Positions 1 to 33,540 of a stretch of DNA of 33,540 nucleotides are shown in pieces (position 1 is the stretch's first letter; each line of letters begins with the position of its first letter). Source of the stretch: an uncultured Bacteroidota bacterium. Lineage in GTDB: Bacteria > Bacteroidota > Bacteroidia > B-17B0 > Aurantibacillaceae. A model generated the notes under the pieces. The model had not been told where the DNA came from. It saw only the letters and a program-made list of their open reading frames with translations, and did not search any database. The DNA lies in the NCBI GenBank assembly GCA_903928655.1, contig CAIYSA010000272.1, positions 1-33,540 on the forward strand, read 5' to 3'. The translations under genes and the position numbers were made by a program.

Positions 1-537
1 AAAAATAATAAATTAACTAACGTTGAAAGAAAAAATAAATTAATTGAAGCGAGGAAATATTTAGAAAAATCAATTACTTTATATTCTAATTATCCATCTA
101 GTTTAAGCTACTTAAGTTATGTTTTAATTTATTATTTTAATGAGTTCGGTGCTGCAATTCCATATTTAAATAAAGCAATTTCGTTAAAACCAACTACAGA
201 ACTTTTTTTCTATAAAGCTATTTGTATGAGAGAAACCAAACAAAAAGATAGTAGCGAATTCTATTTAAAAAAATGTTTAGCATTAGATGTAAATTATTTA
301 AATGCTTACAATTTATTAATGTATGATTATAATGAATCAGGTCAATTCGAAAAAACTATTGCATTATGCAATAATGCTATAAATGCAGGTGTAAACGCAA
401 TAGAAATATATAACACTTTAGGGAAAACTTATTGGCAAATGAAAAACAATGTTGAAGCCGTAAAATATTATAAAAAAGCACTTGAAATAAATCCATCAAA
501 CGAAGAAGCTCTTGCCATGGTAAAAAAACTTCAGTAA
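1..537 (+). CDS. TPR-repeat protein, C-terminal part (5' truncated)
   Basis: The reading frame is open from base 1 without a stop, so the gene begins outside the window; an internal ATG at 226 is not needed as a start. The visible 178 residues are helical tetratricopeptide repeats. The clearest is the last one (NTLGKTYWQMKNNVEAVKYY, then KKALEINPSN), with the usual small and aromatic residues and the closing proline of a TPR. An earlier, weaker unit contains AIPYLNKAISLKP. TPR arrays mediate protein-protein contacts; no catalytic domain is visible, and the missing N-terminus could carry one (for example a kinase, a peptidase or a signal peptide). It is convergent with the next gene, leaving 16 bp between the stops and no obvious terminator there. 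The family is secure; the specific role is unknown. Confidence 0.8.
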   Translation, partial: KNNKLTNVERKNKLIEARKYLEKSITLYSNYPSSLSYLSYVLIYYFNEFGAAIPYLNKAISLKPTTELFFYKAICMRETKQKDSSEFYLKKCLALDVNYLNAYNLLMYDYNESGQFEKTIALCNNAINAGVNAIEIYNTLGKTYWQMKNNVEAVKYYKKALEINPSNEEALAMVKKLQ

Positions 538-553
538 CTTATTTACTCTGATT

Positions 554-2914
554 TTATTTACACCCTGCGTCTCTGTAATCACTTTTAGCACTTGGATTAT
601 CCAATACTTGAAAAGACATTCTTGGTTCACCAAATAATTGACAGTAACGTTCAGGATTTTTTTCTTTAGCTTTATGCAATGCGTCACAAAAAGTTCTGCT
701 ATAAAACTTTTCAGGCAAATGAGATGCTATCGAAATATAACTAAACAATAAACCCTCATCAACATTCTCAACTTTTAAAAATGGCTCTAAAATATTTGAT
801 GAAAATTTATAGTCTTTACCCCGTGTGAAAGCATAAGCCAACTTTAATGAGTTTTGCCAACTTGCATCTTTAAAATCATAAAAACTTTTAATTTTTGTAA
901 TACAGCCTTCAATTAACGGTTCACTATTTTCTAGAGTATCTAGTGATTCCATAATTTTAAATTGCCACTCAATATTTAAACCATCAATTAACTTTTTCTG
1001 AATTTTAGTTTTATACAACGCGTCAATATCTTGTTGCATTTTTGCCTGCTGCTCCTTTGTTCCTAATGTTGTATCTAATGTAATAGAACTATACATTCTA
1101 TTATAACGAACAATGTCATTTGTTGGATCTAACTTTTCTAATTGTTTTAACTGCTCTAAATCGTCAAAATCAACCAAACTACTGTTAGCTAAATAATTGT
1201 AATAAATTTTATTATTTAAAAAATTAATGAACTTTGCATCATTAGGGATTTTTAAACTATCCATAATATCATCAGTGTACTTCTTTTCAACTTTTTTATT
1301 AAAAGCATATTCCATTATTTTAAATGCTTGTTGGGTTTTATTAGCTTTAATAGCTCTGTTAAATGAAACAGCAGTAAACTTTTGCTCTTTATTACCGGAA
1401 ATATCATAGGTTACATCCATTACAATTTGTGCAAAACGCTCCTTAGCCAATACTGGCTCAAGTTCTTTTAACATCTTAGTATCTGCATTTAGCTTCTTTG
1501 TTGCCTTATCTTTCCCTAATTTAACTAGCTCAGCATATTTACCATCTTCTAATTCGAGTTCAAATAAATTCCACGAATCTTTAGTTTCGATAATTGGCGT
1601 TATTTTATTATTCTGCATGCTTTGCAAAACAGCTGTTACACTTTCTGCCCGTTTCCTTTGCAACTTTGCATTTGCAACAGCATCTCCTTCAATAGATGAA
1701 TATGCGTATATATACAAACCATCAATGATAAAATCAGGTTCATTCATTGCTTTAATAAACGGTTGAACATCTTCCGTTTTAAATTCAGATTTATTTTTTT
1801 CGAAAGGGATTGTGAAATTTAATATTGAACTTTCTGAACGAGGCTCAAATGGAGGATTTAAACCAACTGTTGAATCTGCTGGAATTAAACCAATTGGCGT
1901 ATTACTTTCCTGATCTCCCTTTTCAAGATAACTACGCATAATAGTTTTGCAAACATGTCCATCTTGAATTACAATTAAATTTAATTCATATGGGCCTTTA
2001 ATTTTAGAATTAAGTTTACCCATTTCAACTTTTAGATTATTGATTTTAATTTTCTTTTTTGCTTTTGGATCTGCTTTAATTAAGTTTTTAGCAAATAAAT
2101 TATCTTTTGTAATTACTTTTTGCATTATGCCTTTATTCTGCAAATTATTATCTAAAATATTATAATCTGCTTTTTCGTATTGTGCTCTTTGAACAACATC
2201 AACAGCCAATCCATCTTTCGGCTTTTTCAGTATCCTTTTTAAATCTTTGAGATTGGCATATTCCAAATAAATTTTTCCATTTTCTACAATTAATCCTTTT
2301 TGTAAGATATCATAATTTTTCCATTTATCGCAAGTTTTACAAGACTTAGCATCTGCAGTTAATAGCTTTTTAGATTTTGTGTTAAATGGAACATCTAATT
2401 CCTTTTTCTTTTTTGCACCTGCATTAAAACTATCGTAGCCTCCAAATGTTGCAGTTGCATAAACTTTTTTCTTATCCTTATCCAACATACAACTTATTCC
2501 AATCATCATATATTGAGCCTTTATTAAAACTTCTTTATCTTTCTTGTTATTTTCCCATCTTGTATAAATCACTTTTGCTACTTGCTCAGTTTTGTAATTA
2601 TCCCTTCCTTTTATTACTGCCGCATTCATAGCTAATTCTTCACCTTTATTAGTGCCACCAGCTTTAATTAAATTCTTCTTAACTTTTAAAGGATCAACTT
2701 TTGCTTGTCCAGAAGCAGTCATTTTTTTAGCATCAATTTCTGCCGCATTTATTAAAATTTGATTGACTTCGAAAGTATCTAAACCATTTTTTACCCTAAA
2801 TTTATTTAATTCAGTTACTAATAATCTTGGTAACTCATCAAGATTGAAATTTTCTTGACCTTGACCAATGTAAGCAGTAAAGTAAAAAAAGAAAAATAGA
2901 GCAAAATTCTTCAT
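554..2914 (-). CDS. Secreted CAP-domain protein with OmpA-like module and helical C-terminus
   Basis: A 786-residue exported protein. Residues 1-20 form a short Phe-rich signal peptide. Residues about 27-160 look like a CAP/SCP domain: an early LLVTELNKFR helix, then AQYMMIGISCMLDKDKKKVY and ATATFGGY, matching the family's closing strands. A CxxC pair (C192, C195) follows. Residues about 364-435 resemble an OmpA-type domain (FTIPFEKNKSEF, IDGLYIYAYSSIEGD, LQRKRAESV), a fold that in other proteins contacts peptidoglycan. The remaining 350 residues are helical with many paired positions and may be TPR-like. CAP domains in bacteria are mostly of unknown biochemical role, so the function is open; an envelope or periplasmic location is inferred. 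The start is the first Met before a good signal peptide. Upstream is pyk on the same strand, 151 bp away. Confidence 0.75.
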   Translation of the reverse strand: MKNFALFFFFYFTAYIGQGQENFNLDELPRLLVTELNKFRVKNGLDTFEVNQILINAAEIDAKKMTASGQAKVDPLKVKKNLIKAGGTNKGEELAMNAAVIKGRDNYKTEQVAKVIYTRWENNKKDKEVLIKAQYMMIGISCMLDKDKKKVYATATFGGYDSFNAGAKKKKELDVPFNTKSKKLLTADAKSCKTCDKWKNYDILQKGLIVENGKIYLEYANLKDLKRILKKPKDGLAVDVVQRAQYEKADYNILDNNLQNKGIMQKVITKDNLFAKNLIKADPKAKKKIKINNLKVEMGKLNSKIKGPYELNLIVIQDGHVCKTIMRSYLEKGDQESNTPIGLIPADSTVGLNPPFEPRSESSILNFTIPFEKNKSEFKTEDVQPFIKAMNEPDFIIDGLYIYAYSSIEGDAVANAKLQRKRAESVTAVLQSMQNNKITPIIETKDSWNLFELELEDGKYAELVKLGKDKATKKLNADTKMLKELEPVLAKERFAQIVMDVTYDISGNKEQKFTAVSFNRAIKANKTQQAFKIMEYAFNKKVEKKYTDDIMDSLKIPNDAKFINFLNNKIYYNYLANSSLVDFDDLEQLKQLEKLDPTNDIVRYNRMYSSITLDTTLGTKEQQAKMQQDIDALYKTKIQKKLIDGLNIEWQFKIMESLDTLENSEPLIEGCITKIKSFYDFKDASWQNSLKLAYAFTRGKDYKFSSNILEPFLKVENVDEGLLFSYISIASHLPEKFYSRTFCDALHKAKEKNPERYCQLFGEPRMSFQVLDNPSAKSDYRDAGCK

Positions 2915-2996
2915 AAGATTTAGTTTAGGATATTAACAAATATTGTAAAAAACCATTAAAAAATTAACATTTGAGTATTCACAAACTATTAACAAA

Positions 2997-3016
2997 TTAG
3001 CTTACGCTAAAGCTAA
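2997..3016 (-). terminator. Possible weak terminator hairpin after pyk
   Basis: TTAGCTT and AAGCTAA form a 7-bp stem around a 6-nt loop, about 50 bp downstream of the pyk stop on the minus strand. The minus-strand continuation is only TTTGTTAA, so the U-tract is poor. It may end pyk transcription or be a chance hairpin. Confidence 0.35.
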
Positions 3017-3065
3017 ATACCAAAATCAGTATAAAACACACTAAAAACAATAAATAAATTTATGA

Positions 3066-4496
3066 TTATTGAACGTAGCTCAACTTAAGCATATTAGTTC
3101 TGCCTTTTTCTTTCATTGGCATACTTGCTAAATTTATTACCAAATCATCCGCTTTTACAAAACCACCATCTTTAATATATTCTTTTAAATCATTAATGGT
3201 GTCGTCTGTGCTTTCATATTTATCGTAATAAAAACCTCGAACTCCCCATACTAAACTTAATGCATTTAACAAGGTTTGATTATCTGTAAATATGTAAATG
3301 TTTGCTTTTGGCCTATGACTACTCAATTTAAAAGCAGTATAACCACTATGTGTCATTGATACTATTGCCGTTACACCAGCTTGTTTTGCCATTACACTTG
3401 CGTTATAACAAATACTATCGGTAACATAAGTTACTGTTTTTAATTCTGGCTCATGCTCTTTGTAATAAATACGATCGTCGTTTTCAATTTCTGTGATAAT
3501 TCGACGCATGTATTCAATTACTTTAACAGGATATCGTCCTACTGAAGTTTCTGCACTCAACATAACTGCATCTGCTCCATCTAAAACTGCATTTGCTACA
3601 TCATTAACCTCCGCTCTTGTTGGTGTATAACTTGTAATCATACTTTCCATCATTTGTGTAGCAATAATAACAGGTTTAGAGGCAATTAAACATTTACTTA
3701 CAATCATTTTTTGCAATAAAGGCACTTGCTCCATAGGCATTTCAACTCCTAAATCTCCACGTGCTACCATTACTCCATCCGTTACTTCAATAATTTTATC
3801 AATTTCTTTTATTGCTTCTGGTTTTTCAATTTTTGCAATAACACGAGCATGTTTGTTTTTTGAACGGATAATATCTTTCAATTCAATAATATCAGTTACA
3901 CTTCGTACAAAAGATAAACCAACCCATTCAAAATTATTTTCTAAGGCAAAATCTAAATCACGTAAATCTTTTAAAGTTAAGCATGGTAAAGAAATTTTTG
4001 TATTTGGTAAATTAACTCCTTTTTTAGAAGATAAAATTCCACCAGCAATTATTAATGCACGAACTTCATCCTTACGATTTGTATCAATTACTTTTAAAGT
4101 TATTTTGCCATCATCAATCAATACCAATTCACCAGCTGCAACATCTTGCGGAAACTGAGGATAGGTTATAAATATTTTTTCTGCTGTTCCTTCGCACTCT
4201 TTCGTTGTAATTACAATTTCTTCACCGTTTACTAAATCAACAGCATTATCTTTAACTTTACCAATTCGTAATTTAGGCCCTTGTAAATCCCCCAAAATAC
4301 CAACATTCCTATTTAGTTTTTTATTTAAAATTCTAACATTATCAACTACATGCTTAATTGGCTCATAATCACCATGCGAAAAATTAATTCGACAAATATC
4401 TAAGCCTGCATTAAATAATTCTTCTAGTACGACAATATTTTCTGTAGATGGCCCCATTGTGGCAACAATCTTAGTTTTGTTATAATTAAATTTCAT
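3066..4496 (-). CDS. pyk: Pyruvate kinase
   Basis: Catalyses phosphoenolpyruvate + ADP to pyruvate + ATP, the last step of glycolysis, in the cytosol. The 476 residues match the usual length of about 470-480. Diagnostic motifs run in order: TKIVATMGPS near the N-terminus, DICRINFSHG, LGDLQGPKLRIG, the catalytic-lysine segment VIAKIEKPEA, the Mg-binding ARGDLGVEMP, and TRAEVNDVANAVLDG followed by DAVMLSAETSVGRYPV. The small B domain lies between the two halves of the barrel, and the C-terminal domain with STDD...KADDLV completes the subunit. It is divergent from trmB, with a 98-bp shared promoter region containing a TACATTCG box on this strand 19 bp upstream of the ATG. Nothing is missing from the active site. 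Confidence 0.97.
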   Translation of the reverse strand: MKFNYNKTKIVATMGPSTENIVVLEELFNAGLDICRINFSHGDYEPIKHVVDNVRILNKKLNRNVGILGDLQGPKLRIGKVKDNAVDLVNGEEIVITTKECEGTAEKIFITYPQFPQDVAAGELVLIDDGKITLKVIDTNRKDEVRALIIAGGILSSKKGVNLPNTKISLPCLTLKDLRDLDFALENNFEWVGLSFVRSVTDIIELKDIIRSKNKHARVIAKIEKPEAIKEIDKIIEVTDGVMVARGDLGVEMPMEQVPLLQKMIVSKCLIASKPVIIATQMMESMITSYTPTRAEVNDVANAVLDGADAVMLSAETSVGRYPVKVIEYMRRIITEIENDDRIYYKEHEPELKTVTYVTDSICYNASVMAKQAGVTAIVSMTHSGYTAFKLSSHRPKANIYIFTDNQTLLNALSLVWGVRGFYYDKYESTDDTINDLKEYIKDGGFVKADDLVINLASMPMKEKGRTNMLKLSYVQ

Positions 4497-4515
4497 AGTA
4501 GTTTTAATAATACGA

Positions 4516-4523
4516 CGAATGTA
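4516..4523 (-). promoter_or_regulatory. Putative pyk -7 box (TACATTCG)
   Basis: Read on the minus strand this is TACATTCG, one base from the Bacteroidota -7 consensus TAnnTTTG, ending 19 bp before the pyk ATG. No convincing -33 TTG is visible at the expected spacing. The same TTCG variant occurs upstream of lgt and of the double-ATPase ABC gene. Confidence 0.5.
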
Positions 4524-4569
4524 ATAAATTAGATTTAAAAATGATATTATTAATTTGTTAGGATTTTAA

Positions 4570-4577
4570 TAAATTTG
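4570..4577 (+). promoter_or_regulatory. Putative trmB promoter -7 box (TAAATTTG)
   Basis: TAAATTTG matches the Bacteroidota -7 consensus TAnnTTTG exactly and ends 17 bp before the trmB ATG. A TTTG at 4554-4557 is only 12 bp upstream, closer than the usual 17-23 bp for a -33 element, so the -33 is uncertain. It probably drives trmB, the channel-like gene and possibly lgt. Confidence 0.6.
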
Positions 4578-4594
4578 TAGCATTATAATACATT

Positions 4595-5266
4595 ATGCCA
4601 AACAAACTTCAAAAATTTGCTGAATTAAATTCGTTTGAAAATACGTTCGCCTTCCATCATGATATTTTAGAAGATGGATTTCCTAGAAAAGGAAAATGGC
4701 ATTCAGAAGTATTTAAAAATAATAACCCAATTGTTGTTGAACTTGGTTGTGGTAGAGGAGAATATACTATTGGATTATCATCAAACGATACTTCAAAAAA
4801 TTATATTGGTGTTGATGTAAAAGGCAATAGAATTTGGACAGGTGCAAAATTTGCATTAGAAAACAAAATGGACCATGTGGCGTTTTTGCGTACACGAATC
4901 GATTTTATTGATTATTGCTTTGAGGAAAATGAAGTTTCTGAAATTTGGATAACCTTTCCTGACCCTCAACCCAAAAAAAATCAAGCGCGTAAACGATTAA
5001 CAAATCCTGATTATTTTTTAAACAGGTATAGGCGTATTTTAAAACCAGGTGGAATTATCCATTTAAAAACAGATAACACTTTTTTTTATGAATATACTAT
5101 GGAAGTAATTCAAGAAAAAAAACTTGAATTAATTTTCGCTACAAACGACTTATACAAAAACTGCCCTCCCGAGAGAGAAGAACTAACTAAAATAAAAACC
5201 TATTACGAAGGCTTATTTACAGCTAAAGGAGAAGATATTAAATACTGTTGTTTTAAATTGGATTAA
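4595..5266 (+). CDS. trmB: tRNA (guanine-N7)-methyltransferase
   Basis: Methylates N7 of G46 in the variable loop of tRNAs using S-adenosylmethionine. The 223-residue length fits the family. The SAM-binding motif I is VVELGCGRGEYTIGLS (about residues 47-62), followed by the acidic strand end NYIGVDVKGNRIW. The family hallmark after motif IV is present as FPDPQPKKNQARKRLT, with the basic run that contacts tRNA. HLKTDN and the C-terminal TYYEGLFTAKGEDIKYCCF are also typical. It starts a same-strand group with a small membrane protein 6 bp downstream and then lgt. The ATG is 17 bp after a good -7 box. Confidence 0.95.
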   Translation: MPNKLQKFAELNSFENTFAFHHDILEDGFPRKGKWHSEVFKNNNPIVVELGCGRGEYTIGLSSNDTSKNYIGVDVKGNRIWTGAKFALENKMDHVAFLRTRIDFIDYCFEENEVSEIWITFPDPQPKKNQARKRLTNPDYFLNRYRRILKPGGIIHLKTDNTFFYEYTMEVIQEKKLELIFATNDLYKNCPPEREELTKIKTYYEGLFTAKGEDIKYCCFKLD

Positions 5267-5272
5267 TAAATT

Positions 5273-5608
5273 ATGGCTACAAAAAAATTACCTCATAAAA
5301 AACACTTTTTTTCTAGGCTTTTTAAAAGTATGGTTTTAGGAAGTTTGTTTCTCGTTTTTTCATTAACAATTGGTATTATTGGCTATCATTATTTTTTTAA
5401 TATCCCTTGGTTAGATAGTTTAGTTAATGCAAGTATGATATTAACAGGAATGGGGCCAGTTGATAGAGCTGAAACTGACGGGGCAAAAATATTTTCATCC
5501 TTTTATGCAATATATAGTGGCGTTGCATTTTTAACATGTGTAGCAATTATTTTAAGTCCAATAGTACATCGTTTCTTACACCAATTCCGCCTTGACATCG
5601 AAGAATAA
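5273..5608 (+). CDS. Small two-TM membrane protein, potassium-channel-like fold with altered filter
   Basis: A 111-residue membrane protein. After a basic N-terminus, TM1 spans about residues 20-42. A short amphipathic pore-helix-like segment (LDSLVNASMIL) runs into LTGMGPV (58-63), and TM2 spans about 73-97, followed by a basic tail. The order TM1, pore helix, GxG loop, TM2 is that of two-TM K+ channel subunits, but the filter TVGYG of that family is replaced by LTGMG, and the following Asp by Pro. It may be a divergent or non-selective channel or simply a membrane protein that kept the fold; ion conduction is not shown by the sequence. It lies 6 bp after trmB, and its end overlaps possible upstream starts of lgt. 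Confidence 0.7.
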   Translation: MATKKLPHKKHFFSRLFKSMVLGSLFLVFSLTIGIIGYHYFFNIPWLDSLVNASMILTGMGPVDRAETDGAKIFSSFYAIYSGVAFLTCVAIILSPIVHRFLHQFRLDIEE

Positions 5609-5635
5609 TATTTCTTCTTTAAAACAATATATTTA

Positions 5636-5643
5636 TAACTTCG
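5636..5643 (+). promoter_or_regulatory. Putative lgt -7 box (TAACTTCG)
   Basis: TAACTTCG is one base from the TAnnTTTG consensus and ends 5 bp before the ATG at 5649. If used, transcription would begin at or within a few bases of the start codon. lgt could equally be read from the trmB transcript. Confidence 0.4.
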
Positions 5644-5648
5644 CACCT

Positions 5649-6446
5649 ATGTTATCACTCTTCATAAATTGGAATCCAAGCCCTGATATTTTTACAATTC
5701 CAGTAATCGATTGGCCAGTGCGCTGGTATGGCTTATCATGGGCAATGGCGTTTATTGGTTGTCATTTTTTTATGAACCGTATTTTTAGAAATGAAGGTAG
5801 AACCGAAAAACAATTAGATACTTTAACTCTTTATATTGTTATTGGAACTATTTTAGGTGCCCGCGTTGGACATTGTTTGTTTTATGGTTGGGATTATTAT
5901 TCAGCAAACCCTCTTGATATTTTAAAAGTATGGGAAGGTGGTTTAGCAAGTCATGGCGGAGCAATTGGAATTATAATTGCCATGATTTTATATTGCTTAA
6001 AAACCAAAGAAAGTTGGATTTGGCTATTTGACAGGTTAGTAGTTGTTGTGCCATTCGCTTCCTTTATGATACGTTTTGGAAATTTAATGAATTCAGAAAT
6101 TGTTGGCGAACCAACGCAAGTGCCTTGGGCATTTATTTTCCCTACGGTTGATTTACTGCCTCGCCATCCAACACAAATTTATGAAGCACTCTATTATGTA
6201 ATCCTATTTTTAGTGATGTATTGGTTATGGAAAAATAAACGCGACCAATTTGACAAAGGTTTTATGTTTGGCTTATTTTGTGTGCTAATGTTTACATTTC
6301 GTTTTTTAATGGAATTTTTAAAAGAAAATCAAGAAAGTTTTGAAGCTTCTTTACCTATTAATATGGGACAAATACTTAGTATCCCTTTTGTATTAATTGG
6401 AATTTTTATGATGTGGAAATCCTACCAAACAAAAAAGTTTGCATAA
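5649..6446 (+). CDS. lgt: Prolipoprotein diacylglyceryl transferase
   Basis: An inner-membrane enzyme that transfers diacylglycerol from phosphatidylglycerol to the lipobox cysteine of prolipoproteins, the first step of lipoprotein maturation. I chose the ATG at 5649 (265 residues) because MLSLFINWNPSPDIF is a normal Lgt start. An in-frame ATG at 5592 would add 19 non-conserved residues and overlap the previous gene. Visible signatures are GARVGH (70-75), the catalytic-region H102 in GGLASHGGAIG, and RFGNLMNSEIVGE (142-154), which holds the family's invariant R-G-N-N-E pattern. RHPTQIYEAL follows, with about seven hydrophobic segments overall. At least two downstream genes encode lipobox proteins (the Cyt c/monooxygenase protein and the OmpA lipoprotein) that would be its substrates. 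Confidence 0.95.
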   Translation: MLSLFINWNPSPDIFTIPVIDWPVRWYGLSWAMAFIGCHFFMNRIFRNEGRTEKQLDTLTLYIVIGTILGARVGHCLFYGWDYYSANPLDILKVWEGGLASHGGAIGIIIAMILYCLKTKESWIWLFDRLVVVVPFASFMIRFGNLMNSEIVGEPTQVPWAFIFPTVDLLPRHPTQIYEALYYVILFLVMYWLWKNKRDQFDKGFMFGLFCVLMFTFRFLMEFLKENQESFEASLPINMGQILSIPFVLIGIFMMWKSYQTKKFA

Positions 6447-6539
6447 AATTTCCTGTATCTTTTTGATTTTGAAGTATTATACTAACACAAATCTGTTTAA
6501 AACATCGCTTATGGTTTAATTTACTCATCCTTTTCTAAT

Positions 6540-6547
6540 TAACTTTG
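6540..6547 (+). promoter_or_regulatory. Putative exbB operon -7 box (TAACTTTG)
   Basis: TAACTTTG is an exact match to TAnnTTTG, 24 bp before the exbB ATG. TTTA at 6515-6518 lies 21 bp upstream, a plausible weak -33 element. It would drive exbB, exbD, the TonB-like gene and probably folC. Confidence 0.6.
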
Positions 6548-6571
6548 TATAATTAAAAAACATAAGTAAAT

Positions 6572-7303
6572 ATGCTTTCATTCATTCTTCAAATTGGGAA
6601 CACTGTTGCTGCCACAGTTGCCGAAACCCTTTCTTCACAACCTGTAACAACAGGCATAGAAACTGTAACAGAACTTCCTCCAAATCATTTATCATTATTT
6701 GAAATGGTTTCTAAAGGTGGTGTCATTATGATTCCATTAGCAATTTTACTTTTAATTTCAATTTACGTCATGATTGAACGTATTTTAGTTATTTCAAAAG
6801 CAGACAAAAAAAATTCAACGCTTATGCCTAGCTTAAAAGATATGATTTTAAACGGTAATTTAGCTAATGCCCGTAATTTATGTAAAAGCGTTAATTCGCC
6901 CGAATCATTAATGATTGAGCAAGGCATTTCTCGTATTGGACAAAATATGCTAGAAATAAGAGAGGCAATGAATAAAAAAGCAACAGCGGAATTATCTCAC
7001 CTCGAAAAAAACTTAGGGGTTTTAAATATTATTGGAAGAATTGCTCCTATGTTTGGTTTTATTGGAACTATCATTGGCGTAATTAAAATATTTTATGACA
7101 TTTCACTAGCAAAAACAGTTGAAATTGAAGTTATTTCATCAGGTCTTTATCAAAAAATGATTACTTCGGGTGGTGGTTTAGTTGTTGGTGTAATTGCTTT
7201 TGTGGGCTATCATTTGATAAATACACGCATTGATAAATTATCAAACCGTATGGAAGAAAGTCAAATAGAGTTTTTAGATATTTTGAACGAACCAAGTAAA
7301 TAA
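6572..7303 (+). CDS. exbB: MotA/TolQ/ExbB-type proton channel subunit
   Basis: Inner-membrane subunit that forms the pentameric core of the ExbB-ExbD motor, which uses the proton motive force to energise TonB-like proteins. It has 243 residues. TM1 is about residues 49-73 (GGVIMIPLAILLLISIYVMI) and is followed by a long cytoplasmic helical region. The conserved channel block is NIIGRIAPMFGFIGTIIGVI (TM2), and TM3 follows TSGGGLVVGVIAFVGYHLI. The glycine/proline spacing in these two segments is the family signature. An N-terminal stretch before TM1 (1-45) is more hydrophobic than a signal needs and could be a cleavable leader. exbD starts 1 bp after the stop, confirming the pair. TolQ is an alternative name, but without tolB or pal adjacent ExbB is the safer label. 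Confidence 0.9.
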   Translation: MLSFILQIGNTVAATVAETLSSQPVTTGIETVTELPPNHLSLFEMVSKGGVIMIPLAILLLISIYVMIERILVISKADKKNSTLMPSLKDMILNGNLANARNLCKSVNSPESLMIEQGISRIGQNMLEIREAMNKKATAELSHLEKNLGVLNIIGRIAPMFGFIGTIIGVIKIFYDISLAKTVEIEVISSGLYQKMITSGGGLVVGVIAFVGYHLINTRIDKLSNRMEESQIEFLDILNEPSK

Positions 7304-7304
7304 A

Positions 7305-7715
7305 ATGAGTTTACGTAAAAAAGGACATAGAGATGCAGAAGTAAGCACTGATTCGCTAAGCGATATCATGTTCTTTTTGATGCTGTTTTTTTTAATTCTA
7401 TCAACCATGGTAAGTCCAAATGCCATTAAAGTAAACTTACCAAGTTCGAAAAAAAATACCCAAATTGATAATAACAAAAATCCAATTCATATTGCGGCAA
7501 CAAAAGATCATAAATATTTTATTGATAGCAAAGAGGTATCGTTTGCTGATTTAGAGCCCTTATTAGCTGAAAAAATTGCTGGCAGAATTGAACCTGCTGT
7601 TGTGATACATGTGGATAAAGATTTATTATATCAAGATTTTATTGACATGATGCAAATTGGAGATAAATTAAATTGTAAAATGATTTGTGCAACACAACCT
7701 TCTAACGGCAATTAA
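7305..7715 (+). CDS. exbD: ExbD/TolR family biopolymer transport protein
   Basis: The partner of the upstream channel. The 136 residues consist of a short cytoplasmic N-terminus, one TM helix (about 20-38) and a periplasmic domain. The essential Asp is present at the start of the helix (D20 in SLSDIMFFLMLFFLILS), where the family carries the proton-responsive residue. VNLPSS right after the TM and VVIHVDKDLLYQDFIDMM in the periplasmic part are typical. It is packed between exbB (1 bp) and the TonB-like gene (2 bp), so the three are surely co-translated. Confidence 0.92.
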   Translation: MSLRKKGHRDAEVSTDSLSDIMFFLMLFFLILSTMVSPNAIKVNLPSSKKNTQIDNNKNPIHIAATKDHKYFIDSKEVSFADLEPLLAEKIAGRIEPAVVIHVDKDLLYQDFIDMMQIGDKLNCKMICATQPSNGN

Positions 7716-7717
7716 AA

Positions 7718-8587
7718 ATGATAGTTTCACGATCTGAAGAAAATAAAAACAGACTTATTTCAGGAGCTATTTCTTTGGGTGTATTTATTTTGATTTTACT
7801 TTTTTTATTTTTTTATATTATCATCACACCAAACCCTCCTTTTCCTGTTTTGGCTGGTGGCGGTGGTGGCACCGAAATTAATTTCGGAACGTACAATGAA
7901 GGTACAGGTAATATGGAAAACAATGGCATCGGAGATGCAACAAGCGTAATAGAAAATACAGAAGTTAAGCCACCTCCAGCCAATCCTGAATCTAACGAAG
8001 CTATTTTAACTAGCGTAAATGGTGAAGATGTAAATATTAGCGAAACAAAACCAAAAATAGAAAACCATACAACCGTTATTACACCAACAAAACCTAGTGA
8101 AGTTGTAAAGCCAAAAGAAAAAACAATGGCTGAAAAAATAGCAGAAAAAGCGTTAAAAAATCAAGGAAAAAATGGCGGCGGAGATGGTAATAGTGGGCAC
8201 GCAGGTAATGAAGGTAGTCCAGACGGTAAGCCAAATACGCATGGCACTGGAGGTACTGGCGGTGGTGATGGCGGCGGAAACGGACCAGGACATGGTCCAG
8301 GAACAGGTGCGGGCCCAGGAGGATATGGCATTAATTTAGTTGGAAGGACCGTCGTAAAACCACCACAATTACCTAAAGATACTAAAGAAGAAGGAACAGT
8401 AGAAGTTGAAATAACAGTTGACAAAAACGGAAATGTAATTAAAGCCGAAACTGTCGGCAGAAAAACAAATACAAATAGTTCGATGCTTAAAACATTAGCG
8501 CGCCAAGCGGCCTTTGGAACTAAATTTACAGTAAGCGGCCAAGAAGGTGAGCAAAAAGGAAGCATCACAATTGTGTTCAGTTTTTAA
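7718..8587 (+). CDS. TonB-like energy transducer with glycine-rich linker
   Basis: A 289-residue protein with a single N-terminal membrane anchor (about 15-37, ISLGVFILILLFLFFYIIIT), a long low-complexity periplasmic span, and a C-terminal TonB-like domain (about 205-289). That domain contains GTVEVEITVDKNGNVIKAE and ends GSITIVFSF. The linker is unusual for the role: besides a KPKEKTMAEKIAEKA segment it is rich in Gly/Asn/His (about 145-205, e.g. GTGGTGGGDGGGNGPGHG) rather than the Pro-Lys/Pro-Glu repeats of classical TonB. The Gly codons make 8160-8340 a local GC-rich island. By position it should receive energy from ExbB/ExbD and reach across the periplasm to outer-membrane partners; which receptors it serves cannot be told. 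Confidence 0.85.
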   Translation: MIVSRSEENKNRLISGAISLGVFILILLFLFFYIIITPNPPFPVLAGGGGGTEINFGTYNEGTGNMENNGIGDATSVIENTEVKPPPANPESNEAILTSVNGEDVNISETKPKIENHTTVITPTKPSEVVKPKEKTMAEKIAEKALKNQGKNGGGDGNSGHAGNEGSPDGKPNTHGTGGTGGGDGGGNGPGHGPGTGAGPGGYGINLVGRTVVKPPQLPKDTKEEGTVEVEITVDKNGNVIKAETVGRKTNTNSSMLKTLARQAAFGTKFTVSGQEGEQKGSITIVFSF

Positions 8588-8639
8588 TTTTTTTAGTACC
8601 TACGATTGTATTAAAAATATCATTATTTAAAAAATTAAA

Positions 8640-9929
8640 ATGACTTATCCGCAAACGCTTGATTACTTATTTTCAAGATTACCAATGTTTCAGCGTATTG
8701 GTGCCGCTGCTTATAAGGCTAATTTAGACAATACTTTTGCCATTTGTAAAGCATTAGGACATCCAGAGAAGAAAATAAAATGTGTTCATGTAGCTGGCAC
8801 AAACGGCAAAGGCTCTTCATCTCATATGCTTGCAGCCGTGCTACAACAAGCTGGATATAAAACAGGTTTATATACATCACCCCATTTAATAGACTTTAGA
8901 GAACGTATTAAAATAAACGGCAAACAAATTCCAAAAACAGACGTAGTAAAATTTGTTGAAGATTATAAAAACACATTTTATAGTATTGAGCCCTCATTTT
9001 TTGAATGGACTGTTGGTTTAGCATTTCATTATTTTGCCGCACAAGAAGTTGATATTGCTATTATAGAAGTTGGTTTAGGAGGACGATTAGATTCAACTAA
9101 CGTTATTAAACCCGAATGTTGCCTCATTACAAACATCGGCTTTGATCATATAAACTTATTAGGGAACACTTTACAATTAATTGCGGCAGAAAAAGCAGGA
9201 ATTATAAAAGAAAAAATACCGGTTATTATTAGCCAAACTCAAATTGAAGTTTTATCAGTTTTTAATACAAAAGCCCAATCATTAAAAGCTCCAATTAGCT
9301 TTGCTGATAAGCAATACAAAGTTATTTCCAACTCGATTCAGGATAATTTATTATGCATTGAATTACACGAAAAGGTTAAAAATAAAACACAGCTTTACAA
9401 ACTTGACATATCAGGTTTATATCAAATAAAAAATCTGCAAGGTGTTTTATCGTGCTTAGAAATTCTAAAAAAGAAAGGATTTATTATAGAAGACGACGCT
9501 ATTTTAAAGGCATTACAAAATGTGAAAAAACTTACAGGATTAATGGGTAGATGGCAAACTTTAAGCGAAAACCCTTTAATAATAGCAGACACAGGCCATA
9601 ATGAAGATGGCATTAAAGAAGTATTAAAAAACTTAGAACGCTATACATACAAAAAACTACATATTGTATTTGGTGTTGTAAATGATAAGGATGTTACAAG
9701 TATTTTAAACCTATTACCAAAAACGGCTACTTATTATTTCTGTAAAGCAAATATTCCAAGAGCGCTTCCCGAAAAAGAACTATTCGATTTAGCAAAACAA
9801 CATGATTTGAAAGGTAAAAAATTTCCAACAGTTTCAGAAGCTTTAACTGAAGCGAAAAAACAAGCTAAACCAACTGATTTAATTTTTGTTGGAGGAAGTA
9901 CCTTTACAGTTGCAGATGCTTTAATCTAA
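8640..9929 (+). CDS. folC: Bifunctional folylpolyglutamate synthase / dihydrofolate synthase
   Basis: Adds glutamate to dihydropteroate (making dihydrofolate) and extends the polyglutamate tail of folates, with ATP hydrolysis, in the cytosol. The 429 residues match the usual length of about 420-430. The Mur-ligase-type P-loop is VAGTNGKGSSSHML (51-64). It is followed by GLYTSPHLIDFRERI, the catalytic-centre segment IIEVGLGGRLDSTNVI, ITNIGFDHINLLG, and in the C-terminal domain LMGRWQTL and ADTGHNEDGIKEVL. It sits 52 bp after the TonB-like gene on the same strand, with no terminator between, so transcription is probably shared although the functions are unrelated. Confidence 0.95.
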   Translation: MTYPQTLDYLFSRLPMFQRIGAAAYKANLDNTFAICKALGHPEKKIKCVHVAGTNGKGSSSHMLAAVLQQAGYKTGLYTSPHLIDFRERIKINGKQIPKTDVVKFVEDYKNTFYSIEPSFFEWTVGLAFHYFAAQEVDIAIIEVGLGGRLDSTNVIKPECCLITNIGFDHINLLGNTLQLIAAEKAGIIKEKIPVIISQTQIEVLSVFNTKAQSLKAPISFADKQYKVISNSIQDNLLCIELHEKVKNKTQLYKLDISGLYQIKNLQGVLSCLEILKKKGFIIEDDAILKALQNVKKLTGLMGRWQTLSENPLIIADTGHNEDGIKEVLKNLERYTYKKLHIVFGVVNDKDVTSILNLLPKTATYYFCKANIPRALPEKELFDLAKQHDLKGKKFPTVSEALTEAKKQAKPTDLIFVGGSTFTVADALI

Positions 9930-9987
9930 ACATCTATTCAGTAGTTAAAAAAAGTTAATCCTCTAAAGAATCTAATTTATAGTTTAG

Positions 9988-9995
9988 TACATTTA
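9988..9995 (+). promoter_or_regulatory. Putative rprX-like kinase -7 box (TACATTTA)
   Basis: TACATTTA has one mismatch to TAnnTTTG and ends 6 bp before the kinase ATG, so a transcript from it would have almost no leader. Confidence 0.4.
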
Positions 9996-10001
9996 CTGTA
10001 G

Positions 10002-11588
10002 ATGAGCAAGTATAATTTAGGTATTATTTCAGTATTAGTGGGCGTAGCATTAGCTGCACTAATTGCTGTTCAAATATATTGGATACAAAGTTCAGTTAAG
10101 CTTAAAGAGGAGGAATTTGAAAGATCAGTTAATGAAGCTTTAAAATCAACGGCTAACAAACTTGAAAAAATTGCCTATTCAAATAAAATTTCTAAAAAAA
10201 TAAAATTACGTAAACAAGGCGTAAAAATCACAAAACCTGCATTAAAAACAGTTGCTAATCCAAGTGGTAAGGATGTGCAAGTTCGTATTTTTGAGGAGTT
10301 AAGTACTGATTCGTGCGGAGTTGTAACGAGTAAAATGTCGCAAAAAGAATTTGCAGGAGATTCTATAAATTCACAAAATCATTTTTCGCCGTACCAATCA
10401 TTAGCTAATGTTGAAGACAAAGAAAGCCAAGCAAAAACCTTTGAAAACCTTAGGAATGAATTGATGCAGAACAAAAATGAAACCGTAAATGATTTGTATG
10501 ATGAATTAATTAGCATAAATGTATATAAAGATTACAAGCCAAAAGTTGATTCAATAATGCTTGACACTATATTAAAACAAGAATTAATTGATGGCGGAAT
10601 CACAACAAATTTTAAATATTCCATTTCTAATAAGTTAGGAGATTCCAAAACAAATAGTAATTATAAAGAGCCGCAAATGGATTGCGATTCCGTTAGTTGT
10701 TTTTTCGCAATAAACCTTTCGCCTAATAATGTATATGTAACTCCTCAATTTTTGAGTGTACATTTCCCAAACCAAAAAAATTATTTATTAAAAAAAATGT
10801 GGTTAATGCTTTGCGTTTCCGGATTGGTAATTCTGATTTTAATCCTCGCATTTTATTATACTATTTCAACTATTTCTAAACAAAAGAAACTATCTCTGAT
10901 AAAAAACGACTTTATAAGCAATATGACTCATGAATTTAAAACGCCTATTAGTACAATTTCTTTAGCTTGCGAAATGCTTCATGACGAAACGGTAGCCAAA
11001 ACACCCGAAAAGCAATACCGTTTTGTGAAAATGATACGGGATGAAAATAAACGTTTAAGTATATTAGTAGAAAGCATCCTACAAACATCAATACTAGACA
11101 AAGGAGAATTTAAACTCAAACGTACCGAAAATGATGTGCATGAAATTATTGAACAAGCCATACAAAATACCCAACTCTTAATAGATGCTCGACAAGGTTC
11201 AATCAGTAAACAATTAAATGCAAAAAAACACGTTATTAACGCTGACAAACTACATTTAACGAATATAATTTTTAATTTGATAGATAATGCTATTAAATAC
11301 ACTAAAGATAATCCTGAGATAATTATTAGCACAAATGATACTGAAAAAGGTATTGAAATAACTATACAAGACAATGGAATTGGAATAAGCAAAGATAATC
11401 AACGTAAAATATTTGATAAATTTTACAGAGTACCAACCGGCAATGTGCACAATGTAAAAGGCTTTGGTTTAGGTTTAAGTTACGTTCAGGCTGTTATTTT
11501 TAAACATAATGGCACAATTAATGTTAATAGTGAATTAGGAAAAGGCAGTACTTTTATAATAATAATGCCCTATAAAGAAGAAGAATAA
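10002..11588 (+). CDS. rprX: Membrane sensor histidine kinase, RprX-like
   Basis: A 528-residue inner-membrane sensor of a two-component system. TM1 is about residues 7-27. A periplasmic sensor region of about 235 residues without a recognisable named fold follows, and TM2 is about 268-292. The phosphorylated histidine is H310 in the H-box SNMTHEFKTPISTISL. The ATPase domain has the N box (NIIFNLIDNAIKYT), G1 (IQDNGIGIS), F box (IFDKFYRVPTG) and G2 (KGFGLGLSYVQAV). The domain order, the H-box sequence and the cognate regulator 22 bp downstream resemble Bacteroides RprX-RprY; the symbol rests on that resemblance. The stimulus is unknown. In the periplasmic region two cysteines (DCDSVSC) lie close together and could form a disulfide. 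Confidence 0.88.
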   Translation: MSKYNLGIISVLVGVALAALIAVQIYWIQSSVKLKEEEFERSVNEALKSTANKLEKIAYSNKISKKIKLRKQGVKITKPALKTVANPSGKDVQVRIFEELSTDSCGVVTSKMSQKEFAGDSINSQNHFSPYQSLANVEDKESQAKTFENLRNELMQNKNETVNDLYDELISINVYKDYKPKVDSIMLDTILKQELIDGGITTNFKYSISNKLGDSKTNSNYKEPQMDCDSVSCFFAINLSPNNVYVTPQFLSVHFPNQKNYLLKKMWLMLCVSGLVILILILAFYYTISTISKQKKLSLIKNDFISNMTHEFKTPISTISLACEMLHDETVAKTPEKQYRFVKMIRDENKRLSILVESILQTSILDKGEFKLKRTENDVHEIIEQAIQNTQLLIDARQGSISKQLNAKKHVINADKLHLTNIIFNLIDNAIKYTKDNPEIIISTNDTEKGIEITIQDNGIGISKDNQRKIFDKFYRVPTGNVHNVKGFGLGLSYVQAVIFKHNGTINVNSELGKGSTFIIIMPYKEEE

Positions 11589-11610
11589 ATAAACCTAAGA
11601 AAAAAAGATT

Positions 11611-12312
11611 ATGGATAATGTAAAAACACAAATTTTATTAGTAGAAGATGATGCAAATCTAGGTATTTTATTACAAGAATATTTGGAAGCTAAAGGCTTT
11701 GAAACAAAATTGGCTACTGATGGAAAAAAAGGATTTGACGCTTTTTGCAAGCAAGAATTTGATCTTTTATTACTTGATGTAATGATGCCTTTAAAAGATG
11801 GAATTACATTAGCAAAAGAAATTAGAGTTACAGATAAAAATGTACCAATTATTTTCTTAACTGCTAAAAGCATGAAAGAAGATACAATGGAAGGCTTTAA
11901 TGCTGGTGCAGATGATTACATTACAAAGCCATTTCAAATGGATGAATTATTAGCACGTGTAAATGCGGTTTTACGAAGAAGTAGCAAACAACGTGTTCAC
12001 AATGCAGAAGACGTAAATTTCTCTATAGGAACTTATACATTTAATTCAGAAACTCAGATTTTATTAAATGGAACTAATGAACAAAAATTGACAACAAAAG
12101 AAAGTCAATTAATGCGTTTATTAAGCCTACATAAAAATGATGTATTAGATAGAAATTTTGCCCTAAAAACCATATGGCATGATGACAATTATTTTAACGG
12201 ACGAAGCATGGACGTTTATATCGCTAAACTTCGTAAATATTTAAAGGACGATTCAAAGGTAGAAATCGTAAATGTACATGGCAAAGGGTTTAAACTTTTG
12301 GTTAATTCATAA
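11611..12312 (+). CDS. rprY: OmpR-family response regulator, RprY-like
   Basis: A 233-residue DNA-binding response regulator paired with the kinase just upstream. The receiver domain has the acidic pair at D13/D14, the phospho-acceptor D56 (FDLLLLDVMMPLKDG), the Thr of IIFLTAKSMKED and the lysine K106 (DDYITKPFQMDELLARV). The C-terminal winged helix (about 140-233) shows the OmpR/PhoB pattern: LTTKESQLMRLLSLHKNDVL, then DDNYFNGRSMDVYIAKLR and the closing wing IVNVHGKGFKLLV. Overall the receiver reads very like Bacteroides RprY. Target promoters are not evident. A strong hairpin terminator begins 20 bp after the stop. Confidence 0.92.
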   Translation: MDNVKTQILLVEDDANLGILLQEYLEAKGFETKLATDGKKGFDAFCKQEFDLLLLDVMMPLKDGITLAKEIRVTDKNVPIIFLTAKSMKEDTMEGFNAGADDYITKPFQMDELLARVNAVLRRSSKQRVHNAEDVNFSIGTYTFNSETQILLNGTNEQKLTTKESQLMRLLSLHKNDVLDRNFALKTIWHDDNYFNGRSMDVYIAKLRKYLKDDSKVEIVNVHGKGFKLLVNS

Positions 12313-12314
12313 CT

Positions 12315-12644
12315 ATGTATTTAAAGAAATTACCACTTTCATTTATAATAATATTTACTATAATTGAAAGTGGTTTTTTTTATGCGCAAGAAATTCCATC
12401 CCAATACATTTGCCCTCGTGGCAATTCGGGTCATCACGGTTTTATTTGTCAGTGTTCGAATCCCAATATACATTTTGATTCAATTTCATTAAAACAATTA
12501 CGAATTCAGGCATACTGCCCAAGAAGCCTTCATAATTTTATTTGTCAATGCAGTGTTCCCAGAAATTTTGAAGACAAAAAAATCATGGTTGTTAAAAAAC
12601 AAAAGAAGTTTAAAAGAAAGTGTAAATCACGCAGATTACAATAA
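12315..12644 (+). CDS. Small secreted protein with duplicated CPR...FICQCS motif
   Basis: A 109-residue protein that I do not recognise. Residues 1-25 form a signal peptide ending FYAQ, the usual style in this phylum. The mature part contains two copies of one motif: CPRGNSGHHGFICQCSNP and CPRSLHNFICQCSVP, each with three cysteines and a histidine. A very basic tail (KKQKKFKRKCKSRR) follows. The two copies use different synonymous codons (Pro CCT/CCA, Arg CGT/AGA, Gln CAG/CAA, Cys TGT/TGC, Ser TCG/AGT), which argues that the protein sequence is what is being kept and that the ORF is real. The spacing suggests disulfides or metal binding; this is inference. Its first 25 codons run through the terminator hairpin of the upstream regulator, so expression may depend on read-through. 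Confidence 0.6.
   Translation: MYLKKLPLSFIIIFTIIESGFFYAQEIPSQYICPRGNSGHHGFICQCSNPNIHFDSISLKQLRIQAYCPRSLHNFICQCSVPRNFEDKKIMVVKKQKKFKRKCKSRRLQ
12332..12381 (+). terminator. Rho-independent terminator/attenuator after the response regulator
   Basis: ACCACTTTCA (12332-12341) pairs perfectly with TGAAAGTGGT (12365-12374). After one T-T mismatch an inner TTATA/TATAA stem extends it, leaving an 11-nt loop. Eight Ts (12374-12381) follow. This is a textbook intrinsic terminator for the kinase-regulator operon, but it lies inside the signal-peptide codons of the next ORF (start 12315). Confidence 0.85.
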
Positions 12645-12673
12645 TAAAATTGGGAAATCTCCTAAAAGTGACT

Positions 12674-12680
12674 TATTTTG
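12674..12680 (+). promoter_or_regulatory. Possible murF-alr -7 box (TATTTTG)
   Basis: TATTTTG is one base shorter than TAnnTTTG. The nonamer TATTTTGTA occurs twice, at 12674-12682 and 12701-12709; the second overlaps the TTG start codon itself. The first copy would give a leader of about 20 nt. Weak support. Confidence 0.3.
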
Positions 12681-12704
12681 TAAAAGAAATAATCCATTTT
12701 TATT

Positions 12705-15173
12705 TTGTACAAAACAACACATATTTCAGAAATTTTAAACGCTAATTGTATTGGTAATTCAAACTATGAAATAAAACATTTACTTATTGATAGTAGACAA
12801 TTAACTGAACCTAGTTATACATTATTTATTGCTCTTATTTCTAAAAGAAACGATGCTCATCAATATATATTTAATTTATATCAAAATGGCGTTAGAACAT
12901 TTTTAGTCAATCACATTCCTGAAAATTGCATTCAATTAACTGAAGCTAATTTTATTATTGTTGAGGATACTCTCATTGCATTACAAAAATTAGCAACGTA
13001 TCATCGCAATAAATTCAAGATTCCAACAATTGGTATTACTGGTAGCAATGGCAAAACCATTGTAAAAGAATGGTTGTATCAATTACTTAAAAATGATTAT
13101 TCTATTTGTAGAAGTCCGAAAAGTTATAATTCACAAATAGGAGTTCCAATATCAGTTTGGCAATTAAATAACCAGCACACTTTAGCCATTTTTGAAGCTG
13201 GCATTTCCGAAGTTGGAGAAATGAAAATTCTGGAAGAAATTATAAAACCAACCATTGGAATTTTAACATCATTAGGAACAGCCCACGACGAAGGATTTGC
13301 AAGTATTGATTTAAAGCTTAAAGAAAAAATAAATTTATTTAAGCATTGCGATATTACTATAATTAATGCTTTATCTATCAATGTTAATTCGAGTGAAATT
13401 GAAACCATTTTAAAAAACTCATTCATTGTTTCGGTAGAAATAAATGCAAATTTGCAGATTTTAGAAATAAATTCTAACTTACATTCAACACAAATTAATG
13501 CCTTTTATAAAGAAAAAAACTGTTCAATAACAATTCCGTTTACTGATAAAGCAAGTATTCATAATGCTATTACGTGTTGGGCAACTTTATTACATTTAAA
13601 TGTTTCGAATGAAATTATTGAAAGTAGAATGCAAGGTTTACAATCTGTTGAAATGCGTTTAGAATTAAAACTTGCCAATAATAATTGCATTTTAATAAAT
13701 GACTTTTATAATTCAGATATCAATTCATTAGAAATAGCACTTCACTATCAAAAGCAACAACACCGTGGAGGAAAAAAGATTATTGTTTTATCAGATATTG
13801 AACAAAGTGGTAAACCAGCCAAGCAATTATATGAGGAGGTTTCTGCCTTACTAAATTTTTTTAAAATAGATATCCTAATTGGAATTGGGAAGGGTATTTC
13901 TCATCAAAAAAATAGTTTTAATGGTGAAAGTTACTTTTTCAACAATACAACTGATTTTTTAAATAACATAAAAACAGAATCAAAATTACAATTTCATAAC
14001 TCTATCATCCTATTAAAAGGAGCCCGCAGCTTTGGTTTCGAAAACATCAGTAAACAGTTTCAACAAAAAAGCCATGATACAATTTTAGAAATAAATTTAA
14101 ATAGTTTAATTCAGAATTTGAATTTTTACCGTTCACAAATAAGTAATGATACATTTATTATGTGCATGGTTAAAGCAACCGGTTATGGTGCAGGGAGTTC
14201 GGAAATTGCATTTACACTTCAGCATCACAATGTAAATTATTTGGCAGTTGCTTATACGGATGAAGGTGTAGATTTAAGAAAAGCAGGCATACATTTACCA
14301 ATTATGGTAATGAGCCCTGAAGAATCTTCTTATGATGATTTAATTGATTACAAATTAGAACCAGAGATATATTCGTTTAAAGTAGCGTATGAATTTATTA
14401 ATGCACTTCAAAACAAAGCTATTGCAGAGCCCTATCCAATTCATATAAAACTAGATACCGGAATGCATCGTTTGGGTTTTGAAGAAAAAGAAATTCCTAA
14501 ATTAATTGAACTTTTAAAAAGTGAAAAATCATTACATGTAAAAAGTATTTTTTCACATTTAGTTGGAAGCGATAATGCAGCGTTTGATGACTTTTCAAAT
14601 AAACAAATTTCACTATTCGATAAAACAGCAAGTCAAATAGAAAGTGCAGTAGGATATAAAACATTAAAACACATTTGTAATTCTGGAGCTATTCCTCGTT
14701 TTAAAAATGCACATTATAATATGGTGCGCTTAGGCATTGGCATGTATGGAGTTGGATTTAATACGATTGAAAAACAAAATCTTAAAAATATAAGCACTTT
14801 AAAAACACGTATTTCACAAATTAAACAGTTGCATGCTGAAGATTCGGTTGGATATAGCAGAAATGCTATTTTGACAAAAGAAACAACGATAGCAACTATT
14901 CCAATAGGTTATGCTGACGGCTTTAGCAGAAAATTAGGAAACGGTAATTTTAGTGTTTCGATAAATAATCAAACAGCTGTAACCGTAGGAAATATCTGTA
15001 TGGATATGTCTATGGTTGATGTAACAACTCTAAATTGCAAAGAAGGAGATGAAGTTATTATTTTTGAAACAAATGAACAGCTCAATCAATTATCAGTAGC
15101 AATGGAAACGATTCCCTACGAAGTACTTACTGGAATTTCTTCACGTGTAAAAAGAGTGTATGTGCAAGAATAA
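12705..15173 (+). CDS. murF-alr: Bifunctional UDP-MurNAc-tripeptide:D-Ala-D-Ala ligase / alanine racemase
   Basis: An 822-residue fusion typical of Bacteroidota. The N-terminal half is MurF, which adds D-Ala-D-Ala to the peptidoglycan precursor: P-loop GITGSNGKTIVKEW (GSNGKT at 113-118), then IFEAGISEVGEM and LTSLGTAHDEGF. The C-terminal half (from about residue 455) is a PLP-dependent alanine racemase, which supplies D-Ala: PLP lysine K490 in MVKATGYGAGSSEIA, HIKLDTGMHRLGF, and catalytic tyrosine Y717 in DSVGYSRNAI. One polypeptide therefore makes the D-Ala and, after Ddl, uses the dipeptide. There is no usable ATG: an in-frame stop at 12690 and no later Met before residue 173 leave TTG at 12705 as the likely start, giving the normal MYxxxHIS-type N-terminus. 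It overlaps the next gene by 14 bp. Confidence 0.95.
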   Translation: MYKTTHISEILNANCIGNSNYEIKHLLIDSRQLTEPSYTLFIALISKRNDAHQYIFNLYQNGVRTFLVNHIPENCIQLTEANFIIVEDTLIALQKLATYHRNKFKIPTIGITGSNGKTIVKEWLYQLLKNDYSICRSPKSYNSQIGVPISVWQLNNQHTLAIFEAGISEVGEMKILEEIIKPTIGILTSLGTAHDEGFASIDLKLKEKINLFKHCDITIINALSINVNSSEIETILKNSFIVSVEINANLQILEINSNLHSTQINAFYKEKNCSITIPFTDKASIHNAITCWATLLHLNVSNEIIESRMQGLQSVEMRLELKLANNNCILINDFYNSDINSLEIALHYQKQQHRGGKKIIVLSDIEQSGKPAKQLYEEVSALLNFFKIDILIGIGKGISHQKNSFNGESYFFNNTTDFLNNIKTESKLQFHNSIILLKGARSFGFENISKQFQQKSHDTILEINLNSLIQNLNFYRSQISNDTFIMCMVKATGYGAGSSEIAFTLQHHNVNYLAVAYTDEGVDLRKAGIHLPIMVMSPEESSYDDLIDYKLEPEIYSFKVAYEFINALQNKAIAEPYPIHIKLDTGMHRLGFEEKEIPKLIELLKSEKSLHVKSIFSHLVGSDNAAFDDFSNKQISLFDKTASQIESAVGYKTLKHICNSGAIPRFKNAHYNMVRLGIGMYGVGFNTIEKQNLKNISTLKTRISQIKQLHAEDSVGYSRNAILTKETTIATIPIGYADGFSRKLGNGNFSVSINNQTAVTVGNICMDMSMVDVTTLNCKEGDEVIIFETNEQLNQLSVAMETIPYEVLTGISSRVKRVYVQE

Positions 15174-16575
15174 GAAATTTAAATTTAGTTTGTTAAATAA
15201 ATTTGGATGCAATTATATTCATTCAGCATTTTTTATTTCACTTTCTATTTTTATTTTTTCATGTCAAAACACTTCTAATAAAACTATTCTCAAAAACGCT
15301 AACCCAACTTTTGAAGACGTTGCTCCAATTATTTTCAAAAACTGTACACCTTGCCATAGGACAGGAGAAAGTGGTCCGTTTGAATTAATGAATTATGAAA
15401 ACGTTAAAAAATATGCAAACAAAATTAAATTTGTAACACAAACCCGCTATATGCCACCTTGGCCTGCTGATTCAAAATACACACATTTTATTGGAGAACG
15501 CATTTTAACTGAAGTTGAAATTGAAACAATTAAAATTTGGGTAGAAAATAAAATGCCTTTAGGAGATGCTACAAAAATACCAACGCCACCAACATTTTAC
15601 TATGGTTCATTTTTCGGGAAACCAGATACAATCATTCGGTTTAAAGATTTGGTTCCCATAAAAGGAAATGGAGCAGACCATTTTTATATTATCAAACTTC
15701 CAATGCAATTTAGTAAAGATACATTTGTTCGTTATTTTGAATTTGTTCCATCACACCGTAAACTGGCACATCATATAAATGGGCATTTAATAAACTACCA
15801 AGAAGGATCTAAAAAAAATATCAGTAATGGTATTTCTTATTCTATTGATAATTATAAAGATTACAAAGACTTGTATCAGCAAATGAATATTTTAAATGAT
15901 GATGGCACCTTCCCTACTCTTACACCAAACACCGTTTATTATTTACCCGGATTCGTGCCGCCTAAATATCCATCAGGCATTGGTGGTTATAAAGTAAATA
16001 AAACATCAGCTATTTTCCTTAAAAACATTCATTTTGGACCATCAAATAAAGATGTTTTAGATAGCTCTTTTATCAATATTTTTTACGGACCAAAACCTAA
16101 ACGACCTATTTTTGAAACGCAATTAGGAACGTTTGGAGTTTCAAAAATAGAACCTGAATTAATTTTACAGCCTAATAAAATTCAAACATTTACTACAACG
16201 CTTGCATTAGATGCAGATATTTCTATCCTTTCAATTAATCCACACATGCACTTATTAGGAAAAGCATTTTGGGCGTTTGCCATCAAACCAAATGGCGATA
16301 CTATCCCACTTATTAAAATACACAAATGGGATTTTAAATGGCAATATTATTACACATTTGAACATCCATTAAAAATCGCAAAAGGCACAACTATCAAAGT
16401 TTTTGGAACATTTGATAATACTACTAAAAATCGAAACAATCCAAATAGACCGCCAAAATTAGTAACTCAAGGTGAAGGTGTAAAAAGTATGCAAACTACC
16501 GAAGAAATGTTTCAGTTTATATTTACATATTTGCCTTATCAAAACGGTGATGAAAAAATAAATTTAAAAGAATAA
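15160..16575 (+). CDS. Lipoprotein with cytochrome c motif and copper monooxygenase-like (PHM/DBH-type) domain
   Basis: A 471-residue exported protein. A hydrophobic segment ends in the lipobox SIFIFSC (C35), so the mature form should be lipid-anchored. Next is a mini cytochrome c domain: heme motif CTPCH (C62, C65, H66) with M98 (YMPPWPAD) a possible axial ligand. The rest resembles the two-domain copper type II ascorbate-dependent monooxygenase fold. The candidate CuH ligands are H204/H205 (AHHINGH) and H291 (NIHFGP). The candidate CuM ligands are H362/H364 (NPHMHLLG) and M450 (EEMFQF). All six ligand types of peptidylglycine monooxygenase appear in order. It may pass electrons from heme to copper, but the substrate is unknown. 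Its ATG lies inside the end of murF-alr (14-bp overlap), and rsmI begins 7 bp downstream, so it is firmly within this operon. Confidence 0.82.
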   Translation: MCKNKKFKFSLLNKFGCNYIHSAFFISLSIFIFSCQNTSNKTILKNANPTFEDVAPIIFKNCTPCHRTGESGPFELMNYENVKKYANKIKFVTQTRYMPPWPADSKYTHFIGERILTEVEIETIKIWVENKMPLGDATKIPTPPTFYYGSFFGKPDTIIRFKDLVPIKGNGADHFYIIKLPMQFSKDTFVRYFEFVPSHRKLAHHINGHLINYQEGSKKNISNGISYSIDNYKDYKDLYQQMNILNDDGTFPTLTPNTVYYLPGFVPPKYPSGIGGYKVNKTSAIFLKNIHFGPSNKDVLDSSFINIFYGPKPKRPIFETQLGTFGVSKIEPELILQPNKIQTFTTTLALDADISILSINPHMHLLGKAFWAFAIKPNGDTIPLIKIHKWDFKWQYYYTFEHPLKIAKGTTIKVFGTFDNTTKNRNNPNRPPKLVTQGEGVKSMQTTEEMFQFIFTYLPYQNGDEKINLKE

Positions 16576-16582
16576 GTATATC

Positions 16583-17263
16583 ATGACACCAAAACTATAT
16601 ATCGTTCCCACTCCAATTGGAAATTTAGAAGATATGACTTATAGAGCAGTCACTGTATTAAATTCGGTTGATCTAATTTTGGCAGAAGACACGCGAAATT
16701 CGATACATCTATTACGTCATTTTAAAATTGAAAAACATCTGCGTTCGTATCACGCTCATAACGAACATGAAACCGTTCAACAAATTGTAGAAATGATTTC
16801 ATCAAATAAATCAGTAGCCTTAATTTCTGACGCAGGAACTCCAGCCATATCTGACCCTGGTTTTTTATTAGTGAGAGAATGTATAAAAAACGGCATTCAA
16901 GTAGAAACATTACCAGGCGCAACTGCCTTCGTTCCTGCTTTAGTAAATAGCGGTTTGCCTTGCGACACATTTGTGTTTTATGGTTTCTTACCTCAAAAAA
17001 AAGGCAGACATACTAAACTACTTTCTTTAAAAGAAGAAACTAGAACGATGATTTTTTACGAATCACCTTTTAGATTAGTGAAATTATTAGAAGAATTTAA
17101 GGAATATTTGTCTCCAATAAGGCAAGTTTCAGTATCCAGAGAATTATCAAAACTTTACGAAGAAACGGCAAGAGGAACTGTTGAAGAATTAGTCGCACAT
17201 TTCTCAGCAAAAACAGTAAAAGGAGAGATAGTGGTAGTTTTGGCAGGTAAAGGGGACGAATAG
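16583..17263 (+). CDS. rsmI: 16S rRNA (cytidine1402-2'-O)-methyltransferase
   Basis: A SAM-dependent tetrapyrrole-methylase-fold enzyme that 2'-O-methylates C1402 in the decoding centre of 16S rRNA. The 226 residues fit the short Bacteroidota form. Motifs: LYIVPTPIGNLEDMTYRAV at the N-terminus, LILAEDTRNS, RSYHAHNEHE, and the hallmark LISDAGTPAISDPGFLLV. VETLPGATAFVPALVNSGLP, FYGFLPQKKGRH, IFYESPFRL and VSVSRELSKLYEE complete the pattern. The start ATG lies 7 bp after the stop of the cytochrome/monooxygenase gene. Confidence 0.95.
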   Translation: MTPKLYIVPTPIGNLEDMTYRAVTVLNSVDLILAEDTRNSIHLLRHFKIEKHLRSYHAHNEHETVQQIVEMISSNKSVALISDAGTPAISDPGFLLVRECIKNGIQVETLPGATAFVPALVNSGLPCDTFVFYGFLPQKKGRHTKLLSLKEETRTMIFYESPFRLVKLLEEFKEYLSPIRQVSVSRELSKLYEETARGTVEELVAHFSAKTVKGEIVVVLAGKGDE

Positions 17264-17313
17264 AAATTATATTTCATAAATCGCTAAATTTTTCGCACTT
17301 TTACAAGCCTTTT

Positions 17314-18495
17314 ATGACCGAACCATCACATACAGAAATTACTCCCAAGCGTATTGCTATTATGGGAAGCACAGGTAGTATTGGCACTCAAGCCTTAGAA
17401 GTTATTAAAGAAAACCCCGAACATTTTGAAGTGGAAGTTTTAGTAGCTCATTCTAATGCTGATTTATTGATAAAACAGGCTATTGAGTTTAAACCCAATG
17501 CCGTTGTAATTGGGGATGAAAGTAAATATGAAACTGTAAAAAACGCTTTATTTCAGCACGATATAAAAGTTTACGCGGGTTCAAAATCCATTGAGCAAAT
17601 TGTAGAAATGGATACCATTGATGTGGTTTTAGCTGCTATTGTTGGTTATGCAGGATTATCGTCAACTATAAATGCCATAAAATTTAATAAAACCATTGCC
17701 TTAGCTAATAAAGAAACTTTAGTTGTTGCAGGTGATATTGTAACCAAAATGGCTTACAATAATGGTGTAAATATTTACCCTGTTGATTCGGAACACTCTG
17801 CAATTTTTCAATGTTTAGTTGGAGAGTTTGATAATGAAATTGAAAAAATTTATTTAACGGCCAGTGGCGGACCATTCAGAGGAAAAGACAAACAATTTTT
17901 AGCATCTGTAAAAAAAGAACAAGCACTCAAACATCCAAATTGGGTAATGGGCGCAAAAATAACCATCGATTCGGCAAGTCTTATGAATAAAGGCTTAGAA
18001 GTAATTGAAGCCAAATGGTTATTTAATTTAAAACCCAAACAAATTGATGTGATTGTTCATCCGCAAAGTATTGTTCATAGTTTAGTACAATTTACGGATG
18101 GCAGTATGAAAGCACAAATGGGGGTTCCTGATATGAAATTACCAATACAATATGCGTTTACTTATCCGCAGCGTATTAAAAATAATTTCCCTCGTTTTGA
18201 TTTTTTAAATTACCCTAATTTAAGCTTTGAAAAAGCAGATACAGATACATTTACAAACCTTGCATTAGCATATAAGGCAATGGAAAAAGGTGGAAATACA
18301 GCGTGCGTTTTAAACGCCTCTAACGAAATAGTGGTGCAAGCTTTTTTAGAAGATAAAATTGGCTTTTTACAAATGAGTGATATTATTGCTTCTGCCATTG
18401 ATAAAATGCCTTTTATAAAAACACCAAGCATTGATGATTATATTCAATGCGACAAAGAAACACGAATTTTAACAACCGAATTAATAAAAAAATAA
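17314..18495 (+). CDS. dxr: 1-deoxy-D-xylulose 5-phosphate reductoisomerase
   Basis: The second enzyme of the MEP isoprenoid pathway; converts DXP to MEP with NADPH and a divalent metal. It has 393 residues, a standard length. The NADPH-binding loop is MGSTGSIGTQALEVI (17-31). ALANKETLVVAGD follows, and the metal/substrate site is YPVDSEHSAIFQCL. The flexible loop has TASGGPFRGK, and HPNWVMGAKITIDSASLMNK plus GLEVIEAKWLF are diagnostic. VIVHPQSIVHSLVQFTDGS and the C-terminal CVLNASNEIVVQAFL are also present. The organism therefore appears to use the MEP rather than the mevalonate route. It is 50 bp after rsmI and 9 bp before rseP; isoprenoids also feed the lipid carrier used by MurF's pathway. 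Confidence 0.97.
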   Translation: MTEPSHTEITPKRIAIMGSTGSIGTQALEVIKENPEHFEVEVLVAHSNADLLIKQAIEFKPNAVVIGDESKYETVKNALFQHDIKVYAGSKSIEQIVEMDTIDVVLAAIVGYAGLSSTINAIKFNKTIALANKETLVVAGDIVTKMAYNNGVNIYPVDSEHSAIFQCLVGEFDNEIEKIYLTASGGPFRGKDKQFLASVKKEQALKHPNWVMGAKITIDSASLMNKGLEVIEAKWLFNLKPKQIDVIVHPQSIVHSLVQFTDGSMKAQMGVPDMKLPIQYAFTYPQRIKNNFPRFDFLNYPNLSFEKADTDTFTNLALAYKAMEKGGNTACVLNASNEIVVQAFLEDKIGFLQMSDIIASAIDKMPFIKTPSIDDYIQCDKETRILTTELIKK

Positions 18496-18504
18496 AAATA
18501 CCTA

Positions 18505-19869
18505 ATGGAAACATTTATCAGAATAGCACAATTTATAGCAAGTTTAGGTTTGCTAATTTTACTTCACGAATTTGGACATTTTATTACTGCACGTATGTTT
18601 AAAATACGCGTTGATAAATTTTATCTATTTTTTGATTTCCTATTTCCCTTACCAGGTGTTTTAAATTTCGCCATTTTTAAAAAGAAAATTGGTGATACAG
18701 AATATGGTTTAGGTTGGTTTCCAATGGGCGGATACGTTCAAATTGCAGGTATGATAGATGAGAATTTAGATACTGAGCAAATGAAAAAACCTGCTGAACC
18801 ATGGGAATTTAGAGCGCATCCAGCATGGCAACGACTAATCGTTATGCTTGGTGGTATTATTGTAAATATTTTATTAGCATTTATTATTTATGCTATGATA
18901 TTGTTTACTTGGGGAGAAAAGAAAATTCCAATGAGTAGTTTAAAAGGTGGCATTGAATGTACTGATTCACTTGGATTAGCAGCTGGTTTTAAAACTGGTG
19001 ACAAAATAATTTCAGTTGATAACGAACCCGTGAAATATTTTGATGATTTAAGAATCAATATATTACTTGGAAAAACAGTGCAATTAGAAAGAGAAGGACA
19101 ACAGGTAGAACTAAAATTACCAAAAGATTTTTTAGATCAAATTGCAAAAACTGAAAATCTTGGATTCATCACTGGTCGTGGACCAGCTGTATTTTTAGAA
19201 TTCCCAAAAACATCTTTGAATCGTGAAAGTGCATTAAAATCTTACGATAAAATAATCGGAATAAATGATTCAATAAAATTTACTTATAACGATGAATTCA
19301 AATCTCAGCTTGCAACATTTAAGGGACAAACAATTACTTTAAACATTGAAAGAGAAAATAAAGCAATCACTATTCCTATTAAAGTAAGTTCTGAAGGGAA
19401 AATGGAAGCTCATATGGCTTCGTCAAATGATGATTTAGAAAAATTAGGAGTAATAAGTGTTGAAAGAAAAACATACGGCTTCTTTGAATCTTTTCCTGCT
19501 GGTGTTGTAATGACTTACGATAAACTAGCGTCTTATGTTCGTCAGTTTAAAATGATGTTTACGCCATCAACAGGCGCATACAAACATATTGGAGGTTTTA
19601 AATCGATGTCTAAAATGTTTGGTGGCGAATGGGTTTGGGAAGAATTTTGGACACGTACAGCTTTTTTATCAGTAGTATTAGCCTTTATGAATTTATTGCC
19701 AATACCAGCATTAGATGGTGGACACGTTGTGTTTACTTTATACGAAATGATTACACGTCGTGCACCAAGTGTTAAAGTTTTAACTTACGCGCAATATGTA
19801 GGAATGGCATTTTTATTATTCTTAATGCTGTATGCTAATCTTAACGATTTTTTACATTTCTATAAGTAA
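18505..19869 (+). CDS. rseP: RseP-family site-2 zinc metalloprotease
   Basis: An inner-membrane intramembrane protease of the S2P family that in other bacteria cleaves anti-sigma factors and leftover signal peptides. It has 454 residues. The zinc site HEFGH (H21, E22, H25) lies in TM1, and the third metal ligand motif is LPIPALDGGH in the C-terminal membrane region. Between them are TM2 (LIVMLGGIIVNILLAFIIYA) and a periplasmic region with PDZ-like sequence (AAGFKTGDKIISVDNEPV, then a second divergent copy SYDKIIGINDS). FRAHPAWQRLIV before TM2 is typical. The dxr-rseP order is common in bacteria. No sigma/anti-sigma pair is visible in this window, so the substrate is unknown. Confidence 0.94.
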   Translation: METFIRIAQFIASLGLLILLHEFGHFITARMFKIRVDKFYLFFDFLFPLPGVLNFAIFKKKIGDTEYGLGWFPMGGYVQIAGMIDENLDTEQMKKPAEPWEFRAHPAWQRLIVMLGGIIVNILLAFIIYAMILFTWGEKKIPMSSLKGGIECTDSLGLAAGFKTGDKIISVDNEPVKYFDDLRINILLGKTVQLEREGQQVELKLPKDFLDQIAKTENLGFITGRGPAVFLEFPKTSLNRESALKSYDKIIGINDSIKFTYNDEFKSQLATFKGQTITLNIERENKAITIPIKVSSEGKMEAHMASSNDDLEKLGVISVERKTYGFFESFPAGVVMTYDKLASYVRQFKMMFTPSTGAYKHIGGFKSMSKMFGGEWVWEEFWTRTAFLSVVLAFMNLLPIPALDGGHVVFTLYEMITRRAPSVKVLTYAQYVGMAFLLFLMLYANLNDFLHFYK

Positions 19870-19901
19870 TCTTTTTTTAATTTAGCTATTATATAAACTT
19901 A

Positions 19902-20699
19902 ATGGAGAATCTAAATTTAAATATTAAGACTGGATTAGTTTTTTGCGGTTTAATTTTTGTGTTTAATTTAAACGCACAGGATAAAACGATTAATACTGAT
20001 AATAAATCAAACACTGAAAAAGAAGTTGTTTCCAAAAACAAAATCATGCTTATTCCATTTGAGAATAAAATGTATTTAAGTGAAATTGACGCTAAGATCA
20101 ATCAAGAATCCAAACTATCTGCAAAACAAATAAAAGCGGTGATGCGTGATGGAATGAATGAGCAATTGTATAAAAAATTGAAAGCAAAAATGAATGTGGT
20201 TGATATGATTGACGATACCACAAAAACAAAAAAAGATTTAGAAAACATTTACCAATACCTTTCTTATCAGTACCAAAAAACACCAAATCAAGAAAACTAC
20301 AAAGCCCCATCAAACGAAAAAGAAGTTAAAAACATTGACAAAGGCCAATTAGCCGTTGAAACCGTTAGCGATTCTCGCTTTATGAATGCCAAGTTAAAAA
20401 ATGCAACTTTAGTTCCTTATTTAACCAACAAATACAAAACCAATTTATATTTATTTATTAATGAACTCGATATAAAATCAGTCAATTCAATTCCCGGCGA
20501 TTTTAGTTCATCAGCAAACCGTAAAATAATAGTTCATTATACAATTTATACTTATGATGCTAAAGAAATTAATTCAGGAATTGCTGAAGTAAATATGCCA
20601 TCAAACGTAAATAATCCAACCAAAATAATTAACTCTTATTTTTCTTTAGTAGCCGACTTAATTGTTAGCAGACTAAACAAAGCACTAGTTGGAAAATAA
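19902..20699 (+). CDS. Secreted protein of unknown function
   Basis: A 265-residue protein with a signal peptide ending FNLNAQ (about residue 26). A charged Asn/Lys/Glu-rich stretch (27-45) precedes a folded part that begins KIMLIPFENKMYLSEIDAKI, followed by a long amphipathic helical region with SAKQIKAVMRDGMNEQLYKKLKAK divided over two helices. A second half shows strands such as NLYLFINELDI and KIIVHYTIYTYDAKE, ending in a helix SLVADLIVSRLNKAL. The alternation of IPFENxMY and a late amphiphilic helix recalls periplasmic CsgG/TolB-like nucleotide-free folds, but I cannot name a family with confidence. No Cys follows the signal peptide, so it is not a lipoprotein. It lies 32 bp after rseP and may share its transcript. 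Confidence 0.7.
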   Translation: MENLNLNIKTGLVFCGLIFVFNLNAQDKTINTDNKSNTEKEVVSKNKIMLIPFENKMYLSEIDAKINQESKLSAKQIKAVMRDGMNEQLYKKLKAKMNVVDMIDDTTKTKKDLENIYQYLSYQYQKTPNQENYKAPSNEKEVKNIDKGQLAVETVSDSRFMNAKLKNATLVPYLTNKYKTNLYLFINELDIKSVNSIPGDFSSSANRKIIVHYTIYTYDAKEINSGIAEVNMPSNVNNPTKIINSYFSLVADLIVSRLNKALVGK

Positions 20700-20732
20700 A
20701 CCGGATTTTTCTTAATTTATTTTGAATCCGGT
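20700..20732. terminator. Hairpin just after the 19902 gene, possible terminator
   Basis: ACCGGATT (20700-20707) and AATCCGGT (20725-20732) form an 8-bp GC-containing stem with a 17-nt loop, immediately after the TAA. No T-run follows on the plus strand, so it could be an RNA 3'-end stabiliser or a factor-dependent terminator rather than an intrinsic terminator. Confidence 0.45.
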
Positions 20733-20773
20733 AAATAATAAAAAATACAGTCAAAATACCGAATAAACTATTA

Positions 20774-20829
20774 GTCACCCTGAACTTGATTCAGGGTCTT
20801 TAGAGATGCTGAATCAAGTTCAGCATGAC
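20774..20829. repeat. Nested palindromic intergenic repeat (double hairpin)
   Basis: A 56-bp element bounded by GTCA...TGAC. Each half is itself a hairpin: CCCTGAA-cttga-TTCAGGG on the left and ATGCTGAA-tcaag-TTCAGCAT on the right. The two halves are also near-perfect reverse complements of each other (CTGAACTTGATTCAG against CTGAATCAAGTTCAG). The outer pairs differ between the halves, yet each hairpin stays paired. This is the look of a REP-like dispersed intergenic element; a degraded partial copy may be at 22519-22533. Confidence 0.75.
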
Positions 20830-20895
20830 ATGCTCTTTACTGCTTTTCGCTATATCTATTTGTCATAAAAAGGCCAAAAAGAATATCGTTATAAT

Positions 20896-20981
20896 TTGGG
20901 CTAAAAAAATCAAAAACCAATTCACAAATTCATACATTTTCAACATAAAACTGTGTTGAAAAGTAATTAATTGGGCTAAAA
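20896..20981 (+). promoter_or_regulatory. Direct repeats and palindrome upstream of the OmpA-lipoprotein promoter
   Basis: TTGGGCTAAAA occurs twice, at 20896-20906 and 20971-20981, 75 bp apart. Between them is a perfect inverted repeat, TTTTCAACA (20937-20945) and TGTTGAAAA (20954-20962). They lie 20-100 bp upstream of the -7 box at 21000, where a regulator would bind. The binding protein is unknown. The rest of this 325-bp gap shows no ORF. Confidence 0.45.
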
Positions 20982-20999
20982 TTAAACCTTAAAAAAACT

Positions 21000-21007
21000 T
21001 ACATTTG
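21000..21007 (+). promoter_or_regulatory. Putative OmpA-lipoprotein -7 box (TACATTTG)
   Basis: An exact TAnnTTTG match, 17 bp before the ATG at 21025. The nearest TTG (20971-20973) is 26 bp upstream, slightly beyond the usual -33 spacing. Confidence 0.65.
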
Positions 21008-21024
21008 AATTAAAATATTAAAAA

Positions 21025-22026
21025 ATGAAAAAAATAGCTTATACAATTTGTATCGCAACACTTTTATTATCTGCTTGCGTTCCTCAGCGTTTGTTAGAAG
21101 AAACTAAAACAAAACTAGCAAGTTGCGAAACCGAAGTTGCAACAACGCGCAAACTAAGCCAAGATGCTGAAAGTAAATTAGCAACCGCGAGTGAAACACT
21201 TACAAAAAACGCAAAAGATATAACTGGTTTACAACGCGATACATCAATCATGGCAAGTAATTTACGCCTATTACAAAACAAATATGATAAACTAAATTTT
21301 GTAAATGACCAACTACTTGATAAATACAATAAAATGTTAGTTGGATCAGAAAGAGATAATGCAAAGCTAAGCGGTCAATTACAATTAACTCAAGAGCAAT
21401 TACTTCGTAAAGAAGATGAATTAAAAGCATTAGAAGCAAAATTAAATAAACAACAACAAGATTTAGATGCTATATCTGCACAATTAAAATTACGTGAAGC
21501 GCGCGTAAATGAATTAGAGTCTATTTTAAAGAAAAAAGATCAAGCAACAGCTGATTTGAAAAAGAAATTACAAGATGCTTTATTCAATTTTGAAAACAAA
21601 GGTTTAACAATCACTCAAAAAAACGGAAAAGTATATGTGAGTATGGATGAATCATTATTATTTGCTAGTGGAAAAACTGCTGTAGAACCCAAAGGTGTTG
21701 AAGCTTTAAAAAATGTAGCAAAAGTATTAGAACAAAATCCTGATATCAACATTTTAGTGGAAGGTCATACTGATGATGTGCCAATGAAAGGTGCAGGTGA
21801 AATTAAAGATAACTGGGATTTGAGTGTTATGAGGGCAACTTCTGTTACAAAAATATTATTACAAAACTCAACTACTGATGCCAAACGTGTAACTTCTGCT
21901 GGCCGTGGCGAATTTTTTCCTATTGATGCTAGTAAAACACCTGAGGCAAGAAAGAAAAACAGACGTACAGAAATTATTTTAACACCAAAATTAGACGAAT
22001 TATTAAAAGTATTAGAAAGTAATTAA
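21025..22026 (+). CDS. OmpA-family lipoprotein with long coiled coil
   Basis: A 333-residue envelope protein. The signal peptide ends in the lipobox LLLSAC (C18). Residues about 22-190 are a continuous charged coiled coil (e.g. RKEDELKALEAKLNKQQQDL). The C-terminal OmpA domain (about 205-330) has LLFASGKTAVEP, NILVEGHTDDVP, NWDLSVMRATSVTKIL and ARKKNRRTEIIL. It keeps the Asp and Arg that bind the diaminopimelate peptide of peptidoglycan in this family. It therefore probably tethers a membrane, by its lipid anchor, to the cell wall, with the coiled coil as spacer. It has its own strong -7 box and is followed 43 bp later by mscL; both end at the terminator at 22472. Confidence 0.9.
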   Translation: MKKIAYTICIATLLLSACVPQRLLEETKTKLASCETEVATTRKLSQDAESKLATASETLTKNAKDITGLQRDTSIMASNLRLLQNKYDKLNFVNDQLLDKYNKMLVGSERDNAKLSGQLQLTQEQLLRKEDELKALEAKLNKQQQDLDAISAQLKLREARVNELESILKKKDQATADLKKKLQDALFNFENKGLTITQKNGKVYVSMDESLLFASGKTAVEPKGVEALKNVAKVLEQNPDINILVEGHTDDVPMKGAGEIKDNWDLSVMRATSVTKILLQNSTTDAKRVTSAGRGEFFPIDASKTPEARKKNRRTEIILTPKLDELLKVLESN

Positions 22027-22069
22027 TTCTTAAAATAAATAATACTAAACTAAAAAAAGAGTTAAAAAG

Positions 22070-22450
22070 ATGGGAATGATTAAAGAATTTAAAGAATTTG
22101 TAATGCGTGGTAATGTCATTGATTTAGCAGTCGGTGTAATTATTGGCGGCGCATTCAATAAAATTGTTTCTTCATTAATAGAAGATGTTATAACTCCATT
22201 AATGTTAAAACCATTGCTAGAGGCTGCTCACGTTTCAACCTTGCAAGACTTTGTTTGGCATGGTTCAAAAATTGGCTTATTCATTAGTTCTGTAATTACT
22301 TTTATTTTAACTGCCTTTGTATTGTTTTTAATTATAAAAGGTATGAATTCCGCTAAGAAAAAAGAAGCAGCTGCTGCTCCTACTGAAACTGCAGAACCTT
22401 CTAATCAAGAAAAACTATTAATGGAAATCAGAGATTCATTAAAAAAATAA
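22070..22450 (+). CDS. mscL: Large-conductance mechanosensitive channel
   Basis: A pentameric inner-membrane channel that opens under membrane tension to release solutes during hypo-osmotic shock. At 126 residues it is the usual size. The N-terminal amphipathic helix and TM1 carry the family signature KEFVMRGNVIDLAVGVIIGG followed by AFNKIVSSLIEDVITPLM. TM2 is about 68-90 (GLFISSVITFILTAFVLFLI), and the C-terminal cytoplasmic helix bundle follows an Ala/Pro-rich linker. A second in-frame ATG two codons downstream (MIKEFKEF) is closer to the family's usual start. A strong bidirectional terminator lies 21 bp past the stop. Confidence 0.96.
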   Translation: MGMIKEFKEFVMRGNVIDLAVGVIIGGAFNKIVSSLIEDVITPLMLKPLLEAAHVSTLQDFVWHGSKIGLFISSVITFILTAFVLFLIIKGMNSAKKKEAAAAPTETAEPSNQEKLLMEIRDSLKK

Positions 22451-22471
22451 TTTCACAAAACATAAAAAACT

Positions 22472-22505
22472 AAAAAAGCTGAATAATTTCTTATTCAGCT
22501 TTTTT
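22472..22505. terminator. Strong bidirectional Rho-independent terminator
   Basis: A perfect 15-bp stem (left arm AAAAAAGCTGAATAA, loop TTTC) flanked by an A6 run on the left and a T6 run on the right. It serves mscL on the plus strand and can equally end gldC read on the minus strand. Confidence 0.93.
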
Positions 22506-22518
22506 ATTGTATTTTTTA

Positions 22519-22533
22519 AGTCATTCTGAACTA
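22519..22533. repeat. Possible degraded copy of the 20774 palindromic element
   Basis: AGTCATTCTGAACTAG resembles the left edge of the 20774-20829 element (GTCA-CC-CTGAACTTG) but the rest of the palindrome is absent. It could be a remnant or chance. Confidence 0.3.
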
Positions 22534-22572
22534 GCACTTTTTATATTTAATCAATATTTTTAGATAATATTA

Positions 22573-22899
22573 TTATTGTGCTAAAACACCCATTCGTTTG
22601 CCAAGTCCGCTCATAAATTCACGAACCTCTTTTGCAGTGGCTTCATCATTAGTTGCTCTAATATAAGTTTCGGTTAAAGTCATAATGTTTTGATGAAAAA
22701 ACTTTTTCATTTCATCAATTCCCATTTCCTTTGTCCATAAATCAATACGCATTGTATTGTTCTCTTTTTCATCCCACAAAGCAAGCATCATGCTTTTGCA
22801 AACACTTCCTTCTTTTGCGTCAGGAGCTTCCCATTCTATTTTAACGGGTAATTGATTTTCATCAACAGTAACTTTTAATTTTATTTCAGATGTCGTCAT
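22573..22899 (-). CDS. gldC: Gliding motility protein GldC
   Basis: A 108-residue soluble protein without signal peptide or TM. It matches GldC: an N-terminal EIKLKVTVDENQLPVKIEW, a central MMLALWDEKENNTMRIDLWT, then DEMKKFFHQNIMTLTETY and RATNDEATAKEVREFMSGLG. GldC was found in Flavobacterium gliding studies, and its exact biochemical role is not settled. The homologue also occurs in Bacteroidota that do not glide, so it does not by itself prove motility; no other gld or spr gene is in this window. A long imperfect stem-loop lies 17-81 bp upstream of the start. Confidence 0.88.
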   Translation of the reverse strand: MTTSEIKLKVTVDENQLPVKIEWEAPDAKEGSVCKSMMLALWDEKENNTMRIDLWTKEMGIDEMKKFFHQNIMTLTETYIRATNDEATAKEVREFMSGLGKRMGVLAQ

Positions 22900-22916
22900 A
22901 ATTTTTAGTTTTTTAT

Positions 22917-22980
22917 CATCTGGTTATATTCATCATCCAATTTAAAGACTGCGCTTTATGATTGATGAATAGTTCAGATG
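22917..22980 (-). promoter_or_regulatory. Long stem-loop upstream of gldC
   Basis: CATCTG (22917-22922) pairs with CAGATG (22975-22980), and TATTCATCA (22927-22935) pairs with TGATGAATA (22963-22971), giving 15 bp of stem with a small internal loop and a 27-nt apical loop. It starts 17 bp upstream of the gldC ATG. It could be a 5'-UTR structure or an operator; no clear -7 box for gldC is visible. Confidence 0.4.
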
Positions 22981-23075
22981 TTGTCATACTTTGTAATAAC
23001 TATAATATATAAATTTGAAAGGTAAATTTAGTTAATTTTTTACTTTAAATTCTTAAATAAACCTTAATTAAGCCA

Positions 23076-23083
23076 TACATTTG
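23076..23083 (+). promoter_or_regulatory. Putative rlmI -7 box (TACATTTG), leaderless spacing
   Basis: An exact TAnnTTTG match ending only 4 bp before the ATG at 23088. A start site 3-5 bp past the box would fall on or next to the A of the ATG. Confidence 0.65.
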
Positions 23084-23087
23084 TAAA

Positions 23088-24272
23088 ATGATAACTTATC
23101 CAAGAATTACATTAAATAACGGTAAAGAATTTCCCGTATTACGCTTTCACCCCTGGATTTTTTCGGGAGCAATAAAAACCATGGATCTAAATTTAGCAGA
23201 TGGCGATATTGTAGAAATATACTCAGCTAAGGAGCAATTTTTAGGAATGGCACAATACCAAAAAGCCAGTATTTCCGCCCGTATTATCTCATTTAGTAAA
23301 CAACAAATTAATACTGAATTTTGGGCAAAAAAAATTGAAAAAGCTTTTTTATATCGCGAATTTTTAAATTTATCTAATAATCCACAAACCAACGTTTACC
23401 GTTTGGTATTTGGTGAAGGAGATGGAATGCCAGGTTTGATAATGGATTTTTACAATGGACATATTGTTTTTCAAGCACACAGCATTGGCATGCATTTATG
23501 CAGAAAAGAAATTACTAAAGCTTTAGCAATTGTTTATGGTGATGCCTTAAAAAGTGTTTATGATAAAAGTTCAGAAACATTACCAGCAAATTATGCAGCT
23601 AATGTTTCTAACGAGTATTTATTTGGAGAATTAAATGGCGATTTAGTTGTTATTGAAAACGGTGTTAAATTTTACATTGATTTTATAAACGGACAAAAAA
23701 CAGGATTCTTTATTGACCAGCGTTATAACAGAGAACTAGTAGGGAAATATAGTAAAGGAAAACGTGTATTAAATACATTTTCATATACTGGCGGCTTTTC
23801 AATGTATGCCGCGCAAAATAATTGTGAAATCGTACATTCGGTTGATTCAAGTAAAAAAGCAATTGAGTTATGTGATAAAAATGCCACCTTAAATAATGTC
23901 ACAAATCATCAAGGCTTTGCAGTTGATACTTTCGATTATTTAAAAGATGAAGGTAAAAATTATGATATCATTATTTTAGATCCACCAGCATTTGCAAAAA
24001 GTAAAAATGTTTCTCATAACGCTGTAATTGGATACAAACGGTTAAATCAAATGGCCTTACAAAATATCAAAAAAGGCGGGATTTTATTTACATTTTCGTG
24101 CTCTGGGGTAATTGACAAAGCATTATTTTATAATACTGTAACAGCAGCTGCAATTGAATCTCGCAGACATTTAAAATTATTACACACCTTATCACAACCT
24201 GCTGATCATCCAATTATTCCAAATTTTCCGGAAGGAGAATATTTAAAAGGATTGGCTTTTTATGTAGAATAA
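23088..24272 (+). CDS. rlmI: RlmI-type class I rRNA (cytosine-5) methyltransferase
   Basis: A 394-residue SAM-dependent RNA methyltransferase of the YccW/RlmI type, which in E. coli makes m5C1962 in 23S rRNA. The N-terminal PUA-like domain (about 1-75) includes RFHPWIFSGAI and ADGDIVEIYSAKEQFLG. The middle domain has VYRLVFGEGDGMPGLIMDFY. The Rossmann domain begins KTGFFIDQRYNRELV and contains motif I LNTFSYTGGFSMYAA, VHSVDSSKKAIELC, and motif IV IIILDPPAFAKSK. FTFSCSGVID follows and supplies a cysteine in the usual catalytic area. The target base is assigned only by family. It is monocistronic, divergent from gldC. Confidence 0.9.
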   Translation: MITYPRITLNNGKEFPVLRFHPWIFSGAIKTMDLNLADGDIVEIYSAKEQFLGMAQYQKASISARIISFSKQQINTEFWAKKIEKAFLYREFLNLSNNPQTNVYRLVFGEGDGMPGLIMDFYNGHIVFQAHSIGMHLCRKEITKALAIVYGDALKSVYDKSSETLPANYAANVSNEYLFGELNGDLVVIENGVKFYIDFINGQKTGFFIDQRYNRELVGKYSKGKRVLNTFSYTGGFSMYAAQNNCEIVHSVDSSKKAIELCDKNATLNNVTNHQGFAVDTFDYLKDEGKNYDIIILDPPAFAKSKNVSHNAVIGYKRLNQMALQNIKKGGILFTFSCSGVIDKALFYNTVTAAAIESRRHLKLLHTLSQPADHPIIPNFPEGEYLKGLAFYVE

Positions 24273-24337
24273 AAATTAATTTAACCTCCATTATTTAATG
24301 TTAAACGGAAATACTTTTTAAAAACAAAATCATAACT

Positions 24338-24345
24338 TAGATTTT
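24338..24345 (+). promoter_or_regulatory. Possible ABC exporter -7 box (TAGATTTT)
   Basis: TAGATTTT has one mismatch to TAnnTTTG and ends 10 bp before the ATG of the ATPase gene. Confidence 0.35.
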
Positions 24346-24355
24346 TAAATATACT

Positions 24356-25306
24356 ATGGATTCTATTTTAGAAGTAAAGCACATCAATAAACAATACGGC
24401 AATTATCAGGCATTAAAAGATGTAAGTTTGCAAATTCCTGAAAAAGCTATTTTTGGATTATTAGGTCCAAATGGGGCAGGTAAAACTTCCTTAATCCGAA
24501 TTATTAATCAAATTACTGGCCCAGATAGTGGAGAAGTGTTTTTTTGTGGCGAAAAGCTAGCGCCGAAACACGTTGATTTAATTGGCTATTTGCCTGAAGA
24601 AAGAGGCTTATACAAAAAAATGAGTGTTGGTGAACAAGTAATGTACTTGGCACAATTAAAAGGCTTAAAGAAAAATATTGCAAAAGAAAAATTAATATAT
24701 TGGTTTAAAAAATTTGAAATAGAAAGTTGGTGGGACAAAAAAGTTGAGGAACTTAGTAAAGGCATGCAGCAAAAAGTTCAATTTATTGTAACCATTTTGC
24801 ACGAACCTAAACTTTTAATTTTAGATGAACCATTTAGTGGCTTTGACCCTATTAATGCTCAACTCATTAAAAATGAAATTTTAGAGTTAAGAGAAAAAGG
24901 CTCAACTATTATTTTCTCAACCCATAATATGGGAAGCGTTGAAGAACTTTGTGATAATATTGCATTAATAAACAAAGCAGAAAAAATATTAGATGGCACA
25001 GTTAGTGACATAAGAAAAGCACACAGAAGTAATACTTTCCATATTATTTTTAAAGGAAATTTATTAGGCTTTATAAATGCTTTATGGGCAGGTGCCGAAA
25101 TACTTGAAAAAAAATCAGTCGGTGATGTGCATACACTTACTATTAAATTGCTCCGTCAAACAACGCCAAACGCTTTATTGGAAGCCGTTTTACAAAATGC
25201 GGAAATTATTTCTTTTCACGAAATTGTTCCTTCTATGAATGATATATTTATTTCAGTAGTTGAAAACAAACCAGCAGTAAATACTCAAAGTTATTTTACA
25301 GAATAA
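24356..25306 (+). CDS. ABC exporter ATP-binding subunit, NatA-like
   Basis: A 316-residue cytosolic ATPase of a two-gene ABC-2 exporter. Walker A is GPNGAGKTSL (about 38-47), the Q-loop region contains IGYLPEERGLYKKMSV, the signature is ELSKGMQQKVQ, and Walker B is LLILDEPFSGFDP. The switch histidine is in IIFSTHNM. The last 80 residues form the C-terminal extension seen in NatA-type ATPases (ending NDIFISVVE). The permease is encoded 48 bp downstream. NatA/NatB pairs export Na+ in Bacillus, but in Bacteroidota the substrate is not established, so no symbol is given. Confidence 0.9.
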   Translation: MDSILEVKHINKQYGNYQALKDVSLQIPEKAIFGLLGPNGAGKTSLIRIINQITGPDSGEVFFCGEKLAPKHVDLIGYLPEERGLYKKMSVGEQVMYLAQLKGLKKNIAKEKLIYWFKKFEIESWWDKKVEELSKGMQQKVQFIVTILHEPKLLILDEPFSGFDPINAQLIKNEILELREKGSTIIFSTHNMGSVEELCDNIALINKAEKILDGTVSDIRKAHRSNTFHIIFKGNLLGFINALWAGAEILEKKSVGDVHTLTIKLLRQTTPNALLEAVLQNAEIISFHEIVPSMNDIFISVVENKPAVNTQSYFTE

Positions 25307-25354
25307 TATCATAAACACTTATTCAAAAAAATATTAATTCATCAATTTCAACAA

Positions 25355-26698
25355 ATGAACAAGCTATTATTAATTATACAACGCGAATACTTTTCAAGAG
25401 TAAAGAAAAAGTCATTTATTTTAATGACAATTTTAGGTCCACTTCTAATGGCTGGTGTTTTAATTGTGCCCGTTTGGCTTGCCATGAGAGACAAAACAGA
25501 CCATCAAGTTTTAGTACTTGACCATAGTGGTTTATTTATTGAGAAATTAACTAATACATCTCAAATAAAATTTACTTACGGTGCTGAGTCTATAGCTAGT
25601 GCAAAACTTAAATTGAAAGATGGTCCTTTTGATTTAATTATGGAGATAAAAGGTGATGCGTTAAATGATGAAAAGACAACTCCGGTATTATATTATAAAA
25701 AACAACCAGGTATTAGTACTGAGCAATATATTACCAATCAAATGGAAAATATTTTGTTTGATTACCGCTTACAAGGTGATAGTATTGATATTAGAAAAAT
25801 AGACAAAGCCCGCAGACAAGTGCAATTATTGACTTTAAAAGTAACTGAAAATGGCACTGATGAAAAAACGAATACCGAAGTGAATATGGCTATTGGTTTT
25901 GGATGTGCAATTGCAATTTATTTTATGATTTTTCTTTATGGCTCACAAGTGATGCGTGGCGTTATTGAAGAGAAATCAAACCGTATAGTGGAAGTAATTA
26001 TTTCATCAGTTAAACCTTTTCAATTAATGTTGGGTAAAATTTTAGGAGTTGCCCTCGTTGGATTAACTCAATTTATTTTATGGATTATTTTAACACTCGT
26101 GCTTCAAACCGCTATTACAAAATTTCTTTTTAAAGATGAAATTGCTGATAAGGTGAAACAAAATTCACAAATTGAAAAAGTGATGAAAAATGATTTAACG
26201 GCAGATATTACAACATTAGAGAAAGTTGAAACACCTAATGAAGCCATTGCATTATTTAATGATTTAGACAAGGTTAATTTCAGTCAAATAATTATTTGCT
26301 TCGCATTTTTCTTTTTATTTGGATATTTATTATACGCAGCTTTATTTGCCGCCATCGGTTCTGCTGTAGATAATGAAGCCGACACCCAACAATTTATTTT
26401 ACCGGTTACTATTCCACTTATTTTAAGTTTCATCATTGCACAAAACATCATTAAAGATCCAGATAGCAGTATGGCACAATTCTTTTCAATTTTTCCACTA
26501 ACTTCCCCAATTGTAATGATGGTGCGTTTACCATTTGGAGTGCCAATGTGGGAACTATTATTATCAATGTTTATGCTCATTATTGGGTTCTTATTTTTCA
26601 CTTGGTTAGCAGGTAAAATCTATAGAACAGGCATTTTGATGTATGGAAAAAAAACAACTTGGAAAGAACTTGGGAAATGGTTATTTTATAAAGGATAA
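25355..26698 (+). CDS. ABC-2 type permease, NatB-like
   Basis: A 447-residue inner-membrane permease paired with the upstream ATPase. TM1 is about residues 22-44 (FILMTILGPLLMAGVLIVPV). A large extracytoplasmic domain of about 140 residues follows, then a cluster of five further TM helices from about residue 175 to 430. The signature GSQVMRGVIEEKSNRIVEVIISSVKP at the TM2 exit, where the transmembrane and ATPase subunits meet, is typical of NatB and related ABC-2 permeases (quoted as GSQVMRGVIEEKSNR and IVEVIISSVKP). A hydrophilic insertion of about 45 residues between TM3 and TM4 (DEIADKVKQNSQIEK...) is a feature of this subgroup. The exported substrate is unknown. Confidence 0.88.
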   Translation: MNKLLLIIQREYFSRVKKKSFILMTILGPLLMAGVLIVPVWLAMRDKTDHQVLVLDHSGLFIEKLTNTSQIKFTYGAESIASAKLKLKDGPFDLIMEIKGDALNDEKTTPVLYYKKQPGISTEQYITNQMENILFDYRLQGDSIDIRKIDKARRQVQLLTLKVTENGTDEKTNTEVNMAIGFGCAIAIYFMIFLYGSQVMRGVIEEKSNRIVEVIISSVKPFQLMLGKILGVALVGLTQFILWIILTLVLQTAITKFLFKDEIADKVKQNSQIEKVMKNDLTADITTLEKVETPNEAIALFNDLDKVNFSQIIICFAFFFLFGYLLYAALFAAIGSAVDNEADTQQFILPVTIPLILSFIIAQNIIKDPDSSMAQFFSIFPLTSPIVMMVRLPFGVPMWELLLSMFMLIIGFLFFTWLAGKIYRTGILMYGKKTTWKELGKWLFYKG

Positions 26699-26832
26699 TA
26701 AGTTTTAAGTCAGCGCAATAATTCGAGGTCATTTTTAAAAAAAATGAGTTAAATAAAAGTATTCAACTTTTAAAATTGAATAAAAACTATTATTTAATCA
26801 ATCAAAACTATATTTTTTAAGTGGTATTTTCA

Positions 26833-26840
26833 TATATTCG
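26833..26840 (+). promoter_or_regulatory. Putative -7 box (TATATTCG) for the double-ATPase ABC gene
   Basis: TATATTCG differs from TAnnTTTG only in the seventh base and ends 12 bp before the ATG. Same TTCG variant as at pyk and lgt. Confidence 0.45.
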
Positions 26841-26852
26841 TAATGCATTATT

Positions 26853-28667
26853 ATGGAAAAAGAAATACTCCTACAAGTAAAAAATTTAGTTACAGAATTT
26901 AAATCTGATGGTGAATTAATAAAAGCAGTAAATGACATATCATTTACACTTCATAAAGGAGAAACTATTGGAATTGTAGGAGAAAGTGGTTCAGGAAAAT
27001 CTGTTACCTCATTATCAATTATGCAATTAATACCAAATCCTCCTGGTAGAATTTCTGGTGGCGAAATTTTATATCACTCCAAAAATGATGGCATAAAAAA
27101 CTTACGTTCCATTCCTAGTAAACAGATGCGTTCATTTAGAGGAAATGAAATTGCAATGATTTTTCAAGAACCTATGACTAGTTTAAACCCAGTATATACC
27201 TGTGGTAGTCAAGTTATGGAGGTAATAGTTTTACATCAAAAAATTAGTAAAAAAGACGCTAAATTAAAAACCATTGCATTATTCGAACAAGTACAATTAC
27301 CTGATCCTGCGAGAATTTTTGATTCTTATCCTCACCAAATTTCTGGTGGACAAAAACAAAGGGTAATGATTGCGATGGCAATGAGTTGCAACCCTAGAAT
27401 TTTAATTGCGGATGAACCAACAACTGCATTAGATGTTACTGTGCAAAAAACGATATTAGATTTAATGCTACAATTGCAAAAAGAGCAAGATATGGGCATT
27501 ATGTTTATTACTCATGATTTAGGTGTAATAGCTGAATTAGCTGATAAAGTAATGGTAATGTATAAGGGAAAAGTTGTAGAACAAGGCCCTGTACTCGAAA
27601 TATTTTCGAATCCAAAACATCCATACACAAAAAGTTTACTTGCCTGCCGTCCGCCATTAGATAAACGAATAATGCGTTTACCGGTATCATCGGATTTTAT
27701 GAAAACTGATGAGTCAGGTAATATGATTGAAATAGCTAAAACAGTTAGCGAAGCAATCAATAGTGTTATTGTAACAAGAGAACAACGATTTTTAGAACAT
27801 AGAGAATTATATAGCCGTTCAAAAATATTAGAATTACAAAATATTAAAACCTATTTTCCTAAAAATAAAGGTTTCTTTGGAAAAGCAACAGAATGGATTA
27901 AGGCCGTTGATGATGTTTCATTTGATGTTTATGAAGGCGAAACTCTTGGTTTAGTTGGTGAAAGTGGTTGTGGAAAAACAACTTTAGGAAGAACGATATT
28001 AAGATTAAATGAACCAAGCAATGGTAAAATATTTTTTGAAAGAAAAGATTTATTGCGAATGGAGCAAGAAGAAATGAGACACTTAAGAAAAGATATGCAA
28101 ATTATCTTTCAAGACCCATACTCATCTCTTAACCCAAGAATTACAATAGGCGAAGCTATTATGGAACCAATGCAAGTACATAATGTATTAAGCAATAATA
28201 AGCAACGCAAAGAAAAAGTTTATGAATTATTGAAAAAAGTTGGTTTAGAAGAAAAACAATTTAATAGATATCCGCATGAATTTAGTGGTGGACAAAGGCA
28301 GCGAATATGTATTGCTAGAGCACTATCACTAAATCCGAAATTTATAATTTGTGATGAAAGTGTAAGTGCATTAGATGTTTCGGTGCAAGCGCAAGTTTTA
28401 AATTTATTAAATGATTTAAAAAGAGAATTTAAGTTTACATACATATTTATTTCTCACGATTTAAGTGTGGTTAAATTTATGAGTGATAGAATGGCTGTAA
28501 TGAAAAGCGGTAAAATTGTTGAGTTAGGCGACGCTGATTTAATATATATGAAACCACAAACGGAATACACTAAAAAATTAATAAGTGCAATCCCAAAAGG
28601 GCAATTAGAGGACATTGAAGCTAGTATAGAAAAAAAGAAACGTTTTGAAATTCCAACAACTTTCTAA
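26853..28667 (+). CDS. Oligopeptide/dipeptide ABC transporter, fused double ATP-binding protein
   Basis: A 604-residue cytosolic protein holding two complete ATPase domains of the Opp/Dpp type (DppD-DppF, or YejF/GsiA-like). Domain 1 (about 5-270) has Walker A GESGSGKSVTS, Q-loop IFQEPMTSLNPV, signature ISGGQKQRVMIAMA, Walker B ILIADEPTTALDV, and the Opp-type C-terminal NPKHPYTKSLLACRPP. Domain 2 (about 325-590) has GESGCGKTTLGR, IFQDPYSSLNPR, FSGGQRQRICIARAL, FIICDESVSALDV and a second PQTEYTKKLISAIP. It would power uptake of peptides or related solutes. No permease or binding protein is adjacent in this window, so it must work with subunits encoded elsewhere. The next gene starts directly after its stop codon. 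Confidence 0.92.
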   Translation: MEKEILLQVKNLVTEFKSDGELIKAVNDISFTLHKGETIGIVGESGSGKSVTSLSIMQLIPNPPGRISGGEILYHSKNDGIKNLRSIPSKQMRSFRGNEIAMIFQEPMTSLNPVYTCGSQVMEVIVLHQKISKKDAKLKTIALFEQVQLPDPARIFDSYPHQISGGQKQRVMIAMAMSCNPRILIADEPTTALDVTVQKTILDLMLQLQKEQDMGIMFITHDLGVIAELADKVMVMYKGKVVEQGPVLEIFSNPKHPYTKSLLACRPPLDKRIMRLPVSSDFMKTDESGNMIEIAKTVSEAINSVIVTREQRFLEHRELYSRSKILELQNIKTYFPKNKGFFGKATEWIKAVDDVSFDVYEGETLGLVGESGCGKTTLGRTILRLNEPSNGKIFFERKDLLRMEQEEMRHLRKDMQIIFQDPYSSLNPRITIGEAIMEPMQVHNVLSNNKQRKEKVYELLKKVGLEEKQFNRYPHEFSGGQRQRICIARALSLNPKFIICDESVSALDVSVQAQVLNLLNDLKREFKFTYIFISHDLSVVKFMSDRMAVMKSGKIVELGDADLIYMKPQTEYTKKLISAIPKGQLEDIEASIEKKKRFEIPTTF

Positions 28668-29288
28668 ATGTTTGATTTCCTTAAACAGCTTACAAATCCC
28701 GAAAGCATTATACATTATGGAGGTTTGTGGTTATTACTTTTTGTAGTATTTGCTGAAACAGGTTTATTTATTGGATTTTTTTTACCAGGTGATTCACTTA
28801 TTTTTATTTCCGGATTATTATGTGCTACTAAACCACACTTATTAAACATATCAATTTTTTGGTTAATTATTTTATTAATTAGTTCAGCAGTTATAGGAAA
28901 TATCGTTGGCTATTGGTTTGGAAAAAAAACCGGAGAAAATTTATTTCAGAAAAAAGACACCTTTTTATTTAAAAAAAAACATTTAGAAACAACGAAACTA
29001 TTTTATGAAAAACATGGCGGAACAGCACTGATTTTTGGGCGTTTTCTTCCAATTATCAGAACCTTTGCACCAATATTAGCAGGAGTTATAAAAGTAGAAT
29101 TCAAACTCTTTATGATTTATAATATTGCTGGAGCTTCTTTATGGATTATCTCCTTGACCAGTATTGCCTTTTTTTTAGGAATAGAATTTCCACAAACCGA
29201 AAAATATATTGGCTATATCGTTATTGGATTAATAATTATTACAACTATACCAGTATTAATTACCTACTTAAAAAATCGTAAAAAATAG
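28668..29288 (+). CDS. DedA family membrane protein
   Basis: A 206-residue integral membrane protein of the DedA/VTT (SNARE-associated) family. Members flip lipids or help maintain membrane lipid asymmetry and proton homeostasis. Visible hallmarks are the re-entrant-loop motif AETGLFIGFFLPGDSLIFISG, quoted in parts as AETGLFIGFFLPGDS, the GNIVGYWFGKKTGE segment, and KHGGTALIFGRFLPIIRTFAP with the conserved F/G-x-R-x-x-P arginine. About five hydrophobic segments are present. The ATG immediately follows the TAA of the ABC gene (zero spacing), so translation is probably coupled. A role related to the transporter cannot be inferred from that alone. Confidence 0.93.
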   Translation: MFDFLKQLTNPESIIHYGGLWLLLFVVFAETGLFIGFFLPGDSLIFISGLLCATKPHLLNISIFWLIILLISSAVIGNIVGYWFGKKTGENLFQKKDTFLFKKKHLETTKLFYEKHGGTALIFGRFLPIIRTFAPILAGVIKVEFKLFMIYNIAGASLWIISLTSIAFFLGIEFPQTEKYIGYIVIGLIIITTIPVLITYLKNRKK

Positions 29289-29310
29289 AATATATTTTAA
29301 TCAAACTATT

Positions 29311-29318
29311 TATATTTA
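29311..29318 (+). promoter_or_regulatory. Putative -7 box (TATATTTA) for the RmlD-like gene
   Basis: One mismatch to TAnnTTTG, ending 3 bp before the ATG at 29322, so any transcript from it would be leaderless. Confidence 0.4.
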
Positions 29319-29321
29319 CTC

Positions 29322-30254
29322 ATGAAAAAAATATTAATTACAGGCTCTAATGGTTTATTAGGACAAAAGTTAGTTTACAATCTTAGAAACCATGCTTCCA
29401 TTACGTGCATTGCCACTGCAAGAGGCACTAACCGATTAGTTAAAACGGATGGTTATTTATATGAAGAATTAGATATTACCAATTTACAAAATGTAAGCGA
29501 TGTGTTTACGAAACATAAGCCTGATGTTGTTATCAATACAGCAGCTATGACAAATGTTGATGCCTGTGAAACAGAAAAAGAAGCGTGTTGGTTATTAAAT
29601 GTTACAGCCGTTGAAAATCAAGTGAAGACTTTAGAAAAACTTAAAACAGAAGATTCAAATTACCAACCACAATTTATTCATTTATCAACTGATTTTATTT
29701 TTGATGGAACGCATGGACCATTAGATGAAGATGAAATTCCAAATCCCCAAAGCTATTATGCTGAAAGTAAATTAGCGGCAGAAAAAATTGTACAAGCCAG
29801 CACTTTGCATTGGGCTATTGCACGTACCGTATTAGTTTACGGTATTGTTGATAGCATGAGCCGAAGCAATATTGTGTTATGGGTAAAACAAAATTTAGAG
29901 CAAGGCAAAGTTATTAATGTTGTTGATGATCAATTTAGAACCCCTACTCTGGCAGAAGATTTAGCAGATGGTTGCCTTTTAATTGCAGAAAAAAATGCAC
30001 AAGGCATTTATAATATTTCTGGTAAAGATTTTTTAAGCATTTTAGAATTAGCACATTTAGTAGCTGACTATTATAAATTAGATAAATCATTAATTAAACC
30101 ATCAAAATCGGCAGATATTAAACAACCTGCAAAACGCCCACCAATTACAGGTTTCATTATTGACAAAGCAAAAAAAGAATTAGGCTATAACCCAAAAAGT
30201 TTTACAGAAGGCATTATGTTTTTAGAAAAACAAATTGCTGAAATGGGGAAATAA
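29322..30254 (+). CDS. NAD(P)-dependent sugar reductase, RmlD-like (extended SDR)
   Basis: A 310-residue cytosolic Rossmann-fold enzyme of the dTDP-4-dehydrorhamnose reductase group. The cofactor loop is ILITGSNGLLGQKLV (4-18). ELDITNLQNV and KPDVVINTAAMTNVDACE are the family's second and third motifs. FIHLSTDFIFDGTHGP precedes the catalytic YYAESKLAAEKIV (Tyr-x-x-x-Lys). RTVLVYG and the substrate loop DQFRTPTLAEDLADG follow. It probably reduces a nucleotide-linked keto-sugar for surface polysaccharide, but no rmlA/B/C genes are nearby. A stand-alone role in another pathway is possible, so the symbol is withheld. Confidence 0.85.
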   Translation: MKKILITGSNGLLGQKLVYNLRNHASITCIATARGTNRLVKTDGYLYEELDITNLQNVSDVFTKHKPDVVINTAAMTNVDACETEKEACWLLNVTAVENQVKTLEKLKTEDSNYQPQFIHLSTDFIFDGTHGPLDEDEIPNPQSYYAESKLAAEKIVQASTLHWAIARTVLVYGIVDSMSRSNIVLWVKQNLEQGKVINVVDDQFRTPTLAEDLADGCLLIAEKNAQGIYNISGKDFLSILELAHLVADYYKLDKSLIKPSKSADIKQPAKRPPITGFIIDKAKKELGYNPKSFTEGIMFLEKQIAEMGK

Positions 30255-30340
30255 CATTTGTTTTCTTTTTATAAATATGTAGTTGGAGGTATCACGAATT
30301 TGAGCAATATTAAAGAACATTATATCAAATATAATAAGTC

Positions 30341-30718
30341 ATGAAAAAGAATAAGCTAGAATTATTAATACTATTTATAATTTCAATAGGCTTATCTATT
30401 TTATTGCCAAACTTTTTTAAGCAGAAATCGACAATTGCTATTCCAAATATTGTTGATTTAGCTATATGGACAATTGCATTTTTTTTAATACTTTTTGTTG
30501 TTTACTTTTCATCTAAACCAAAAGATAAAGAGCATTCTCTAAGAATACCAAATGGAACGCATGAGCTATATAATGAAAGTAATCAAATTACAAAAAAAGG
30601 GTATTTTGAAGGAGGTAAAATCTACAATGGGTCTATATATGTTTATAAAAAAGATGGAACTCTTTCGCATATCGAAAAAATAAAAGATGGAATCAATATA
30701 GGAAATTCTGCATTATAA
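30341..30718 (+). CDS. Small two-TM protein with YwqK/MORN-like C-terminus
   Basis: A 125-residue protein. Two hydrophobic segments (about 6-24, LELLILFIISIGLSILLPN; and about 40-62) are followed by a soluble tail (65-125). The tail reads GTHELYNESNQITKKGYFEG, then GKIYNGSIYVYKKDGTLSHI, an alternation of Gly, Tyr and Asp-Gly turns like the YwqK/MORN-type repeats. Such repeats form beta-hairpins that often bind lipids or partners; nothing more specific can be said. The gene stands alone between two differently oriented neighbours. Confidence 0.6.
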   Translation: MKKNKLELLILFIISIGLSILLPNFFKQKSTIAIPNIVDLAIWTIAFFLILFVVYFSSKPKDKEHSLRIPNGTHELYNESNQITKKGYFEGGKIYNGSIYVYKKDGTLSHIEKIKDGINIGNSAL

Positions 30719-30732
30719 TAAGAATTAGCGTA

Positions 30733-30761
30733 TCTCGTCCTTATTGCAAACGAGGACGAGA
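30733..30761. repeat. Hairpin repeat, left copy of the 17-nt inverted pair flanking the receptor gene
   Basis: TCTCGTCCT (30733-30741) pairs with AGGACGAGA (30753-30761). The 17-mer TTGCAAACGAGGACGAG (30744-30760) is the exact reverse complement of 33463-33479. It lies just past the stop of the receptor gene and past the stop of the convergent small gene, so it may also end transcripts from both sides. Confidence 0.7.
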
Positions 30762-30795
30762 GAGGGTATGGTATTTGTGTAGAACAGTATTAGAA

Positions 30796-33207
30796 CTATT
30801 TCTTAATTCTACTGTCAATATCCTCTTGTCTTAATTTTTGTTCAATTTGAATTTTCCCAAATTTATAACTTAAACTAAGACGAATTCTTCGTGTGTCCCC
30901 ACGTTGAGCGTAATAATAGTATTGATCTGACAATTTACTAGACATATATTGGTTCTCGGTATATAGTAAGTCAAATAGGCCAAGCGTAACCCCAAATTTT
31001 TCTTTAAAAAAGCTTTTATTTACAACTAAGTTAATTGCGCTGATAGGAGTATATATTTGAATAGCATCGTAAAATGGAGTTGCATAATACCCAGACAATT
31101 GTAGTTTAAATTTTTTAGGTAGTGAAAATTCAGCTCTGAGAGCGCCATAATACTGCCACGTTGCTGAATTAGCATTTTCGCCATTAATATTACTTCTAAA
31201 ATCATAGAACATTGCAGAAGAATATACTTGCAGATTAAACCATTTAATTTGTTTTTGAATAAAAACACTCAAACTATAATTATTTCGTAAACGAAAATTA
31301 AATGTAGTGTCAATATTAACTTTAGATTGATTTCTTGCGTATGTATACCAATACATAAAATCATTTGTACGATAATAATTAATACTGCCCGTAATAAAAC
31401 TATTATAATTATAATCTAGTGTTATGTCATGAGTGTATTGCGGTTTTATTGCAGGGTTCCCGACACTGTAATTTAATTCATCATTATAAACTCGAGCTGG
31501 GTTCATTCTGTTAAAGTCGGGACGATCAATTCTATAACTATATGCACCTGTGAGGGTATTTTTATCGTTTATTTTATAGTCTATAGTAGAGCTAGGGAAA
31601 ATATTTAAATAGCTTCTGTTCAAATTGAATCCTGATGTTTTACTAATACCATTTACATTTGTTTGTTCTGCACGAATGCCAATTGATACTCCAACTTTCT
31701 TATAATTTTTTGATATGGTGGCATAGGCTGCTAACACACGTTCCTTATAAGTGTAATTATTTTGAAGTGAAGTATCTCCAGTTAAATAGTGAAGACCATA
31801 ATTTGCGTCATTATTAATCGTGATAAAATTGCTCTTTAGGCCTGACTCCAGCGACATGTCATTTTTAAATATTTTTGTATAATCTATTTTTTGAAAAAAT
31901 ACTTTGTATCGGCTTGTTATATTTGTTTTGTAACTCGTTGGAAAAAGGATTTCGGAATTGCTACTGTCATAAAAATGATTCTCAACAAATTTTGAATCAT
32001 TACCTTTTACATCAACGTAATCAGATGAAAGTTGTAGTTGAGAACCTAGTGTGTCAAGTTTATGCTGAATATTTAAATTGACATTAGGAGTAGAGTAATT
32101 TTGTTTAAGTTCAGAGCGATACGTAAATGAATTATAGTTAAAAGCATTTCCTTCTAAAACATTAGTTTTGGCTTTTTGAACTGGGTTAGTCTTAGTGACA
32201 TTATCATTAAAATATAGTCCAACAATAGTTTTAGGTGTAAAGTCATATTCAATACCTCCATTAAAATTTGCAGCCTGCTGTGTACTAATAATATTTCCAT
32301 TTGCATTAAAAATGTTGGTACTACCAGTTGTATTAATTGTCCTGTCAAGTTCCGTGACATCATACATGTTTTGGTAACTATAACTCAAATTACCAAACAT
32401 ACTCAGTTTATTATTTTTATAATTCAGAGTAAGTACATTAAAAGATCTTCCTAATATCCCTTGACTATAGGATTCATCGATGCTGCCATTTATACCTTTT
32501 AATTTTGCCTTTTTAGTAACTATATTTATTAATCCTCCCATACCAGCTGCATCATATTTGGCTGGTGGGTTTTTTATAAGCTCAATTGAAGTAATTGTTT
32601 CAGCACTCATACCGCTTAAAATACTTGTCATTTGTACAGTTGACATCTGCTGAAGTCTTCCGTCCATTAGAAATCGAACTCCGCCAACACCATTAACTGA
32701 AACATTATTTTGCGCATCTACTATTACTCCTGGAATTTGCTTCAATAAGTCTAAAACAGTATTTCCTTTAGCAATTAGGTTATTTTCTACATTTAAAATA
32801 ACCATTCCTTTTTTAAATTCAACAGTAGGTTTAAAGGCTGTAATTTCTATCTCGTTTAGATTAATTTTACTATCCGTCAACGTTAAAATAGGTATCTCAA
32901 TAACTTGAGTACTATCAAATTCGATTTTGTCACTAAATAAAGTATTATAACCAACGCCAGATATCTTTAGAAAATATGCACCTTTATTAATATTTTCAAA
33001 ACAGTAATTGCCTTCTTGGTCTGTCATAACTCCTTTATATACTGTGCTATCATTGCTGTTAAATAATCCAACTGGTGTAAAGGGTACAGCAACTTTTAAA
33101 CTGTCTAGAATTTTACCTTTTATTTGGCATTGCGCAATACCAAAAAATGGCAGAAAAAAAATGATTGCAAATTGAATTTTATATAAAATGTACTTATTTA
33201 TTTTCAT
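30796..33207 (-). CDS. Outer-membrane beta-barrel receptor family protein (TonB-dependent-receptor-like)
   Basis: About 803 residues. I chose the ATG at 33207 (MKINKYILYK...) because it opens directly into a signal peptide ending FFGIAQ; an in-frame ATG at 33228 would add seven residues. After cleavage comes a CarboxypepD_reg-like beta-sandwich (about 25-110: IKGKILDSLKVAVPFTPVGL, GVMTDQEGNYCFENI). A plug domain follows (about 130-235: GNTVLDLLKQIPGVIVDAQN, FLMDGRLQQM, SIELIKNPPAKYDAAGMGGL, INIVTKK). The remaining part is a long beta-barrel with alternating aromatic strands ending SLSYKFG. This is the OMP_b-brl_3-type receptor common in Bacteroidota, usually energised by ExbB/TonB. The ligand is unknown. 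Hairpin repeats lie on both sides of the gene. Confidence 0.88.
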   Translation of the reverse strand: MKINKYILYKIQFAIIFFLPFFGIAQCQIKGKILDSLKVAVPFTPVGLFNSNDSTVYKGVMTDQEGNYCFENINKGAYFLKISGVGYNTLFSDKIEFDSTQVIEIPILTLTDSKINLNEIEITAFKPTVEFKKGMVILNVENNLIAKGNTVLDLLKQIPGVIVDAQNNVSVNGVGGVRFLMDGRLQQMSTVQMTSILSGMSAETITSIELIKNPPAKYDAAGMGGLINIVTKKAKLKGINGSIDESYSQGILGRSFNVLTLNYKNNKLSMFGNLSYSYQNMYDVTELDRTINTTGSTNIFNANGNIISTQQAANFNGGIEYDFTPKTIVGLYFNDNVTKTNPVQKAKTNVLEGNAFNYNSFTYRSELKQNYSTPNVNLNIQHKLDTLGSQLQLSSDYVDVKGNDSKFVENHFYDSSNSEILFPTSYKTNITSRYKVFFQKIDYTKIFKNDMSLESGLKSNFITINNDANYGLHYLTGDTSLQNNYTYKERVLAAYATISKNYKKVGVSIGIRAEQTNVNGISKTSGFNLNRSYLNIFPSSTIDYKINDKNTLTGAYSYRIDRPDFNRMNPARVYNDELNYSVGNPAIKPQYTHDITLDYNYNSFITGSINYYRTNDFMYWYTYARNQSKVNIDTTFNFRLRNNYSLSVFIQKQIKWFNLQVYSSAMFYDFRSNINGENANSATWQYYGALRAEFSLPKKFKLQLSGYYATPFYDAIQIYTPISAINLVVNKSFFKEKFGVTLGLFDLLYTENQYMSSKLSDQYYYYAQRGDTRRIRLSLSYKFGKIQIEQKLRQEDIDSRIKK

Positions 33208-33277
33208 TGAGTATCTTTTTATTCGCACATTTATTAAATCAGATTTAAAATTGCAATGACTATTTAGTGTTATATAT

Positions 33278-33285
33278 CAAATATA
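33278..33285 (-). promoter_or_regulatory. Putative receptor-gene -7 box (TATATTTG)
   Basis: On the minus strand this reads TATATTTG, an exact TAnnTTTG match, 49 bp before the ATG at 33228 and 70 bp before the one at 33207. No -33 TTG at normal spacing is visible; the 21-nt array lies about 55 bp further upstream. Confidence 0.5.
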
Positions 33286-33340
33286 AAAAAACAATCCGAT
33301 ACAGTTTGTTTACATCCCCTTTATTTTATACTTTCATAAA

Positions 33341-33467
33341 TTTAGAAAACAGTGACAGCGTTTTTAGAGAACTAGCACCGTGATTTAGAAAACTGGTGCA
33401 GGGCTTTAGTGACCTCTGACAGCACTTTAGGAAACTCACACAGGGATTTATGGAACCCCTACCTCGT
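33341..33467. repeat. Degenerate tandem array with a 21-nt period
   Basis: Six units start at 33341, 33363, 33384, 33405, 33426 and 33447; the first is 22 nt and the rest exactly 21 nt. Five of six begin TTTAG (the last TTTAT), and the shared pattern is roughly TTTAG-N-RAAC-T-NNNR-CAG. The following palindrome (33468-33488) occupies exactly one more period, and TTTAG recurs in register at 33489. One frame would read as FRKLxQG-like heptads but contains stops in at least two units. No protein is encoded now. It lies upstream of the minus-strand receptor gene's promoter. Confidence 0.75.
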
Positions 33468-33487
33468 CCTCGTTTGCAACGAGGGCG
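33463..33487. repeat. Hairpin repeat, right copy of the 17-nt inverted pair
   Basis: CGTCCTCGTT (33465-33474) and AACGAGGGCG (33478-33487) form a 10-bp hairpin with a TGC loop and one G-T pair. The 17-mer CTCGTCCTCGTTTGCAA (33463-33479) is repeated in opposite orientation at 30744-30760. A short T-run (33488-33491) follows. Confidence 0.7.
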
Positions 33488-33540
33488 TTTTAGAGCTGCG
33501 TTTACAAAGCAAAAATATGGTTGTCTAGTCCTGAAAAAAG

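Follow-up and report, generated by a model that had tools for sequence, protein, structure and literature searches.

A diverged 21-bp repeat array beside an outer-membrane receptor gene of an uncultured Bacteroidota bacterium is probably an inherited, mobile minisatellite

Near the end of a contig from an uncultured Bacteroidota bacterium, short AT-rich sequences recur with an almost constant step of 21 nt beside an outer-membrane receptor gene, and the question is whether they are a device for controlling that gene, the remains of a coding sequence, or repetitive DNA with a history of its own. The window analysed here is the whole of this 33,540-nt stretch, which is an entire contig of an incomplete genome (G000:C272:1-33540; CAIYSA010000272.1, assembly GCA_903928655.1). 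The array is probably a mobile, inherited, non-coding passenger, a minisatellite whose 21-bp units have diverged; most likely, it does not act as a switch controlling the receptor gene beside it.

The array spans 33341-33462 and consists of approximately six diverged copies of a 21-nt unit (Table 1). The first-pass annotation of this DNA had placed TTTAG or TTTAT unit starts at 33341, 33363, 33384, 33405, 33426 and 33447, all of which are borne out by the sequence. It had also counted five exact 21-nt steps: the steps are 22, 21, 21, 21 and 21, meaning four are exact, while the further periods it recognised at 33468 and 33489 do not stand as units. The self-match score of positions 33331-33466 at a lag of 21 is itself 21, whereas dinucleotide shuffles, each scored at its best lag between 12 and 30, averaged 6.2 ± 1.2 (sd), and none of the 2000 reached 21. 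The other lags from 12 to 30 score 1-8 in the window array, and lag 42 scores 16. Hence these are head-to-tail copies, beyond chance expectation, of a unit within the 10-60 nt range of minisatellites. Elsewhere in the window, a single open reading frame (ORF; 12705-15173) joins a Mur ligase middle domain to an alanine racemase.

Table 1. Coordinates of the array, its neighbours and the shared segment; positions are those of the window unless another contig is named
Feature	Position	Strand	Sequence or supporting match
Outer-membrane beta-barrel family gene with CarboxypepD_reg-like and TonB plug domains	30796..33207	-	Pfam PF14905, E 8e-80
Array unit 1	33341..33362	+	TTTAGAAAACAGTGACAGCGT plus one extra T (22 nt); 19/21 vs G080 unit 1
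Array unit 2	33363..33383	+	TTTAGAGAACTAGCACCGTGA; 19/21 vs G080 unit 2
Array unit 3	33384..33404	+	TTTAGAAAACTGGTGCAGGGC; 18/21 vs G080 unit 3; matched by profile R1 at E 5e-8 (not independent for the window, whose array contributed to R1)
Array unit 4	33405..33425	+	TTTAGTGACCTCTGACAGCAC; 17/21 vs G080 unit 4, 18/21 vs G017 units
Array unit 5	33426..33446	+	TTTAGGAAACTCACACAGGGA; 20/21 vs a G017 unit
Array unit 6, decayed or truncated, cut by REP element	33447..33462	+	TTTATGGAACCCCTAC; at most 15/21 vs any relative unit
REP-type palindromic element, outside the array	33463..33503	+	TCGTCCTCGTTTGCAACGAGGGCGTTTTAGA; 41 nt, 93% vs G007:C358
End of IS3-family insertion sequence; contig stops	33521..33540	.	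20/20 vs G000:C323, where IS3 transposase genes then follow
Near-identical 3.4-kb segment	L039 (JAFLBF010000021.1) 805-4220 and G013:C6 21780-25196		Found in two Bacteroidota families

The history of the array can be read through its relatives. A BLAST search of the window region against 31 genomes found an independent array in the same genus (G017:C32; E = 1.7e-15), comprising 11 in-phase 21-nt units and one partial unit, with a 42-nt alternation that constitutes a higher-order repeat (Tandem Repeats Finder score 333). A profile search of this genome and its relatives, as the first-pass annotation had proposed, recovered related arrays with the 21-nt spacing kept. With a two-unit profile, confident arrays in the genus were limited to three of 20 genomes, namely G000 (that of the window), G017 and G013, with one further array in another genus of the same family (G080) and one in another family (G282). 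Every related array has a 21-nt unit, with copy number varying from three in G013 and four in G080 to approximately six in the window, 11 in G282 and approximately 12 in G017. Window units 1-4 pair one-to-one and in order with units 1-4 of G080 (Table 1), with off-diagonal pairs matching at 12-17 of 21 positions; the units therefore differed before the copies separated, and the spacing has since been kept, bar the extra T of the window. Hence the proposal that the units had diverged while their spacing was preserved extends to G017, G013, G080 and G282. A comparison of 23 units from four arrays shows no variation at positions 2-4, 8, 16 and 18 and free variation at positions 13, 14, 19 and 21, and some positions carry three or four different bases.

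More distant searches added no members. There was no match to the array in phage and plasmid collections, none in Rfam up to E 1, and none to the exact two-unit pattern in IMG/VR. A looser pattern, TTTAGAAA repeated three times, occurred in 15 stretches of viral contigs, those displayed resembling unrelated local repeats; matches to the two-unit pattern in Clostridia, Tannerella and Niastella were isolated and chance-like; and a match in G004 was a terminator-like hairpin rather than an array.

The arrays also share a boundary. Those of G017, G013 and G080 end at a common 3' junction, AACTCTGACAGCGTTTCAG, after which comes a weakly similar stretch that forms a long imperfect hairpin in G013 (z -4.4) and G080 (z -2.6). 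In G017, G013, G080 and G282, the arrays have no terminal inverted repeats around them. The window has no such tail because a different element cuts the array first. The hairpin at 33468, apparently in register, and the further TTTAG at 33489, which had been taken for a continuation of the array, both lie inside this hairpin-forming element (single-stranded DNA z -2.2), which is found free of any array in G000:C78 and in G007. Copies of its palindrome, TCGTCCTCGTTTGCAACGAGG, are present on G000:C78 and on three contigs of G007 (C34, C218 and C358), often paired in inverted orientation, at a low copy number of three in the window’s genome and five in G007. In G007:C34, a remnant of a REP-associated tyrosine transposase (RAYT; L011 1364-1724) lies between inverted CGTC-containing palindromes that match the window element. 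The 80-aa ORF between this palindrome pair matches the corresponding NCBIfam family at E 7e-8, as a truncated copy with a score below the curated cut-off. Therefore, as a short dispersed palindrome that flanks a RAYT remnant, the element at 33463-33503 is of the REP type. It abuts the array as a separate element, and presumably inserted into unit 6, since the unit sequence is lost from 33463. In the published description of REP and RAYT elements (PMC3733652), no transposase genes were found flanked by CGTC-tagged repeats, whereas here the CGTC-containing palindrome does flank a transposase remnant; as CGTC lies within the stem of the palindrome, membership of the CGTC-tagged class is not claimed. 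The last 20 bases of the contig are the end of an IS3-family element, which is why the contig stops at 33540.

Evidence of mobility comes from another member of the array family. G013:C6 and G325:C14, from different families, have 3,417 bp in common at 99.94% identity, a segment containing an outer-membrane beta-barrel gene, an array, the hairpin tail and a 171-bp attC-like site, with the array positioned between the gene and the attC-like site. On one side, the identity ends at the attC-like core, GCCGCCAACCGTTAT, and the DNA differs beyond. A strict attC-like detector, with a background of one hit in ~1.8 Mb of sampled DNA, recovered this site together with another in G325. The G325 contig also encodes a tyrosine recombinase (L039 5774-6847) that resembles integron integrases, scoring 187 against the TIGR02249 cut-off of 265. 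A binning error in one metagenome assembly could conceivably explain the identity of the two segments, but the abrupt change to different DNA exactly at the attC-like core on that side favours cassette exchange, which would have been the route of transfer. Ends resembling attC also recur, less securely, in the G017 and G080 contigs; since the strict detector missed these weaker ends, the claim of exchange at attC boundaries is confined to G013 and G325. The claim of cassette carriage does not extend to the copy in the window, where the sequence showed no recognisable attC-like site. As in integron cassettes, the array-bearing segment ends at an attC-like core; the array itself is not an attC.

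The alternative that best survives is that the units are phased candidate sites for a cooperative DNA-binding protein, with TTTAGRRAACT cores on one face of the helix, that either controls neighbouring genes or organises the DNA. The unit is two helical turns long, its spacing is kept while linker positions vary, the same six positions are invariant in the 23 units, and the core TTTAGAAA is retained in the G282 array though the second half of the unit has changed. The setting of the arrays speaks against control of neighbours. In the window, the array does lie upstream of the receptor gene, as first described: it begins 133 nt from the first likely ATG, at 33207 as read from the sequence (the mechanically called ORF starts at a GTG at 33228), and the gene reads away from it. 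However, both genes flanking the array share a strand in G017, G013, G080 and G282, and the gene that the array follows differs between genomes: a hypothetical gene in G017, an outer-membrane gene in G013, a TPR/SpoIIE gene in G080 and a secretion-tail gene in G282. The product of the neighbouring outer-membrane gene in G013 shares only 34% identity with the receptor of the window. With neighbours not conserved and this protein so distant, regulation of the receptor gene by the array is not supported. Transcription factor sites would be expected at a fixed position relative to the genes they regulate; here, both neighbours and orientation differ between copies. A scan of the window end for promoters and terminators found nothing above chance. 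Furthermore, a confident array in only three of 20 genus genomes would be odd for regulator sites, and many 21-nt arrays of another genome, G171, have unrelated units, meaning one sequence-specific protein would not explain them. Overall, binding sites are an unlikely but not negligible explanation.

A period of 21 nt is also seven codons, and the arrays could thus encode, or once have encoded, heptad repeats on one of the strands. On the reverse strand, six related arrays can be read through without a stop in the frame SFL(K/N)xxx, and the G171 array L217 does appear to be coding (z 2.9; no stops where 4.6 were expected). A further comparison set the observed changes between units against random changes of the same type in all six frames: no frame of the G017 or G282 arrays had a synonymous excess outside chance, the SFL frame having nine synonymous changes against 9.3 expected in G017, and 12 against 11.5 in G282. 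Few stop-creating changes are expected in the SFL frame in any case. The window array carries a 1-nt insertion, and the FRKL-like frame, of which the first-pass annotation had imagined the array to be a fossil, contains stops. A coding origin of this array family was rejected on the six-frame test, and the heptad explanation is very improbable. Neither is there a signal of RNA structure in the G017 array (z 0.05). It is scarcely credible that 21 bp was kept for DNA bending through phased A-tracts: although the period is two turns, and the units contain TTT and AAAA runs, each of the five arrays analysed (the window, G017, G080, G282 and G149) has less AA/TT power at 10.5 bp than the mean of the column-permuted arrays. 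That the window array is a chance local repeat without relatives, as might be suspected from its absence from the output of Tandem Repeats Finder at low thresholds down to the minimum score, is refuted by the shuffles and by the homologous arrays in four other genomes, and the program misses it because the units are too diverged.

Among the closest described systems is BrickBuilt, a minisatellite-MITE of Porphyromonas gingivalis with a 23-nt unit, 19 copies per genome and IS5-like terminal inverted repeats, which has been assayed for promoter activity (PMC4596501). Both are found in Bacteroidota, are intergenic, have a short head-to-tail unit without spacers in which half the positions vary, occur at unrelated loci, and have a defined tail sequence. 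However, the present unit is 21 nt rather than 23, there are only one or two copies per genome, and the arrays of G017, G013, G080 and G282 are without the terminal inverted repeats of a MITE. Prokaryotic satellites (Subirana and Messeguer 2019; PMC6749651) are likewise bacterial tandem repeats, mostly short and either intergenic or coding, and a 21-nt noncoding class in Bacteroidota does not feature in the part of that survey consulted. This array class did not appear in literature searches on tandem repeats of 21 bp or of Bacteroidetes.

The 21-nt period itself may extend beyond this family of sequences. A search of 395 genomes of the phylum for three TTTARRAA-like cores with free spacing of 18-24 nt yielded 52 tabulated matches, counted after repeats of one array had been collapsed by hand, and both spacings were 21 nt in 11 of them, with every other combination occurring at most four times. 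Within 400 kb of G171, picked because one such array was already known there, the period was 21 in 15 of the 18 arrays with a period of 18-24 nt and at least four copies, and these arrays had many unrelated unit sequences. The flanks of other selected loci, which were not used for the selection, again often contained arrays of 21 nt; samples from other genomes had few arrays of any kind. No excess at lags 7 or 14 pointed to an underlying 7-nt unit. These counts are biased by the selection of loci and by searches that favour indel-free repeats, and some of the arrays may be coding, and therefore the over-representation of 21 nt among noncoding arrays of some Bacteroidota is treated as a lead. 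A tentative extension, with the balance tilted against it, is that some Bacteroidota have a widespread and undescribed class of noncoding arrays locked to exactly 21 bp, with many unrelated units, made or maintained by a process or a protein able to count two helical turns, of which the window would be a sparse outlier.

Further arrays of this and related periods were observed. The G171:C4 stretch (L202-L221; positions 1-400000) contains many arrays of 21, 42, 63 and 84 nt, mostly outside long ORFs and with few indels, and other periods in the 18-24 nt range are rare there. Two of its 21-nt arrays apparently switch strand midway (L206 6393-6634; L211 11660-11841), the second half resembling the reverse complement of the first. 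In G203, G262 and G021 (L172, L174 and L175), an orthologous 21-nt array lies upstream of an X-Pro dipeptidyl-peptidase-like gene, with ~94-95% identity across the three species and no indels in the array, and arrays ~69% similar to it occur at other loci of that genus.

For the window array, an inherited passenger minisatellite would have arisen as follows. The unit TTTAGRRAACTNNNACAGNNN would have been tandemly duplicated long ago, with later rounds of 42 bp in G017. In this lineage, the 3' junction of the array is conserved, and a hairpin tail follows it in at least two genomes. Unit order and 21-bp phase were maintained as the arrays were inherited, and the arrays probably spread partly as passengers of mobile DNA, as seen for one integron-type cassette of outer-membrane gene, array and attC-like site. 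The copy in the window would have been broken by the REP element and the IS3-family element, and it presumably has no specific function there. Two observations count against the passenger explanation. Firstly, the spacing is near-perfect in all five arrays, when neutral repeats so diverged might have gathered more indels, which hints at constraint. Secondly, several unit positions are invariant among the 23 units while others carry three or four bases, although shared ancestry inflates this conservation.

The locus thereby provides a defined, phase-kept minisatellite, the history of which can be traced unit by unit through its relatives, together with one case in which an array, embedded in a cassette-like segment of near-identical sequence, is found in two families. 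Should the preference of some Bacteroidota for 21 bp prove to be genome-wide, how repeats of exactly two helical turns originate in bacteria, or are protected there, would become a testable question.
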